This document shows, one piece after another, positions 1 through 64,000 of a DNA stretch of 64,000 nucleotides. Below the pieces are notes generated by a model. That model searched no databases. It was not told where the DNA came from and was given only the letters and a program-made list of their open reading frames with translations. Origin of the DNA: a virus; the IMG/VR virus record IMGVR_UViG_3300034121_000940, positions 1 through 64,000 of that record. The stretch is one strand, 5' to 3'. How positions within the stretch are numbered: the first letter of the stretch is position 1; each line of letters begins with the position of its first letter. Both the position numbers and the translations under genes were made by a program.

Positions 1-2806
1 CTTCAGGAAGCATGCTATCTAGATAGTTTACTATCTTTAATGATTCAGCTGAATCAAAAGGTTCATATTTAGCAGCAACATCCCTTACAGCAGTAATAGC
101 TTTAGCTCTGTTTAATTGTGTAAACATCATGTTATCTGTAGAAGCCTTCATGTTTTGCAACAATTCAGGTTTTTCAGATACTACATATAGTTTATCAAAT
201 AATTCTTTTATTGAAGCAATGTCTCTTGGTCTTGTAGCTAAGTCTTGTTTATTTACTTTACCAAAGATGTTATTTAGGAAGCTGTAAATTCTTCTAAATA
301 CTTGACCCAAAAATCCTTTAGGAGCTTGTTTTTTACCTTTGCTTCTAGCATAATCTCTAAAATCCTCAGCAATATCTTCCTCTATTTCAAAATAAGATTT
401 ATTGGCCCACTTTGCTTGGCCCTTTAATTCTTCATATAACTTAATCTTTTCAGCTTTTGTTAAGAACAATTGAGAGAATCCATGCCATGCCTCATGATAT
501 AAATCCACAGCAGTACCACCATCAGCTTCATAAAGAATAATACCTGTGCCTGTAAATGTTGCAAATGCATCTGAGTTTACTACTTCAGTGATTCTTTTAA
601 GACTAATTAAATCTTTTGTACTTCCAGGTGAACGCTTTTCTTTTTCTTTATTTTCTTCACTGTATTTATTTAATGGAGAGTTAGCCCACCAAGTTTCTGC
701 TGCTACTTTGTCAGCTTCAGTAGTAAATACTTTATCTAAAAAGCTATCTAATGCTTTGCTTCTGTTGATTTCAAAACCATCTACATCATCAGTTGTAATA
801 ATATTTGTTTTATTTTTTACACTAATAATGTTTGCTAAGTCAGTATCAAATATTTCCTCAATAGTTTCAACAGTTTCTTCTGCTTTTGTTGTTCTTTTTT
901 TCTGAACAGCTTTAGATTTTTGTTCTACAACTTTTTCTGCAGTTTCATTCTTTTTAGCTTGAGTCTGTTTCTTAACTGGACGCGCTGTTTGAGAATCTGT
1001 TGCAACTGGAAAAAAATTAGAGTTATCTTCTGTAAACTGATCAGGAACAGCATATGATAAATATGGATTAAAACCTGCAATAGTTTGTGCAGATTCAGCT
1101 TCATATTGTAGTGTAGCAAATGGAAATACTACATCTTCAATATAGTTTTTTTCAATAGGAGTAATTTTATTACCTGATATTTCATAATCAGTGTAAGTTT
1201 TATCAACACCCATATACTTTGGAGTAAGATTTACATTGGCTCCAATAGAACCTTTATCACCAAACTTAATTGCTTGTGGTAAGTGTTGAGCAATTTTATC
1301 TCTTACAGCAGTAGTAAAAATTTCATCTCCTTCAAACTTCTCATTATTGATAGTTAAAGTAAGAAGACCACCTTTAGCTTTTTTTAAAAAAATATTATTC
1401 TTACTTGTTTTATTATCATTATTTAAAAATACTTCAAAGTATTCTATTCTTTTATCATCAGATAATGGCACACCTTTATTGGTTGCTGTACTTGTAATAA
1501 CATCAGCTACTTTATCAGCAAGTGCTTGATTAAAATTACCTCTTTGAATATTTACAGGTAATGCAATATCACCAAACATTTCTGTATTTTTGTTAACATA
1601 AAACTGAAAAAACCCATTGTTTTTACCAGGAGTTGTTACAAGTTCTACATTTGCAATTTCAGATAAAGTTAACTTGTTACCTTTATTTAATTGGTCATTA
1701 ATTTTTTTTGCTGTTTTATAACTAACAATTCCAAAACTACCACTAGTAATTTCAGTAACATATGAAGCATTATTATCTATAACATCTTTACGCATATTAT
1801 AAACACCATTCATTGTTTTTGTTTGTTCTTTTAAAACAGAACCTATAGATTTTTTAAGTCTTGCAGCAATTTTATCCGCAGCAACCAATGTATTCTTATA
1901 CATCTTACCTGCTTTATGATAAATGGTAAAAAAAGCAGGTGTGTTTTTGTTAAGCTTATCTTCTAATAAATATGGTTTTCTTATATACTGATAAACAACA
2001 ATACCATTATCTTCATTAGTTATGTTACCATTGTTATCAAAGTATAAGTAATTACCATCAGCATCACTAATAACAGCAAAAACACCTTTGTAAGATTTTG
2101 AAGTTTCAGATTTGTCTTTACTTAACTTATGCTTATCTTCAAAATTCTCTGCAGACATTATTTTTAAAAAAACCTCTGTGTTATCAATCATTGGATTGAT
2201 TTGCTCAGCAGGCTTTTCTTTTACATTTTTTACTATGTTTTTGATTACCTTTTCAAAAACTTTTTTTTCATCAGATGTTATATCATCTTCTTCTTGTGTT
2301 TTAGGATCAGTAGGATTCTTTGGATCCGCAAACTGGAATGTGGTAACATTAGGATATTCAATTTTTGCTTTATCTCTTGCTTGTTCTAATGCAGAATCTT
2401 CTGGGTCTGTAATTTCCAAGTTATCTAACTGAAAATTTTGATGTTCTAGTTCACTCTCTAATTCTTTCTTAGACTTCTTTCTTACAGGTTTAGTAACAAA
2501 TTTTTTTACATCATCAAGACTTTTAAAACTACTTCTTGTTTTAGAAAGTTTTTTAAAATCAAAATCAGAGTCTAATAATTTATCATTAATGTCATCTCTG
2601 TTACTTTTACATACATCAACAATAGTAGGTATAATTTGAGCATACTGCAATGCTTTTTCTTCACCAGCTACTTTTTCAAGTCTGTTGTAAATGTCTTTTA
2701 TAAACCCCTCAAGATCAAAACTTTCCGATGGTTTAAGACCGGAAAGTTTCTTGTAAGTTATCTTATATAAATCTGAAATCTGAGTTTCATTAAGTGAACA
2801 AATCAT
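1..2806 (-). CDS. Large virion-type protein with zincin (HEAWH) domain, C-terminus off the window
   Basis: This reading frame starts with ATG at 2806, one base past the TAA of the upstream 2442-residue gene (TAATATG), and stays open to the left edge, giving the first 935 residues. The visible signature is HEAWH at residues 771-775 (bases 482-496), followed by FEIEEDIAEDF at about 806-816, which supplies glutamates for the third zinc ligand. This is the arrangement of a gluzincin-like metalloprotease. The region before it is charged and low-complexity (about 340-650), with a Lys-rich linker. In crAss-like phages a zincin domain is known in the huge proteins encoded near the virion RNA polymerase, so this probably belongs to that ejected/transcription block. 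I saw no polymerase DxDxD motif in the visible part. Protease activity is inferred from the motif only. Confidence 0.8.
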   Translation of the reverse strand, partial: MICSLNETQISDLYKITYKKLSGLKPSESFDLEGFIKDIYNRLEKVAGEEKALQYAQIIPTIVDVCKSNRDDINDKLLDSDFDFKKLSKTRSSFKSLDDVKKFVTKPVRKKSKKELESELEHQNFQLDNLEITDPEDSALEQARDKAKIEYPNVTTFQFADPKNPTDPKTQEEDDITSDEKKVFEKVIKNIVKNVKEKPAEQINPMIDNTEVFLKIMSAENFEDKHKLSKDKSETSKSYKGVFAVISDADGNYLYFDNNGNITNEDNGIVVYQYIRKPYLLEDKLNKNTPAFFTIYHKAGKMYKNTLVAADKIAARLKKSIGSVLKEQTKTMNGVYNMRKDVIDNNASYVTEITSGSFGIVSYKTAKKINDQLNKGNKLTLSEIANVELVTTPGKNNGFFQFYVNKNTEMFGDIALPVNIQRGNFNQALADKVADVITSTATNKGVPLSDDKRIEYFEVFLNNDNKTSKNNIFLKKAKGGLLTLTINNEKFEGDEIFTTAVRDKIAQHLPQAIKFGDKGSIGANVNLTPKYMGVDKTYTDYEISGNKITPIEKNYIEDVVFPFATLQYEAESAQTIAGFNPYLSYAVPDQFTEDNSNFFPVATDSQTARPVKKQTQAKKNETAEKVVEQKSKAVQKKRTTKAEETVETIEEIFDTDLANIISVKNKTNIITTDDVDGFEINRSKALDSFLDKVFTTEADKVAAETWWANSPLNKYSEENKEKEKRSPGSTKDLISLKRITEVVNSDAFATFTGTGIILYEADGGTAVDLYHEAWHGFSQLFLTKAEKIKLYEELKGQAKWANKSYFEIEEDIAEDFRDYARSKGKKQAPKGFLGQVFRRIYSFLNNIFGKVNKQDLATRPRDIASIKELFDKLYVVSEKPELLQNMKASTDNMMFTQLNRAKAITAVRDVAAKYEPFDSAESLKIVNYLDSMLPE

Positions 2807-2807
2807 A

Positions 2808-5800
2808 TTAACAAGTTTTTGAATTATCTTCTAAGTTTTTAAATAGATCATCTTCAGATGTATCATCTGCTTCTTTTTCATTTCTGTTTAAGAATTCTTT
2901 ATTGCTAAGATTTTCTGTAGCATCAGTTTTAGTTTGTTCTGAAGCATCAACAGTTTCTTGAGAAGGTTTTACAATTTCAGGCATTTCTGTTTCATTAGTA
3001 GGTTTAACAAAATTATTTACAAGCATTTCCTCAGTTACTTCTTGAGTAACTTCTCCATACTTTAATATAACAGAATTTTTGTTAACTTCCACTACTTGTA
3101 CAGGAGAATCTTGATTTGTAAAGTTACCAATATCTTGTAAAATATCTCCTACTTTTAATGAATCAATACTGACTTTTTCTCTTAATTCAAAAGCTCTATT
3201 GTTAAATGCTGTTTCAATTTCAGCTGCATACAAGTTATTAGAGTTTTTATTTCTTAATAACTCATTCTTTTTAATCTTTAAAGCTTGTATGTCTGTAATT
3301 TCAGCAAAAGCTTCTACAGCTTTATTAGTAACAAACTCATCAGAAACTAATGCTTCAAGTTCTTCAGCAGATGATCTAACTATTTTTGTGAGTTCTGCAT
3401 TTGAAATTTCTTGCGTTTGTCCTGTGCTTGTTTCTCCAGGAATAGTCTCTGTTTGTCCTCCGGTAGGGCTTTGAATCTCAGATACACTAGTGCTGGATTG
3501 TATTTCTTCTTCTGACTCTGGTCCGAAGATTTTGTTAAGTTCTTGTTCATATAGTTGTTCTTTAGCAATTCTATTTTTAGCAGTTAAGTTAATTAAATTT
3601 AATTGATTGGTTAATTCATTTAATGCATTAATTTGTCTGTCAACAGCATCAAATCCTAAAACATTATTTTCTAGCATTAACATATTTTGATATTCTAACA
3701 GAGCATTTATTTTTTCACTAATCCAATTTTTAATTTTGGCAAGCTCTTTACCTTTCCCTTTAAACTCAGATATACCTTTTGCAAATAATACATTTAGCTC
3801 TTCAGGAAAGTTTTTATCAATTATACTATCAATTTCTTTTTCTACTGTAGGAGAAGCATCTGATAAAGCAGCAATTTGCTTCAATTCTTTTTCAGTATCA
3901 AGACCTGTTTTAGTTGTTTTACCTTTTTGGAACTGGTTTGGTAATCTGTTTAATGCAAATATTACATCATTTGTATTACCACCTAACACAAATACTTTAT
4001 CATCAGTAGACAATCTAGATAACTCATCTTGAAATTCTTTTATCTTATCTTGAGCTTTTCCTATTCTTCTGATAAATGCTGCTTGAGAAAGTGAATTAAT
4101 TTTTTGTTTGATGCTTTTTATCTTTTTACTTGTATAAGTAAAGGCAGTATCACTACTTCTTTTTTGTTTTTCTAAGTTAACAAGTTCTTGACTAAGAGTT
4201 TTGATTTCTGCTTCAGCAGATTTCATTTTTTGTCTTTCAGAATTTATTTTATTTGTGAAAGCAATAATTAATTTATCAAGCTCTTCTCTTCTCTTATCAT
4301 TCTTATAATAAACAAGTTGAGTTATCTCACCTAAAGTATTCCTTCCTACATTATATCTTACACCATTTACAATAGCAACATCTTCATTATTATTTTCAAA
4401 CTTAGCATCTATAACTGTTCCATTAATAATAGAAATTTGACCAATGTTTTCAATTGGTGTTATTAATGCTAAACCTGCACTAGTTAATTCAACATTGCCA
4501 TCACTTATGTTTTTATTTTGTGAAAGAATTGGATATGTTTCTTTACCTTTTTGAGTCTTTTGTAAATCCTCAATTTGTTTTTCAATTTCTTTAGCTCTTT
4601 CAGGATTTCCAAATTCCCCTTTTTCAAATTCCAAGTCAATTTCTAATGTAGATAATACATCATTAGAAAGTGATTGCTCCAAACTTAAATCAACTTCAAC
4701 TCCATATGACCCATCTTCTTGTAAAACTAAAGTACCAAGCTTACCATTATAAACCACTTGTTTACCTAGATTATCTTTAAGTAATATTTTAGATGTATCA
4801 GAAGCAGTTATTTGTGAACTTTTTTCAACTTTTGGAGTTTCTTCAACAGGAGTTTCTGTAGCTACTAAAACTTCAGGTGTAGACAAAGTTATACCTTCAT
4901 TTTCTACATCAGGTAAATATTCAAGCTCTAGTGTATTAAATAACTTAGCAGTATTTGGTACTAATGGTTCTAATGGTGTGCTTTTAGTTTTTTCTCCTCC
5001 AACAGTTACATCAGTAACATAGGCAGTAGCACTTTTTAAACTAATTCTCATTGGAAACAATGCAATCTTTGGAGTAACTCCTGTCATATTATGATACAAG
5101 TTTCTATAAATAGAAAGCTGAGCTCTATATGCAATATTTTTCCAACTAGTTGGTTTATTAAAACCATTCCAAGATGTAGATGTTTTTATATCTACAATCA
5201 TTATTTCACCTTTACCATTAATTAAAACCATGTCTGTTTCACCAGAAACACCATTCTCTAATAAGTTTTTATCAAACAATTTTACATTGTTTGTTAATGG
5301 TACATAGTTTTGTTCTTTCAAGCTAGTTCTAAATCTTGTAACCACACCTGTAACACCAAACATCTGATTGAATGCATTCTCACTCATTGTATCAGAAATC
5401 TTAACATCTTTACCGTCAACTTCAATAGTATCAGAATAATTAAAAGAAATCCAGTCACCAGTAACAGCATCAATAGTAAAGAACTTTCTTACAGCAGCAT
5501 CTAAGTTAGTACCAGCTTGAGCATTGTTTGAGAATGCTTCTTTACCTATAAGCTTTCTTAAATTTTCTTCTGTTGTATTTTTCTCTAATGATTCTCTAAT
5601 CCTAGCTTTTTTCTCAGGAGTGTTTAATTGTTTATTACTATTTCTAGCAAGTTCAGTAAAAACAGCCCAAGCTTTATTAAAAGCTTCAGGATCACCTTTT
5701 TTAACTGCTGTATTGTATTCAGAAAAGAATGCATTAACTATTTGGTCTACATATTTTTCTGAATAACCTGGTTTTTCTTCATCAGATAATTTAGAAGCTA

Positions 5801-8800
5801 TTCCATCAGAAATAGTTGTTACTCTTGTAGTAAGTTTAGTATCTGGATCACCAGCAAATTTTCTACCAATCTTATTACCATCTTCATCAAATACATCTTC
5901 TAATTCATCTTGTCTAGCCTGAACATTCTTTTTAAAGTTTGAGAATACTTCTTCTACTACATTTACAGGTTTTGAAATTCCTTGTTTGTACTTTAGGAAT
6001 GTTTTTAATTTATCAACATCTTCCCCTATTTCTTTAAGGTCTTGCTCTGTAAGTTTTACTTCTTTATCAACTATACCATTCTTATAAACAGTATAGATTT
6101 TAGTTTTAAGTGCATTTTCAAATTTATCAATAACTATATTTAATGTACTTATAGGAATTGAAGGGTCAATTTTTAAATTTTTACCAATTCTAGAAGTTAA
6201 TACAGGAGGTTCTGTTAAAGCTTTTGCTCTAGCTGCACCTTCTTCTTTAACTTTTTTATTGTATTCATTTAATAATTTATTTCCATCAGAACTTTCTAAC
6301 CAGTTTTGTCTTTGATCAGAATACTTAACTGGCTCTGTCTCTTGAAAAGCTACAGGATCAGTTTCATTTTCTAATAAGAATGCATTAAAGCTTTCATTAA
6401 CTAAGTTTTGTAAGTCTTGTGGATAGTTATCATAACCCATTTGAGTAGTAAAAGCATCAGGTAAAGCACCTTGTATATCTTTAAACTCTTCTTCTAATTC
6501 TGCTTCAAACTTGTCATATCTTTTATTTATAGATTCAATTCTTTCTTGATTAACTTTATATGACTTTGTATTTTCTACATCAATTATATCTACTGGGTTT
6601 TGTTTTAGTATGTTATTCTGTTCTTCAATTTTTTGAGCTAATAACAAAGGAGCTTTTTCAGTTAAAACATATATAACATCTGATGCTTTAAACAATGTAG
6701 CATCATCCGCTTTTTTAAACGGACGGTCCATAATTGCATCCAATACATCTTGAACTATCTCTTCATCAGTTAATACTAATTCTTCAGAAGTTAATAGTTC
6801 ATCAGCAAGTTTTACAATCTCATTTGCATCTACCGGATCTTTACCAACAGCTTCTAATAAACTTTGAAGTTTATTAATTTTTTCAGTAGCAACTTTTTTA
6901 TCTTCTTCTAATTGATTGTTTTTATCATAAGCTTCTTGATTTTTGGCATATGCATTTTGTAAGTCTATACCTGTTTCATCTTTAAAAGCTTGTTCAAAAT
7001 CCTCATTTGATTTATTTAATTCATTGTTTTTCTCTCCTCTTAGTTCATCCAACCTGTCTTCATATTTTTTTTGATCTGTTGCAGGATTACCAGCTGCTTT
7101 CTTTTTTATTAATTCAGCAGCTCTTTGGAATAAATATGCATAGTCTTCATATAATACACTATCTTGATTTATTATCATTTCTTTAGTAGTATCAATAAAG
7201 TATGATGGTATGTATTCAGGATTGTTAGACCATTCAGCAAATTCATCTAAGTCAACAAAAATACCTTTTGATGCCAAAGTGTTTAGCACTTCATTTTTTT
7301 CTACATCAGATATTTCTTTATTTACAATTTCTTTATAATATTCTTTTCTGTTATTATAAAGATTTTTCATCCAAGCAAAGTTATTATTTAAATGATCATA
7401 AAAACCTTGAGGATCAGCTAGCATGTTTATGTACTTTGCAATAGAAGAATTCTCATGTCTTAATAAATGAATATCAAACATAGAATTAAAAAGACTATCC
7501 ATACCTCCATTATTGTCAATCTCAGCTCTTAATTTTGCTTTAATTTGATCAATATCTTCAAATGCACCATCTTGTTTATTGTTTATTGCAATTGCTTCAA
7601 TAAGTTTTTCAAAACTGTTTTTGTAATCAAATAGTCTTGGATCAGCATCTTTTTCTGAATCACCTAGATTATTTAAAATTTCAAGAATTGTATTTCTACC
7701 AGTAATATTTTCTTGTGAAGTATGAAAAGTATTTAATGCATTAAGCAAAGTTCTTTTTCTTACTATTTCTTCACGCAACTTTGGATCATTAAGAGAAGCC
7801 AATGAATCTATTTCTTCTTCTAAATAACTTATTTGTGCACTTAATTTATTAGCATCAGATAGAATACTAAAGTTAGTAAAAGGACTACTTGTTAATGATT
7901 TAATTTTATTAGCTGTTCCATATAACTTTTCTAATCTATTTATACCATTGTCAAAGGTGTCCTGTAGGAAAACAAAGCTATTAATAGATTCTAAGTATGC
8001 TTGGTTATAGATATCTGCCACTCTATATTCTGGTGACCCTTCTTTATAGTTATTTAAATCAATAAAGCTTTTGAACTTATCTCTTGCATAATTAAATCTT
8101 GCTTCAGTTACTTTAGCTGAGTTAATTGCTTTATCAATATTTTGTAAAGCTTTTTGACCTTGACCAGGTTCTAATGACCATGCTTCTTCTAATTCTTCAG
8201 GAGTTAATGATTTGTATTCCCCAAGATTTTTAATAAACATATCAAAAGTTCCTGTTCTTAAAGCTGTAAGCACAGAACTTTGAAATCCTTGAAACTCTAA
8301 ATCTTTAGCTTCTTTTGTAGTTAACCCTTCAGGATTATCTACTGCTTTAGCTACTAACATTTGTGTAGCATAATTACTCATTCTTGGATCAAAGAAATGC
8401 TTAGCATTTTTGTGCATATTGTTTAATGAATTAACAATATTGTCAGCTTGTGCTTCTTTTTCTTTTACATACTGATCATATACAGCTTTATCCTTAAATA
8501 GTCTACTAAAGTTCTTAGTACCAAACTTAAACATTTTACTAGGTCCTTCTAATAAACTTCCCATCAAGAATCCTGATCCAAATACTTCTGCTCCTTGAGC
8601 ATTCATTTGTTTACCAAAACCGTCAAGTAATGCTCCAAAACCATACATAAATCCTTTTGCTGCAGGATTATTATATGTATCAGTATAATATTTTTCAGTA
8701 GCTGATGATAATGCTTCTTGTGATATCTCTTGTATACCTTCAACAATATTTTTCTTAAAGTAGTTATAGCTTAGTGACCCTAATTTTTTTGGATCTTTTA

Positions 8801-10136
8801 ATCCTTTAAGAGAATTTTTTAAAGATATTGCTTCTTTAGAATAATATGACTTAGCAACATCATCTGCTGGGTTAAATACAATTTGAAATTCTTTTCCAAC
8901 TTCACCAACAACTTTTCCAAAATTAAATCTTGGGACACCTTTTAAAAAACCAGCTCTTGTGATAGAAGGAAAAGCAATTTTGTTTGAATAAAATACTAAA
9001 CCTGAGTTCCACATAGTATTAGCAAAGCCCGCTTTCTTAGCTTGCATCATCATCTTTTTTTGTTCTTCTGCTGATGGAGCTTGACCAAATTTAGAATAAT
9101 GGTCATTGTAAAGTTTATTATAAATATTTTGTTCAGAAAAACCACCTTCTAGTCTACCTTCAGATAAAGCCATGTTGATACCCATGATATCATGCCAAAA
9201 TGCACCAGCTGTTCTTGCTGTCTTAGCTAATCTACCTATGTCATCAACTTGGTTTAATGTTTTTAATGCATCATATGTGTTTTCTAATGGATTTATAAAC
9301 TTAGCTGTTCCCTTTGCTGCAGATACAAAAAAGTTCTTAGCATTATTTATATTTTTTAATTCACTTATAGCTGTATTAATCTTACCAATATTTTTAACTG
9401 ATTGATAAAGTGCACTAGGAATTTTACCAAATGCTTTAATACCTTCTACAGCACCACCAATAATAGAACCAGGAGCAGCACCAGCACCACCACCACCTAC
9501 TGCACCAACAGCAGCTCCAATCATCATACCTTCTGCTACACCTTCTAGTAATATACCTGCAGAATAAGAAACTGAGTTAAATAAGTTTGTTGTAAATCCA
9601 CCTAAACCACCTTTACTAGAGTAACCTAATGCATTATAATATTCATAATCTTTTGCTTCTTGTGTACTAGCACCAAGATTACCAGAACCTAATGCACTAG
9701 CATAAGAGTTTATAGGAGACATAAAACCAAGACCAACCATTGGTAGAGCTGCATTTACAGCCCATCTTTTCATATCATCAAAAGTATTTGTCTGTTGATT
9801 ATATACAGCCTCATTATCTATATGTGGATCAAAACCTATTTTATTATAAGTATCTTGACCATAAGCTTTGTATCTTGCTTTAAAAGTAGGACCGGATGGA
9901 CTATTATCATAAGCATACACACTACCATATTCATTCTTATCATGGAAAGCTGCATCACTTGCTGTAATTGAATTAGAAAGAGCTTCAATACGGCTTCTAC
10001 CACTACTAGTATTTTTAGCTGGTGTATTAGGGGTTATACCAGACATTGTTTGTCTAGTGTCAATAATTTTATTTGTATTAGACAAAGTGTTGACATCTAA
10101 ATCAACCAGGTTTGGAACAATCTTATTACTTGCCAT
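2808..10136 (-). CDS. Giant 2442-aa virion cargo protein with PD-(D/E)XK nuclease domain
   Basis: This is the largest gene in the window. The ATG at 10136 lies 3 bases from the stop of the upstream 1039-residue gene. Residues about 190-240 form a Gly/Ala-rich hydrophobic stretch that could enter a membrane. Long charged helical and coiled-coil stretches follow. At residues 1631-1681 there is a RecB/Cas4-type PD-(D/E)XK core: GETD (D1635), then IVDIK (D1649, K1651), then QLSIY (Q1673 and Y1677), which is the QxxxY motif of this nuclease family. The C-terminal 500 residues are Glu/Lys-rich coiled coil. In crAss-like phages proteins of this size in this position are packaged in the virion and ejected. 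A nuclease acting on host or incoming DNA is my inference. I recognise no other domain. Confidence 0.85.
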   Translation of the reverse strand: MASNKIVPNLVDLDVNTLSNTNKIIDTRQTMSGITPNTPAKNTSSGRSRIEALSNSITASDAAFHDKNEYGSVYAYDNSPSGPTFKARYKAYGQDTYNKIGFDPHIDNEAVYNQQTNTFDDMKRWAVNAALPMVGLGFMSPINSYASALGSGNLGASTQEAKDYEYYNALGYSSKGGLGGFTTNLFNSVSYSAGILLEGVAEGMMIGAAVGAVGGGGAGAAPGSIIGGAVEGIKAFGKIPSALYQSVKNIGKINTAISELKNINNAKNFFVSAAKGTAKFINPLENTYDALKTLNQVDDIGRLAKTARTAGAFWHDIMGINMALSEGRLEGGFSEQNIYNKLYNDHYSKFGQAPSAEEQKKMMMQAKKAGFANTMWNSGLVFYSNKIAFPSITRAGFLKGVPRFNFGKVVGEVGKEFQIVFNPADDVAKSYYSKEAISLKNSLKGLKDPKKLGSLSYNYFKKNIVEGIQEISQEALSSATEKYYTDTYNNPAAKGFMYGFGALLDGFGKQMNAQGAEVFGSGFLMGSLLEGPSKMFKFGTKNFSRLFKDKAVYDQYVKEKEAQADNIVNSLNNMHKNAKHFFDPRMSNYATQMLVAKAVDNPEGLTTKEAKDLEFQGFQSSVLTALRTGTFDMFIKNLGEYKSLTPEELEEAWSLEPGQGQKALQNIDKAINSAKVTEARFNYARDKFKSFIDLNNYKEGSPEYRVADIYNQAYLESINSFVFLQDTFDNGINRLEKLYGTANKIKSLTSSPFTNFSILSDANKLSAQISYLEEEIDSLASLNDPKLREEIVRKRTLLNALNTFHTSQENITGRNTILEILNNLGDSEKDADPRLFDYKNSFEKLIEAIAINNKQDGAFEDIDQIKAKLRAEIDNNGGMDSLFNSMFDIHLLRHENSSIAKYINMLADPQGFYDHLNNNFAWMKNLYNNRKEYYKEIVNKEISDVEKNEVLNTLASKGIFVDLDEFAEWSNNPEYIPSYFIDTTKEMIINQDSVLYEDYAYLFQRAAELIKKKAAGNPATDQKKYEDRLDELRGEKNNELNKSNEDFEQAFKDETGIDLQNAYAKNQEAYDKNNQLEEDKKVATEKINKLQSLLEAVGKDPVDANEIVKLADELLTSEELVLTDEEIVQDVLDAIMDRPFKKADDATLFKASDVIYVLTEKAPLLLAQKIEEQNNILKQNPVDIIDVENTKSYKVNQERIESINKRYDKFEAELEEEFKDIQGALPDAFTTQMGYDNYPQDLQNLVNESFNAFLLENETDPVAFQETEPVKYSDQRQNWLESSDGNKLLNEYNKKVKEEGAARAKALTEPPVLTSRIGKNLKIDPSIPISTLNIVIDKFENALKTKIYTVYKNGIVDKEVKLTEQDLKEIGEDVDKLKTFLKYKQGISKPVNVVEEVFSNFKKNVQARQDELEDVFDEDGNKIGRKFAGDPDTKLTTRVTTISDGIASKLSDEEKPGYSEKYVDQIVNAFFSEYNTAVKKGDPEAFNKAWAVFTELARNSNKQLNTPEKKARIRESLEKNTTEENLRKLIGKEAFSNNAQAGTNLDAAVRKFFTIDAVTGDWISFNYSDTIEVDGKDVKISDTMSENAFNQMFGVTGVVTRFRTSLKEQNYVPLTNNVKLFDKNLLENGVSGETDMVLINGKGEIMIVDIKTSTSWNGFNKPTSWKNIAYRAQLSIYRNLYHNMTGVTPKIALFPMRISLKSATAYVTDVTVGGEKTKSTPLEPLVPNTAKLFNTLELEYLPDVENEGITLSTPEVLVATETPVEETPKVEKSSQITASDTSKILLKDNLGKQVVYNGKLGTLVLQEDGSYGVEVDLSLEQSLSNDVLSTLEIDLEFEKGEFGNPERAKEIEKQIEDLQKTQKGKETYPILSQNKNISDGNVELTSAGLALITPIENIGQISIINGTVIDAKFENNNEDVAIVNGVRYNVGRNTLGEITQLVYYKNDKRREELDKLIIAFTNKINSERQKMKSAEAEIKTLSQELVNLEKQKRSSDTAFTYTSKKIKSIKQKINSLSQAAFIRRIGKAQDKIKEFQDELSRLSTDDKVFVLGGNTNDVIFALNRLPNQFQKGKTTKTGLDTEKELKQIAALSDASPTVEKEIDSIIDKNFPEELNVLFAKGISEFKGKGKELAKIKNWISEKINALLEYQNMLMLENNVLGFDAVDRQINALNELTNQLNLINLTAKNRIAKEQLYEQELNKIFGPESEEEIQSSTSVSEIQSPTGGQTETIPGETSTGQTQEISNAELTKIVRSSAEELEALVSDEFVTNKAVEAFAEITDIQALKIKKNELLRNKNSNNLYAAEIETAFNNRAFELREKVSIDSLKVGDILQDIGNFTNQDSPVQVVEVNKNSVILKYGEVTQEVTEEMLVNNFVKPTNETEMPEIVKPSQETVDASEQTKTDATENLSNKEFLNRNEKEADDTSEDDLFKNLEDNSKTC

Positions 10137-10138
10137 TA

Positions 10139-13100
10139 TTATAATGTTTTAAATCCTGAATTTTTAGGAGCTTTACCAAATTTACTATTAAAAGACTTAA
10201 CAGCTTTTTCATTATTAGCACTATGAAACTTTTTGTATTCATCATCAAGTATTTCATTTGCTTCAGCAAATTTACCCATGATTTCATTAAGTTTGATATC
10301 TATCTGTTTTCCAAAAGGTTGTGCAATACTTGATTCTTTTATTTCATAATATTCACCATTTTCTTCAACACCTCTTAAAGTTGTAGTATAACGGTAATTA
10401 CCTGTAACATTATCTTTATCTAAAATTACTGAATGTCCATGAACTGGATCTACATATTGTATTTTTTTACCTGTATTTAATATGGCTTCTGTGGGAGTAA
10501 CTTTATTAGATTGAAACAAACTGTTTTTCCAACTACTGCTTGGAGCAATATATGTAATACCATTTGTTTTCAAATCTTCTATTACTTGTGCATCTGCTTT
10601 TGGATCAAAGTACTTTTCAATAATTTCATTAGGTATGTTTTTAAGTTTCATTGCACCTAAATCAGAATTTTCACCAGCAATCTGAGCTTGTATTAGTTTA
10701 AATACAGTAGGATTATTTTTTTGATTTTTATTTCTAGATAAATTAGATAAATCAAACAACATGTTTTTTAACTTGTTATTTAAATCTACATTTACTTCAT
10801 AATCAGGTTCATTAATATTACCCTTCAAAGAAACTCTATAGTTATTTTTATCTGCTTGATTGAAGTTAATTTTTCTTACATCTTCTAAAAACTGATTGAA
10901 TGAAGCTAAATTATCATCTTTTCTAAATAAGTCTACATTAATTGATGTAGATACAGCTCCTGTTGATGTTACACCATTTGCTGAACTTTTTACACTAGGT
11001 AAATAAGATAATAAACCTAATTTATGATCAGGATTTTTTACAATATTTTCATAAGTATTATTCATTTCACCTAATAAATCAGAAGCAGAAAATACATCAT
11101 ATACTAAACCAGCTACAGTAAGACCATTCATACCTGTTTTTTGAGCTAAACCTATTGCAGTAGGAATTGCTTTTATAGCTTTACCAGCTCTTTGAAAGAA
11201 TCCAGGAGGAGCCGCTTTTTTACCAGTTCTTTTTTCATAACTTGTTATTATATTATTCATCATATCTTCAAAGTCATCTGCTTCCCACACTTTACCAGTA
11301 ACATATTTTTTAAGATATTGATCAATAATGGTATATCTTAACCCTTTATCTTTAATACCACTAGTTTCTAATTTAGAACTTAAAGCACTTGCAATTTTAT
11401 TTTCATTTTCTTTTTTAATTTGTAAATGCACATCATAAAACATATGCATTTGATCAAGCTTATAACCAGTAATAGATGAATTCTTGTTATAAGAACGACC
11501 TGTTCCAGCATTATGTTTCAAAGCCCAAGCATCCATTCTCTTTTTATAATCAAAAATTTTAGCATTGACTGTTAAATCTCTAACCAGTTGTTGTCTTGTA
11601 CCAGCATCACTGTCATATTGATTTTTGATCTTATCCCACATTTTTTGACCCCATTCACGGTTTTGACCTAATAAATAACCTAAGTCACTTGGTGAAATCT
11701 CTTTAGCATCAATACCATTTTTAATTGTATTAATCCAAGTATCAACATAACCTGTTGACAATTTGTCAATATGTTCTGTTAAAACACTTCTGTTATACTT
11801 AACAGAATTTACTGAACGATCATCTGTTAAACCACCTTCACCACCTTCACCTAATTCTAATTCTTGTGGTGATCCTTTAACAGGAATAATGTTACCTGTT
11901 TGTGGATCAATTTCTGCATAACCATTATTTAATTGCCATTCAAGAATTTTGTTTTCTTTATCAGCATTAATTTTTGCTAATGCTCTTGCATCTGCTCTTT
12001 GGTTGTTAATCTCATCCCTTCTCATGGCATTTTGATTTCTTACCGTCTCAAGCCCTAAAGCATTTATTTCATTCTTATAGATCATGTCTTTTTTAGACAA
12101 AGCATCTGATGCAGAAAGAATATCTCTTTCAGCTAAATAACTAGAATGTAATCTATCAACATTCATTCTAGCTAACTCAATGTTATCTAAGTCTAATCCT
12201 TCAACACTAGTTATATCTCCTGAACTAACAGTCATTTTACCTGTTGGATCAAGCTCATCACTTAAATCTTTGTTATGCTTGTATACAATTTCATCTACTT
12301 GAATAGCTTGTGCAATTTTTTCTAAATATGCCGGTTGTGATGGATTAACATCACCATTGCTAATTGCATTTTCAACATTATTTTTTTGATTGGTAGATGC
12401 TGTAACCGCATCTTCAGCTTCTAATTCTTTTTGTTTAGTGTAATCTTTAAGAAATAAAAATTGTTCTTTCAAGTATTCTTTTTCTGCTAATAATTCATTG
12501 TTATTATATTTAGCAGCTCTTGCTTTAGCTTCATCTTTTCTTTTTACATATGCTTCTGTTGCATATTTCTTTTGTAAAGCAGGATCATTAATATACTCAG
12601 CATAAAACAATTTTTGTAATGTAGGAACAATAAGGTCTCCGTTTTTTTGTCTAACAGTATACATACCAGATTTGTCTGGTTGAGTAATATCAACAGACAA
12701 ATCATATTCTTTAGCTAAAGCTCTGTATTTTTCTAATGCATTTACATTTGGGGTATAAGATATATTTCCAAAACTTAAAACTTCAGAAGCATCTGCATTT
12801 TTAAATTCTTCTAATCTATAGTCCATATCTTTAACACCCACATCCCAATATGAAGCTCTATCATCTTTGTTTTTACTTGTAGCTAATGCAGTAGCTCTTG
12901 ACCTTTCATTTTTATAATTCTTGGTAAGAGCCATATCCTTCATTAAGTTTTTATTTTCATAGATAGGTCTAAAAACTTGTTTAGCTTGTTCAACATTTTG
13001 CTCAAGAGACAAATCTAAACCAGATACTCTCTTTAATTCATAATCTAAATTTTTAAGATAACTATCTTTCATTCTGTTACTGTCATCTCTAGTAACATCT

Positions 13101-13258
13101 TGATAATATAATTGTCCGTATAGATTATTTAATTGTTTATAATTTGTATCATACTGATTTTGCTTTGTCTGCAAAACATTATTATAAAAATTATAATCCG
13201 GCTGAAATGGTTGAAAGTCAGGAATATAATCTGTTACACCTGTAATATATGTACTCAT
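10139..13258 (-). CDS. Large virion cargo/ejection-type protein (1039 aa)
   Basis: The N-terminus is Tyr/Gln/Asn-rich (STYITGVTDYIPDFQPFQPD), followed by long charged alpha-helical stretches with many Lys/Glu/Asp residues. There is a possible hydrophobic helix near residues 690-720 (AGKAIKAIPTAIGLAQKTG onward). No catalytic motif is visible. It sits between the 1073-residue and 2442-residue proteins in a tightly spaced run of huge genes. In crAss-like phages the equivalent genes encode internal cargo proteins carried in the capsid and tail. A 60-base AT-rich gap precedes its ATG at 13258 and holds no hairpin I can see. Function beyond likely virion cargo is unknown. Confidence 0.75.
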   Translation of the reverse strand: MSTYITGVTDYIPDFQPFQPDYNFYNNVLQTKQNQYDTNYKQLNNLYGQLYYQDVTRDDSNRMKDSYLKNLDYELKRVSGLDLSLEQNVEQAKQVFRPIYENKNLMKDMALTKNYKNERSRATALATSKNKDDRASYWDVGVKDMDYRLEEFKNADASEVLSFGNISYTPNVNALEKYRALAKEYDLSVDITQPDKSGMYTVRQKNGDLIVPTLQKLFYAEYINDPALQKKYATEAYVKRKDEAKARAAKYNNNELLAEKEYLKEQFLFLKDYTKQKELEAEDAVTASTNQKNNVENAISNGDVNPSQPAYLEKIAQAIQVDEIVYKHNKDLSDELDPTGKMTVSSGDITSVEGLDLDNIELARMNVDRLHSSYLAERDILSASDALSKKDMIYKNEINALGLETVRNQNAMRRDEINNQRADARALAKINADKENKILEWQLNNGYAEIDPQTGNIIPVKGSPQELELGEGGEGGLTDDRSVNSVKYNRSVLTEHIDKLSTGYVDTWINTIKNGIDAKEISPSDLGYLLGQNREWGQKMWDKIKNQYDSDAGTRQQLVRDLTVNAKIFDYKKRMDAWALKHNAGTGRSYNKNSSITGYKLDQMHMFYDVHLQIKKENENKIASALSSKLETSGIKDKGLRYTIIDQYLKKYVTGKVWEADDFEDMMNNIITSYEKRTGKKAAPPGFFQRAGKAIKAIPTAIGLAQKTGMNGLTVAGLVYDVFSASDLLGEMNNTYENIVKNPDHKLGLLSYLPSVKSSANGVTSTGAVSTSINVDLFRKDDNLASFNQFLEDVRKINFNQADKNNYRVSLKGNINEPDYEVNVDLNNKLKNMLFDLSNLSRNKNQKNNPTVFKLIQAQIAGENSDLGAMKLKNIPNEIIEKYFDPKADAQVIEDLKTNGITYIAPSSSWKNSLFQSNKVTPTEAILNTGKKIQYVDPVHGHSVILDKDNVTGNYRYTTTLRGVEENGEYYEIKESSIAQPFGKQIDIKLNEIMGKFAEANEILDDEYKKFHSANNEKAVKSFNSKFGKAPKNSGFKTL

Positions 13259-13318
13259 AGCTAATTTTTTCTATTGTAAATCTATAAAATTTTTATTTTC
13301 TCAGTAAATGTCAAAAGT

Positions 13319-16300
13319 TTAGAGTATAAATGGATAAGTTACATCACCATAAACAAATCCTCCTTCTTTAGCATTATGTGCATCAAAAGCACTTCTACCA
13401 GAGTTACCTCCACCTGAAGGAGCATTTTTCATCTTATCAGACACACATCTTTGAATTGTTGGTTCATCTTTATAACGCTTAGAACATTCTTCATAAAATG
13501 CTTGCTCATTATCTCCAGACATTTCAGGTTTAACTTGTTTAGCTTTAGTTTCATCAAATGTAACACGACCTCCACTTGGAGCATCAACTTGATATTGTGG
13601 ATACAATTGATTTAAAGCATCTGTTTTCATCATGTTTGTTATACCTGATGTAGTTTGATTCAGTAAGTTATTTCTTAATGCTCTCTTAGTATTATCATAC
13701 TGTTGATTAGAAATAGTATTCTGATCATATAATTTTTGTTGAGCAGCAGTATTTAATTGTTGTTCCTGATTTTCAACATTAGCAATATTAGTTTCAAACT
13801 GATTAGCTAAGTTTACATTAGCATTATTATATTTAGCCATTACATCAGCAGCATTTTTACTTGCCGCTCCCATAACACCAGATGCTCTAGCAGATAATGC
13901 TTGTGGTCCTGCAAACTGTGCAAGAGCTTGACTTTGTATATTAGCTTGTTCAGCATTAGCAGCTAGTTCTCTTGTTGGATCTAAGAATGTAGGTTTTGGT
14001 GTTTTTAAATCATACTTAGCAGCCCAAGGCATGTATTTCTTAGCACCCATCAAATCACCAAAAGCACCAGCTATTTTCATTTTATCTTGCAACCACATTT
14101 CAGGTTCAGTTTCTTGAGCAGCAACAGCAGGAGCTTCACCTTTTTCTTCACAAGGAGGACATGTACCATCAGCATTTTTTTCTGGAACATATTTACTTCC
14201 ATCAGCTTTAATACATTCAGGACATGGATTAGCTGCCGCAGCTTCTTCTTTCTTTTCTTCAGGTAAATTTTCAAATGTACCTGTATCAACAGCAGGATAA
14301 ATTGATTGCCCTAACTGTGTATTTCCTGAGTAACCTTCAACAGCAGATAATGCTTTATATTCATCACCATATTTTTGTGCCATAAATGGATTGTCTTTAG
14401 CACCACTAAGAACTTCTCTACTATTAACACCTTTTCCTAATAATTGATGCATTGCATATGTATCATCATCATTAAATTTATCATATTTACCAGCTTTTTT
14501 ATCTTGTTGCATTCTAGCAATACCATGATAAGCAGCTTGTTCAATTCCTGTATCAAGACTTCTATCATCATGTATCTTAACACCTAAATTTTTTGCAATA
14601 GCTTTTTTATCTGTGAAACCTTTAGCTTTGTATTCTTTTAATTTTTTTTCTGCTTCAGCTCTATCAACACCACTCTTTACCATTTCATCAACACTCTTTA
14701 AACCTGAAGCATCATCTTTTAGATAATGAGTTTCTATACCAGCTTGTTTAATTTTATCTGCTCTTTCTTCACTGTTTAAAAAACCATCTATTAATTGTTG
14801 ATCATTTGGGGTTTTCTTTTTATACTGATCTCTTATATTTGGTGATGCTACATCTCTATCTTGAAGGGCTTCACGAGTTTTTTCAAGAAATTGTTTTCTA
14901 ACTTCTGATTTAGGATTAGAAAATTCTTTTCTTAAATATTTCATTTTTGTATCACTGATAGCTTTAAGATCTGATAAAGATAAATTTTCCTTTTTGCTTG
15001 GTGGTGTATATTTAGCAGGCTTACCATTCAGCATTATTTTTGGTTCTTGACCTTTATTTCTTTCTTTCCACATATAGTATTTTTTATTAGCTGTTTCAGG
15101 ATCTAAACCTGTAACATCTAATGTACCATCAGCAGCTGGAGCACCTCCTGCAGGACTAGTAGAGCTAGCACCTTCATCACCTTGATATGTTCTTAAAGCA
15201 CCTCCTCTAGCATACATAGGAGATTTAGATCTACCCATATAGTTTCTAGGATTAGCTCCCATAGCCATACCATATTCTGCTTCAGGTATATCTTCTTCAT
15301 ATGGAAAATCATAACCACCCATAGCCATACCATACTGAGCCATTTCCAATTGTTCACATGGTACACATTTCTTTTGTGATACACCTTGTACAATTACTTT
15401 TTTCATACAAGGACAGTTTTCTAAATTTTTTTTATATTTTTCTAAATAGTTTTCTGGTGTTGATTGTTTATGTGGTAAAGGTTCACCAGTTTCAGGATCA
15501 AAGTATGTTCCATGATCTTTAGGATTTATTTCTTCTATTAAATCATTATATTTTTTAATTTGATCTTTATTCAGTGGTCCTTCTCCAACTGGAATACTTT
15601 CAGTTTTACCTTTTAATTCATTATATTTTTGAACAGCTTTAAGATACTCTTGCATACCAGGTTGATTTCTATCATAATTAATATTATCAATCTTAGTTGG
15701 ATCTAATTCTATACCTAATTGAGCAAAAGGTAAAGTATAACCACCCATAGACATACCGTACTGTGCAGTAGGTTGAGCAATTGGTTGTCCTTCATTCATC
15801 TCTTCAGCTTGAGCATATTGTTGAGCAAAGTCTGGATCTTGTTCTTCAGTATTTTGAAGTTCTTCTGCTTGTTTTATTTTAGCATCTATTTTACTTTCAA
15901 ATTGTTTGATAGAAGGATCAACAAATGTTTCTTCAGTATATTGATTTTCTGCAGTCATAGGTTGTGCTACAGCTGGCATACCTTGAGGGAATCCTTTCTT
16001 ACCTTCTTGTACTAATGCTAAAGCAGCAAGTTTAGTCTGATAATTTTTAATCATCAGCTCTGCAGTTTTTCTATCTATATGATCAGAGTCTGGATCTTGA
16101 AGAATCTTTCTGTATTTCTCAATGTCATATTGTTTAGCAAGTTCAGCAGGAGTATAACTTTTCTTACCCGACTTACCTTTACCAAACATTTGTAAGAACT
16201 CAGGTTCTTTAATGTTCATACCTCTGAAGTCACTGTATATAAAAGTGTCATCAGGTAAGTTTAATGGAACACCACCACCAGAGTGTCTTGGACCTTTGAT

Positions 16301-16540
16301 AGTTTTGTGTTCTGGCATTCCATCACCATTGATATCACCATATACAGTTTCACCACCTTCAGCTTCAAGATTAGCTTCTTCTCTAGGAACAGCAGTAATA
16401 TATTTGCTGACTCTCAGTTTTGGTTTACCAATATAAGTATTATAGTCTGCACCACCCATTGCTGGTACATCATTAGCTAAAGAACCTTGTACTTGGTATC
16501 CTGTTCTAGCTTGCGGTAGTTTTTTAATTCTTACTTTCAT
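13319..16540 (-). CDS. Large cargo-type protein with QYGMxMGG repeats and paired Cys knuckles (1073 aa)
   Basis: The protein opens with a basic tail and LPQARTG at residues 8-14, close to the KAQxG motif of other proteins here. A QYGMSMGGY-type element recurs at residues 260, 402 and 422 (the last as EYGMAMG). Two paired-cysteine motifs are present: CPC (376-378) with CVPC (392-395), and CPEC (773-776) with CPPC (794-797). Each could hold one zinc ion or form disulfides. The C-terminal third is Ala/Gln/Asn-rich helix. Its ATG at 16540 is 4 bases after the upstream stop. An internal virion protein is the likely role from position, since neighbours on both sides are large cargo-type proteins. 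I recognise no enzyme signature. Confidence 0.75.
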   Translation of the reverse strand: MKVRIKKLPQARTGYQVQGSLANDVPAMGGADYNTYIGKPKLRVSKYITAVPREEANLEAEGGETVYGDINGDGMPEHKTIKGPRHSGGGVPLNLPDDTFIYSDFRGMNIKEPEFLQMFGKGKSGKKSYTPAELAKQYDIEKYRKILQDPDSDHIDRKTAELMIKNYQTKLAALALVQEGKKGFPQGMPAVAQPMTAENQYTEETFVDPSIKQFESKIDAKIKQAEELQNTEEQDPDFAQQYAQAEEMNEGQPIAQPTAQYGMSMGGYTLPFAQLGIELDPTKIDNINYDRNQPGMQEYLKAVQKYNELKGKTESIPVGEGPLNKDQIKKYNDLIEEINPKDHGTYFDPETGEPLPHKQSTPENYLEKYKKNLENCPCMKKVIVQGVSQKKCVPCEQLEMAQYGMAMGGYDFPYEEDIPEAEYGMAMGANPRNYMGRSKSPMYARGGALRTYQGDEGASSTSPAGGAPAADGTLDVTGLDPETANKKYYMWKERNKGQEPKIMLNGKPAKYTPPSKKENLSLSDLKAISDTKMKYLRKEFSNPKSEVRKQFLEKTREALQDRDVASPNIRDQYKKKTPNDQQLIDGFLNSEERADKIKQAGIETHYLKDDASGLKSVDEMVKSGVDRAEAEKKLKEYKAKGFTDKKAIAKNLGVKIHDDRSLDTGIEQAAYHGIARMQQDKKAGKYDKFNDDDTYAMHQLLGKGVNSREVLSGAKDNPFMAQKYGDEYKALSAVEGYSGNTQLGQSIYPAVDTGTFENLPEEKKEEAAAANPCPECIKADGSKYVPEKNADGTCPPCEEKGEAPAVAAQETEPEMWLQDKMKIAGAFGDLMGAKKYMPWAAKYDLKTPKPTFLDPTRELAANAEQANIQSQALAQFAGPQALSARASGVMGAASKNAADVMAKYNNANVNLANQFETNIANVENQEQQLNTAAQQKLYDQNTISNQQYDNTKRALRNNLLNQTTSGITNMMKTDALNQLYPQYQVDAPSGGRVTFDETKAKQVKPEMSGDNEQAFYEECSKRYKDEPTIQRCVSDKMKNAPSGGGNSGRSAFDAHNAKEGGFVYGDVTYPFIL
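15258..15766 (-). repeat. Three QYGMxMGG peptide repeats in a cargo-type protein
   Basis: The DNA CCCATAGCCATACCATA and close variants occur at about 15258-15274, 15318-15334 and 15744-15759, encoding Q/E-YGM-A/S-MG at residues 422, 402 and 260. The tracts are imperfect, so they are old. Confidence 0.75.
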
Positions 16541-16544
16541 CTTA

Positions 16545-19181
16545 TTAAGATTCTAAATATTCAACTTCTCCTCCGTTAGCAAGGAATGCTTCTAATTCTT
16601 CTGGTGTCATGTCTACTTCATCACCTTCAGTATAACCACCTTGTTCCATATAACCACCTGACTGACCATATGCAAATCTACCCATAGTTTCTTGACCGGT
16701 TTGATCAGGTCTAAACATACCTGTTTGTTGACCATATGCTACATAATCACCTCTATCTTTATTAGTAGATGCACCATAAAGATTATCAGAAGTAAAATTA
16801 TTAGCATACATCTCAGCTTGTTTCTTATTAGCATCAATATCTGACATAATACCTGTAAACATATCAATGCCAGAATTTAATTTATTAACAAAATTCTGAC
16901 CATCAAACTCTCTTTTTCTTTGTACATCTTGAGCAACTAAAGTGTCATCAGCAGGATTTCCAAAATCTTCAGAAGTAATTGTTTGACCTTTAGTTTGATT
17001 AGGATCCATTTCAACTGTTTTAACTTTTCCAGCATCAGGATTAGTTGGTACATTTTGATTCATGAATGAAGCAGAAGAACCCATTAATGTATTTGGATTT
17101 TCTTGTGGTTTCAACATACCTACTAAATTACCTGAAGTTGCAGTAGGATCAGATGCAGCAGATAATTTATTTGTAGGAGATTTAACAGCTCCTGCAATTT
17201 GGTATTTACCAAGTACACCACCATAACTAAAACCACGTTTACTTCTAATCATACTTTGCTCAAACATATCAGCTTCTTCAGCTTCTTGAGCTTCTCTTTC
17301 AGCTTCTTCCTGTGCTATGGTATCTTTTGATTTACCCTGTATAAATTGATGTAAAGTAGTTGGATACATTTCTGATAAAACCTGATTTTCTTGTTTTGTT
17401 GGTATAAATTCTTTTAAATTTTCATACTTAATAGGTTGATACTCTGGGAATTCAATACTATTTACATCTGGTAACTCACTGTTTGAAGTTTGTGCATATT
17501 GATTCATTATAAGATCTTCTAATGCAGGCATCTCAGGTAATTCTGGTACAGAAACTAATCTAGGTAAATCATAAGCTTTACCCTTTGAATCATGTGTTTT
17601 TATAACAACAGCTTCATATGGTGATGGTGAAGAATAATCAGTACCATTGTTTCTTAAATCTCTTTTTAGATCCTTCTCAGAATCATACATGTATTTTTCA
17701 GGAGACTTTTTATCAAAATCAGCTTGTCTTCTAGTTTGTTCAACACCTCTTTCAAATTCTCTACCTAGTTGTCTTTCACCTCTTTTTATTTGTCTTTTTG
17801 CTTTAGCTGGTAAACTATCCCATAATTCTTCAGACATACCATGTTTTTGATCTTTGGCAACAGCTTTTTCATAAGCAGCTTTAATCTCTTGTCCAGGTGT
17901 ATTTGGAACTTGCTTACCAGTTCCTTTACTATAATAGTCAGTCCATTCTTTTGGTCTACCTAATATACCTCTTTTATGTACAGTTCTTGCTACAGGAGTT
18001 AATCCAGATACAGGATCTTTATACAAAGCACCAGTCTTAACATCATATGGATTATTTGCAATATAATTTTCCTTTCCTAAAATTGCATCTCCTAATTTAT
18101 TAATAAAACCTTTTTGAGCTTGAGGCATATCAAAACCACCATAGTTAAACATGTCAGGTTGATTCTCTCCTATATAACCACCTTGTTGAGCAACCGGTTC
18201 AAATGATCCCATCTGACTTCCTTTTTTTCTACTTGCAGCAAGTTCTTGTGCAGATTGAATTAATTCAGGATTTTTAGAATTCATCATTTTTTCATACAAT
18301 GCATCTACAGCAGCTTTAGTAGAAATTTCTTTTAGCTTATCAGTAAATTGACTTTTTATTTTTGATACATCATCAGTAAGAGTATCTTTCTTATTACCTT
18401 GACCTATACTTTTAGATTCTTCAGCATCACCACCTTCTTGTTTTCTAACAAGTGCTAATACATTTTTAGTAAAGTTCTTTTTAGAACCACCATGTTTGTA
18501 ATAACCCGCATCATCACCTAGCATATCCCATTCTATAGGAGTGTAATCTGCTGTATACTCACTAATATCTTTTCCAAAATCAGAAAAGTCATCAGCTTTA
18601 TCTGCAGTATTTGCTACAAAATTAGAAAGTGTAGCAAGTCTATCTTCTAAACTAACATCTTCATCTTCATTAGAACTTAACTGATCATATGAAATTATTC
18701 CACCATCTTGAAATTCTGCTTCACTATTAGCAATTACATCTGGCTCTTCTTCATTAGCATAACTGTTATAATAATCCATAGCAGGATTACTTTCTTCCTC
18801 TTCTTCTGCTGGTTGTTCTTCTATTGATTGATATTCTGTTTGACCTATTTTTGATTCTTCAGCTTTGCCTTGTTCTTCTTCAGGTTGCTCTTCTTCTTCT
18901 GGAGCTTCCATCTCTTGCATAGCTTGAGTTAAAATAGGATATGCTATTTCTTTAGGTATACCTTTTGAAATCAATAACTTATAAACTTCTTCAGGTTCCA
19001 TATCATTGCTCAAGGCACCAGTTACATATTGTTTTAAGGCTTCCATTTGTTTTTGAGCCATTACATTTTCACTGGTAGTTTCAGCACCCATTTGAGCTTT
19101 TTGTAAAAACTTTTTTGTCTTGTTTATATATTCACCTTGTCCATTTGGAGCTTTGTAAATTCTAACAGTTCTTCTTTCCAT
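16545..19181 (-). CDS. Acidic Gln/Glu-rich cargo-type protein ending in a GG module (878 aa)
   Basis: The N-terminus is basic and carries KAQMGAE at residues 28-34. An acidic Glu-rich region (about 90-170) follows, then several short Gly-Gly tags such as FQDGGII, YKHGGSK, VAQQGGYIG and AQKGFINK. The last 31 residues (848-878) hold a GG..VDMTPEELEAF..GGEVEY module that also occurs twice in the upstream 904-residue protein. The composition suggests a largely disordered protein with short binding or processing tags. The start at 19181 is preceded by a 58-base gap with a TAGTATATTAAATTATAA element. Virion cargo is inferred from position; no known domain is evident. Confidence 0.75.
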   Translation of the reverse strand: MERRTVRIYKAPNGQGEYINKTKKFLQKAQMGAETTSENVMAQKQMEALKQYVTGALSNDMEPEEVYKLLISKGIPKEIAYPILTQAMQEMEAPEEEEQPEEEQGKAEESKIGQTEYQSIEEQPAEEEEESNPAMDYYNSYANEEEPDVIANSEAEFQDGGIISYDQLSSNEDEDVSLEDRLATLSNFVANTADKADDFSDFGKDISEYTADYTPIEWDMLGDDAGYYKHGGSKKNFTKNVLALVRKQEGGDAEESKSIGQGNKKDTLTDDVSKIKSQFTDKLKEISTKAAVDALYEKMMNSKNPELIQSAQELAASRKKGSQMGSFEPVAQQGGYIGENQPDMFNYGGFDMPQAQKGFINKLGDAILGKENYIANNPYDVKTGALYKDPVSGLTPVARTVHKRGILGRPKEWTDYYSKGTGKQVPNTPGQEIKAAYEKAVAKDQKHGMSEELWDSLPAKAKRQIKRGERQLGREFERGVEQTRRQADFDKKSPEKYMYDSEKDLKRDLRNNGTDYSSPSPYEAVVIKTHDSKGKAYDLPRLVSVPELPEMPALEDLIMNQYAQTSNSELPDVNSIEFPEYQPIKYENLKEFIPTKQENQVLSEMYPTTLHQFIQGKSKDTIAQEEAEREAQEAEEADMFEQSMIRSKRGFSYGGVLGKYQIAGAVKSPTNKLSAASDPTATSGNLVGMLKPQENPNTLMGSSASFMNQNVPTNPDAGKVKTVEMDPNQTKGQTITSEDFGNPADDTLVAQDVQRKREFDGQNFVNKLNSGIDMFTGIMSDIDANKKQAEMYANNFTSDNLYGASTNKDRGDYVAYGQQTGMFRPDQTGQETMGRFAYGQSGGYMEQGGYTEGDEVDMTPEELEAFLANGGEVEYLES
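16548..16640 (-). repeat. GG module at the C-terminus of the 878-aa protein
   Basis: Residues 848-878 read GG..VDMTPEELEAF..GGEVEY. It parallels two modules in the upstream 904-residue gene. Confidence 0.6.
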
Positions 19182-19190
19182 GTGTAAAGA

Positions 19191-19216
19191 TTATAATTTA
19201 ATATACTAAAAATAAA
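19191..19216 (-). promoter_or_regulatory. Recurrent TAGTATATTAAATTATAA element before the 878-aa gene
   Basis: The minus strand reads TTTATTTTTAGTATATTAAATTATAA about 10 bases before the ATG at 19181. It shares 15 bases with the element before the scaffold-like gene. Confidence 0.38.
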
Positions 19217-19239
19217 TTTATTGTTTAAACTTTAAAAAT

Positions 19240-21954
19240 TTAATCAACATCTTCTACAGTATACCCTTGTTTTATGTATTCTTCAATCTCATTAGGAGTA
19301 AGTTCTAAAACCATACCACCCTTTTTCATTTTACTTTTTTTGGAAGCATTTTTATTATTTAACATAACAGCAGATCCTACAGCTACTGGTGCAGCGGCCC
19401 AAGCCTTGTTAACTAATTTTCTTAGATCATCAGAAGTTACAGATTTATCTTTAAGCTGCATCATACCTCTTATATCTTTATAACCTCTAGGTACTCTTTC
19501 ATTACCTAAACCTGCATGCTCTTCTTTCAACCAATTATTCCAATCATCTTTAAAAAGATTCCATTCATCAGGAGTTATTTCTTTATTTTTAGAAACACCA
19601 TATTTATTATTTAAATAGTCTTTCATTCTTAAAAATCTAACTTGTTGTTCATAATCCTTGTTATGATAATTAGCATTTTTACCTGATTTAACTAAATTTA
19701 AATGTGGATAATTTTTATACTTAGGCATTGCGCTAAATGTATTTTTACTAACTGGAGATAAACCATGTTTGATTTCATGATCAAGTATATGTAAAAAGTC
19801 ATGTTTAGTTTTAATATCCTTATCTGAACTATTAATTGTTATTTTAGGTTTACTTAATGTTTTACCAAAAAGTTTAGTTCCTCTTTTATGTGATCCATAG
19901 GAATTATCTGCAGTGTGTGTATCAAAATTAAATTCAGTTTGTTTAAGATTATTAACATAATCTTTTATTTCTTTTTTAATTTTTTCTGGACTTTCTCCAG
20001 TAGTAGCTTGTCTTCTTTTAATATATTCAGGATGATTTAAATACTCCAGATTTTGATTAATAACTTGATTAATTTCTGCTTCTGAAACATCAAAGCCATG
20101 TTTGCTTTTATTAGGTTTGTTTTTAATATTAAGCTTAATACCAAAATCTTTCACAGGAGTTTTTTGTAATATAAACTCATTATCTGGGTGATTAATTAAA
20201 GTATTTGGTATATATTCATTTGTTAATTCTTTAGCTGATAACTGTACAGAAGAAGGTTTTTTATTTAAATTTTTAAAATATTTAGAAGCTTTTGAAAGTT
20301 TATTACTTGTACCTAAACCTGAAAAGTTTAATAAGTTTAGTACATGTTCTGAAGCAGCATTTCCTACATTACCTAAAGTAGGATTATCATAAGCTTTTTT
20401 AGTAGCTTTATTTACATCACTTTCTTTGTCAAGATAATCTTGTATACCAAAACCTACACCAGAAGCTGTAAGAGCATTGTTTAATGTAAGTCCTGGTAAT
20501 GATTTTGGAGCTTTATTAAAAACAGCTTTTGTACCAGCTTTAGTAGCTTGTACTAATGGTGACTTAACAGCTTTTGCTAATGTTGAACCCGCACCTTTTA
20601 CTAAAGCACCAGCACCTTTAACACCAGCACTTGTCATACCAATAGGTAAAGTCCAAAAGTCATCTACAGGAGCAGCCATACCAGATGATCTGTTTTCCCA
20701 GTCTGCTCTTTTCTTAAAGTCATCTTTTATAAATTGAGGTAATCCAGGTTTTACTTTTTCATAATATTTACCGTCTTTAGTCTTAACCTGTATTACTGTA
20801 TCTCCGTTAGCCTTAGTAATTGTATTTGTTATAGTACCATCTTTACTTCTATGTGTTTTTATATTACCACCTTCTTGTTTAACCCATGGATATTTTTCAG
20901 ATTTCTTATACTCATCCATTTTTTTCTTTAAACCATATGTATCTACAAACTGAGCTACATCAAGAGGAATACCGTTTGTAGACTCACCATAACCATAAAC
21001 TTCAGGATCTAAAATTCTACCGTAAAGTCTATATGGTTGATAGCCTTTTGGATATTTTGATTCTTGTTGTTCAGGTTTAGTAACTTTTGATATGTTATCA
21101 ACTTTAACTATTTCTTTATTATCAGGTGTTTCTTTAATTGATGATACTTCTTTTTTTAATGTAACAGGTTGCATAGGTTTTTTATAAATAAGTATCTGGC
21201 CTTTATAATCTTTACTTACACCAACTGGTTTAATTTTTGTATTTTTTTGTAAATTAGTTGCAACTCTATTTTTTATAAAAGTATTTAAAGTACGTACAGC
21301 TTCTTTTTTATTATAATTAGGAAATGCTACACCATATGTTTTAAGTTGTTCTTCTTTTTCTTTGTTCCCATAATTATATAAATTTAAACTATCATTATAC
21401 ATCTTTTTTCTGTATGCATATTCTTTTGGATCAGATATTTGTATTACACCTTTCTGAGCTTGATTAAGTTCTGGTACAGATATATCTTCTACTATATAAC
21501 CACCTTTTCTGTATTCTTCTATTTCATCATCTGTAAGATCCATATACATACCACCATCTTGAAAGTAGTTTACATTTGGATCAAATATTCTTTTAGAATA
21601 GTCTTTGAATAATGGGCCTATTTCCATAAGCTTATTCTTACCCATTATACTCTTAGTCTTTCTTTTCTTTCTTTGACCCCCTTTTCTCATCTGTGGATAT
21701 TCATCTACATAGTCTGCTCCAGGAAAAGTGTATTCTCCTCCCGGTTGCATCATCTGTTGCTGACCTGTATTGGATATTCCTAATACTGGATAATCAACAC
21801 CTTTCATAGTAATGTTTGATGAAGGTATTCTTGTAATTTCTCCAGGATGTTCCCACTGACCTCTAGGATCAGTGATCACATCTTTAGATTTCTTAGGAGC
21901 TTTAGCTTTGTTTAACTCAGCCATAGCTTGTAAAAGGGTCTTTTTATTATACAT
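19240..21954 (-). CDS. Cargo-type protein with zincin HEIKH motif and two GG modules (904 aa)
   Basis: The start overlaps the stop of the 1828-residue tail gene by one base (TAATG). Residues 131-158 carry FQDGG..LTDDEIEEY..GGYIVED, and the last 28 residues (877-904) carry a second copy. QAQKG follows the first copy at about 165-169. An Ala/Gly/Lys-rich segment near 440-490 may be membrane-active. A zincin signature, HEIKH, lies at 726-730 within LHILDHEIKHG, and YEQQVR (E769) about 40 residues later could give the third zinc ligand. This suggests a metallopeptidase domain of about 200 residues near the C-terminus. The role might be cleavage of virion or host proteins on entry; this is inference from the motif and the position in the cargo block. 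Confidence 0.78.
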   Translation of the reverse strand: MYNKKTLLQAMAELNKAKAPKKSKDVITDPRGQWEHPGEITRIPSSNITMKGVDYPVLGISNTGQQQMMQPGGEYTFPGADYVDEYPQMRKGGQRKKRKTKSIMGKNKLMEIGPLFKDYSKRIFDPNVNYFQDGGMYMDLTDDEIEEYRKGGYIVEDISVPELNQAQKGVIQISDPKEYAYRKKMYNDSLNLYNYGNKEKEEQLKTYGVAFPNYNKKEAVRTLNTFIKNRVATNLQKNTKIKPVGVSKDYKGQILIYKKPMQPVTLKKEVSSIKETPDNKEIVKVDNISKVTKPEQQESKYPKGYQPYRLYGRILDPEVYGYGESTNGIPLDVAQFVDTYGLKKKMDEYKKSEKYPWVKQEGGNIKTHRSKDGTITNTITKANGDTVIQVKTKDGKYYEKVKPGLPQFIKDDFKKRADWENRSSGMAAPVDDFWTLPIGMTSAGVKGAGALVKGAGSTLAKAVKSPLVQATKAGTKAVFNKAPKSLPGLTLNNALTASGVGFGIQDYLDKESDVNKATKKAYDNPTLGNVGNAASEHVLNLLNFSGLGTSNKLSKASKYFKNLNKKPSSVQLSAKELTNEYIPNTLINHPDNEFILQKTPVKDFGIKLNIKNKPNKSKHGFDVSEAEINQVINQNLEYLNHPEYIKRRQATTGESPEKIKKEIKDYVNNLKQTEFNFDTHTADNSYGSHKRGTKLFGKTLSKPKITINSSDKDIKTKHDFLHILDHEIKHGLSPVSKNTFSAMPKYKNYPHLNLVKSGKNANYHNKDYEQQVRFLRMKDYLNNKYGVSKNKEITPDEWNLFKDDWNNWLKEEHAGLGNERVPRGYKDIRGMMQLKDKSVTSDDLRKLVNKAWAAAPVAVGSAVMLNNKNASKKSKMKKGGMVLELTPNEIEEYIKQGYTVEDVD
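19243..19326 (-). repeat. GG module at the C-terminus of the 904-aa protein
   Basis: Residues 877-904 read KKGGMVLELTPNEIEEY followed by KQGYTVEDVD, a close copy of residues 131-158 of the same protein. Confidence 0.7.
21481..21564 (-). repeat. Internal GG module of the 904-aa protein
   Basis: Residues 131-158 read FQDGGMYMDLTDDEIEEY followed by KGGYIVED. A QAQKG motif follows seven residues later. Confidence 0.7.
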
Positions 21955-24900
21955 TATCTTAAAGAAATTTCATTTTTACTGTTACTAATTTTCAAAATAA
22001 TATTTGTGTTACCAGATATATTTTTCTTTAAGTTAACAAAACTCAGATAATGTCTGAATTTTTTTCTTTGAAATTCTGGTTTTAAGTAATTAAGATTATT
22101 CTGATTTAACACTCTTCTAAATCCATCAGGTTCTGTAATCCATGTATTTAAATTTGGATAAGTACCTGATAGTATTGTTGTACCTGGTATGTAAGGTCCT
22201 TGTCCAGCAGGATAAGTTGATCCTATTGGAAATTCTCCTCTATCATTTGTTATATCCCAAAACTGACTAAATCTATATTTGTTTTCTTCTTTGGTATATA
22301 AAATATCAAATGAAGTTAGTGTATTAGGATTTACTCTTGGAAATTGTCTTACAAGTGGTAAATCATTTTTTGGATATATATTTAAATTTAGGTAACCAGA
22401 TACTTGTTCTGAGTTATATATAACAGCCGTATCAAAGTTATAATCTAATACATGATGTGAATCTACACAATTATCTGTTTTTCTATAAGCCTCAAGAACA
22501 TATTCTATAGATCTTGTAGTAGTAACTGTTTGACCTGTTACAATTGGAATATCAATTTCACATGCATAGTCAATACCATAATAGTTACAGTATTTATCAC
22601 ATATCCAATTATGTCTCCAACCTCCAGTACCTTTTGTAGATACAAACACATCTTTAGTAGGCATTAATAAATCTGGATGCCAGTCATGAAAACTAATCCA
22701 GAATTGATTTTTAGGGTCATAACTTACAGTCCATGAAGCATCTCTAAATAATGTTGGATCACCTAATTTAAATTGAGCAGTAGTATTATCACCAATAATA
22801 AAGTAATCACCTGTACCATCACCTTTAAGTGGTATATATCTTACAATACCTTTGAATGAATCTTTAAGTTGATAGTCTTTTTTACAAAAATATAAGATTG
22901 TATTTGTATTATCAAATACAGATTGACAGCCAATACCAGCTACTGGATTATCTACATATGGATATAATGGGAAATCAGTAAGAAGTTTGTACGGTAAGAA
23001 TAGTGTGAACCACCATTTCATACCCTGCTGAGAAATTTCCTGAAGTCCTTCACCAATTGAGAATATCTTACCTGCTGCTTGAGACATATAGTATATACCT
23101 ACTGGTGTAGATATTACAGATAGTCTGTTTTGAGAAGCTCCATATTCATATGGTTTATCTGCATTAGATAACTGCTGTGGTGGTTGGCTAAATAAACCTC
23201 CGTCACCTAGAGTAACTTTAGTACCTAAATCAGTTTGAAGAGTATCTACACCCTGATACATTATAGGACTATCATTCTTAAATGTAATTACAATACCTGA
23301 TTTATTTATAGACTTAACACCACTAACTTGAGACTTGAATGCTTTATAGTTATTAACTAAGTAAACAAACCAACTATCTTTTACTGCTTCATCCTGTTGA
23401 GGTAATGAGTAAATTATTCTATTTGGATAATAAGTATAACATAAGTCAGCTACATTAGGATCATAGTATCTACTTTGTATAGTACCTAATGAAAAATATT
23501 GATTATATAACTTAGATACACTCAATGAGTAATCATACTGATTGGTACTATTTACACCCATTATATTTGGGTTAGTATCAAACATTGCATTGTAATCTGT
23601 AAAATTATATGGGTTATAATATTTTTTTGCAATCTCTTCAGGTTGTGTTCTAAAGTCAACTAACACTTCTGACTCAACAAAAAAATCTTTTATAGATGAA
23701 ACTGCTAAATAAAAATATGAATTTTTACAAACAAAAAATCCCGGATAATTACTAGCTGTATCATTTGAATAGTTATATTTTTTTGAACCATCAACATAAT
23801 CAAGATTATAAAAACTAGATGGTAAAACACCTTCACCTGGAGGAGTAGTAGGTACACCAGCAATAAGAGACACTAAATTACTAAAATCAATTGCTCCCGC
23901 TAAATCCTGTACATTATACAAACGGCTATTTAATCTAAATCTTGGATTTGGAATCATACTTCTTAAATAATAGTTATATTCAAAACCATCAGGTTGATCA
24001 TATAACCAATCATAAAAGAAACACATTGAATCTTTTTCAGTATATCTGTTAATATAAGTGTCTCCACCAAACATGACAGGAGATCTAGCAATTACTCTTT
24101 TAGTTATATTTTTAGAATTACATACAACATTTGATAAATTAATTGTATAATCAGATAGCTTTTGCTCACATGTACCAATAGGTAATTGTTTAATAGAATC
24201 TAATTGACCATATTGGTTTCTTACTCTACCCCTTAAAGCACCATAGTGACTTTGAATTGGTAATGAAAAAGTTCTATCAATATTAGATGTAAAATCTGGT
24301 AAATTTGTTGGATCAGATAAATAAGGTGTAAAACCAGCTTGTAGTAATGTACCAAGTGTAGTTAAAGATTTATCCCCATCTAATAACTTAGGACCTTTGT
24401 TTTGATTATTACCTGCTTTAGTTCTAACAACAACTTTTGGTGATCTTTTTATATTGTTGATATTATAAGATTTCCATGCTCCAGTACTATCTTGATATCT
24501 TGAAACAGACTGAATATTATCTCTTAGATAAAATCCATCTTCCATTTTAAATCTTGTAGTATCAGCATTTGCATTTTTACCCATATTAGAATAAAAACCA
24601 TAGGCTTTGTGTTGTAAAGCTTGTTGTTTGTAACTAGTTACTGCATATATTAAATCTAATGTTACTCTGGCACCTTCAGAAAAATAATATGCAAAATTCA
24701 TTATATTATTAACAATTGCCATTGGTTTAGGTAAATATTGAGATTTAGATAATTCTGTTTCAACAACTTGTGATGTATATACAGAACCTGCATTACTTAC
24801 ATTTGAACTTGCTGATGTTGTATATAAATTTTCATATACACCACCTCCAACAAGAGCATCTCCTACTGAACCACCAGTACTATTATATAATCCTACTGAT

Positions 24901-27440
24901 GTTAGTAAACTACTCATAATACCAGAAAAAGCAGCACCATAGTTTGTAGCATTTTTTACATCAGTAGTTACTTTACCACTATCATCATAAAAATCACCAC
25001 CACTAAGAGGTCTAAATGTTATTTGTGCAGCCATTGCAGGACCTACACCAGTAAGTGTATTTGCACCAACACTACTTACAAAACCACCTATTTCATGATT
25101 TTTTAAAGGATTACCTTTAACTTCTGGTATTTCAATATCTTGATATCCTGGACCTTGTGTTACTAACTTTCTTTTACCAACAGATGAAATTATTATTTCA
25201 GCAAATCCAGCAAAAATCATAGCTGTAATAACAACATCAGATAATAATTTAAATTTAGGATGGTCACTTGGTATATTAAAGTTTTGTTGTGAGTAACCAT
25301 TTAATTGACCGTATGTTTTAAATTCAGTAGTTGACAAAAAAGGTGTTGTCATCATAGTATCCGGTGAATGGAAACTAAAAATATCTTCTGGCACAGATTG
25401 ATTATATAATGAACTTACACCAGCTTTAATATATGGATCATTATATCCAGCTACATTTGTTCCTAAAGTATTACTTAAAGGTTTAATTGTATTAAAAGGA
25501 TAATTAGCATACAAACCTGTTGCACTTTGACCACCTGTTCCTGCAATTTGATAAGTTCTAAAATTATTAACCATCCCTTTAGCAACAATACTTTTGTTAC
25601 CTTCTCTAGAACCCCTTAATATTTCATACCCTACAATTCCAGGTATATCATTACCATCATTATCTTTAGGTACAGTGATGTTTTCAAAATACACACCCAT
25701 CAATCTAATAAAGTAATCATTAGAATTGTTCTTAGGATTTGCATTTGATCTAAAATGAGTTATTAAATCTGAGTTATTATTATTAGCAAAGTTTTCAGGA
25801 AATTTATGATGTCTTATATATTTACCACATAAATCAAACTCTTCTGGTTTCAAAGCTGTTTGCTGACCTGTCCAACAATGTGCACTTGGATTCCATATAT
25901 CAGGTCTATTATCAGGATACTTTTCAGTTGATTCCCAGTATCCCATATCTCCTGTTGCTATAACAACACCTCCATCATCAGTAACAGTACCATTAATTCC
26001 TGAAACATTATCTATTGTAGCAGTATTATAAACTTCAAATACTTTATCATCTGAATATAATGTATTTTGATTACCTTGTAATGATTCATTTTCTTTTTTA
26101 GAACCAACACCAGGAACATTAAAATCTTTAGGAGGTCTTCCAGGAATATGATATGTTGAAGTTTTATCTCCTGTGTTATACACCCATCTAATGAAAAATG
26201 AATATACTTCATCTCTCATATAGTTAGTTTTATTACCACCTTTCATATAGTAATCCGCAGGATATTCTACAGAAGCCCACTTAGTTTTAATCAAGTTAGC
26301 TAAAGGTTGATAATTAAAATCAAACTTACTTCTAGGTCCTATTCTTAACAAGTAATTATTTACTTCAGCCATTTGATCTGAAGTTTCATATACTGGAGTT
26401 TGTAAAGGTAATTGTTCAAGCGGTATAGTTATGTTACCAGCATTATCAATTTGATCAATACTCATACTTGAAGTATTTGTTGAGTATATACCCATTAACT
26501 GAGCTACAGTCTGTTGGTTAACACATTTTACTATTACCAATTGAAACTCATCAAAGTTATCTTTATCAGCTTCAATATCTAATGTTAAAGAACCTTGTAA
26601 ATCTTGTGGGGAATAAATAAACTGATAGTTACTTTGAGCAAAGTAATCAGTTACTTTTTGTCCTTTTATAGTATATGCAATAAGGGCAAAATATGAACCA
26701 TTAGCAAGTGTTCCTCCTTGTTGTCCTCTTTTTAATTTAAGACATGGAGTTTTCATTAGTCTAGCTAATCTAATATGATCACAATCTAATTTATTTGTAT
26801 TCTCACATATTGTACAGTCATTAACAACTTTACATTCTTCTACCCATTGTACATTAGGCCAAAGTATTTTACTTCCTCCTGGTCCTACATAGTAGTTTGC
26901 GTTAACTCCTTCTGATGTGATGTAAGAATAATCTGGTCCAGGCCATGTTTGTGGATCCCCAATATTTATAAATCTATCTGGATTTAATCCATCAGACCAA
27001 TATACTTGCCAAGTACAATCTTCTTTTAATCTTGATACACCAGATATTAAATATCTTTTATCAAAATTTAAGCAAGCATCTATTACAATAGGTTTATAAG
27101 TACAGTTTTCTTCTTCAAATAAACCTATCTCTGCACTTACAGGTTGACCATTAAAATTATGACCAACTGTAAAAATCACCCACTTATCTGAAAATAAATA
27201 TATAGTACCTATTACTAATTTTTCAGTAGCTGCAGCTGGCATAAAAGCACCAGTATTAAAACATAAGTAATTAGCAGATTCATTTGATATTGAACCTACT
27301 TTACCTGTCTTAGAGTTATTAACCATGTTGACAGCATGTGTCCACATACCGTCTGTAACATAAGAAGGATCTGAATCTTTATTCAGACCCTTTATGAAAC
27401 TATCGGTTACATTTTGGGAAGTATCTTGCATATCTGCCAT
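21954..27440 (-). CDS. Large tail protein, stabilisation/muzzle type (1828 aa)
   Basis: This long beta-rich protein begins with a segment typical of phage tail stabilisation proteins (FIKGLNKDSDPSYVTDGMWT at residues 13-32, then repeated strand patterns such as WVIFTVGHN and WQVYWSDGLNPDRFINIGDP), consistent with a beta-propeller start. A Cys cluster lies near 205-235 (CKVVNDCTICENTNKLDC). Position directly downstream of the ring-type genes matches the P22 gp10-like stabilisation protein, called muzzle in the gut crassvirus structural work. It would form the distal opening of the short tail. Its ATG is one base past the stop of the 350-residue gene. The role is assigned from position and fold-like features, not from a search. 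Confidence 0.72.
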   Translation of the reverse strand: MADMQDTSQNVTDSFIKGLNKDSDPSYVTDGMWTHAVNMVNNSKTGKVGSISNESANYLCFNTGAFMPAAATEKLVIGTIYLFSDKWVIFTVGHNFNGQPVSAEIGLFEEENCTYKPIVIDACLNFDKRYLISGVSRLKEDCTWQVYWSDGLNPDRFINIGDPQTWPGPDYSYITSEGVNANYYVGPGGSKILWPNVQWVEECKVVNDCTICENTNKLDCDHIRLARLMKTPCLKLKRGQQGGTLANGSYFALIAYTIKGQKVTDYFAQSNYQFIYSPQDLQGSLTLDIEADKDNFDEFQLVIVKCVNQQTVAQLMGIYSTNTSSMSIDQIDNAGNITIPLEQLPLQTPVYETSDQMAEVNNYLLRIGPRSKFDFNYQPLANLIKTKWASVEYPADYYMKGGNKTNYMRDEVYSFFIRWVYNTGDKTSTYHIPGRPPKDFNVPGVGSKKENESLQGNQNTLYSDDKVFEVYNTATIDNVSGINGTVTDDGGVVIATGDMGYWESTEKYPDNRPDIWNPSAHCWTGQQTALKPEEFDLCGKYIRHHKFPENFANNNNSDLITHFRSNANPKNNSNDYFIRLMGVYFENITVPKDNDGNDIPGIVGYEILRGSREGNKSIVAKGMVNNFRTYQIAGTGGQSATGLYANYPFNTIKPLSNTLGTNVAGYNDPYIKAGVSSLYNQSVPEDIFSFHSPDTMMTTPFLSTTEFKTYGQLNGYSQQNFNIPSDHPKFKLLSDVVITAMIFAGFAEIIISSVGKRKLVTQGPGYQDIEIPEVKGNPLKNHEIGGFVSSVGANTLTGVGPAMAAQITFRPLSGGDFYDDSGKVTTDVKNATNYGAAFSGIMSSLLTSVGLYNSTGGSVGDALVGGGVYENLYTTSASSNVSNAGSVYTSQVVETELSKSQYLPKPMAIVNNIMNFAYYFSEGARVTLDLIYAVTSYKQQALQHKAYGFYSNMGKNANADTTRFKMEDGFYLRDNIQSVSRYQDSTGAWKSYNINNIKRSPKVVVRTKAGNNQNKGPKLLDGDKSLTTLGTLLQAGFTPYLSDPTNLPDFTSNIDRTFSLPIQSHYGALRGRVRNQYGQLDSIKQLPIGTCEQKLSDYTINLSNVVCNSKNITKRVIARSPVMFGGDTYINRYTEKDSMCFFYDWLYDQPDGFEYNYYLRSMIPNPRFRLNSRLYNVQDLAGAIDFSNLVSLIAGVPTTPPGEGVLPSSFYNLDYVDGSKKYNYSNDTASNYPGFFVCKNSYFYLAVSSIKDFFVESEVLVDFRTQPEEIAKKYYNPYNFTDYNAMFDTNPNIMGVNSTNQYDYSLSVSKLYNQYFSLGTIQSRYYDPNVADLCYTYYPNRIIYSLPQQDEAVKDSWFVYLVNNYKAFKSQVSGVKSINKSGIVITFKNDSPIMYQGVDTLQTDLGTKVTLGDGGLFSQPPQQLSNADKPYEYGASQNRLSVISTPVGIYYMSQAAGKIFSIGEGLQEISQQGMKWWFTLFLPYKLLTDFPLYPYVDNPVAGIGCQSVFDNTNTILYFCKKDYQLKDSFKGIVRYIPLKGDGTGDYFIIGDNTTAQFKLGDPTLFRDASWTVSYDPKNQFWISFHDWHPDLLMPTKDVFVSTKGTGGWRHNWICDKYCNYYGIDYACEIDIPIVTGQTVTTTRSIEYVLEAYRKTDNCVDSHHVLDYNFDTAVIYNSEQVSGYLNLNIYPKNDLPLVRQFPRVNPNTLTSFDILYTKEENKYRFSQFWDITNDRGEFPIGSTYPAGQGPYIPGTTILSGTYPNLNTWITEPDGFRRVLNQNNLNYLKPEFQRKKFRHYLSFVNLKKNISGNTNIILKISNSKNEISLR

Positions 27441-27441
27441 A

Positions 27442-28494
27442 TTAGATCACTTTAGTATTATAATTCAATCTTGCATAATTTCCAAATGTAGGTGCTTTAA
27501 ACATATCATAGTATTTAGAATACTGTGCTCTTCTGTTAGTCCACCACAATTGTTCCATCTCTTTAAAGTTTGGTGTATTAACCAAATTCAATGCATTGTT
27601 TCTTGCTGCCTTTAACTCAGGTATAATTACCTGTAATCTTTGAGCAACATCTTCACCATTTAAATATAAGTTCTCAAGAATTCTTTTCTTAAATGCATAT
27701 TCATAATAATCATTCAACATAGGATGATCAGGAACCATTAAGTTACCTTCACTATCTTGTAATTCTCCTTGGTAGTTTATATATACAGTTCCATCTTCAA
27801 ATGTTGTAAAAAGAAATCCATCTTTAATCCATCCTTGGTCCGGACTGTTATTATACAAATTAGGACAATCAGGATCTATGTTCTGACTGGTTTTCATTTT
27901 TAATGGAATTAAAGAAGTATATTTTCTAGTAAGACCAGAATGTACAACTTGAACTAACTCATATGACTCACCTTTACAGTTCATAAATACTCTTGGAGCT
28001 ACACATGTATCACCGTAAGGATTTGCTGGATCATAAGTAGGTGTTGTATTTGTCACAGGTGTATTAAGATCACAAGCAGCCGTGTGGTTGCAAGGATTAG
28101 AATTACAAGTTCTACAGTTAACCGTTCCTACAGCACAAGAATCAACACCTCCAGGAAACTCTTTATATTTTACAGTACCATATGGTACTTCTTGTATATT
28201 AGTTCCACCCACTCTACCATCATAACCTAAGTGCTCTGTTCTATCATAACAAGACATACCAAAATTCCATACATAGAAATCATCTGGTAACTTAACTTTA
28301 CCATGACATATGTCTAGTACAGCTTCTTTTGTTTGATTGATTCTAAGACCTAAGTCATAATTGATTTTTCTAGCAAGTTTAATTAACTGCTGAGGCTCAA
28401 TCATGTTCTCTAAAGCAAAGCTTGATAGATCAATCTGAACATCTTCCATTAACTGGTCAAATGTTCTGTATCTGAGTGTGTAGTTGAAATCCAT
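27442..28494 (-). CDS. Tail ring/tube-like structural protein (350 aa)
   Basis: The N-terminal 90 residues are helical and lead into FYVWNFGMSCYDR. A Cys-rich loop follows at about 118-165 (CAVGTVNCRTCNSNPC). The C-terminus is again helical (LENLYLNGEDVAQRLQVIIP). It is one of three consecutive genes between the fibre terminator and the 1828-residue tail protein, linked by 1-4 base overlaps. In crAss-like phages this position holds ring proteins that build the short tail barrel. No enzyme motif is visible. Start and stop overlap neighbours tightly, so the coordinates are secure; the exact ring identity is not. Confidence 0.68.
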   Translation of the reverse strand: MDFNYTLRYRTFDQLMEDVQIDLSSFALENMIEPQQLIKLARKINYDLGLRINQTKEAVLDICHGKVKLPDDFYVWNFGMSCYDRTEHLGYDGRVGGTNIQEVPYGTVKYKEFPGGVDSCAVGTVNCRTCNSNPCNHTAACDLNTPVTNTTPTYDPANPYGDTCVAPRVFMNCKGESYELVQVVHSGLTRKYTSLIPLKMKTSQNIDPDCPNLYNNSPDQGWIKDGFLFTTFEDGTVYINYQGELQDSEGNLMVPDHPMLNDYYEYAFKKRILENLYLNGEDVAQRLQVIIPELKAARNNALNLVNTPNFKEMEQLWWTNRRAQYSKYYDMFKAPTFGNYARLNYNTKVI

Positions 28495-29165
28495 TATCTT
28501 AAAGTATTTTGACCGTCATCACTACCATCAACTGGCATTTGAGCAATCATTGTTAATTCTTTTAATGCATACTGTTCTATCTCTGAAAATAAATAATCAG
28601 GAAATGGAAATGCTTGGTCTTGTTTAAGCTTACACTGTTCTTCTGGCTCACATTGATATTCTGTAATATCTCCGTCAAATATAGCTTCTACTCTTACAGC
28701 ATCCCAATCAATATTAGGAAAGTATAAGTAGCCATTTAAAAACCAAAAGTATTTTCTTTTATTATATTTAAATGTAGTTGACTTAGTTATAGAAATCCAT
28801 GTTCCAGGATTAGTTCTGTACATAATCTCACTACCATCTATTGAAGATACAGTACGTATAATAGGACCTAGTATACCATTAAGTATTGAAGGAATTTTAG
28901 TCTTAGTTCTTTTGAAGTAACATCCAGAATATACTCCAGTACAACCTGCTTCTATCTTATCTACATCAATAAGTTCTACAAAAGGTAGTACAGAAAATAT
29001 AGAACTTATCTTCATAAGTCTATATTGGTTATCTTCTCTTTTAAGTAATGCTTGACCATACTTAATAAGAGAATAATAAATTACTCTATCAGTTAAAAAA
29101 GGATCTTCTTTTACTGCTTTGAGAGTGTTTCTCATTCTTGATATTGCTTCACCAACTGTTGTCAT
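28494..29165 (-). CDS. Tail ring/connector-like structural protein (223 aa)
   Basis: The protein starts with a helical segment (MTTVGEAISRMRNTLKAVKE) and continues with beta-rich sequence around residues 50-170, including GYLYFPNIDWDAVRVEAIFDG. The C-terminal helix (FPDYLFSEIEQYALKELTMI) is of a type common in podovirus head-tail connector and ring proteins that have helical ends and a beta core. The gene overlaps the 193-residue gene by four bases (ATGA) and shares its last base with the start of the 350-residue gene. Its job is inferred as part of the tail barrel from gene order. Confidence 0.68.
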   Translation of the reverse strand: MTTVGEAISRMRNTLKAVKEDPFLTDRVIYYSLIKYGQALLKREDNQYRLMKISSIFSVLPFVELIDVDKIEAGCTGVYSGCYFKRTKTKIPSILNGILGPIIRTVSSIDGSEIMYRTNPGTWISITKSTTFKYNKRKYFWFLNGYLYFPNIDWDAVRVEAIFDGDITEYQCEPEEQCKLKQDQAFPFPDYLFSEIEQYALKELTMIAQMPVDGSDDGQNTLR

Positions 29166-29743
29166 AATTCAAATTCATTATATGTTTTTAGAGCCTTCTG
29201 AGTTTTTATTGCTTCTTTTCCTGCATAGTATAATTGTTGGTATACCTTTTTGATCTTTTTATTATTCTCTACTACTCTATACATGTTCCAGTTTTCTGGA
29301 TATGCTTTAGCAACAAGTCTTTTAAAATCTCTACAGGCAATAAAACTCCAGTACTCTCTATTTTTCATTTTATGTTTTAGTGCATAACTTGTAAAGAATA
29401 TCTTTGCTAACTTCCCGTCTGTAGCAAAATTATTATTTGACACTTCTACACCATATTGTTTGGATTTAGCAAAGTCAACATTTCTTTTCTTACTCTGCTG
29501 ACATGTTCCTACAAAAAGCCATCCAATCTGATCTGGTAGTTGTACACCATCTCTTGTGTCTACTACTAAATTGTAAACAGCTCTATTGAAAGTTTTTGTA
29601 ATATTTTTTAACATGCTGTTTTCATACTTAGCATATCTAGGATATAACTTTTTAAATTGATCAAAGAACTCTTTGTCTAAGAGGTTGAATACTTCAGGTC
29701 TATATCTTGGTGCGGATAAATCAGGTGTCTTAAACTCTCTCAT
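29162..29743 (-). CDS. Conserved crAss-type tail/ring-associated protein (193 aa)
   Basis: This is the first gene after the fibre-region terminator. It is basic, with an N-terminal MREFKTPDLSAPRYRPEV segment, a central IGWLFVGTCQQSKKRNVDFA stretch and a helical C-terminus. I recognise no domain, but its position before two ring-type genes and the 1828-residue tail protein points to a structural tail role. Upstream of its ATG (29743) lie a Bacteroidota-like box (TTG-N20-TATATTTG) and a TACTATATTAT element, so it may head its own transcription unit. Confidence 0.65.
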   Translation of the reverse strand: MREFKTPDLSAPRYRPEVFNLLDKEFFDQFKKLYPRYAKYENSMLKNITKTFNRAVYNLVVDTRDGVQLPDQIGWLFVGTCQQSKKRNVDFAKSKQYGVEVSNNNFATDGKLAKIFFTSYALKHKMKNREYWSFIACRDFKRLVAKAYPENWNMYRVVENNKKIKKVYQQLYYAGKEAIKTQKALKTYNEFEL

Positions 29744-29760
29744 AATAATATAGTAAAAAT
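29744..29760 (-). promoter_or_regulatory. Recurrent TACTATATTAT element before tail genes
   Basis: Read on the minus strand, TTTTTACTATATTATT abuts the ATG at 29743. Related sequences precede genes starting at 19181, 36013, 42646, 51753 and 61210. It could be a phage promoter element or simply AT-rich leader sequence; the recurrence is what supports it. Confidence 0.3.
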
Positions 29761-29772
29761 TAGTTATAATAG

Positions 29773-29803
29773 CAAATATAGGTATAAAACAAAACCCCTA
29801 CAA
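29773..29803 (-). promoter_or_regulatory. Bacteroidota-type promoter candidate for the tail operon
   Basis: The minus strand shows TTG (29803-29801), a 20-base spacer and TATATTTG (29780-29773), which fits the TANNTTTG -7 box and TTG -33 element of Bacteroidota primary sigma promoters. The -33 element falls in the loop of the adjoining terminator. A start near 29767 would give a leader of about 24 bases. The upstream LAGLIDADG gene has the same boxes with the same spacing. Confidence 0.4.
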
Positions 29804-29816
29804 GTGCAGGGGTTTG
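29791..29816 (-). terminator. Rho-independent terminator after the fibre genes
   Basis: On the minus strand AAACCCCT pairs with AGGGGTTT around an 8-base loop, followed by TTTTGTTTT. It lies 49 bases downstream of the triple-FISUMP gene stop and separates fibre genes from tail-barrel genes. The gap from 29744 to 29864 holds only this hairpin and promoter-like sequence. Confidence 0.8.
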
Positions 29817-29864
29817 TCCGTAGTTGTAAGAATAAACCAACAAACTTCAACTAACTAATTATAT

Positions 29865-32273
29865 TTAGTCTTTAATAAGTCTAACAGAAAATCCTGAAGT
29901 ATTCCCACCATCATATAATATAGCTGATTGTGATAGATAATTTAAGTTAAAAATCCAAGTAGAGTTTGAAAGATAAGGATAACTTGTAGAACTCCAAAGA
30001 TTACAATCCGTAAATTTACCAACTGAAACACCATTAAATTGAATTGCTCCACTACCAACTGCAGTAAATCCTGAACTATTTGTTGCATTTGTATTTGGAC
30101 TAGCCCAATGAGTTGTACCTGTTTCTTTTAATTTACCTCCAGCAACTGTACCACCTCCTAAATAATTTATTAAAGTTACAAACTCATCATAAGTTGGTAT
30201 ATGATATCCTGCAGGTGCAATACCTCTTGGATCACTTATAGCATACCCGTTATACAATTTTCCATAACTACAGTTATTTGCAGGATCATTATCATAATAT
30301 TTCCATGCACCTGTAGTTAAACTAGCCCATTCTATTGGATCTTGTACTTGAGGAATTGGATCTCCATTTTGGTATGTAGTTACATCTAAGTTACAACTTG
30401 TCCATGTTTGAGTACCAATAACTATGTCTATACATAAAGCTGGACCTTTTACAAGTCTTACAGAGTGACCCCAATTTTTTGTATAGTAACCTCTGAATAA
30501 AGTAGGATCTGTATAATATACATCATAACTACCGGCCTCATTACTACTAATTTCTGTAGAAGTCCACCAACGAGTAGTATCACCAATACCTTCAAAAGTT
30601 CCTGCATCATTCAAAACACCAGCAGGAAGTGCTGTAAATCCCGAACTGTTAGTAGCATTATTAGGAGATAACCAATGTGTAGTACCTGCCTCTTTCATGG
30701 CAGCACCAGCTACAAGATCACCTCCTAAGTAATCAGATAATGTAGCAACTTCACAATCTGTAGGTATATGATATCCAACAGGTGCTAGTCCTCTAGGATC
30801 ATTTACTGCATACCAGTTGTAAAGTTTACCATACAGTGGTTCTGTAGAAGGATCATTGTTATAGTAACACCACGCACCTGTTGTAAGATTGCTCCATTCA
30901 ATAGGATCAGTTACTTCTGGTATTGAGTCTCCATTACTATAAGTAGTAACAGCCAAGTTACATCCTGTCCATATTTGAGATCCAATTGTAACATCAGAAC
31001 ATGTAACAGGTAAAGGTTCTCCTTTTACAAGTCTAACAGACATTCCTTTGTCTTTACTAATACTAGATGTTGTATAAGCTTGATTTGTTGAATATGCTAA
31101 ATGCATAAATGAACTTGCAGATGCATTGGTTTCTGTAGAACTCCACCAGTAACCATAATACCCAAGATCTTCAAAATTACTACCAGAACGTCTACCACCA
31201 GGTAGTGCTGTAAAAAAACTTGAATTAGTTGGAGAAATTATATTAGCTTTTTGCCAATATAAAGCATTTACATCTGTAGCACAAGTTCTTTCTAATGAAC
31301 CTCTTTCTTTTAATGCTAAACCTGCAGTTGTATTCCCACCTACTGTATCAACTAAAGTTTGCCATTCAGTATGTGTAGGTATATGGTATCCTTCTGGAGC
31401 TAAACCTCTGGGGTCATTCACTGCATACCAGTTGTATAACTTACCAAATGCAGGTTCTGTATCTGGATTATTGTCATAATAACACCATGCTCCAGTAGTC
31501 AATGCAGCCCATTCAACAGGATCTTCAACATGAGGAATTGGATCACCGTTTCTATATGTTGTTACACTTAAATTACATTGAGTCCAAGTTTGATCACCAA
31601 TAACAATATCTCCTGAACATTTTGGTGGATTTACAAATGGTGTAAAAGGATGACCTGCCAAAGCAGACATAACTTTTTTAAGTTGTTGTAACATGTCACC
31701 CAATGCTGCTCTATGTTCTAAATAATGATTATAATCAGGTTCTTGATAATCTGTATAATCTACTGTATATGTAACCGTATTATCAGGTGCTAAAGGATAA
31801 CCCATTAAATTTACTGTATATGTATGAATACCTGTAAGCTTTTCTGGTGAACCATTTGTTATAAATGAATTTTGAATTTGCTGTTTTTTTATTTGAAAGG
31901 CAATTCTTTTTGCCATGAACCCATCATTTTCATTATAGAATAAATCACATATAGCATTATAATTACTAAGTGGATTGCATTTTTCATTATATAAACCTTC
32001 AGGTATTATAAAAACACCATTCTTATAATAAGAAGGTTCACGATAAAATGCTACAGATGCTAAAAAATGTTCATTTACTGCTTTTAACCATGCATCATGA
32101 GTTGCTCTAGATATCGTAAATATATCACTGTCATATCCCATAAATGGTGCTGTTGTATTTTCTGTACAAGTATTACCAACAGCACCAAGTAAATTACAAT
32201 AATCATCCATATCAAAATTACATACTCTTGATATTTGATTATTCCAAATTTCAAAATTTCTTATAAACCCCAT
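29865..32273 (-). CDS. Receptor-binding protein with three FISUMP domains (802 aa)
   Basis: The N-terminal 210 residues are unique and probably attach the protein to the tail. Three FISUMP (Fib_succ_major paralogous) domains begin at C219, C425 and C614. Each has VIGxQxWTxCNL, then GAWCYYDN or a variant, GKLYNWYAVNDPRG, G.H.PT, WWSSTE-type and SVRLVKG-type ends. The third copy departs in places (GYAISDPRG). FISUMP domains belong to Bacteroidota/Fibrobacter surface proteins and resemble the C-type-lectin-like fold, so binding of a host surface glycan or protein is likely. The gene closes the fibre block and is followed by a terminator. Binding function is inferred from domain family and position. 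Confidence 0.8.
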   Translation of the reverse strand: MGFIRNFEIWNNQISRVCNFDMDDYCNLLGAVGNTCTENTTAPFMGYDSDIFTISRATHDAWLKAVNEHFLASVAFYREPSYYKNGVFIIPEGLYNEKCNPLSNYNAICDLFYNENDGFMAKRIAFQIKKQQIQNSFITNGSPEKLTGIHTYTVNLMGYPLAPDNTVTYTVDYTDYQEPDYNHYLEHRAALGDMLQQLKKVMSALAGHPFTPFVNPPKCSGDIVIGDQTWTQCNLSVTTYRNGDPIPHVEDPVEWAALTTGAWCYYDNNPDTEPAFGKLYNWYAVNDPRGLAPEGYHIPTHTEWQTLVDTVGGNTTAGLALKERGSLERTCATDVNALYWQKANIISPTNSSFFTALPGGRRSGSNFEDLGYYGYWWSSTETNASASSFMHLAYSTNQAYTTSSISKDKGMSVRLVKGEPLPVTCSDVTIGSQIWTGCNLAVTTYSNGDSIPEVTDPIEWSNLTTGAWCYYNNDPSTEPLYGKLYNWYAVNDPRGLAPVGYHIPTDCEVATLSDYLGGDLVAGAAMKEAGTTHWLSPNNATNSSGFTALPAGVLNDAGTFEGIGDTTRWWTSTEISSNEAGSYDVYYTDPTLFRGYYTKNWGHSVRLVKGPALCIDIVIGTQTWTSCNLDVTTYQNGDPIPQVQDPIEWASLTTGAWKYYDNDPANNCSYGKLYNGYAISDPRGIAPAGYHIPTYDEFVTLINYLGGGTVAGGKLKETGTTHWASPNTNATNSSGFTAVGSGAIQFNGVSVGKFTDCNLWSSTSYPYLSNSTWIFNLNYLSQSAILYDGGNTSGFSVRLIKD
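29868..31619 (-). repeat. Tandem triplication of a FISUMP domain
   Basis: Three diverged copies of roughly 190-205 residues begin at bases 31619, 31001 and 30434. At DNA level the best-conserved tract encodes the GKLYNWYAVNDPRG core and recurs near 31430, 30810 and 30235. Divergence is too high for a recent duplication. Confidence 0.8.
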
Positions 32274-32275
32274 CT

Positions 32276-33625
32276 TTAAACTGTATATTTTAATTCATAC
32301 TTATATCTGTGAAACAGTGCATAATCATTAGCCCAAACAAAAGGTACAGTAGCTAATACAAGCTCATTAAATGCTTTTAACCAAGCCTGTGTTCTATCTT
32401 TGTTAGGAGTATTTATTTCATCAATTACATCAGCTAAAACACTACTCCAACTATTTGTAGTTGGATCCCATGCATGACTAGTAAGGTAAGTTGGATCAAG
32501 TGGATCAATACCCCATTTTATAAGTTGACCCGGTTGTCCTGTTGGTGGTATTTCTCCAAATTGTACTGCATCTAACCAAACAAATTTTACACCTGTATTA
32601 AGATTTATCATTGGAAATATTTCAGCTAATGTTTTATTATTTAAAGTAGGCCATTTTATTTCAGACCAAACTCTAAATGAACATTCAGGACAACCACTTA
32701 AATAATTATAATTTTCTAAACCTCCTTTATATAATATTAACTGATCTGCAATATTACCAGGATCCCATTGTGTAAAGTTTAATGAAGTATTTAAATATTC
32801 TGTACCATATTGCTCATTAATTAAATTTTCATTTAAAGATTTAAAGTATTCATCTCTATTTCTTCTATAGGATGTTGAAGCAACTGAGTAAGATTCAAAA
32901 CATTCTACACAACATATATTTTTTAGTTCTGTACATGTTGGCATATATCGTGGATCATTCATAAAATCCATAGGTATGACTGCAAATTGTGTATCACCAT
33001 AAAGAGTATTAACCAATCTACCCCCTAAATAAGGTTGTGTTTCTTGAGGTGGATCAATTATCATTGAATAGCAATCTGATGTATATACAAAGTGAACTGT
33101 TTCTTTACAACCTTTACTATCTGTAACAGTAAGTTTAATATTACTTACTTTAATGTTTTTATCAATGTCTCCTGTTCTAATAGAATTTGCTGCAATACAA
33201 GTTAAATTTAAAGTAGGTAATGTTGTAGAACCAGAAATAAAATGACCAACAAATTCTCCTTGAGCAATCTCCCATTGATATGTATACGGTCCTTCACCAT
33301 TTGTAATTTCTGAAGTTAATGAAGGTAAATTGTTTTCATCAGTGTTTGCAATAATATTTACAGTTAATTGACAATGTCTACATATTACATCAAGTATATT
33401 TTGTAAAGCATTTTCTAAATTTTCAAAATTATTAACTACACTGAAAGTAGTACCACAATATATAATATCTCCAGCTGTATATTGTATACATGTTGCATCA
33501 AGTATTTCAGAACAGTTATATGATTCTGTACATACTGTAGGATCAGAACATATTGTGTATGATTTTGGTGTATAGTTTAAAATTACTTTCTTATTACTAC
33601 CACCACAATTTTTACAAACAGCCAT
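32276..33625 (-). CDS. Fibre-region protein: Cys knuckle, adaptor helix and Ig/PKD-like domain (449 aa)
   Basis: The N-terminus has CKNCGGSNKK, then a CIQYTAGDIIYCG segment and a helix ending in LENALQNILDVIC. A beta-sandwich-like domain follows (about 90-190) with EGPYTYQWEIAQGEFVGH and KLTVTDSKGC, a PKD/Ig-like pattern. This layout closely matches the upstream 178-residue protein, which stops after the domain. The C-terminal 250 residues are specific to this gene and end in an aromatic-rich helix (AWLKAFNELVLATVPFVWAN) resembling AWLKAVNEHFLASVAFY in the next gene. A tail fibre or receptor-binding subunit is likely. The gene is packed 2-3 bases from its neighbours. Confidence 0.7.
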   Translation of the reverse strand: MAVCKNCGGSNKKVILNYTPKSYTICSDPTVCTESYNCSEILDATCIQYTAGDIIYCGTTFSVVNNFENLENALQNILDVICRHCQLTVNIIANTDENNLPSLTSEITNGEGPYTYQWEIAQGEFVGHFISGSTTLPTLNLTCIAANSIRTGDIDKNIKVSNIKLTVTDSKGCKETVHFVYTSDCYSMIIDPPQETQPYLGGRLVNTLYGDTQFAVIPMDFMNDPRYMPTCTELKNICCVECFESYSVASTSYRRNRDEYFKSLNENLINEQYGTEYLNTSLNFTQWDPGNIADQLILYKGGLENYNYLSGCPECSFRVWSEIKWPTLNNKTLAEIFPMINLNTGVKFVWLDAVQFGEIPPTGQPGQLIKWGIDPLDPTYLTSHAWDPTTNSWSSVLADVIDEINTPNKDRTQAWLKAFNELVLATVPFVWANDYALFHRYKYELKYTV

Positions 33626-33627
33626 AG

Positions 33628-34164
33628 TTATACTAAATTAGTAAGTGTATAAAATATTGTTTTTTTAGAACCATTTGCATCAGTAACATCCAATCTTATA
33701 TGAGACATATATACAGCCCCTGTAGCACCACTTATACCACCTACTTGTAAAGAATTACCAGATATAGGTGAAAGATATAAATTTGCTGAAGTATACTCAT
33801 TATTTTGCACTTCATGTCCCACAAACAAACCTTGAGCTATTGACCATAAGTATTGATAAGGACCTTGTCCACCTGTAACTATTGCACTTAATGTATACTC
33901 ATTATTATCAATTGTAATATTTAAAGCATCATTATTTACAGAACAAGCTTTAGTAACTAAATTTTGTAATGCTTGTTCTATAGATGTATTATTAGCAATA
34001 ATAGTCTGTGTACCACATTTTAAATCGTTACCTGTGTATGTAACACATGCTGAATCAAAACTTCCATCCTCACATTTTTGTGGTTCTGGGCATCCTGTTG
34101 GATCTAAGCAAGGCGCAACAGGAATTGCATTATCACATCCACATTTTTTACATTTCTTTTCCAT
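33628..34164 (-). CDS. Short fibre-region protein with Cys knuckle and Ig/PKD-like domain (178 aa)
   Basis: It starts with MEKKCKKCGCDN, a possible zinc or disulfide knuckle. A CVTYTGNDLKCGTQ segment and adaptor-type helix (IEQALQNLVTKAC) follow, then one beta domain with QGPYQYLWSIAQGLFVGHEV and IRLDVTDANGSKKT. It is paralogous to the first 190 residues of the next gene, suggesting duplication within the fibre block. The role is probably structural: a small tail decoration or an adaptor between fibres. No catalytic motif is seen. Confidence 0.7.
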   Translation of the reverse strand: MEKKCKKCGCDNAIPVAPCLDPTGCPEPQKCEDGSFDSACVTYTGNDLKCGTQTIIANNTSIEQALQNLVTKACSVNNDALNITIDNNEYTLSAIVTGGQGPYQYLWSIAQGLFVGHEVQNNEYTSANLYLSPISGNSLQVGGISGATGAVYMSHIRLDVTDANGSKKTIFYTLTNLV

Positions 34165-34168
34165 AATC

Positions 34169-36013
34169 TTATCTTAGTCTAGTTATTGCAAATCTGATAC
34201 TATCTCCTGATTGATAAACAGTACCATTATAGTTACGGTCTGAAAAATTAAATATACCTAGTCTAACAACTGTACTACTACTAACTGAAATTGTAGCAGT
34301 AGCTGATAATGATACCGTAGTATGAACACCAGGGATAGTTAAAGGTGTGCTACCAGCAGCTAATGTCATAGGGCCTTGTAAAGATTGAGAATTTCCTGTA
34401 AATACATCATTACTGTTTGATAGAATACCTAAATGAAAAGAACCTATACCAGATGTTTGCCAAATAGGAGGTGTAGCATTAGCTGATTTAAGTTGTAAAG
34501 TACCTGTTATTTGATAAGTTCCTGGTTTAGTAATTAATACTTCACCATCAACATTATCAAATGTACCAAAAGGTAAAGTTGTTACAGTAGTAACATAAGC
34601 TCCAGCTGATGTAGTATTATTTGTAGCCACATTGTTAAGACTGACAAAATTATATTTATTAATAATCCTCATAGCTGAACCAACCATGACACCAGGACCT
34701 GGTGTTTGTATTGGTAAATTACCACATTCAGGTTGACTTGTACTATTAATAGCAACAATTGCTACAAAAGTATCAAGACCATAAAGTGTTTCAACAGTGT
34801 AAGTTGTATCACCTGCACCTGGACCAGCTGTAGAAGTTACATTAGTAATATTATTTGTATTAGTAGATTTAGTAACAATTGCTTCTTTACCTGTAACAGT
34901 ATAAATTGTATTATTAGGATTTGATGTATTTTCAGCTACAGTGATATTATCACCAGCTACAACAGTAGTATTTTTTGATGTTGCATTTACAGTATATGCT
35001 GTATTTCCAGCAACTTCATTTGATGTTACAGTAACATTAGTACCTGCAACAACTGATGATCCTTTTGCAGATACTGCAAATTGTAATTCAGGTCCGCATG
35101 CACTAACATTAGTAGTTGGAGTAACTGTTACATTAGTGTTACCTGCTACAACTTTATATGTTTTATAAGCATCTCTTAAATCTTTTACTGTTAACCACAA
35201 GTCTGTAAAACTTTGACTTAAATTATCAGGAGTAGGAAACCAATCTGTTGCAAACTTTTGTTCTAATGTTTGGGAACAATTTGATAAAGCTACTTCAGAA
35301 CCAACTATTGGTTGAGATAAATAGGCTTGTGTTATTTCTGAAGGTTGTCCTGTGGAAGAGAGTAATGCGCAGTATCCGTGAACATCATCATTTACAAGTG
35401 CTTCAAGTATTACATCTAATTGATATGAAATATTTTGTTCAACACTGCTATCAGCCAATGTACAATCTGGTGCAAATGACGGTAATATATAAGGTGGTGT
35501 AGGAGGAACGGATTCCAATATAAATACTCTTGTAGTTAAATTAGTAATTGAATTATTAATTGTAACAATATCTGTTAATATAGAACATATTTTATTACTA
35601 ATTACTTGAATATAATCTAACAACTTCATTGTTGTTTGACCACCTGATTGTAAACATTCAGCAACTGGTACAACACAGTCAGTAGGGCATGTTGTATTAT
35701 CACGTCTTGTTACATTTCTACTTGTTGTACTAGTAGATATATTATTTAATTCACAAATCTTATTAACTAATAATTGTAATAGTTCATTAAGATTTGTTGG
35801 ATCACCTGTTGTAATTTCTAAACAAGATAAATCCAATGTAGAAATATTAACCGCATCTACAATAGTGCATAACTCTGTAGCTAATGCATATATCACATCA
35901 GTAATACTGTCTCCTGTGCATAGTTTTATACACGGGATATTTGGACCTTGCCAAATAACACAGTTACTTGATATTGGACTACAAGAGTTATTATCTAAAT
36001 TAAGTGGTTTCAT
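34169..36013 (-). CDS. Tail fibre protein with shared N-terminal adaptor (614 aa)
   Basis: The N-terminus ([20 protein letters not shown]) is nearly the same as that of the next upstream gene, with the adaptor helix IYALATELCTIV. A second helix motif (LNELLQLLVNKICEL) lies at about 79-93. Residues about 270-410 are Thr/Val/Asn-rich, with tandem repeats of the type VVAGTNVTVTSN, VVAGDNITVAEN and KSTNTNNITNVTS, which suggest a beta-helical stalk. The C-terminal about 170 residues form a beta-sandwich-like head (PGTYQITGTLQLKSA, SSTVVRLGIFNFSDR) resembling a C1q/TNF-type fold. A host-recognition fibre is the likely role. Confidence 0.75.
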   Translation of the reverse strand: MKPLNLDNNSCSPISSNCVIWQGPNIPCIKLCTGDSITDVIYALATELCTIVDAVNISTLDLSCLEITTGDPTNLNELLQLLVNKICELNNISTSTTSRNVTRRDNTTCPTDCVVPVAECLQSGGQTTMKLLDYIQVISNKICSILTDIVTINNSITNLTTRVFILESVPPTPPYILPSFAPDCTLADSSVEQNISYQLDVILEALVNDDVHGYCALLSSTGQPSEITQAYLSQPIVGSEVALSNCSQTLEQKFATDWFPTPDNLSQSFTDLWLTVKDLRDAYKTYKVVAGNTNVTVTPTTNVSACGPELQFAVSAKGSSVVAGTNVTVTSNEVAGNTAYTVNATSKNTTVVAGDNITVAENTSNPNNTIYTVTGKEAIVTKSTNTNNITNVTSTAGPGAGDTTYTVETLYGLDTFVAIVAINSTSQPECGNLPIQTPGPGVMVGSAMRIINKYNFVSLNNVATNNTTSAGAYVTTVTTLPFGTFDNVDGEVLITKPGTYQITGTLQLKSANATPPIWQTSGIGSFHLGILSNSNDVFTGNSQSLQGPMTLAAGSTPLTIPGVHTTVSLSATATISVSSSTVVRLGIFNFSDRNYNGTVYQSGDSIRFAITRLR

Positions 36014-36036
36014 ATATATATAATATAGTAATAATA
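36014..36036 (-). promoter_or_regulatory. Recurrent TACTATATTAT element before a fibre gene
   Basis: The minus strand reads ATTATTACTATATTATATATATATG into the start codon at 36013. It matches the element seen before five other genes in the window. The whole 61-base gap is AT-rich and has no terminator. Confidence 0.3.
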
Positions 36037-36074
36037 TTTTTTAAATGCAATTTATTAATCTAAGCAAAGGTTTA

Positions 36075-37916
36075 TTATTCATATAAACTAGTTACTGATG
36101 AAACTATCATAAAAGTATCAGTAGCAACTCTACCTAAACTATCAACAGCTGTTATTTTAGCTAATGAGATGTATATCACTCCACCACCAACTCTTGATAT
36201 TGTTGTTGAAGCACTTGCATCATATTCATATGATATACTTGGTACAAAAGTGAATGATATAAAATTATGCATTGCAGAGTTTGTAGCCCAATCCCACTCG
36301 TATGTAACAGTCCCAACAGCACCAGTAGTTGTTGCTACTAACTCATCATCATTAAAAGTTTTTGATATGCTAACAGAAAATGGTGGTGGGGGAGTGTAGG
36401 GAGGTGAAGGTGGTGATGCACAATCACCACATTCAATTTGTATACAACCACCATCATCTATAATTTCTAAACTGCTTGATGATATACCTTTTAATGATAA
36501 TACTCCTGTGGTAGGATTCCACTCATTAATTAATGATGCTGACACAGTTCCTGCTTCACTTTGAGAAATGATTGTATTCAAATCTTCAGCAAAACCAGCA
36601 GCTGTTAAATTTAATATTCCTGTAGCAGGATTAACAGATCTATTTAATACACCATAGTAACCATATTGTGATAATATATATTGTGTATTTTTATAAGGAT
36701 TACTACCCGGACCAGTAGTAACAGAAGCAAAGTTTACATAGTTTGTATAATTTGAACCTAAATCTGTTTGCAAACTTGTTAAAGATACATCTTTATTATT
36801 TAATACAGCCCATTGATTTAGTAGAGAATTAGCAGAAGTAGAACTATAATCAAAAGCTGGATATATTACACCTTTAAAAAAAGTTAATAATGATAATTCA
36901 TTTTGTAAAGTTGTAAGATCTGATTGAAAATCTGCTGTTGGTTGTCCTACTAATGTAGGAACTCCATTACTTTGGTGATACCATTCATCAGCTTCATTAA
37001 TAAATGATACAAGTAAAATTGAATCTGATATTGTCCATGCTGACGTTCCCCAATTTGCAGGTGGTGTTGTTGCGGCACCATTAGAATCAATAAAGCTATT
37101 GTTTACAGAACCTATACCTATAAATAGATCATGTAAATTATAATCTTTTATTATTTCAATGTGTCTTACATACCTCTCAGCATATTGATTTGTATCACCA
37201 TATAAACCTGTAGAAAAAATATATAAATTTCCTGAATATGCAGGGTTATCTATTTTATATTGATTATGCCAAGCAGTTATAGATTGTGCTAATATTTCTA
37301 CATTTTGTGTTGCTGTAGTAGATGGTACATCATTCCATCCTGCATAGGGACCTGATGTACCATCTACTACAGCCCAAACATCTGTATTAGATGCTAATGT
37401 ATCTTCACAAGAATTTGTTATATCAACTAATCCTTTTGGTCCAATAGGACCTGGTACTCCCGGAGGTCCTGGGATTCCAGGATTACCTTTAACACCTTGT
37501 GGTCCTTGAGGTCCTATCGGACCAGTTGGACCAGTTAAACCAGTTGGACCTGGTGCACCTTTTGGACCAACTAAACCTTGAGGACCTTGAGGACCTGTTG
37601 ACCCTGTAATACCTCTTTTACCAGGAATACCTCTTGGACCAGGTGCTTTTGATATAGCACAAATTTTATCAATTAATGTTTGTATTAAATCATGTGTTGT
37701 TTGTGGTTGTTTACTTAATGATAAACATGTAGTATCATATGATGTAGCATTTAATGAATCAAGCAAACTACATAGTTCATTTGCTAAAGCTGCTACTGCA
37801 TCTGATACACTATCACCTTTACATAATTTAATACATGGCATATCAGGTCCTTCCCAAACAACACAGTTTGAAGATACCGGTGAACAATTTTGATTATCTA
37901 AATTTAATGGTTTCAT
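36075..37916 (-). CDS. Collagen-like tail fibre with vWA-like and PKD-like regions (613 aa)
   Basis: The first 90 residues form the shared adaptor ([20 protein letters not shown], then [12 protein letters not shown] and [14 protein letters not shown]). Residues 93-164 are 24 uninterrupted Gly-X-Y triplets, so this part should form a collagen-like trimeric stalk. Residues about 172-400 contain alternating strands and helices ([41 protein letters not shown]), which recall a vWA/Rossmann-like fold without a clear MIDAS. A Pro-rich linker follows near 500, then a PKD/Ig-like C-terminal domain ([28 protein letters not shown]). This modular layout is typical of a host-binding fibre. Confidence 0.8.
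37425..37640 (-). repeat. Collagen-like Gly-X-Y repeat, 24 triplets
   Basis: Residues 93-164 of the 613-residue fibre are Gly-X-Y without interruption, rich in Pro at X or Y. The DNA shows the matching GGNCCN-like periodicity and is more GC-rich than its surroundings. Confidence 0.9.
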
Positions 37917-37928
37917 AAAAAAATTTAT

Positions 37929-40199
37929 TTAATTATTACAAGTTGAACAGTTACAGTTTGAAGAACAATTACAACTTAATGAACTGCTACATATGTAATT
38001 TGTGTCATTTAAGGCTTGTATATCAATTACTTCTTTTTTAACTAATGTTTTATCATCATCCTCAGGACAACAATTACTGATTCCATATCTTAATTGTAAT
38101 ACTTGTTTATATAATATCTCTGCGGTTTGACAAGTTATTCTTTCAAATTTATCAGGATCGCAACTTGGAGTTGTATAACCTGGTCTTACCATTCTACCTG
38201 TTAAAGCAGCAGGACAAACTTTTAAACCTGTACTAGGATTATCAACACACTCACCAGATTCAGTAATTTCAAAATTTTCTCTAGTTATAAACACCCATCT
38301 ATTAATACATATTTTAGGACTTGATTCTCCTACTTCTAAAACAATAATTTGTTCTTCACCAGAACAATCTAAGTAACCAGCTCTAACTTCTCCATCTGTA
38401 ATATTTCTTAATTTAGTACAAGTACATCCTGTAACTGTTAAACAAATTTCACAATCTTCATATTGTTTTATTACAGATACTTCTATAGCATTCTGATAAT
38501 CTGGAGTAGGAGATGTAAAGGCTGTCCAACAACCAGGTTGTCCTGCTAATTTCAAAGCATTGGTTCCATAAGAAGTCATGTCTGTAAATGTTGTAATAGG
38601 CTCTAAATCACCTTCACAAGGATACAATATAAAATAAGCTCTTGAACATTGATCACATGAATCATACACATTTTCAATTACAAACTCTTGTGTTTGTGGT
38701 GGCTTATAATCTATTTGGTCAACATACCAACAATCTCCACAATCTAAAGAAACAATCTTACCAACATAAATAGATAAGTCTTCTTCAGAAAATTTTTGTA
38801 ATAAATCATTCTCACAATTAGTAAGAACATATGCTACAACAGGTAAACATGTTTCACAACTATCATAGGATATGCTAACACTTACATCTTCTAAACATGT
38901 ACATTCTACAGCTATATCTACACTCCAACAACCATCTAATTCATTTAATGTTACTGTTTTATTTCCTGCATACGCATCAAACAAAGATTGATTATTAGAA
39001 TAAATTATTTGATTTGTTGAACAATTTGTTAATTCATAACATGTAATTAAACAATCTGTATCTGATGTACACTCATAAGAAAGTGTTTTTATAACAGGTG
39101 TTGTACTAGATGTAATATAAGGTTTACTAAATGCACATATTTTAGCAGGTAATGAAACTGTTGTTTCAACACCTGTACTATTAAGATATGAAACAATACC
39201 TAAACCACTTACAGTAATACAACTACCATAACATGGGTCACATCTTGTACCATCATAAACAATGTTATTATTTATATTAGATCCTAAAGGCGGTGTTCCT
39301 AGAAATACTTTTACAGTAAAACAACCTAAAAACTCATAAGTTACATTATCAGTTACTTCAATATTTTCATCTATATGATTTGCAAATACTGCACTAGTTG
39401 TAAAAGTAATAAGTTGATCAGAATTAAAACATGGATATAATATATACCACTGATTACTCTGAACAATATATGTAGGAATTAAAATTTCAAATTGACAGGA
39501 CTGGCCAGCAAATGTAAAATTAAATAGTGCAGTTGAATCACTTGTTGATACTTGACCTGTTATACTAAAAACAATTGTTCCTCCTGTACCATTAGATAAA
39601 ACTCCAGGAACTAATGTAGCTGTTAAACCTGTTGCATTAGTTGAATTAACAGTTTGAGTTGCATAAGCAGCACCATTACCTCCTGTATAACTAATTGTAA
39701 CAGTTCCTGTAACAGGTGTATTTGGAGTTACAGGATTCGGTAAAACATCAACTACTGCATTAGCACAGTCTAATGACGTAACTGATGGTGTAGGCGGAGG
39801 AGGTGGTGTTGGAGGAGCCATTTGTAATGTAACAGGACAAATAGGAATTACACCAAATTGATCAAATGCAAGATTAAAAACAGGAGCAACACTATCAAGA
39901 GATACCTGACCTGTTACATTATATACAAGTTCACCAAAATCACCTAAACAAGTAGGACAAGGTCCTGGAGTAGGTGACATACCTGGTACTAAAGTTGCTG
40001 TTAATCCTGTATTACCCGTTGATAAAACTGGTGTAACCATATTATAACCCGCTGGATCAGGATAAGGTAAAGGACCAATACTACCAGCTTGCCAAGGAAT
40101 AACTATAGTTCCCGTAATAGGTGTATTTGCAACTATAGGATATGGGGTAAGATTAATTACTTGTTGATTACAGTAAAATTCAGGTTGTCTAATTGCCAT
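37929..40199 (-). CDS. Cys-rich repeat tail adhesin with two beta domains (756 aa)
   Basis: Two related beta domains lie near residues 8-118 and 135-245, each with ANTPITGT or a variant, GLTATLVPG, and a final FNLAF/FNFTF strand. They recall the BACON-like or Ig-like domains of crAss-phage tail proteins, but I cannot confirm the family. From about 250 onward there are several diverged repeats of about 60-70 residues built around YxLxNC, Y.GK.V.L and GCWxV, with frequent cysteine pairs such as CxxC. The C-terminus ends in a dense Cys cluster (CSSSLSCNCSSNCNCSTC). An extracellular adhesin in the fibre block is the best reading. Confidence 0.7.
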   Translation of the reverse strand: MAIRQPEFYCNQQVINLTPYPIVANTPITGTIVIPWQAGSIGPLPYPDPAGYNMVTPVLSTGNTGLTATLVPGMSPTPGPCPTCLGDFGELVYNVTGQVSLDSVAPVFNLAFDQFGVIPICPVTLQMAPPTPPPPPTPSVTSLDCANAVVDVLPNPVTPNTPVTGTVTISYTGGNGAAYATQTVNSTNATGLTATLVPGVLSNGTGGTIVFSITGQVSTSDSTALFNFTFAGQSCQFEILIPTYIVQSNQWYILYPCFNSDQLITFTTSAVFANHIDENIEVTDNVTYEFLGCFTVKVFLGTPPLGSNINNNIVYDGTRCDPCYGSCITVSGLGIVSYLNSTGVETTVSLPAKICAFSKPYITSSTTPVIKTLSYECTSDTDCLITCYELTNCSTNQIIYSNNQSLFDAYAGNKTVTLNELDGCWSVDIAVECTCLEDVSVSISYDSCETCLPVVAYVLTNCENDLLQKFSEEDLSIYVGKIVSLDCGDCWYVDQIDYKPPQTQEFVIENVYDSCDQCSRAYFILYPCEGDLEPITTFTDMTSYGTNALKLAGQPGCWTAFTSPTPDYQNAIEVSVIKQYEDCEICLTVTGCTCTKLRNITDGEVRAGYLDCSGEEQIIVLEVGESSPKICINRWVFITRENFEITESGECVDNPSTGLKVCPAALTGRMVRPGYTTPSCDPDKFERITCQTAEILYKQVLQLRYGISNCCPEDDDKTLVKKEVIDIQALNDTNYICSSSLSCNCSSNCNCSTCNN

Positions 40200-40206
40200 T
40201 TTTTAA

Positions 40207-40401
40207 TTATTTATTTGCTGTATACCTGTCAGCTCCCCAAACATTTTTGTTTACTGTTGGTGCTGTAGGAACAACTGGTTTCTTATCTTGTAATCCTTTT
40301 TCATAAAAGGACAAACAACTTGAACAACATGATGTTCCATCACTTGCTCTTCTCTTTTGACATCCGCAAGACATTCTTGCTCCACAGTTACTACAATTCA
40401 T
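40207..40401 (-). CDS. Small zinc-ribbon-like protein (64 aa)
   Basis: Two cysteine groups, CSNCGARMSCGC at residues 3-14 and CCSSC at 25-29, are spaced as in a small zinc ribbon or treble-clef knuckle. The rest is a short basic, Pro-containing tail. The ATG is preceded by AAAAAACCAACAAT, a leader also found before the scaffold-like and head-associated genes. It may be a small structural clasp between the tail adhesin and the 189-residue protein. Function is unknown. Confidence 0.65.
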   Translation of the reverse strand: MNCSNCGARMSCGCQKRRASDGTSCCSSCLSFYEKGLQDKKPVVPTAPTVNKNVWGADRYTANK

Positions 40402-40420
40402 ATTGTTGGTTTTTTAAAGT

Positions 40421-40990
40421 TTAACAATTATTACATTCAAATTTATTCAAAAGTTTTAATGCATAGTTATATAATGTCATACCTTTTTGTGGTTCATGGC
40501 AAAATTCTACTTTTGATTTAGCAGATTCAAGATACATTTTAATTAATCTCAGCTTTTCTAATTTTTCTTTTACTTTAGCTGGTGGATCACAATCTGCAAG
40601 ATCTACTGTGCATAATACTTTGTAATATTTATTTAGGGCTTGAGAAATTCTTAAATAATTATATTCTGCAAATACTAAATTATTTGGCGACACACTATAT
40701 TTAATTGCATAAATTCCATCAGGTATATTTGCTAATTGTGTACCACATCCAGATGTTTGTAATTCTAAATCACATGCTGTTAAATTAATACTTCCTCCTT
40801 CAACAAAAGCTAACATTTTATCTCCTACAATTTCAACAGAGTGACTGAATCCAGGAACTGTAATTGTTAGTGTAGGACATATAATGGGAATATTTGGAGA
40901 TGTAGTTTGATATACACTTGTATCAAAAATCTTCATTACACAGGTATTTGCTACCGTAGGGATATCTAAACTTAATATATGATTTGCCAT
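40421..40990 (-). CDS. Conserved fibre-block protein with beta core and helical Cys-containing tail (189 aa)
   Basis: The first 110 residues are beta-rich (MANHILSLDIPTVANTCVMK, then TLTITVPGFSHSVEIV). The last 70 residues are helical with spaced cysteines (CTVDLADCDPPAKVKEKLEK and LLNKFECNNC). It is the first gene after the terminator that closes the structural gene at 41063, and AAGGA lies 4 bases before its ATG, an unusually SD-like site for this window. The helical end resembles the adaptor helices of the fibre proteins, so it may link fibres to the tail. This is inference. Confidence 0.65.
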   Translation of the reverse strand: MANHILSLDIPTVANTCVMKIFDTSVYQTTSPNIPIICPTLTITVPGFSHSVEIVGDKMLAFVEGGSINLTACDLELQTSGCGTQLANIPDGIYAIKYSVSPNNLVFAEYNYLRISQALNKYYKVLCTVDLADCDPPAKVKEKLEKLRLIKMYLESAKSKVEFCHEPQKGMTLYNYALKLLNKFECNNC

Positions 40991-41004
40991 AGTTCCTTAA
41001 AATA

Positions 41005-41042
41005 AAAAAGGAGAGAAGAGTTTGAAACTCTCACTCTCCTTT
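41005..41042 (-). terminator. Terminator after the 527-residue structural gene
   Basis: On the minus strand AAAGGAGAG pairs with CTCTCCTTT, with an inner GAGAGTTT/AAACTCT extension, and is followed by TTTATTTT. It lies 21 bases past the stop at 41063 and before the 189-residue gene. Confidence 0.8.
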
Positions 41043-41062
41043 AAAGTTATTATTTTTTCCTA

Positions 41063-42646
41063 TTAGATTATTGCAGGAATTTTAACAACTGGTGTACAGT
41101 TTGAACCACATTCAAATGTTTCTAAACCACCACAGTTATTTCCACAAGCATTTAACCATGCATTAACAAAAGTTGTAAATGCTTGTCCTTGTGCACCATC
41201 TGTTGGGTTAACAGTTTTGGCAACAATAATTTCTAATAAATATTGATCATTATCAAAAGTACTAGATGCATTATTGAAACGTGGAACATGGTGTTGAATA
41301 TAGAATCTGTTGTAAGATTCATTTCTATCAATAATTTCCAACATTTGATTTCCTTGAGTAATCTCACGGATACGGAAATCAGAATGGAAGAAGTTTTGTC
41401 TATATCTTTCTGAAAGAATTACATCTCTCAATACAGTTTCACCTAAACCATTAGCTTGTCTTCCTTGACACTCAGTAATTACACAAAGACCTTCAAATGC
41501 ACATGGATCACCATTTAAGTCAACTTCAGAAGCGTATAATCTTACCGGCTCTTTTTCATAGAAGTCAGAAACTTGGAATGTACAATCACCAAATTTAGTA
41601 TCTACATAAGCACCAAATAATGTCATACCTGCATATTTACCAGCAACGTGAGCTGTAGCAACATATTTATCCCAAGTACCACCAATAGTATAACCTGCAG
41701 GAGCTGTAATACCTGTTAAATCAGTTCCTGGTTTGTACCATAATTTGTTATCTTCAGATGAAACAACTGGGTAAACAAATGGAGAAATTAATGGAGAATC
41801 AACAATTTGTTGAGCCCATTTAATGTAAACTTCAGTAGCATTTACAGCAGTTGGTACAATTGCATTAGGATCACAACATCCTGTGTAAGCAGTTAATGTT
41901 AAATAAGCATTGTGATTTAAAAATCTTAAAGCAGGAGAACCTTTGATATCTAAACGTAAGTTATAAGTTTCACCACATAAGAAATCTTTTTGACATCCTT
42001 TTTTAGCACCAGCTGTAGCAACAGTTAATGTTGGTTGTGTAATAACACCATTAGCTTGTAATTGACCAGCAACAGCAGTTAAAGTATTACCAGCTACATA
42101 ACCAGTACCACCATTAACAATTTCTACTACAGTAACAACACCACCTGCAACAGTTAATTTAGCAATGAAACCTGATCCAGCACCACCAGAAAAAGCAACT
42201 TCATTATAAACACCATTAACTATGTTTGCACCAGCATTATTGATTGTAAGTGTTAACACTTGATCATCAGTAAATGGAGTGTATCCTACATGAATAACAT
42301 TTTGAGATGGATCACATTTTGGAGCAAAATAAAATTTGCTTACATATTTAGGGTTAATTTCTTTAGATTTATTAGACTCTAAATATCCACCATGGAAAGG
42401 ACCAATTTTATCTTTTTTAAATAAAGAACCAGAAGCCAAAATTAATGGGCAACATCCGTTTCCAGAAAAAGTAGTTGGTTGAACTTTCCAATCTTTAGGA
42501 TTAACGAAAGCATACTGACCAGCTGCTAAAATGTTTCCTGTTGTTCCTAATACTCCTTGATTTAAGGCAGTATATCCTTGTCCTATTGGAGCAAGAGCAT
42601 TTACACCTACAAAGGATTTTTGAAATGCATGACTAAAATAACTCAT
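41063..42646 (-). CDS. Probable abundant virion structural protein (527 aa)
   Basis: The N-terminus MSYFSHAFQKSFVG is of a type common to Bacteroidota phage structural proteins. The protein mixes beta and helical sequence, with several Cys pairs (GNGCCPL, GCCDP, CGNNCGG). Residues about 130-205 hold an insert-like segment with GGAGSGFIAKLTVAGGVVT and GGTGYVAGNTL, a small beta domain often found in phage tail and decoration proteins. The gene has its own leader, upstream promoter-like element and downstream terminator, which suits a highly expressed product. It may be a tail or capsid-auxiliary protein; the position does not decide between them. Confidence 0.65.
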   Translation of the reverse strand: MSYFSHAFQKSFVGVNALAPIGQGYTALNQGVLGTTGNILAAGQYAFVNPKDWKVQPTTFSGNGCCPLILASGSLFKKDKIGPFHGGYLESNKSKEINPKYVSKFYFAPKCDPSQNVIHVGYTPFTDDQVLTLTINNAGANIVNGVYNEVAFSGGAGSGFIAKLTVAGGVVTVVEIVNGGTGYVAGNTLTAVAGQLQANGVITQPTLTVATAGAKKGCQKDFLCGETYNLRLDIKGSPALRFLNHNAYLTLTAYTGCCDPNAIVPTAVNATEVYIKWAQQIVDSPLISPFVYPVVSSEDNKLWYKPGTDLTGITAPAGYTIGGTWDKYVATAHVAGKYAGMTLFGAYVDTKFGDCTFQVSDFYEKEPVRLYASEVDLNGDPCAFEGLCVITECQGRQANGLGETVLRDVILSERYRQNFFHSDFRIREITQGNQMLEIIDRNESYNRFYIQHHVPRFNNASSTFDNDQYLLEIIVAKTVNPTDGAQGQAFTTFVNAWLNACGNNCGGLETFECGSNCTPVVKIPAII

Positions 42647-42677
42647 TGTTTTTTGTTTTAATTAATAAATAACACTA

Positions 42678-42696
42678 TTTATAATATAGTAAAAGA
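42678..42696 (-). promoter_or_regulatory. Recurrent TTTTACTATATTAT element before the 527-aa gene
   Basis: The minus strand reads CTTTTACTATATTATAAATA about 32 bases before the ATG at 42646. The leader then ends in AAAACAAAAAACAATG, A-rich and without SD. The related copies are listed elsewhere in the table. Confidence 0.35.
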
Positions 42697-42712
42697 TTTT
42701 ATAAATTCAAAA

Positions 42713-43165
42713 TTATTTCAAGAAAAGTAATTTATATTTAGCTGAATTCATAGTAGACTTGATTGTATCAAGATCATTTACAATTTCAGAGTATGGCATT
42801 TTGTCTTGTAACTTGCATACCATATCACACATATCTTTTAAATAATCTACAGCATCAGTAACTGAATCAAGTTTTCTTGGAGCCACATCTGTATAGCTTA
42901 ATAGCTTTTCAGTAGCACCTTGGAAACCTTCTGCTAAATCATCAGCATGTCCTGGTAATGCATCATACAGTTCATTAAGTGCTTTGTGTGCAGCATACGA
43001 TCCTGTACCTGTAATTTTTAAATGTAACTTATGAAAGCTTTGAGCAGCATTCATTAATTCAGTTACACAAGCTGACGTAAGAGATTCTACATTCCCACCA
43101 GCCGGAGCTGCAGCATAACTTGCATTTGCTTTGGTAGCCTCCGGTCTTTTTAACATTCTATTCAT
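42713..43165 (-). CDS. Dps/ferritin-like helical protein (150 aa)
   Basis: The protein is almost wholly helical. Residues H48, H60, N64, D75 and E79 have the same spacing as the E. coli Dps ferroxidase set H51, H63, D67, D78 and E82, as I recall that sequence, with one replacement (Asn for Asp). The surrounding sequence LHLKITGTGSYAAH and ADDLAEGFQGA also fits a Dps helix-loop-helix pattern. C-terminal helices run to the end. It lies between a connector-like gene and the 527-residue structural gene, so it could be a virion protein using a ferritin-like bundle, or a metal-binding protein. Length matches a ferritin-like protein. Iron oxidation is untested inference. Confidence 0.65.
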   Translation of the reverse strand: MNRMLKRPEATKANASYAAAPAGGNVESLTSACVTELMNAAQSFHKLHLKITGTGSYAAHKALNELYDALPGHADDLAEGFQGATEKLLSYTDVAPRKLDSVTDAVDYLKDMCDMVCKLQDKMPYSEIVNDLDTIKSTMNSAKYKLLFLK

Positions 43166-43170
43166 AATTA

Positions 43171-43869
43171 TTAGTTGTTTCTTTCAGATGACTGAGAATT
43201 TCTAGAGTATTGATTTGTTGATTCAATATCTCCTGCTAAAATTGCTACAGCATCATCAATTATTAGTTCCACAATATCATCTTTGAATTCACATATTATA
43301 TCAGCAGTTGAAGCAGCTCCTGTATAAGGATCTGAACAATTTAAAAACTCAACTCTTACAGGTTGTCTGTAATAAGTAAGTGATGCATTAGGTATATCAA
43401 ATTTATCATTAGTGTAAATCTTTACACCATTATTCATTAGAGTAGCAAATGTTTCAGCCCATTCAAAACTAGGCTCTTTAGCTTTATCTCTTAAAAGTAA
43501 AGCTAAGTCATCTTCTTCTGCTAAGTATACTATCATCTTTCTTTTATCACAGCATTCTTTATTAGCATATGCATCCACTCTCTTCCACTGTAAATAGTTT
43601 GTAGGTAAAGATGCTTCATAGTATAGATCTCTTTTTCCTAAAGTAAGGTTTTGAGATACTAGTAATTTTTGAAGATCATCTTTTCTTCTGTTACTAGCTT
43701 CATCTCCTTCTTTAAGAACATTAAGTCCGTGCAGCTGTCTTCTCACCCATTCTACCTGAGCTTTATTAAATGCCTCAACTATTTGCCAACATTGTATGTT
43801 GTCATAGTCTTGGCTATCTAATTTATTGAGACGTTGTTTTACTTTTATTTCAATAGTACTATTTAACAT
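43171..43869 (-). CDS. Head-tail connector-like protein (232 aa)
   Basis: The N-terminal 65 residues are helical and charged (IEIKVKQRLNKLDSQDYDNI, then FNKAQVEWVRRQLHG). The middle is beta-rich (LYYEASLPTNYLQWKRVDAY, SLTYYRQPVRVEF) and the C-terminus is helical (DDIVELIIDDAVAILAGD). This helix-beta-helix order is that of podovirus connector proteins such as P22 gp4-type tail adaptors. It is followed after 5 bases by the Dps-like gene. The assignment is by pattern and position only. Confidence 0.65.
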   Translation of the reverse strand: MLNSTIEIKVKQRLNKLDSQDYDNIQCWQIVEAFNKAQVEWVRRQLHGLNVLKEGDEASNRRKDDLQKLLVSQNLTLGKRDLYYEASLPTNYLQWKRVDAYANKECCDKRKMIVYLAEEDDLALLLRDKAKEPSFEWAETFATLMNNGVKIYTNDKFDIPNASLTYYRQPVRVEFLNCSDPYTGAASTADIICEFKDDIVELIIDDAVAILAGDIESTNQYSRNSQSSERNN

Positions 43870-43871
43870 AA

Positions 43872-44237
43872 CTAATCATTTAATCTTCTTCTATCACGGT
43901 TAGCATATTTAATTGCACCAGCAGCAGCAACAGTACCAACAACAGCAGCTTGTTTAATTCTTTTTTTCTTTTGAGGTGACATTGGTTCTTTAGCTGGTTT
44001 TGCTTTAGTACTAGTAGTCACTTTAGTTTTAGTAGAAGAAGTTTCATCTAATGATGGCCATTCTTTTACTTTTTTACCTGTTTTTGATGCAGATACACTT
44101 TCTTGATAACCTTTTTTAGCAGCTGATAAAGTACTACCAACTATTTTTTTCCCAGTTGAAAATGCTTTACCAACAGATTTTACACCTTTAATAATAGCTC
44201 CTAACTGAGCTTTTGGAAGTTCTTTTTTCTTTGCCAT
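43872..44237 (-). CDS. Small basic protein with KAQLGAI motif (121 aa)
   Basis: The product is Lys-rich, with PKAQLGAII at residues 8-16, the same place as in the 93-residue protein encoded at 44398. A hydrophobic Ala-rich helix (AAVVGTVAAAGAIKYA, about 98-113) near the C-terminus could span or touch a membrane and ends in RDRRRLND. It may bind DNA or act as a packaged small protein. I do not recognise the family. Confidence 0.6.
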   Translation of the reverse strand: MAKKKELPKAQLGAIIKGVKSVGKAFSTGKKIVGSTLSAAKKGYQESVSASKTGKKVKEWPSLDETSSTKTKVTTSTKAKPAKEPMSPQKKKRIKQAAVVGTVAAAGAIKYANRDRRRLND

Positions 44238-44239
44238 AA

Positions 44240-44398
44240 TTATCTCTTTTTAGCGATTGCTTTAAAAGTCTTAGCTAACTGCTTAGCTTTACCTGTACAA
44301 CCAGGTTTAGTTATAGGGGTACATTTGCCTTTTGTACCCCTTTTCTTAATATCAGCTGTAGCTTTCTGTATCCAATTCTTATCTTTTTTCTCAGCCAT
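44240..44398 (-). CDS. Small basic KNWIQKA-type protein (52 aa)
   Basis: The ATG at 44398 shares one base with the stop of the preceding gene, and the TAA is at 44240. The product begins MAEKKDKNWIQKATADIKKR and contains KCTPITKPGCTGKAK, ending in KR. Small proteins with a K-W-I-Q-K-A start and Lys-rich body are frequent in phages, often of unknown function. It is strongly basic and could bind nucleic acid. Confidence 0.65.
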   Translation of the reverse strand: MAEKKDKNWIQKATADIKKRGTKGKCTPITKPGCTGKAKQLAKTFKAIAKKR

Positions 44399-44679
44399 TA
44401 TTTTTTCTTTTTTTTCATCATACCCTTTCCTACAGTATATGCGGTACCTGCAGCAGTAGCACCAATTACAGCTTTTTTAACAGCTCTTTCTGGTTTTTCA
44501 TTATAATATTTAGCCCAATCTTCTGATTTTTTTAAATGTGATGTTTCTTTAGCAAACTTTTCTGCTCTAGCAGCTTTTACACCAGTTTTTGCAACTTTAG
44601 CACCGGTACTAATACCTTTACCTATTGCTTTAACAATTGCTCCTAATTGAGCTTTTGGTTTTGTAGTTTTTGTTTTCAT
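44398..44679 (-). CDS. Small basic protein with KAQLGAI motif and Gly/Ala helix (93 aa)
   Basis: I prefer the ATG at 44679 over a GTG at 44706, because the longer form would overlap the upstream gene by 26 bases and the ATG follows that gene's TAA by one base. The product starts MKTKTTKPKAQLGAIVKAIG and has a hydrophobic AVIGATAAGTAYTVG segment near the C-terminus, ending in KKKKK. It appears paralogous in layout to the 121-residue protein two genes downstream. Role unknown; virion or DNA-associated protein possible. Confidence 0.62.
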   Translation of the reverse strand: MKTKTTKPKAQLGAIVKAIGKGISTGAKVAKTGVKAARAEKFAKETSHLKKSEDWAKYYNEKPERAVKKAVIGATAAGTAYTVGKGMMKKKKK

Positions 44680-44680
44680 A

Positions 44681-45073
44681 TTAACACTTTTTCTTAGTAA
44701 CACCACCCATTTTCTTTTTGCTCATTTTAGCACCAGCTATTCTATCTGCTGCAGTAGCTTTAGGATTTTTATCTACACCAGCTTTAACAGATAGCATACC
44801 AAAAGTAGAACCACCTTTTTTAAAACTTGGTCTTTCAGATACACATCCACCAGTAGCAGATCTAACAGTACCTGGAGGGCAAGAATGTTTAACAGCAGTT
44901 ACTTTAGAACCACCTTTCTTCATAGAATCCATTCCTTGTTTGTTTGGTCCTGTAGAACCAGCATTAGGAATTCCAAATATTTGTCCTTTTGGTGTAGCAG
45001 AACCAACTGTAGTTTTCATTGTAGAACCACCAGTCTTATACTTCATACCACCACATTTCATACACTTTGCCAT
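44681..45073 (-). CDS. Small KKGGS-rich Cys-containing protein (130 aa)
   Basis: It begins MAKCMKCGGMKYKTGGST, with a CxxC pair. KxGGS-like tags occur at YKTGGST, KKGGSKV and KKGGSTFG, and KKMGGV lies close to the C-terminal Lys cluster. A second Cys pair lies in CPPGTVRSATGGC. The same Gly-Gly tags occur in the large cargo-type proteins encoded far downstream. No domain is recognisable; a disordered virion or nucleic-acid-binding protein fits its composition. Confidence 0.6.
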   Translation of the reverse strand: MAKCMKCGGMKYKTGGSTMKTTVGSATPKGQIFGIPNAGSTGPNKQGMDSMKKGGSKVTAVKHSCPPGTVRSATGGCVSERPSFKKGGSTFGMLSVKAGVDKNPKATAADRIAGAKMSKKKMGGVTKKKC

Positions 45074-45085
45074 AATATATATTTT

Positions 45086-45358
45086 TTAACAGTTCCATTT
45101 TCTTAAAGAAAGAGCCTTTCTTGTTGGTCTTCCTTTTTCATCTTTCATTGGTCCAGGCATTCCTGACATTCTAGCACAGAAACTTTTTCTTCTCTTAGCA
45201 TCTTTACTATCCGGATCAAGTTTTGATGGTTTAGTAGTAACAGCCATTTTAAGTTTACTACCTGGATTTTCTTTTCTATAAGAAGCAACACCTTTAGCAT
45301 TAAGACCACCTGTCTTACTTTTACCTTCCGATCTTGTCCATGCTGGTGACTTTGCCAT
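45086..45358 (-). CDS. DUF6321-type small basic protein (90 aa)
   Basis: The sequence AWTRSEGKSKTGGLNAKGVA followed by YRKENPGSKLK and RRKSFCARMSGM, and ending in LRKWNC, is the pattern I recall for the DUF6321 family of small phage proteins. The family has no known function. The protein is very basic with two Cys residues in the second half. It lies in the cluster of eight small genes after the head-associated gene. Confidence 0.75.
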   Translation of the reverse strand: MAKSPAWTRSEGKSKTGGLNAKGVASYRKENPGSKLKMAVTTKPSKLDPDSKDAKRRKSFCARMSGMPGPMKDEKGRPTRKALSLRKWNC

Positions 45359-45360
45359 GA

Positions 45361-45513
45361 TTATTTCTTTTTAGTTGATACTTTAATCTTTTTCTCTTGT
45401 TTCAGCATTTGAGCTGTAGGTTTCTTACCAGAACCTTTATTAGCACGGATGTTGTCCCAGAGACCTCTCTGAGACACACTACCGTCTTTTCTTTTTAGCA
45501 TTTCTTTTACCAT
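45361..45513 (-). CDS. Small basic protein of the RGLWDNIRANKGSGKKPT type (50 aa)
   Basis: ATG at 45513 to TAA at 45361, the ATG sharing its A with the upstream stop. The core RGLWDNIRANKGSGKKPT followed by a Lys-rich helix (LKQEKKIKVSTKKK) is a motif I recall from many short phage genes. Function is unknown. Its conservation of frame and its exact junction with the neighbour (TAATG) support that it is real. Confidence 0.68.
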   Translation of the reverse strand: MVKEMLKRKDGSVSQRGLWDNIRANKGSGKKPTAQMLKQEKKIKVSTKKK

Positions 45514-45728
45514 TATCTTTTTAATGTTCTTGTTGGCTTTGTGGTTCCTACTACTCCACCCAAAGCTTTGATTTGTTCTTGTGCTAATGATTTAACTTTG
45601 TTCATCATTTTTGGATCTTTTCGGATCTCATCCGCTCTTCTTAATGTTGACAAAGCAGATTCAATTTCCCACTTATCCATCTCTCTACTTGGAATAGCTT
45701 TTATTGTAGTTGTTTTCTTTGCTGCCAT
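45513..45728 (-). CDS. Small helical protein with DKWEIESALSTLRRADEI (71 aa)
   Basis: A basic N-terminal tail leads to a helix-rich domain, DKWEIESALSTLRRADEIRK then KVKSLAQEQIKALGG. This pattern is common in short phage proteins of unknown role. A basic tail (TKPTRTLKR) closes it. Start and stop interlock with neighbours. Confidence 0.68.
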   Translation of the reverse strand: MAAKKTTTIKAIPSREMDKWEIESALSTLRRADEIRKDPKMMNKVKSLAQEQIKALGGVVGTTKPTRTLKR

Positions 45729-45732
45729 AGTA

Positions 45733-46023
45733 TTATTTTTTAAATAAATTTTTGAAAAATAACTTAACTCTTTTACTTAGTGAAACTGTTTCTTCAGCAA
45801 TTTCTTTAACTTCTTCTTTTGCTTCTTCAACTTTTTCTTTGTATTCAGAAACAATTTTAGTTGCTTCATGTACTAAGTTCTCTGCAGTTTCTGTAATAAC
45901 CAATTTTGGTTCTGCTTCTAACTTAGGTTTTCTAACTCTAGGTTTTCTTGCTGAAGGTTTCTTAACTGTTTTCTCTTTCTTAGTTACTTCAACTTTAACT
46001 TCTTCTACTTTTGTCTTTGCCAT
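45733..46023 (-). CDS. Lys/Arg tail plus amphipathic coiled-coil protein (96 aa)
   Basis: The N-terminal half is histone-like (KKPSARKPRVRKPK). Residues about 45-80 form a Glu/Lys coiled coil, and the end is an amphipathic basic helix (RVKLFFKNLFKK), a form that binds membranes or nucleic acid. It may assist DNA packing in the head. No family is recognised. Confidence 0.6.
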   Translation of the reverse strand: MAKTKVEEVKVEVTKKEKTVKKPSARKPRVRKPKLEAEPKLVITETAENLVHEATKIVSEYKEKVEEAKEEVKEIAEETVSLSKRVKLFFKNLFKK

Positions 46024-46036
46024 AATTAAAATAAAT

Positions 46037-46064
46037 AAGCACCTCCTTACTTAGAAGGAGATGC
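46037..46064 (-). terminator. Hairpin overlapping a small-gene stop codon
   Basis: On the minus strand GCATCTCCTT pairs with AAGGAGGTGC (one wobble) around a 6-base loop, followed by TTATTTATTTT. The gene at 46047 ends inside it. AAGGAGG of the right arm also precedes the next ATG by about 18 bases, so it might act on translation instead. Confidence 0.5.
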
Positions 46065-46217
46065 GGTTTTTGGTGCTTTTGAAATTCCTCCAACTTTACC
46101 TTTTGGAGATTTAATTGCTTGAACAGCTTTGTTTGTACCACCTACTCTTCCAGTGGGAGTTTTTGTAGCTCCCATAAGTTTCTTAGATTTAGTACCAGTT
46201 ACATTTGCAGATTTCAT
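46047..46217 (-). CDS. Small basic PxGKVGG repeat protein (56 aa)
   Basis: The ATG at 46217 is preferred over a TTG at 46241 that would overlap the upstream gene. The body contains two imperfect repeats, TPTGRVGGTNKA and SPKGKVGGISKA, in a Lys-rich context. A small disordered, basic protein of unknown role. The stop lies in a hairpin. Confidence 0.58.
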   Translation of the reverse strand: MKSANVTGTKSKKLMGATKTPTGRVGGTNKAVQAIKSPKGKVGGISKAPKTASPSK

Positions 46218-46228
46218 TTTATTTATTT

Positions 46229-47245
46229 TTATGAGTTCCAAAATTTTTCACAAGCAGTATTCAAGTCTTTTAAAATATCCTCATTTAAAGGATTTTTCAA
46301 GTGCTCTACTACATCTGACACATTTCTTCCTAACAATGCGTTAGTCTTAGTGTGGTAAATATAACCATCTGCCTTATTAACAATATACTTAAAAAATACG
46401 GAATCTCTAACAATTGATTTAATTTTTAGTGTTTCCATATCCATATTAGCTGTATCCATAAATGTTTTAGCAGCTCTTTCTTTATTCTGTTCTCCACCTA
46501 AGCCAGCAATGTAGTTATCCATATTTTCATAGATCACATCATTAGGAGTAGACTTTCTATATTGTGTACTATTGATATCCACCACTTTAGCAATGTAGAA
46601 TAACTTAGTACTATTTTTGTCAAATAATTTTTGTAGTTCAGATAGAGCTTTGTTACGTAATTTTTTGTACTCTGTTCTTACCATTACAGTTTCTTCTTCT
46701 TTATCTAAATAAAACTTTGGTGGAACAGCCTTAGCTCTTGCATCCTCTAAACTTTTTGCAACTAGTGAAAATCCACCAGCTTCAATTGCATATAATTTAA
46801 TTCTATCATAAGGATCTCTTGGGTCTAAGAACAAAGGTTCATTACCACATGAAATTGAAATCTTATTCCAGAATTCAGCATTGTTTGGCTTTAGTAATGT
46901 AACCTTAGCCCAAAATTCTTTATCTTCTATATCAATAACATTTGCTGCTAGTTCTTGCTCTAACTCTGCAACTGCTGATCTAATCTCTCTTATTCTAGCT
47001 TCTTTTTCTGATATAGGAAGTAATTTGATCTCCGGAGCAAACTCATTTAATCCAGTTACATATCTTACTACACCATTATTGTCTAAACAAGCTAGTTGTT
47101 CATTATGTGTTACCCCATCAAATAAACTCATACCGTAATCTTCTAATCCCATGTTAGAAGCTGAGCTATCAAAATAAGGTCTTACAGCAATAGCTGTTTT
47201 TTTAACAGAGCCCTTACCGGTCTCTACCATTGTGAAATTTTCCAT
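46229..47245 (-). CDS. Head-associated structural protein (338 aa)
   Basis: A mixed alpha/beta protein beginning MENFTMVETGKGSVKKTAIA with a coiled segment at about 82-98 (EARIREIRSAVAELEQE). A mid-region (ISCGNEPLFLDPRDPYDRIK) and later helices follow. It would directly follow the major capsid gene if the LAGLIDADG gene were absent, which suggests a capsid-associated role. The leader AAAAACCAACAAAACAATG matches those of other structural genes. No enzyme motif is seen. Confidence 0.65.
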   Translation of the reverse strand: MENFTMVETGKGSVKKTAIAVRPYFDSSASNMGLEDYGMSLFDGVTHNEQLACLDNNGVVRYVTGLNEFAPEIKLLPISEKEARIREIRSAVAELEQELAANVIDIEDKEFWAKVTLLKPNNAEFWNKISISCGNEPLFLDPRDPYDRIKLYAIEAGGFSLVAKSLEDARAKAVPPKFYLDKEEETVMVRTEYKKLRNKALSELQKLFDKNSTKLFYIAKVVDINSTQYRKSTPNDVIYENMDNYIAGLGGEQNKERAAKTFMDTANMDMETLKIKSIVRDSVFFKYIVNKADGYIYHTKTNALLGRNVSDVVEHLKNPLNEDILKDLNTACEKFWNS

Positions 47246-47259
47246 TGTTTTGTTGGTTT
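47246..47259 (-). promoter_or_regulatory. AACCAACAA-type leader before the head-associated gene
   Basis: The minus strand reads AAAAACCAACAAAACA directly before the ATG at 47245, without SD. Almost the same string precedes the ATGs at 51753 and 40401. Confidence 0.35.
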
Positions 47260-47277
47260 TTGTTTTTGTAAATTTAA

Positions 47278-48126
47278 TTAATTATTCTGGCACATTTCCA
47301 GATACGTGTTGTATTTTCTATCTAAATAGATAGTTGCATCTTTATAAAGTAAGTCTAAAACTTTTTTACAATCATCTGAATAATAATGAACTTGAAATAA
47401 ACTATTTTTTAAACCCCCTTCTTTATTACTATGACTTGGGTATTTACTTTTAATTCCTAATTCTTTAGTACAGAATATAATAAATTCAAAAATTGTTTCA
47501 ATTGTCCCACATAATGAAATCTGAGGTCTAATATCATAGTTATAAACTCCACCGTCACCATCAACAACACCTCTCCAAAAATCTTTTGAACTTTTTAAAG
47601 ATTCATGTGGTATAGCCGTCCAACTTTTTTTATTATTAAAACCTAAGTCTTTAAGTTTACCATGTAAAACTTTAGAAAAAATTTTAATAGAACAAGAATT
47701 TTCTGCATAAAATTTTACTTCTTTGTTACAATTAAAAAAAAGTTTAAACTTTTCTAAATGCTCCTTATCTCTTAACTCAATTTCTAATTCAATTGAGTAT
47801 TCTTTTTCTTTTCTGATATGACCATCAGCATATAAAAAACCTATCCAATACAAAGCTTCTGGGGTCAATGTATCAAAAACAGTTTCATCTAATGTAGAAC
47901 CTCTACTAAGTCTCCACTGTGTTGATTTATCTCTTATTAACCCAGATTGCTGTAATATTGTTCTGATAGTTTTTCTAGTCATCTTCATGACTTCCTCAAT
48001 TTTAGTTTGAGGAAGCCCTTGAAGATACATACTTTTAACAGTTTCTTTTTGCTCTGTTGTAATTTTACTCAAATTAGCTACCGCATTATAAGGTCTATGC
48101 GGATAAATTCTTTTCTTTTTATCCAT
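47278..48126 (-). CDS. LAGLIDADG homing endonuclease (282 aa)
   Basis: I use the ATG at 48126; a TTG at 48147 extends the frame by seven residues but lies across the promoter box. Residues about 23-56 form a helix-turn-helix-like DNA-binding segment (LPQTKIEEVMKMTRKTIRTI). Two LAGLIDADG helices are visible: WIGFLYADG at 94-102 and FWRGVVDGDG at 183-192, each ending in the catalytic acidic residue. The C-terminal half matches single-chain endonuclease layout. It sits between the capsid gene and its head-associated neighbour as a free-standing gene. A promoter of Bacteroidota form lies upstream. It probably cuts an allele lacking the insertion. Confidence 0.88.
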   Translation of the reverse strand: MDKKKRIYPHRPYNAVANLSKITTEQKETVKSMYLQGLPQTKIEEVMKMTRKTIRTILQQSGLIRDKSTQWRLSRGSTLDETVFDTLTPEALYWIGFLYADGHIRKEKEYSIELEIELRDKEHLEKFKLFFNCNKEVKFYAENSCSIKIFSKVLHGKLKDLGFNNKKSWTAIPHESLKSSKDFWRGVVDGDGGVYNYDIRPQISLCGTIETIFEFIIFCTKELGIKSKYPSHSNKEGGLKNSLFQVHYYSDDCKKVLDLLYKDATIYLDRKYNTYLEMCQNN

Positions 48127-48144
48127 GTTTTTATAATTAAAACA

Positions 48145-48175
48145 CAAATATAAAAAGAATATTTGAGAAATCCAA
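48145..48175 (-). promoter_or_regulatory. Bacteroidota-type promoter candidate for the homing endonuclease
   Basis: The minus strand has TTG (48175-48173), a 20-base spacer and TATATTTG (48152-48145). This fits TTG / TANNTTTG of Bacteroidota sigma. The inferred start near 48138 would leave a leader of about 12 bases to the ATG. Confidence 0.45.
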
Positions 48176-48186
48176 TTACTGTCTGA

Positions 48187-49803
48187 TCAAAAACTTCCTC
48201 CCGTAATAGGGTTTCTCATAACAATTTTCAATACTTTAGTTGGATCTTTAACCCAAATAGCAGGCATTGTTTGAGACATCATTACACGGTAACCATTGAA
48301 CTGACCTGAAGATTGGAACCCTTGAGTTCTACCCATGTAGTCCATAGTACCATTTTGGTACCACCATTTCAATTGGTTATCCCAAGATAATTTCAACAAG
48401 TAAATGTTGTCATTAGTATTATCTGTGATATCAAAGATAATGAATGAATAAGAAGATAATGGGAAACCATCAATGATTGGGTTCTCAATATCATTTGTAT
48501 GAACATTGTCAAATGCTGGGTTCAATACAAACTTCACGTTAGCCAAGAATGGGATAACATATGAAGTGTATGCAAATCCAAAGTTTAAGTCCATACCTTT
48601 ACCAGTGATAGCACCGATATCAGCAGCCTGGATCAATAAACCTGAAGATACTGCTTCACGTTTGATAGCCTCATTTACCATTCTCATACCACCCATACCA
48701 GTTTGTACAACTAGAGAGCGTTTTGGATCTGGACCTTGGAATTCAACTTTACCGTTGAAGAAGTTGTAGATTTCACCACGGAATAAATCCAATGTGAAGT
48801 TATTCTTGTTGTAGATTCTTTTGAAAGAGTTATCTAACTGTTTCCAAAGACCCACTGACAATCTTAAATCATCTGGACCATCTTGTTTGATTCTACCACC
48901 TTGTCCCCACATTAAGTAAGTCTCAATATCTTGAGCAATCTTAGATAAGTGAGCAGCTTCCATAGTAGTTAAGAAAGTTCTAGATAAATCACCATTGTCA
49001 AAAGCTTTTTTAACTTTGTCTTTACCTAATTTCTTAACCATATCATCTAGGTTAGCAATTGATGGATCATTTAAGTTTGTATCAAATGTTCTCCAGATTT
49101 CAGTTACAGGAACTGTACCATCTGCATTCATACCACCTTTGATCATCAAATCTGCTCTAGAAGATACTGTGTAGTGAACGTGAGCTTCAGCACCTCCTAC
49201 ATAATTGTAGAATTCACGGAAACCAGCTCTAGTTTGAATGTCTGAGAATCTCTCACCATACTCACCACGAGCAGAACCTTTACGGAAAACTTTAGTTCCA
49301 TTAGCTAAGTACTTGTTATCCAAGAACTTGAAGTTATCATTGTTTACTAACTGTACAGTATAGATAAATCCATCACCTACAGGTAAGATATCTTCAGCTG
49401 TTACATAAAGTTCAACACCGTTGTATTTGTCATATGTGAACATATCACCATGTCCAAACTCACGTCTGTTTAATTTAATTCTGAAAGTTGAACCCTCAAT
49501 ACCTTTGAATTCATTATCCGGTTCAATGTCCTCAATAATGTAAGGAAGATCAATAGATACAGGAGTCTGCCATCTATATTCACCTCTTGCATTGTCTACC
49601 ATAATTACATTCTTTCCACCGAAAGAAGACATTTGGTACAAAGGCATTTCAACTTTTTGGGACATAGCCCATAAGTCTACTGGACCTAAATCCATTGGTT
49701 GAGCATCTTTCAACATGTTTACTAAGTGGTATGAGTCAACGTGAGATGTAGCATTGTATGCAGTATCACGTAGGAATATACCATTGTTTAAAACTGGAGT
49801 CAT
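48187..49803 (-). CDS. Major capsid protein, crAss-like HK97-fold type (538 aa)
   Basis: Position after portal and scaffold-like genes, length and sequence style match crAss-like major capsid proteins. Landmarks are the N-terminal LVNMLKDAQPMDLGPVDLWA, a central region with MWGQGGRIKQDGPDDLRL (around 290-310) and LNPAFDNVHTNDIENPIIDG, and the C-terminal QTMPAIWVKDPTKVLKIVMR. The leader AAAACAAAATAACAATG is A-rich with no SD. The gene is flanked by a GIY-YIG gene 20 bases upstream and by the LAGLIDADG gene downstream. It should form the icosahedral head. No domain was computed; the fold is from family knowledge. Confidence 0.85.
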   Translation of the reverse strand: MTPVLNNGIFLRDTAYNATSHVDSYHLVNMLKDAQPMDLGPVDLWAMSQKVEMPLYQMSSFGGKNVIMVDNARGEYRWQTPVSIDLPYIIEDIEPDNEFKGIEGSTFRIKLNRREFGHGDMFTYDKYNGVELYVTAEDILPVGDGFIYTVQLVNNDNFKFLDNKYLANGTKVFRKGSARGEYGERFSDIQTRAGFREFYNYVGGAEAHVHYTVSSRADLMIKGGMNADGTVPVTEIWRTFDTNLNDPSIANLDDMVKKLGKDKVKKAFDNGDLSRTFLTTMEAAHLSKIAQDIETYLMWGQGGRIKQDGPDDLRLSVGLWKQLDNSFKRIYNKNNFTLDLFRGEIYNFFNGKVEFQGPDPKRSLVVQTGMGGMRMVNEAIKREAVSSGLLIQAADIGAITGKGMDLNFGFAYTSYVIPFLANVKFVLNPAFDNVHTNDIENPIIDGFPLSSYSFIIFDITDNTNDNIYLLKLSWDNQLKWWYQNGTMDYMGRTQGFQSSGQFNGYRVMMSQTMPAIWVKDPTKVLKIVMRNPITGGSF

Positions 49804-49823
49804 TGTTATTTTGTTTTTAATTG

Positions 49824-50450
49824 TTACACATTATTTATTTCTAAGTCTTTTAATTTTTTATGACTTAGTTGTCCTTTTACCCATCCTTCAGGTATGTCAG
49901 TACTTTTAGGAATCATTTTATTAATAAACCCATTATTAATTTTTATATAACCTTTAGTTGCTGTATTACCTAAATGACTTTTGCTCATTTTAAGTTTTGT
50001 TTCGTCAGACCAAGTTTTTCCTAAATTATTTTTTATACCTCTTCTTTGAAGAGACATTTTAATTTTAGATTCTTCTGACCAAACAGCACCTTTAGCGTAT
50101 GAGTTACCTTTCATTTTAATTCTAAGTTTTTCTTTAACTACATCAGACATATATCCTTTTATCATTCCAGAACCCTGATCTAAAATATTTGCTAATGTTC
50201 CCGATTGATTTAATATTTTACCATAAAGATTAATAAATTCTTTTTCTTTTTCAATTGCTTCTTCTAAAGTTAAATTGTTAAATAAAATATCAATTCTATA
50301 TTGACCATTATTTTTTGCTACTATATTTTTCCAAATTGGGTTTCTTCTTTTATCTAGAGTTCTATTATAAGTATTAGATACTTTACCAATACCTATATAA
50401 AAAGGTTGATTGATATCAAGTCTAACATGTCTATATACAATGTAACTCAT
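49824..50450 (-). CDS. GIY-YIG homing endonuclease with NUMOD3 motifs (208 aa)
   Basis: The N-terminus shows the GIY-YIG core: YIVYRH at 3-8, FYIGIGK at 17-23, and an Arg near 30 (TYNRTLDKRR), with a conserved Glu possible in the EEAIEKEKEF helix. Two NUMOD3 DNA-binding motifs follow (WSEESKIKMSLQRRG and WSDETKLKMSKSHLG). A C-terminal segment with KGYIKINNGFINKMIPKSTD resembles an intron-encoded repeat motif. It is a free-standing gene between the scaffold-like and capsid genes. Its leader has no SD and no clear separate promoter. Target probably lies in the flanking capsid genes of uninserted relatives. Confidence 0.88.
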   Translation of the reverse strand: MSYIVYRHVRLDINQPFYIGIGKVSNTYNRTLDKRRNPIWKNIVAKNNGQYRIDILFNNLTLEEAIEKEKEFINLYGKILNQSGTLANILDQGSGMIKGYMSDVVKEKLRIKMKGNSYAKGAVWSEESKIKMSLQRRGIKNNLGKTWSDETKLKMSKSHLGNTATKGYIKINNGFINKMIPKSTDIPEGWVKGQLSHKKLKDLEINNV

Positions 50451-50478
50451 TTATTTTATTTATTTATTAGTTACTAGT

Positions 50479-51753
50479 TTAAAATGTTCTTCTAAAAATA
50501 TTAGTAGAACGTTGTATTGTTTTTTGTGGTTTGTTTGAAGCTCTCTCTTCTCCCGCACCTGTGTTAGTTGAAGAACTAGATAATTTTCTAGACTCTTCCG
50601 TTTTCAAGTTTCTTACTGTTTTTTCTACAGCAGCCTTAGAACCTTGTTCTTTTATTTTTGTTCTATACCCATCAGGATCTTGTAATAACCAAAGTGCTTC
50701 AGCAATTAAACCATGGTTAGGTTCAACAAACTGATACTTCTCTAACAAGTGTCCTAACAAGTTTGTATTCTTTCCTGATATAGAAGGATAATTTGGTTGA
50801 ACTAATCCTGAATATAAAACACTTTGTGTTTTCTTATCCAACTTAACTCCGCCAATTTCTCCTGCTGCAAGTGTATTATATACACTATCAGTATAAGCCT
50901 TAGCTTGTTTTTGTTGTTGTTCTTTTTTATGTTCTTGCTCAGCTAACTGTCTTGCAACAATTTCTTCTTGCATTCTATCTAACTTAGGTTTGAACTGATT
51001 AGCTTTTTGTTCAAGCTTATTCATGTCCGCCCAGTCTCTGATTTCTGATTCAATTTCTTCTGCTGTTCCAAAGTTAGTAGCCCAAAGATATTGTCTAGCA
51101 ATTTCTTCTTGGTCATACTCATTAGAAGGATCTAAAGCAGTAATTTCCTCAACTTGAGCAAGAGTTCTAAAAAGACCTTTTAAATCTTGTCCGCCATCAG
51201 CAACATATTTAGCTGCAATCTGAAGTTCTTCTGGAAGTGCATTAAAGAATTCTTTAGGAACATTTTGTTTAATCTTTTCTTCTCTTTCTTGGAAGTTAGC
51301 TTCAAACAATTCTCTGAAGTCTTTAGTAGTATACTCTTCTAATGGTTTATCATCATCAAAAGGAATAAGTGTACCTTCTTCAATCATCTTCTGAGCTAAA
51401 TCATAAAGACCATCTTTATCTACTTTAGGTCTTCCTGTTTTAGATCCTCCTGCTTCTTCATTTTGAGTTATTAAATTATCTAACTCAGAAATAGTTTCTT
51501 CAACTAAAGCTTTGTCTTCAGCAGCTTGAGCTTTTTCCTCAGCTGTAGCAGACGGTGTGTCAAGGAACGATGTGTCAATGTTTTCTTTACTGAACATTGT
51601 TTTTGGTTTATCTTCTTCAGCTTTTCCATCTTCTGGAATCATTACATTAGCTGCACCTGGATTACCAAATAGTTCATCAATGTTAACATCAACTTGCTCT
51701 ACCGTTGTAGAATCTTGAATTTGATCTTCAAGATTAGTTGCTTCTTTGTTCAT
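50479..51753 (-). CDS. Scaffold-like acidic protein (424 aa)
   Basis: The N-terminal 110 residues are very acidic (EEDKPKTMFSKENIDTSFLD), and a coiled coil with Gln/Lys follows at about 245-290 (KLDRMQEEIVARQLAEQEHK). The C-terminus is basic and Ser/Thr-rich (NKPQKTIQRSTNIFRR). A charged, helical protein between portal and major capsid genes is characteristic of a scaffolding protein, and a basic C-terminal tail to bind the capsid fits this. Its leader AAAACCAACAAC is of the repeated type. The assignment is by composition and position. Confidence 0.7.
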   Translation of the reverse strand: MNKEATNLEDQIQDSTTVEQVDVNIDELFGNPGAANVMIPEDGKAEEDKPKTMFSKENIDTSFLDTPSATAEEKAQAAEDKALVEETISELDNLITQNEEAGGSKTGRPKVDKDGLYDLAQKMIEEGTLIPFDDDKPLEEYTTKDFRELFEANFQEREEKIKQNVPKEFFNALPEELQIAAKYVADGGQDLKGLFRTLAQVEEITALDPSNEYDQEEIARQYLWATNFGTAEEIESEIRDWADMNKLEQKANQFKPKLDRMQEEIVARQLAEQEHKKEQQQKQAKAYTDSVYNTLAAGEIGGVKLDKKTQSVLYSGLVQPNYPSISGKNTNLLGHLLEKYQFVEPNHGLIAEALWLLQDPDGYRTKIKEQGSKAAVEKTVRNLKTEESRKLSSSSTNTGAGEERASNKPQKTIQRSTNIFRRTF

Positions 51754-51786
51754 GTTGTTGGTTTTAGTTTATAATTTAATATAAGC
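51754..51786 (-). promoter_or_regulatory. TATATTAAATTATAA element and AACCAACAAC leader before the scaffold-like gene
   Basis: The minus strand reads CTTATATTAAATTATAAAC, then TAAAACCAACAACATG. The first string shares 15 bases with the element before the gene at 19181 (TATATTAAATTATAA). The rest of the 90-base gap (to 51843) is AT-rich with no clear hairpin. Confidence 0.38.
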
Positions 51787-51843
51787 AATAAACTTGAAAA
51801 ATTTAAATAGACTTAAAAATTTTTGTGCACTATATAGCTAAGA

Positions 51844-54573
51844 CTACTCTTTTTTATCATATTTATTTTTATTTTCTCTAGCAATTGCCAGCTGTTTATC
51901 TGCTATTTCTTTTTGTGCTTGTATTTTTTCTCTTTCAATTTGAGCTTTAGTGGAATCATTATTCATTCTGTTTACTTCCTTTTCTCTTTGAAGATTCATT
52001 TGATCTTGGAATTGCTCAGAATTTTTAATCTCTTTCATAGCATCTAAGTAGTCAGATTGTTTGTTCTCATTTAAATCTACCATAGATCCCATACCAGCAG
52101 CTCTAATTTCAGCAACAAGAATATCTCTTTGTCTATTTTTTTCATCTCTTAACTCTTGAGCATCAAGTTCCATTTTCTTTTGTTTTTCCTGAGACTCAAT
52201 TTGTTGTTGTTGCATTTGTTGTTGTTGCTGTTGTTCTTCTTGTTTTTGTTTGTTTTGTTTTTCTTCAGCAGCTTTAAGAGTATTATTAACTTCAGATACT
52301 GTATCTGCTTGTACAAGTTTTCCTAAATCATATATTGTAGCACCAGTAGTATTGTTTGTCAGAGCCATTTGTTTTAATTGCTCTAATACTGCTCTATGGT
52401 TTGCTGTTGTACTACAGAATATATTAAGATCTCTCATTAATAAATCTGTACCATTTATTTCAAAGTTTACTTTCTCATCATTAGATGTCATGTAGGAAAG
52501 TCTTGCGGACGGTTTTGTTGAATGGTAGTACTGTGCAAGATCTGTTCTCATTGTATGCACGCGCGGCATTAAGTAATCACAGTGTTGAATAAAGAAAACT
52601 TCTGTCTGAGCATAAGATGCTGATGCAGCTTGCTCAACTCCAGTAGCAGTCATTTGTGATAACTGTTGACCCATTCTTTGTGGATTAATTCCAATTACAT
52701 CATAAGCTTGTTGCTTAAAGTGCTCAGCAAGTTTAATCCTTGACATTAACCTGTTAGTCTGTTCTAGATCTAATTTTTGGAAATGTTGAAAGCTTAATGG
52801 GTTTTCTGTATTAGTGATAGAAGTATCTAACGGTAACATTTGGAAATTCTTCATTGCCACATATGCCTTAGATAAATTGTTTTTACCCCAGTCTTCACCC
52901 ATTGAGTGTCTTGGTAATGCATTTTGATCAAGTAAAATTACTGTTCCTAATTCATCTACTAAGATATCTGCTATCTGATTATTTACAATGTTGTATCCAA
53001 TTTGATATGGTTTCATCAAATCAATCAAAGCTGTTGACTTAGTATTTCTATCTGAGAATACAGCTCCTTCTACAGGAAGTTTACAACCATACAAACTATT
53101 ATCTCCTTTAAATTGGAATCTTAATGGACCAATATGATTCTTATCTACACCAATATAAATTGGAGAGAATCCTCCAGGATTATTCATACCCCAGAATGAT
53201 GGAATATTTGGTCCAATTTTTACACCACCCCAAACTTCATTAATCCAGATCCAGTCAATGTGCTCTCCATATACAAGATTCTCTTTTGTTTTATTCTTAA
53301 ATAATCTTGTATCATAAATTGGATTGTCTGTAATCTTATAGTCTTCAGTTATTATTTCATTAATAACTTCACCATTATCTTTTACTTTAGTCAAGTGTCC
53401 AACTTTTCTTTGAGACTTCCAGTAACCTGTAGTTACTCTTAGTAAGTAAGCTGTACCTTGATCATAGTAATCCTCACCTTCAGATAGTATTTGATTGATT
53501 ATATCTCCACCATCATATACAGATCCAGCCATCATAGTGGTATACTGTCTGTATGCTAATGAAGGCATGTTAGTATTCCACTCATGTGACTTAGTTGCAT
53601 CATAGAAAGTACCATCATTTTGTCCACCAATTGCATAACCTGCAGATCTGATTGGGTATATTGCTTCTAATGCTTCATGTTGCTCATCTGTAAGAAGGTA
53701 TCCGTACTTATCAATTACATCAGCAACAGTTAACATATCTACTTTACCAACCCAGTTACCTTGTGAAATGTATCTAGCATCTGGAGACTTGTGATAAAAA
53801 GTAACAGGCGGATTCCATAATTCTACATCATAATCATCTTCCATCATGCGGAAATGCCAGAACTCTCTATCTGTAATAAGCATGTCACGGAAACCTCTTT
53901 CTTCTAATTCATCCATGTGGAATCTTTCAACATCCACTTTATGTTGATGAGAAGCCCATTGTTCTACAAGTGACTTATAATCTTTCTTAAAAAAAGATTC
54001 AATCTGAGGTAATGACTTTAAATTATCTGGAGCTAATTGTTGTTGTGCTTCTGGAGATTCAGGATCTAAACCTTGTTCCATTAATGCAGCTTGTATTTGC
54101 ACACTTGCTTCTGACATTAATGTTTCTTCAACCATCTTTCTTTTCTGTTCCATCATCTCATTATATGAGAATTCATCAACAGCTCTATAAGTAAGTTTGG
54201 TAGATCTTTTAGCAAATTCAGCTACAAGAACATTAATAACATTTGGAATAATAGGATAAAACTTTAATTCTAATGCAGACCAGTCTTCTCTAGTTAATAC
54301 ATCAACAATGTCTCTCATCTCATTGTTTTCTTCAACAATATAATCTGACTTATCAATTATACCTTTAGCCAGCTTATAATTTTTCATTAATCTGCGAGCA
54401 TTTCTGCGGATTTGTTTTAAACCATTCCACTCTAACCAGTCAAGATTCCAAGCCGCCCACTCTTCATCTTTTTCTTTTTTAGGAATAAATTGCAATGGTT
54501 GGGTAATACTACCCATCCTGTTATGTGATGCCTTTGCTCCCTTTTTTAATTGTAGTGCGTTATATACTTGCAT
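51844..54573 (-). CDS. Portal protein (909 aa)
   Basis: Landmarks of crAss-like portals are the N-terminal DWLEWNGLKQIRRNARRLMK and FYPIIPNVINVLVAEFAKRS, the wing/stem region with LYGCKLPVEGAVFSDRNTKS and the FQHFQKLDLEQTNRLMSRIK helix. The C-terminal 170 residues are a coiled coil with a poly-Gln run (about 770-800), then Glu/Lys helices. The portal ring sits at one vertex, admits DNA and meets the terminase. The gene ends in TAG next to the scaffold-like leader and starts 2 bases after terL. Length above the usual size is due to the long C-terminal coil. Confidence 0.85.
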   Translation of the reverse strand: MQVYNALQLKKGAKASHNRMGSITQPLQFIPKKEKDEEWAAWNLDWLEWNGLKQIRRNARRLMKNYKLAKGIIDKSDYIVEENNEMRDIVDVLTREDWSALELKFYPIIPNVINVLVAEFAKRSTKLTYRAVDEFSYNEMMEQKRKMVEETLMSEASVQIQAALMEQGLDPESPEAQQQLAPDNLKSLPQIESFFKKDYKSLVEQWASHQHKVDVERFHMDELEERGFRDMLITDREFWHFRMMEDDYDVELWNPPVTFYHKSPDARYISQGNWVGKVDMLTVADVIDKYGYLLTDEQHEALEAIYPIRSAGYAIGGQNDGTFYDATKSHEWNTNMPSLAYRQYTTMMAGSVYDGGDIINQILSEGEDYYDQGTAYLLRVTTGYWKSQRKVGHLTKVKDNGEVINEIITEDYKITDNPIYDTRLFKNKTKENLVYGEHIDWIWINEVWGGVKIGPNIPSFWGMNNPGGFSPIYIGVDKNHIGPLRFQFKGDNSLYGCKLPVEGAVFSDRNTKSTALIDLMKPYQIGYNIVNNQIADILVDELGTVILLDQNALPRHSMGEDWGKNNLSKAYVAMKNFQMLPLDTSITNTENPLSFQHFQKLDLEQTNRLMSRIKLAEHFKQQAYDVIGINPQRMGQQLSQMTATGVEQAASASYAQTEVFFIQHCDYLMPRVHTMRTDLAQYYHSTKPSARLSYMTSNDEKVNFEINGTDLLMRDLNIFCSTTANHRAVLEQLKQMALTNNTTGATIYDLGKLVQADTVSEVNNTLKAAEEKQNKQKQEEQQQQQQMQQQQIESQEKQKKMELDAQELRDEKNRQRDILVAEIRAAGMGSMVDLNENKQSDYLDAMKEIKNSEQFQDQMNLQREKEVNRMNNDSTKAQIEREKIQAQKEIADKQLAIARENKNKYDKKE

Positions 54574-54575
54574 AA

Positions 54576-56789
54576 CTATCTTATATTTTTAAATGGAGAT
54601 CTTTTTACATTTTGTCCTCCTGATGAACTACCTGAAGTCCTCCCCATATGACGGAAAGGACTACTGTTTAATTTAAACAAATTTTCTGACTTCTGCAAGT
54701 TTTTGGCTGCTTCATCCTTGATTACGCGCTTAGTATACCCTCTATTGGAGTGTTGTATTTTCATAAATGCTACAAGAGCACAGAATGATACAAGTCTATC
54801 CACGTTGACACCATCAGCATAAGCAAACATTTCTTTGATTAACATGATGTCTGGGATTCTCTCAATACCATATTTTGTTCTTACAACAGTACCATCAGTT
54901 TTTAATTCTTGATCTAATTCTTCTTTGGTATACTCAATAGCATAACTTAATAAATGTGACTTAAACAAAGTACCTGTATTCTTCCAACCATACTCTTGAA
55001 ATACTGAGTTATTAGATCCTAAGTCTTTTAAAAACATTATTTGACTTTTTGGTACCAAGTACTTCTGCTTTTTCCTAGAGATCATGTACTGAATAAATAA
55101 AGAAATGTTATTCTCAATTACCGTCCATGCATTATACAGTTCAATAATGTGCTCTAACATCTTATGTGTTTTGTTGATATCATCATATCTACCACACCAT
55201 GCAGCTACTATTTTATCTGGTTCTATGTATGTCTCAGTTTCAAATCCTGTAACCTTAGTGACTTCTACCGGAGCTTTCATCACATAGATAGAACATAAGG
55301 ATTCTGATGTTGTTGTTTTACCCTCTGCTACGGGGTCAATAGATGCATAGTAAGTACCAAATGATGGATTCTCTATTGGTCTCTCCCATACTACAAGAAC
55401 TCCTGTTTTATCTTCTGTCTTCTTAGATACAGGAAATTCTGTTATAGGTCTTCTATTAGAATGCTCTAATCTTATCTTACCTTCAGCATCTGCTGTTATA
55501 TCTAAGTATTCAGGTGCATACTCTTTGTCTTCTATTCTTCTCTGTTGTGCTGTAAGAAGGTGAGTCGGGAACTTAGATACAGTCCTGTGGTCAAAAGCCT
55601 CCTTGATATTTCTTGGATGCTGAGAAATCCTTAACTGATATGTCTCAGGATCTAATTCTTTTTTCCATGCTTCAAACTGATCATCTAAAGCTTGTAATGC
55701 TTCTTCTACTTTAGAGTTACCATTATGATCTATATATGGTGGCATAGACCATTGCTCAGGTATAAATAAACCTGACACACCTGGAGTACCTTTATCATCT
55801 AAAAGAGCTGTCTCTACTGTGTATATATCATTAGCTACAGGGTCCATAATCATCTTTCTCAATGGTTCACACTGAGATAAATCCCCCACGGATCCTGCCG
55901 CAATAAACATACCTGTAGTAATTAAACCAGATCTCATGGCTGGACGCATATACTCATATGTGCTATCCATCCTAGGAGCAATCCCAGCCTCCTCATGAAA
56001 GAAGTATTTAACCGGACCCCCTACACCATTTGTCGGATCTTTCTCAAATGACATACCTTGAATAGTACCTTTGAGACCAACTTCTGTTTTTCTATCACCT
56101 CTTCTTACCTCAATTTTCTGTTGCCACATCATAACCTTGTCTGGTGACATAGGTCTATACCATGCTGTGTGCTCATTAAGAAAAGCTGCATATTCTTGAA
56201 GAAATTTCCAAGAACCTTTCTCATTGATATAATCTTTAAGACTGGCACCAATCTTTAGAGTAACCCCTTCTTCAAACCATTGCTGATTAATCAGCTTTGC
56301 CATATGGTAATATGAAGATGCTATCTGTCTTTTCTTTAGAATAGCTACATGCTTATAATTTAATTCTGCTAGTATTTCATATAGTGCCATATGATACTGT
56401 GCATCCCGGATATCAGCAAAACCAAACTTCTGAATCTCTTTGTTAAAGATAGGTAAGAAGTTTAACCACATGTAGTAATCCCTGGTCATATACCAAAATT
56501 TACCATTTTCTTTTATTAAGAGCCCTCTTCTACATTTAGCTTTTTGGTCATCCCAATAACTTATAAAATCTTTAGATTTAAAAGGGGCTACACAATAAAC
56601 TTTATCTCTGTTGAACTTACTAGATTCCTGAGTAAACAACATTGTTGTAGTGTCATTGAATTCATACTTACCTGGTTCTTTAAAAACATTAGTAAGTAAA
56701 AATTGAGCAAACTCTTCTCTTGAGTTAAAATCAGTAACAGTCCATGTTCCGTTATCCCAAGTTGGTATGTCTTGATATATTTCTTTCAT
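54576..56789 (-). CDS. terL: Terminase large subunit (737 aa)
   Basis: The ATPase part has a non-classical Walker A (KKRQIASS, about 152-159), a Walker B-like strand with FFHEEAG (263-269), and a coupling-type segment near GSVGDL (299-304). The nuclease part has D485 in ASIDPV, ENNIS at 559-563 and D664 in VNVDRLVSF, which together give the RNase H-like acidic triad. Length is typical. It packages concatemeric DNA through the portal, encoded next. The non-canonical Walker A without GKS/T is common in crAss-like TerL, as I recall. Confidence 0.92.
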   Translation of the reverse strand: MKEIYQDIPTWDNGTWTVTDFNSREEFAQFLLTNVFKEPGKYEFNDTTTMLFTQESSKFNRDKVYCVAPFKSKDFISYWDDQKAKCRRGLLIKENGKFWYMTRDYYMWLNFLPIFNKEIQKFGFADIRDAQYHMALYEILAELNYKHVAILKKRQIASSYYHMAKLINQQWFEEGVTLKIGASLKDYINEKGSWKFLQEYAAFLNEHTAWYRPMSPDKVMMWQQKIEVRRGDRKTEVGLKGTIQGMSFEKDPTNGVGGPVKYFFHEEAGIAPRMDSTYEYMRPAMRSGLITTGMFIAAGSVGDLSQCEPLRKMIMDPVANDIYTVETALLDDKGTPGVSGLFIPEQWSMPPYIDHNGNSKVEEALQALDDQFEAWKKELDPETYQLRISQHPRNIKEAFDHRTVSKFPTHLLTAQQRRIEDKEYAPEYLDITADAEGKIRLEHSNRRPITEFPVSKKTEDKTGVLVVWERPIENPSFGTYYASIDPVAEGKTTTSESLCSIYVMKAPVEVTKVTGFETETYIEPDKIVAAWCGRYDDINKTHKMLEHIIELYNAWTVIENNISLFIQYMISRKKQKYLVPKSQIMFLKDLGSNNSVFQEYGWKNTGTLFKSHLLSYAIEYTKEELDQELKTDGTVVRTKYGIERIPDIMLIKEMFAYADGVNVDRLVSFCALVAFMKIQHSNRGYTKRVIKDEAAKNLQKSENLFKLNSSPFRHMGRTSGSSSGGQNVKRSPFKNIR

Positions 56790-56799
56790 TATTAATTAA

Positions 56800-57315
56800 T
56801 TAACTATCATATGATAAACCAATTCCTCCGCGCACTTTGCTGGATTGTTCATCTTGTAAGTCTTTGTATACACCTTTAAATGATGCTCTAATCTGATCAA
56901 AGTTTTTTGCTGCAGCAATAAGAGAGTTTATGTTACCATCTCTACCAGCAGTAATTTGTGTATTCTCCATATATCTAGCTAATCTATCTAACATAGATGC
57001 CATACCTTTGTATGCTCTAGATGTTGGAGTTTCATACATTCTTTGACAGAATATTAAAGCTATTCTTATATCTTCATCTTCAGTAGAAAACTCTGCTTCT
57101 ATTTCTTGAAGTATAATAGATTCTTTATCTATTTCTGGTGTATTAAAAAATGGATTCATATCCGGATTTGGACATGTCATGTAAAACAAATACTGGTATA
57201 TCTTTAAGTGATCATCTGGATAGTTATCCATAATATCTTTTAAAGCTTTCAGTGTATAGCAATGTTCAGTAGGTATCACAGTACCATTCTGAACATCAAA
57301 CAATCTTACTATCAT
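56800..57315 (-). CDS. Conserved packaging-block protein (171 aa)
   Basis: A largely helical protein (TLKALKDIMDNYPDDHLKIY, then IALIFCQRMYETPTSRAYKG) with a Gly-containing basic C-terminus (SSKVRGGIGLSYDS). It is encoded directly upstream of terL and downstream of the nuclease gene, with a 4-base overlap to the latter. This position makes a small-terminase or packaging role possible, but I see no DNA-binding motif to support it. Otherwise unrecognised. Confidence 0.62.
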   Translation of the reverse strand: MIVRLFDVQNGTVIPTEHCYTLKALKDIMDNYPDDHLKIYQYLFYMTCPNPDMNPFFNTPEIDKESIILQEIEAEFSTEDEDIRIALIFCQRMYETPTSRAYKGMASMLDRLARYMENTQITAGRDGNINSLIAAAKNFDQIRASFKGVYKDLQDEQSSKVRGGIGLSYDS

Positions 57316-58160
57316 TTCTTTTTAATTTTAATTTTATTATCCTTAATGTAATGCATTATTGCATTTACTTCATCCACTAAATATGGGACTGCTATAGGAA
57401 TAACTTCTTTCACAACTGGTTCTCCTGTGTGGTCTCTCTTGACAACTGGATATCCATATTCATCTTCAGATTCTATTTCAAATGTAACATGATGTATAAA
57501 CATTCTTCCAGGTTTTAATTTTGGATTATGTTTAAGCATAATGTACATGTAAATACTTAATTGTATTGCATAATGGTTAAAGTTACAGTCATCTAAACTA
57601 TCTATTGGAAACATCAGTTTGTCTGACATCCCTTCCCAATTTACAAAAGATTCTGTTTTAATCTCCTTATTGGTCTTATAATCTATGATATTTATTTTAC
57701 CATTTACTACTTCAACTAAATCTGATTGACCACAAATACCTGCAGATTTAAGATACACCATGTGCTCAGGATACACACCTTCTTCAAGTTTTTGTGAAGG
57801 AGCCATTTTTATACCACTCTCAAGTAAAGGTACAGGAGCTATAATAGGAACTGTCTTACCCTCTCTTTCTATAGAAGCAAGCGCACATAAATCAGCTTCT
57901 CTTTGATTATGATAATATGTACCAAGAGTTACAGCTCTATCAGCCTCAGCTTCCCAAATTTCCTGAATTTTCTTTGGATCAATACCAAACCATTTAGATC
58001 TTTTATTCTTGGAAACTTTTTCAGCAATCTTTTTTGCTTCAAATGGTTTCTTAAAATGGGATACTAATGTTGTTACACTGATCCAATCAATGTTATCTTC
58101 AGCTGCTAAGCTTTTATAACTGTGATCTGTTGCATTAAAGTATATGCTCATAACCTTCAT
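57312..58160 (-). CDS. Cas4/RecB-type PD-(D/E)XK nuclease (282 aa)
   Basis: The core is clear: GTYYH (H84), GQSDLVEV (D147), NIIDYK (D160 and K162) and QLSIY (Q200, Y204). These are motifs I-III and the QxxxY motif of the RecB/Cas4-like nucleases. No iron-sulfur Cys cluster is apparent. A role in DNA end processing before packaging, or recombination, is plausible as the gene precedes the terminase block. An ATG at 58151 is an alternative start. It overlaps the preceding gene by 26 bases. Confidence 0.82.
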   Translation of the reverse strand: MKVMSIYFNATDHSYKSLAAEDNIDWISVTTLVSHFKKPFEAKKIAEKVSKNKRSKWFGIDPKKIQEIWEAEADRAVTLGTYYHNQREADLCALASIEREGKTVPIIAPVPLLESGIKMAPSQKLEEGVYPEHMVYLKSAGICGQSDLVEVVNGKINIIDYKTNKEIKTESFVNWEGMSDKLMFPIDSLDDCNFNHYAIQLSIYMYIMLKHNPKLKPGRMFIHHVTFEIESEDEYGYPVVKRDHTGEPVVKEVIPIAVPYLVDEVNAIMHYIKDNKIKIKKK

Positions 58161-58482
58161 TTTTTAATATAGTAGCTGCTAATTCTCTTGATGCTTCATC
58201 ATTTGACTCAATCATGTTTAGTATATTAACAGTTTCTTCTCTTGTAAACTTACCTTCTAATACTAGTATTTTAAGAAACATAATAAGATTATTTTTCTTT
58301 AAAGATCTTATAAGTGCCACTGTTATATCCTCCGTTCCTGAATCATCCATGATTGATAAAGGAGCAGTCATCATTGATGAAGTATCAATAGAGTTCCAAG
58401 TAGCACCACCACTGTTACTAGTAATAATACTAGATGTTATATCAGATGCAATTGATATTGGTTGGTTAAAAGGATGTGACAT
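58135..58482 (-). CDS. Hypothetical protein (115 aa)
   Basis: The N-terminal 45 residues are Ser/Ile-rich and probably disordered (SIASDITSSIITSNSGG); the rest is helical (TVALIRSLKKNNLIMFLKIL, then NILNMIESNDEASRELAATI). The composition resembles short phage adaptor proteins. The ATG is one base past the upstream stop, and the end overlaps the nuclease gene. I cannot assign a role. Confidence 0.58.
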   Translation of the reverse strand: MSHPFNQPISIASDITSSIITSNSGGATWNSIDTSSMMTAPLSIMDDSGTEDITVALIRSLKKNNLIMFLKILVLEGKFTREETVNILNMIESNDEASRELAATILKNEGYEHIL

Positions 58483-58483
58483 A

Positions 58484-58789
58484 TTATTTAAGATTATCTA
58501 GTTTATCTTCATCTTCTTCAGTAACTACAGCATTCCATTTTTCTTTTGGACACTCTGATGATAATGCTCTTGTTTTAAATTTAAAAGCACAACCACAAAT
58601 ACTGCAACAAGGTTGAGAACCTGTAAGTGCACAAGATTTTCCTACTTCATCTTTAAATTCACATGTATTACATACTGCTAATCTTTCTGCAGCAATCTCT
58701 TCAACAAATTCATCTCTTATTATTGAATTTGTAATACCTTCCATAATCTGTTTTCTATTCTTCCAGATTTCCTTTAGACTTGGTTTCAT
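58484..58789 (-). CDS. Zinc-finger protein of phage type (101 aa)
   Basis: The core holds CNTCEFKDEVGKSCALTG (about 38-55) and CCSICGCAFKFKTRALSSEC (about 60-79), two cysteine clusters which would bind one or two zinc ions. The ending KEKWNAV is typical of a family of short phage proteins I recall in this position. It overlaps the IHF-like gene by 35 bases. Probably binds nucleic acid; its exact role is unknown. Confidence 0.72.
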   Translation of the reverse strand: MKPSLKEIWKNRKQIMEGITNSIIRDEFVEEIAAERLAVCNTCEFKDEVGKSCALTGSQPCCSICGCAFKFKTRALSSECPKEKWNAVVTEEDEDKLDNLK

Positions 58790-59144
58790 ATTTAGATTGT
58801 TTAAAGTTGGTTTTTCTTTCTTCTTCTTTAGTAATCATTTCATGCAAATTCTTCATTGCTTCAAGTTTTGCTTCCAAAACTTTCTTGTGATGATAAGCAG
58901 CAAAGGTAGATGTATCATGTGTTACTAATTTTGTTTCTATGGTTTCTATACCTTTTTTAACAGCATATGGTTTAGCAGCAAACTGTCCTAAACCATCTAC
59001 GTTAATTCTAGGATGAGCAAGACTTGACAGTTTTTTTCTTAATGTTTTATAAACATGTTCCATCAAATCTTCTACTAAGTTTTGATCAACTTCTAATTCC
59101 TCAGAAATTGTCTTATATAAGTTGACTGCTTTCTTGGGATTCAT
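58755..59144 (-). CDS. HU/IHF-like DNA-binding protein (129 aa)
   Basis: Two helices (VNLYKTISEELEVDQNLVED and MEHVYKTLRKKLSSL) lead to the beta arm region PRINVDGLGQFAAKPYAVKK, the pattern of HU/IHF proteins in which a Gly-Phe turn and basic arm contact bent DNA. The C-terminal tail is longer than in HU and Lys/Glu-rich. HU/IHF-like genes beside the packaging genes are a known trait of crAss-like phages. It may aid DNA packing or capsid assembly. It overlaps both neighbours by 32-35 bases. Confidence 0.75.
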   Translation of the reverse strand: MNPKKAVNLYKTISEELEVDQNLVEDLMEHVYKTLRKKLSSLAHPRINVDGLGQFAAKPYAVKKGIETIETKLVTHDTSTFAAYHHKKVLEAKLEAMKNLHEMITKEEERKTNFKQSKYETKSKGNLEE

Positions 59145-59502
59145 AGCCTAATAATTTATAGTCAAGTAATATTGTTCCTGCTGTTTGAATTTTCAATGTT
59201 GGATTAAGCATTACTTGTTTTTTATTATTTGGGTCCTTTACAACTAATCCATTTTTCTCAGCTTTGTTTACACAGTTTCTTACAGTTTGTGGAGACTTAA
59301 ATATCCACTCTTCTTCTGCAGAAGCATCATAACAAAAATGAGTTAGTTCTATTGGCTGATTAAAACTTAATAGTGTCAAACAGTTTAAATCAGATTCACT
59401 CATTACTATACGGTTAATATAGCAATGAGTTAAGATCTGAAATTTAACCACATCCCATTTAGGCATTCTAACCTTTTTCTGAACTTGGTTAACTGTTGCC
59501 AT
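59113..59502 (-). CDS. Winged-helix-like protein (129 aa)
   Basis: Residues about 65-120 suit a winged helix: EEEWIFKSPQTVRNCVNKAE (recognition helix), GLVVKDPNNKKQVMLNP (wing) and a final strand-helix. N-terminal helices precede it. It overlaps the HU/IHF-like gene, with which it may form a regulatory pair. A DNA-binding regulator is likely; the operator is unknown. Confidence 0.62.
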   Translation of the reverse strand: MATVNQVQKKVRMPKWDVVKFQILTHCYINRIVMSESDLNCLTLLSFNQPIELTHFCYDASAEEEWIFKSPQTVRNCVNKAEKNGLVVKDPNNKKQVMLNPTLKIQTAGTILLDYKLLGYESQESSQLI

Positions 59503-59504
59503 TC

Positions 59505-59786
59505 TTATGATTTTTTAAGTTTTCTTTCTGCTGTAGGAGCTGGTGTTTCTTCATCCTCTTCACGGTCACTTGTGTCTTGCTCTTGTTGTGCCGCCATGAT
59601 GTTAGCCCATTGCATTTGAATTGTTACTCTCTTAAATCTAGCTTCCTCAATTTCTGTTAGTAACTTCTCATACTTAGATTGTGCTTCCAAATAAGGTACA
59701 GACTCTTCATAGAAAGCTTTCATTTCTTCCTTTCTCTGAATTAATTCTTCCTGAGTTAATTCTCTTTCATCTGTTACATTTTCCAT
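59505..59786 (-). CDS. Glu-rich coiled-coil protein (93 aa)
   Basis: Its middle section is a coiled coil (QSKYEKLLTEIEEARFKRVT) and the C-terminus is acidic and Pro-containing (DREEDEETPAPTAERKLKKS). It is the first gene of the packaging run after a terminator. Coiled-coil proteins in this position may be assembly factors; I do not recognise this one. The leader is AT-only and lacks an SD. Confidence 0.6.
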   Translation of the reverse strand: MENVTDERELTQEELIQRKEEMKAFYEESVPYLEAQSKYEKLLTEIEEARFKRVTIQMQWANIMAAQQEQDTSDREEDEETPAPTAERKLKKS

Positions 59787-59809
59787 TTTTTATATTTTTA
59801 AAGTTTAAA

Positions 59810-59826
59810 CAAAAATACTAATAAAG
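59810..59826 (-). promoter_or_regulatory. Weak promoter-like box before the packaging run
   Basis: The minus strand reads TTAGTATTTTTGTTTAAAC about 24 bases before the ATG at 59786. TATTTTTG fits TANNTTTG, but no TTG occurs at the right distance upstream. The rest of the gap 59787-59909 holds the terminator only. Confidence 0.25.
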
Positions 59827-59851
59827 TTTAAATTTTAAATATTTAAAAACT

Positions 59852-59882
59852 AAAAAATCCAGATGTATAAACACCTGGATTA
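59852..59882 (-). terminator. Terminator closing the lysis-type cassette
   Basis: On the minus strand AATCCAGGTGT pairs with ACATCTGGATT around TTAT (one mismatch or wobble) and is followed by six T. It lies about 28 bases past the stop of the 52-residue gene at 59910. Confidence 0.85.
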
Positions 59883-59909
59883 TTGTAACCACCATTACGG
59901 TAATGAGCA

Positions 59910-60068
59910 TTACCTATTTTTAACTGTAAAATTTAATAAAGTAAAACAGTAAAAATCTCTACTTGCATCAATTTCAATACTAAACAAATCTAAACTAGAT
60001 AGTCTTACTTTAAGAATTAATTTATCCCATTGTTTATTTTTAGATACCCAATTATTTCTTAGTTTCAT
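59910..60068 (-). CDS. Small conserved-type protein (52 aa)
   Basis: The start overlaps the hydrolase gene by four bases (ATGA). The product begins MKLRNNWVSKNKQWDKLILK and ends in a hydrophobic region (FYCFTLLNFTVKNR). I recall short phage proteins with this NNW..K.KQWDKLILK motif, but no role is known. It is the last gene before the terminator, so it may belong to the lysis cassette. Confidence 0.6.
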   Translation of the reverse strand: MKLRNNWVSKNKQWDKLILKVRLSSLDLFSIEIDASRDFYCFTLLNFTVKNR

Positions 60069-60661
60069 ACTGGTTCAAATTCATTTAATAAGACGTAAGT
60101 AACTTTTTTTTGAGACTTTAACATTTTTACAAGAGCTAAATGTTTTTGTTTATTATTACAAACTTGACAACCAGCAGACCAAGTACCAATATTTTCTTGC
60201 TCACCTTTAAAAGAATCATCATAAGTAGCAGCATGAAAATTAATACCATAACCAGAACCTTTAATTGGAACTCCAATTTCTTCTGATTTGTTATCTCTAT
60301 CACCATCTCTAAAAATTATAAAATTACCAACTTGTTTTAATGCTGGCATTTTACCCATATGTAAACCATATTTCCATACATTATAATACCATTCATCAGC
60401 TTTAACAATAGCTGCACCTAATTTATTATATTTTAAAAAACCACCTTCTAAAACAGGTGTTCCTGGATTTGTTGTCCCTAATAAAACAGAATCAAACTTT
60501 TCACCTTTAAATATATAAAATTTATCATCAAATTTATTAGGTGCATCTTCATTTGATCTTACACCCAAAATCCAATAATCTTCAGGAATAGATTTATATG
60601 ATGGTAATGACTTTACTTTTGCAAGCAATTGCTTATCATTGTATGCTCTTACATTAATCAT
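60065..60661 (-). CDS. L,D-transpeptidase-like peptidoglycan hydrolase, probable endolysin (198 aa)
   Basis: The N-terminal half includes GYWILGVRS-like sequence (YWILGVRSNEDAPNKFDDKF). The catalytic-type motif is NFHAAT (about residues 149-154) followed about 22 residues later by TWSAGCQV, with Cys as nucleophile and His as partner, as in YkuD-like folds. The TWSAGCQV sequence is common in phage hydrolases of Bacteroidota. It is followed by small genes and preceded by two membrane proteins, the layout of a lysis cassette. Substrate is inferred to be peptidoglycan. Confidence 0.7.
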   Translation of the reverse strand: MINVRAYNDKQLLAKVKSLPSYKSIPEDYWILGVRSNEDAPNKFDDKFYIFKGEKFDSVLLGTTNPGTPVLEGGFLKYNKLGAAIVKADEWYYNVWKYGLHMGKMPALKQVGNFIIFRDGDRDNKSEEIGVPIKGSGYGINFHAATYDDSFKGEQENIGTWSAGCQVCNNKQKHLALVKMLKSQKKVTYVLLNEFEPV

Positions 60662-60671
60662 AAATTAGTTT

Positions 60672-60899
60672 TTAATGTTCTACTTGAGAATCTTCAACTG
60701 TAAACTGAGACATAGTTGCAATCAATCCACCTCCAAATGCTGCATATGTTCCTGCGGTAATGATGACTGCTGGTAATGCGATTGGTGCTGTAGCAATAAA
60801 TGTTCCTAATGCTGTCAAACCTAAACCTAGACTTTGTACTTTTTTCCAAAATTTAGGTGTTGGCGAAAACCATCTTTGTTTTAAAGTTAATCCTTCCAT
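60672..60899 (-). CDS. Small membrane protein, holin candidate (75 aa)
   Basis: Two hydrophobic segments lie at about 25-43 (LGLGLTALGTFIATAPIALP) and 44-63 (AVIITAGTYAAFGGGLIA), separated by a short turn. The N-terminus is basic (KQRWFSPTPKFWKKVQ). Length and hydropathy match class II holins. It sits between the coiled membrane protein and the hydrolase. Assigned by topology only. Confidence 0.6.
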   Translation of the reverse strand: MEGLTLKQRWFSPTPKFWKKVQSLGLGLTALGTFIATAPIALPAVIITAGTYAAFGGGLIATMSQFTVEDSQVEH

Positions 60900-60901
60900 A
60901 A

Positions 60902-61210
60902 TTATACTGTTTTTGGTCTTTTAATTATTAACTCTCTTACTGCATCTGAAAGTTCACTAACATGCTTGGCAAGATTTTTAATTTCAAGCTGAGTCAACTC
61001 CTGAATAGCTTGATATTTTAATTGGTTTTCTTGTTGTACTAACTCAATTTTTCCTTTAAGTTTTCCAAGTTCTTCAGATGTTTTTGTATGATTATTTATT
61101 AATAGCTCAATGTCTTTTCTAGTATCATTGTAAGCTGTTCTTAAAAAGAAACCAAAAATTGTAATTATTGTTGCTGCAATAAATAATATAACTGTAAGCA
61201 TTTCATTCAT
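60902..61210 (-). CDS. Single-pass membrane protein with coiled coil (102 aa)
   Basis: One N-terminal membrane segment (LTVILFIAATIITIFGFFLR, residues 4-23) is followed by a coiled coil (KTSEELGKLKGKIELVQQEN and IKNLAKHVSELSDAVRELII). This shape fits a spanin-like or holin-associated protein. The gene is followed after 2 bases by the holin candidate. The TTTAGTATATTATTATA element lies upstream. Role inferred from topology. Confidence 0.58.
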   Translation of the reverse strand: MNEMLTVILFIAATIITIFGFFLRTAYNDTRKDIELLINNHTKTSEELGKLKGKIELVQQENQLKYQAIQELTQLEIKNLAKHVSELSDAVRELIIKRPKTV

Positions 61211-61220
61211 AATAAAAATT

Positions 61221-61246
61221 TTTATATAATAATATACTAAAAAAAT
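61221..61246 (-). promoter_or_regulatory. Recurrent TAGTATATTATTATA element before the lysis cassette
   Basis: The minus strand reads TTTTTTAGTATATTATTATATAAA, beginning about 36 bases before the ATG at 61210. It matches the elements before the genes at 19181, 29743, 36013, 42646 and 51753. It could drive the lysis cassette. Confidence 0.35.
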
Positions 61247-61257
61247 TCTACAAACTA

Positions 61258-61500
61258 CTATAAATAGTACTCATTTCTTATCTGAATTGGAACATTGTCC
61301 ATCTCTTGAAACTTTTCAAATAAGATAGGTGTCTGAGTAATAGTTAATCCAGGTATTTCTTCTAATGCTTCTTGCTCATTAGGAAAAATAAAAAAGCTTG
61401 CTATGTAATCTGATATCTGTGAATCAGATGGTCTTAAACAAACATTAGCCTCTAAATCCGGCTCAATAAAATAACTTGTTGATAATGTAAACTGTTTCAT
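61258..61500 (-). CDS. Hypothetical protein following the fibre gene (80 aa)
   Basis: A short mixed protein (MKQFTLSTSYFIEPDLEANV, then IFPNEQEALEEIPGLTITQT) with no signal or membrane segment. It begins 2 bases after the fibre gene stop and ends before the promoter-like element. It might be a fibre chaperone or structural cap by position, but this is not supported by any motif. Confidence 0.55.
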   Translation of the reverse strand: MKQFTLSTSYFIEPDLEANVCLRPSDSQISDYIASFFIFPNEQEALEEIPGLTITQTPILFEKFQEMDNVPIQIRNEYYL

Positions 61501-61502
61501 AA

Positions 61503-64000
61503 TTATAAAGAATAAACACCTAATCTATAAACATCAAATTGTCCTGAGTTATTAACTCCACCTCCGGATGTACCCATTGTTCTTACACCAAAGAAATTTA
61601 ATCCTACCGTTGATGCGGGTAGATTTGTATTTAATACACCTTGTGCAACAACACCAGTTTCTTTATTTACAATTCTATAAATAACATCTGTTGATCCAGG
61701 AGCATTGTATAAGTAACAAGAATAAATAGTAGTAATAGCGGCACCAGCAGTTCTGTTTGACGGGAATGAAGCACCTAAATCTGTTTTAGTTGCTGTACCT
61801 GAAGCATCATTATACATAATTTGCAAGTTAGCATCTCCTGAATCATTAGCAAAAGCTATGATGTTTGTTAGTGCAGATGGTTGATCATTATTACTACCAC
61901 CAATTGCTAAATCTGCTGTTGAAGAAGCTACTCCCCAAAAGTTATGTGTACCAGTAGCTGTAGCTGTATCTGAAATATTAAATTCACCAGTATATAAAAA
62001 ACCACCAGTAACATACCATAATAATACAGAACCTCTCATACCAGAATATCTACCAGTTGCTGTTATAGACGCTGTTACACCTAATCTAATACTTTTGGTA
62101 GCATATGAAGTTGTTCCTACAGAACGTGCTGTATTTGTACCACTTGTTGATAAAGTAATACCAGCAGTAGTATCAATAGTAGTTGAATTATTTCTAAAAG
62201 TTGCACCTCTCCAAATTTCATTACCTTGTAGTTTAGGAATTAACGATTCTTCATATACTGGTATATTTAATGTAGTTCCTGTAAGAGTTGCTGCACCACT
62301 TGTACCAGTATTTGTTACAGTTAATATATCACTAATTGTTTCTGCAGCTGTTCTATATTTTACAATACCATTATCACTTACTAAAATTTTACCAGTATTA
62401 GTAGTAGCATTTGCTACAGTAGATATTTTAACGTTACCATTAACTTCTAATTTGGCTGATGGTGTAGATGTACCAATACCAAGATCACCATTTGCTAACA
62501 TAGTCATTTTGATGTTACCAAAATTACTCCATCTAAATAAAGGTCTATTAACAACTTCTGAACTACCGATTCTTACATCATGGTTTAATAATGGTTCTGT
62601 ACCTGTATCATTTGTTCCATTACCAAAAAGATATAAAGCAATCTTATCACTTGCATTATAACCCTGCAATGTTGGAATAAAATTACTATCAACACCTGTA
62701 GCATTACTAATTCTAAAATAAGATGAATCATCACTTACATCAAATTGAGCAATAGTTTCACTATCACTAGGTATCTCTATACTTCTTACATGAAGCGGTG
62801 CTGTAGGATTAATAAGTCCGACACCTACTTTACCTAAATTATCAATTACAAATGGTGATGAATCTACATTGTTATTATCTTCTACTAAAAATGAATTAGC
62901 AGATGATGTATTATTAACATGTAGTCTAGCTGTTGGTGATGTAACTGTAGTACCAATACTTACATTACCTCCAGTTACTCTAACCGTTTCTTGTGATCCA
63001 TCAAATAATCTTATAAGAGGTCCTGAAATGATAGCCTGGTCTCCTTGAGCTCTAAAGTAATTATCATCGCCATACTTTAATTCTGACCAAGTTGCACTAT
63101 CAATTGTTAATTGAGCACTTATATCTTTTAATCTTACATTACCTAAAGTATCTAATTTATAAGCAGGTGTTGTGGTTCCAATACCAACATTGCCATTTTT
63201 AAGTAAATGAATTCCTGTGGTTAAATCATAACCAGTTGTTGATGATGAACTTCCTACAGTCCAATGAGAACTTATTAATGAAGAATTTAAACCGTATGTA
63301 CCAAAAAACACGGTACCATTTGTATCACTTGTTGATATTTTACTCACTCCAGTCCAACCACCGGTATTAAGTGAGCTCATATCTAAATTTGTTCCTGCAC
63401 CATAACTTCCAAACAAAATACCTCCAGCTGGTCCAAGTTTGTAAGTACCATCTACTTCTAATTTTTCTGTTGGTGTAGTTGTACCTATACCAATATTAGT
63501 TCCTGTATCAGTAATAATACCTTGTTTAATTATTTTTCCTGTTGTACCATCAAATACAGGTATAGTATTATTAATTGAACTTGCAGGACCAGTTACAGCA
63601 CCTACAATATTTTTTTGAATTACATTCCAGTATTGACCTACAGTAGCTTGATTACCAGACACAGTCCCATCTGTGTTACATATAATCATATCTCCTACTT
63701 CAACATCTATACCGCTTGCACCACCAATTTTACCAGCAACACTTGCAATATACATCCATCCGGCATCTGCTGCAGGATAATTAGGATTTGTAGAACAATC
63801 AATAGTTCCTTTATATACTAAAGCATTAGAATTACCTAATATATTGTCTGTATAAACTTTGACTGCATTCTGTGTTGGGTATAATGTATCTGATGTACCT
63901 AATGAAACATCAGTTGATTTATTTGCTTGATCTTCCGGAGTATATCCTAAAGCAGTAGCAACTGTAATTTCTTCTACAGAACCTGTTCCTGCTGTGGTTC
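61503..64000 (-). CDS. Tail fibre protein, N-terminus off the window (at least 832 aa)
   Basis: The frame is open from the right edge, through an internal ATG at 63755, to TAA at 61503; the true start lies beyond 64000. The visible N-terminal part reads ATALGYTPEDQANKSTDVSL, then a YKGTIDCSTNPNYPAADAGW segment common to phage fibres. A stalk follows with several repeats of the type NIGIGTTTPTEKLEVDG, NVGIGTTTPAYKLDTLG and GIGTSTPSAKLEVNGNV. The last about 230 residues form a beta-rich head domain (TASITATGRYSGMRGSVLLW, FFGVRTMGTSGGGVNNSGQF). A trimeric receptor-binding fibre is likely. Confidence 0.82.
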   Translation of the reverse strand, partial: TTAGTGSVEEITVATALGYTPEDQANKSTDVSLGTSDTLYPTQNAVKVYTDNILGNSNALVYKGTIDCSTNPNYPAADAGWMYIASVAGKIGGASGIDVEVGDMIICNTDGTVSGNQATVGQYWNVIQKNIVGAVTGPASSINNTIPVFDGTTGKIIKQGIITDTGTNIGIGTTTPTEKLEVDGTYKLGPAGGILFGSYGAGTNLDMSSLNTGGWTGVSKISTSDTNGTVFFGTYGLNSSLISSHWTVGSSSSTTGYDLTTGIHLLKNGNVGIGTTTPAYKLDTLGNVRLKDISAQLTIDSATWSELKYGDDNYFRAQGDQAIISGPLIRLFDGSQETVRVTGGNVSIGTTVTSPTARLHVNNTSSANSFLVEDNNNVDSSPFVIDNLGKVGVGLINPTAPLHVRSIEIPSDSETIAQFDVSDDSSYFRISNATGVDSNFIPTLQGYNASDKIALYLFGNGTNDTGTEPLLNHDVRIGSSEVVNRPLFRWSNFGNIKMTMLANGDLGIGTSTPSAKLEVNGNVKISTVANATTNTGKILVSDNGIVKYRTAAETISDILTVTNTGTSGAATLTGTTLNIPVYEESLIPKLQGNEIWRGATFRNNSTTIDTTAGITLSTSGTNTARSVGTTSYATKSIRLGVTASITATGRYSGMRGSVLLWYVTGGFLYTGEFNISDTATATGTHNFWGVASSTADLAIGGSNNDQPSALTNIIAFANDSGDANLQIMYNDASGTATKTDLGASFPSNRTAGAAITTIYSCYLYNAPGSTDVIYRIVNKETGVVAQGVLNTNLPASTVGLNFFGVRTMGTSGGGVNNSGQFDVYRLGVYSL

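Follow-up and report, generated by a model that had tools for sequence, protein, structure and literature searches.

Polyvalent proteins of phages and conjugative elements (Iyer et al., 2017; PMC5512222) and the MuF polymorphic toxins of temperate phages (Jamet et al., 2017; PMC5576092) provide the main points of comparison for the gene considered here, the first gene after the muzzle gene in a crAss-like phage (gene A). With polyvalent proteins, A shares the character of a large, multidomain phage protein of variable architecture encoded near virion genes, as well as zincin-like peptidase, ART, GNAT and lysozyme domains, with ART-PolyVal itself present in one locus (L087). Regarding the criteria for polyvalent proteins, several unrelated enzymatic domains per polypeptide are present in A (loci L057, L103 and L087), as is adjacency to virion genes, A standing directly after the muzzle. 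Unlike the polyvalent proteins of PMC5512222, a paper that mentions neither crAss nor SET domains, A is one syntenic gene in which a fixed N-terminal domain (N-domain), a repeated module and GG junctions frame the payload. MuF toxins share with A the fusion of a constant virion-associated domain to exchangeable effectors; A differs from them in coming from a crAss-like group and in having its payload bracketed on both sides, and no MuF domain was detected when the A proteins were scanned with Pfam. By kind, A belongs with the polyvalent proteins, and in its logic it resembles the MuF toxins. For its packaging and delivery with the DNA, the one indication is indirect, a homologue of the N-domain detected by mass spectrometry (MS).

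Within the crAss-like phages, the cargo proteins gp45 and gp46 of crAss001 (Bayfield et al., 2023; PMC10172136) correspond to A and B by position, lying directly past the muzzle and ahead of the RNA-polymerase-associated proteins. The crAss001 locus differs in that the module does not occur there and in that A, B and C have no sequence relation to gp45 (hhalign probabilities of no more than 2.9 for the A, B and C families), so that gene position is the sole tie of A and B to a solved cargo protein. In the literature searched, which covered few subscription papers and preprints, no description was found of a crAss-like locus with a fixed frame and a shared C-terminal module. crAss-like phages are very abundant, and the proteins that they carry into cells, as well as the way in which these are loaded, are largely unknown. 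A single syntenic gene of this kind amounts to many natural chimeras, combining a constant frame, dozens of payloads and a defined 28-residue candidate loading element, which makes the loading question directly testable.

The window, i.e. the whole stretch of DNA that was analysed, comprises 64,000 nucleotides (positions 1 to 64,000) of the IMG/VR record IMGVR_UViG_3300034121_000940, a viral record of 121,672 bp. The match of its muzzle gene to PF25731 identifies the source as a crAss-like phage, and the genes and the domain on which the analysis centres are the following:

21954..27440, minus strand: muzzle protein (1828 aa; Pfam PF25731 crAss_MUZ, E 1.5e-24), the upstream neighbour by which the locus is identified
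19240..21954, minus strand: gene A (904 aa), first after the muzzle, a mosaic cargo-type protein (ORF; N-domain family, body and modules)
21553..21954, minus strand: constant N-terminal domain of A, residues 1-134, ending in ..YFQDG/G (alignment A1; homologue in phi4:1 gp040)
16545..19181, minus strand: gene B (878 aa), second after the muzzle (ORF; position directly downstream of A)
13319..16540, minus strand: gene C (1073 aa), third after the muzzle, ending in a distinct conserved GG-peptide (GGFVYGDVTYPFIL)

The genes follow the order muzzle-A-B-C-D-E, with A directly adjoining the muzzle gene, and gene E resembles crAss001 gp47 (hhalign probability 94.6, E 6.5e-8). Membership in the Crassvirales or their close relatives is reflected in the presence of the muzzle gene and in the location of the cargo genes between it and the RNA-polymerase-associated proteins. 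The N-domain alignment A1 contains 16 invariant columns over 14 sequences. In the gene C family, GG lies within the last 26 residues in 30 of 32 complete members, and the C-terminal peptide reads GGFVYGDVTYPFIL or, in a second group, GG..GYVMGSNVFPFMFT; with this conserved GG-led end of C, GG-type C-termini occur in three successive genes (A, B and C). Searches of named phages with the A and B proteins (tblastn) gave no matches, no related loci were retrieved with B as the query, and Pfam and PHROGs returned only weak sub-threshold matches for the window A and B proteins and for the modules; the C-terminus of B reached E 0.026 against SutA-RBD, which is likewise sub-threshold. Among 84,980 genomes of bacteria and archaea, none matched the N-domain, which hence offers no hint of a host.

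The initial annotation had reported a Gly-Gly module of about 28 residues three times in A and B, including both C-termini, and ORFs and profile matches place all three copies where it had located them, on the minus strand:

21478..21564, minus strand: module copy 1, internal in A, residues 131-159 (FQDGGMYMDLTDDEIEEYRKGGYIVEDIS; profile match E 3.9e-18)
21448..21483, minus strand: linker ISVPELNQAQKG, which closes the internal module; the same or a similar linker follows most internal modules
19243..19332, minus strand: module copy 2, C-terminus of A, residues 875-904 (KMKKGGMVLELTPNEIEEYIKQGYTVEDVD; profile match E 2.5e-18)
16548..16649, minus strand: module copy 3, C-terminus of B, residues 845-878 (MEQGGYTEGDEVDMTPEELEAFLANGGEVEYLES; profile match E 8.9e-20)

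That the 878-residue protein ends in a GG-module was correct, whereas its last residues are not GGEVEY, the actual end being GGEVEYLES. Within the 121,672-bp record, the A-type profile matched the two A copies and no others, and the B-type profile matched the B copy together with a weak echo in A and no others; since these copies are among the seeds of the profiles, the relatives are the real test. The restriction to A and B, together with recurrence at the same positions in relatives, bears out the assertion that the module is too specific for chance. Its pattern is short, strand-helix-strand-like and common to A and B, and comparison with solved structures (PDB) revealed no relative, weak PDB and Pfam matches covering the helix part only. 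The pN/pS of the module core codons is 0.34 in A and 0.26 in B, a rough ratio with the synonymous sites of A near saturation, and indicates that purifying selection acts on the cores. The linker after internal modules has the consensus VPELxxAQxG, and QxG occurs within 40 aa after an internal module in 37 of 52 cases, compared with 19% of random stretches. Double-glycine leaders follow the consensus LSxxELxxIxGG, with GG as the cleavage site; a reading of the module as such a leader was rejected on account of a spacing one or two residues longer than the consensus and of C-terminal A copies with QGY or AGY instead of GGY.

The search with the A-type (A3) and B-type (A4) profiles covered the source genome, 18 viral records related to it and four named phages. 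Of the 18 related records, 17 have the module in A or B positions, with E-values mostly of about 1e-11 to 1e-20; in the 18th (G017/L021), the sequence stretch stops right past the muzzle. Apart from an extra gene between A and B in a few genomes, no other gene in these records matched at a meaningful E-value. In Leptolyngbya phage Lbo-JY46, it is the second gene past the muzzle that carries a B-type module (one of the seeds of A4), and searches with both profiles found no module in Cellulophaga phi4:1, csAssE-Sib or crAss001. A module-only scan of 2.9 million viral contigs returned 132 distinct module proteins, 117 of them with a C-terminal copy; these are A, B or A-type proteins in crAss-like loci, many cut at the locus edge, with the single exception of L158 (L159 and L160 were retrieved through the same match as this unrelated sequence). 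Moreover, genes directly downstream of complete A, picked by position and not by module, end in the module in 48 of 52 cases. Matches thus stay within the genes in cargo position, which lie between the muzzle and those of the RNA-polymerase region, and are strongly C-terminal, in line with the idea of the initial annotation, and the module is conserved in orthologues; neither of the outcomes that it had named as contrary to the idea, a spread of matches over unrelated proteins or a lack of conservation, was therefore observed.

The frame of A consists of the fixed N-domain of about 134 residues, which ends in FQDGG, together with the modules and a short linker, and encloses variable bodies. 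The N-domain alone retrieved 80 loci, and the complete non-redundant A proteins (n=59) range in length from 363 to 2789 aa. A C-terminal module is present in 41 of the 59, most of which also have one internal copy: two modules, one of them C-terminal, occur in 33, one C-terminal module in 6 and three modules in 2. The other 18 have no recognised C-terminal copy, and at least five of these terminate in a visibly related but divergent variant, for example GGSIDYELGDEIDEATMQQLKKLGYTFEKI. Another mobile block (GG..KT..SKDGT.TN......G..V.QVKTKDGKYYEKV) likewise begins at GG and shifts position among A proteins, lying at aa 360-403 in window A and at aa 131-173 in L001. The AlphaFold2 (AF2) model of full-length A has a pLDDT of 42.5, and a Foldseek search with it gave no match with E <= 0.001.

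Gene A is a polymorphic mosaic, in which cassettes are gained, lost and swapped inside a constant frame, a feature that the initial annotation did not report. Between loci L001 and L011, the muzzle is 99%, B 100% and the N-domain 96% identical, and the A bodies are largely unrelated, being alignable over only about half of the shorter one. The DNA of the two loci is 98.2% identical through A nucleotide 402 (the FQDGG codons), where the identity stops, and 99.3% identical again from a point at most 2-3 residues from the GG of the C-terminal module; between those points, the two have nothing in common but the internal module (107 nt, 96%) and a single block of 210 nt (94%). Across close pairs, 30% of the breakpoints outside the N-domain and modules lie within 5 residues of a GG, compared with an expectation of 5.2% (at most 10.9% in 2000 draws), and after clustering into 65 contexts the proportion is 23.9%, compared with 5.1% (at most 13.8% in 500 draws). 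Close to the modules, breakpoints show no significantly greater proximity to GG than positions drawn at random, and the association with GG is therefore carried by the N-domain edge and by the other junctions.

Regarding the payload, HExxH occurs 26 times in A bodies compared with 0.6 expected from shuffles, distributed over 20 of 68 proteins and many unrelated contexts. Individual A proteins match Amidase_2 (6.1e-19), Glucosaminidase (1.5e-8), Phage_lysozyme (3.4e-5), SET (1.5e-9), ART-PolyVal (1.2e-10) and, weakly, GNAT (1.4e-4) in Pfam, the majority of bodies being without Pfam assignment. Multi-enzyme proteins include L057 (lysozyme, amidase and two HExxH), L103 (SET and a weak GNAT) and L087 (ART-PolyVal and HExxH), and window A has a single HExxH region only:

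19369..20274, minus strand: zincin-like (HExxH) region of A, residues 561-862, with HEIKH at 726-730 and the E of EQQVR at 769 (alignment, AF2)

In a five-sequence alignment (21-60% identity to the window), HExxH and the downstream EQQVR are invariant (H166, E167, H170 and E209 in alignment numbering). The AF2 model of the region (pLDDT 63) places strands first, then the HExxH helix and then the E helix, the element order described for polyvalent-protein zincins (PMC5512222), and Foldseek returned no match with E <= 0.001. The conserved residues and the order of secondary-structure elements point to a zincin-like region. More broadly, A bodies represent a source of uncharacterised phage enzymes, likely acting on bacterial walls and proteins. 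SET domains, known chiefly as histone-lysine methyltransferases, occur in gene A of L007, L096 and L103, and interrupt or precede the N-domain in L007 and L103.

A link to the virion, which the initial annotation had assumed, holds for protein A by way of a homologue: gp040 of Cellulophaga phage phi4:1, whose virion structural annotation derives from MS/MS, carries a counterpart of the A N-domain (hhalign probability 79, E 1.5e-5; Lbo-JY46 N-domain against gp040 by tblastn, 41% over 62 aa, E 5e-3), which supports the assignment of A as a virion protein. Both gp040 and its phi17:2 equivalent have the N-domain homologue in common with A; gp040 differs in lacking the module and in a remainder unlike A.

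The explanation we propose, whose chances we regard as about even, is that A and B are virion cargo, A being a polymorphic, polyvalent-protein-like mosaic and the module a C-terminal docking element. A and B would be virion-associated, ejection-type cargo in the place of the crAss001 cargo proteins, with the N-domain putting A in the virion and the module, probably a strand-helix-strand patch, serving as a short C-terminal docking or loading element. Recognition of the module by one shared partner, located in capsid, portal or tail, would ensure that any body in front of it is carried, and the payload of peptidoglycan hydrolases, zincins, SET, ADP-ribosyltransferase and acetyltransferase domains may act on the cell wall or host proteins at entry. 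Docking by the module is the least secure part of this explanation. A simple C-terminal address tag would have no use for the second, internal copy that most A proteins possess, and the 18 of 59 complete A proteins without a recognised C-terminal copy, as well as phi4:1 gp040 without a module, speak against the explanation.

The GG motifs could instead reflect processing, with QxGG and AQxG as protease sites and A as a polyprotein that either its own zincin or a phage protease cuts into module-ended pieces. In 68 A proteins, QxGG occurs 155 times compared with 22.6 expected, an approximately seven-fold over-representation, and AQxG 68 times compared with 19; 14 of the 22 QxGG/AQxG sites of this genome fall in A, B and C, internal modules are followed by a conserved linker, which contains QxG in 37 of 52 cases, and processing by zincin-like peptidases has been proposed in the polyvalent-protein literature (PMC5512222). 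However, HExxH is present in only 20 of the 68 A proteins, which excludes self-cleavage by such a domain as a general mechanism, and GG motifs recur in B and C too. Cleavage at GG is possible, and processing as the explanation of the module is unlikely. It is distinctly improbable that A is a modular polyprotein payload, whose QxGG/AQxG junctions would serve both as evolutionary exchange points and as sites of cleavage in the virion or host, and whose released pieces would each keep the loading module; if true, crAss-like phages would possess a plug-in system for loading the effectors that they inject.

Also unlikely is a small structural or self-association element, such as a cap or an A-B contact, that has no loading role. 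The short strand-helix-strand-like pattern common to A and B is consistent with it, as are the lack of a relative in solved structures and a full-length A model too weak to judge (pLDDT 42.5), but the module is kept as a separate block while adjoining bodies change fully, which is unexpected for a cap packed on one body; an A-B contact through the module is possible. We consider it very improbable that the module and the GG junctions are kept mainly as recombination-guiding DNA homology, with protein function incidental: breakpoints do cluster at GG, and swapped segments are flanked by conserved blocks down to about 83 nt, yet it is the amino acids that are retained, with synonymous sites free (pN/pS 0.34 and 0.26). 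LTxxEIxxY is a common helix start, and the weak PDB and Pfam matches cover the helix part only, but chance or generic helix-cap similarity is scarcely credible for a module that holds a fixed position in dozens of orthologues and is absent elsewhere in the same genomes, a conservation that already refutes it.

Variation in the locus extends beyond the body of A. Lbo-JY46 (L025, PP438436) has a cyanobacterial host on record, the same muzzle-A-B-C-D-E order and the B module; either the crAss-like range extends beyond Bacteroidota or this host assignment is in need of checking. A in L004 (15403-19877) and B in L003 (20679-23787) are each split into two ORFs by a frameshift or stop, possibly through assembly errors. 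Between C and D, L018 (8822-9457) and L022 (7841-8482) contain a small GIY-YIG homing endonuclease-like gene starting MATY[IL]QSS.GIYKIT, the first codons of which resemble the start of gene D. The extra gene between A and B (L007:14460-17717, L066:14566-16875, L072:15814-19002 and L047:12408-15209) starts with MAKYRI, MARYKI or MAKFKI and carries an A-type module, C-terminal in three of the four, and in these genomes A itself closes with a divergent variant of the module.
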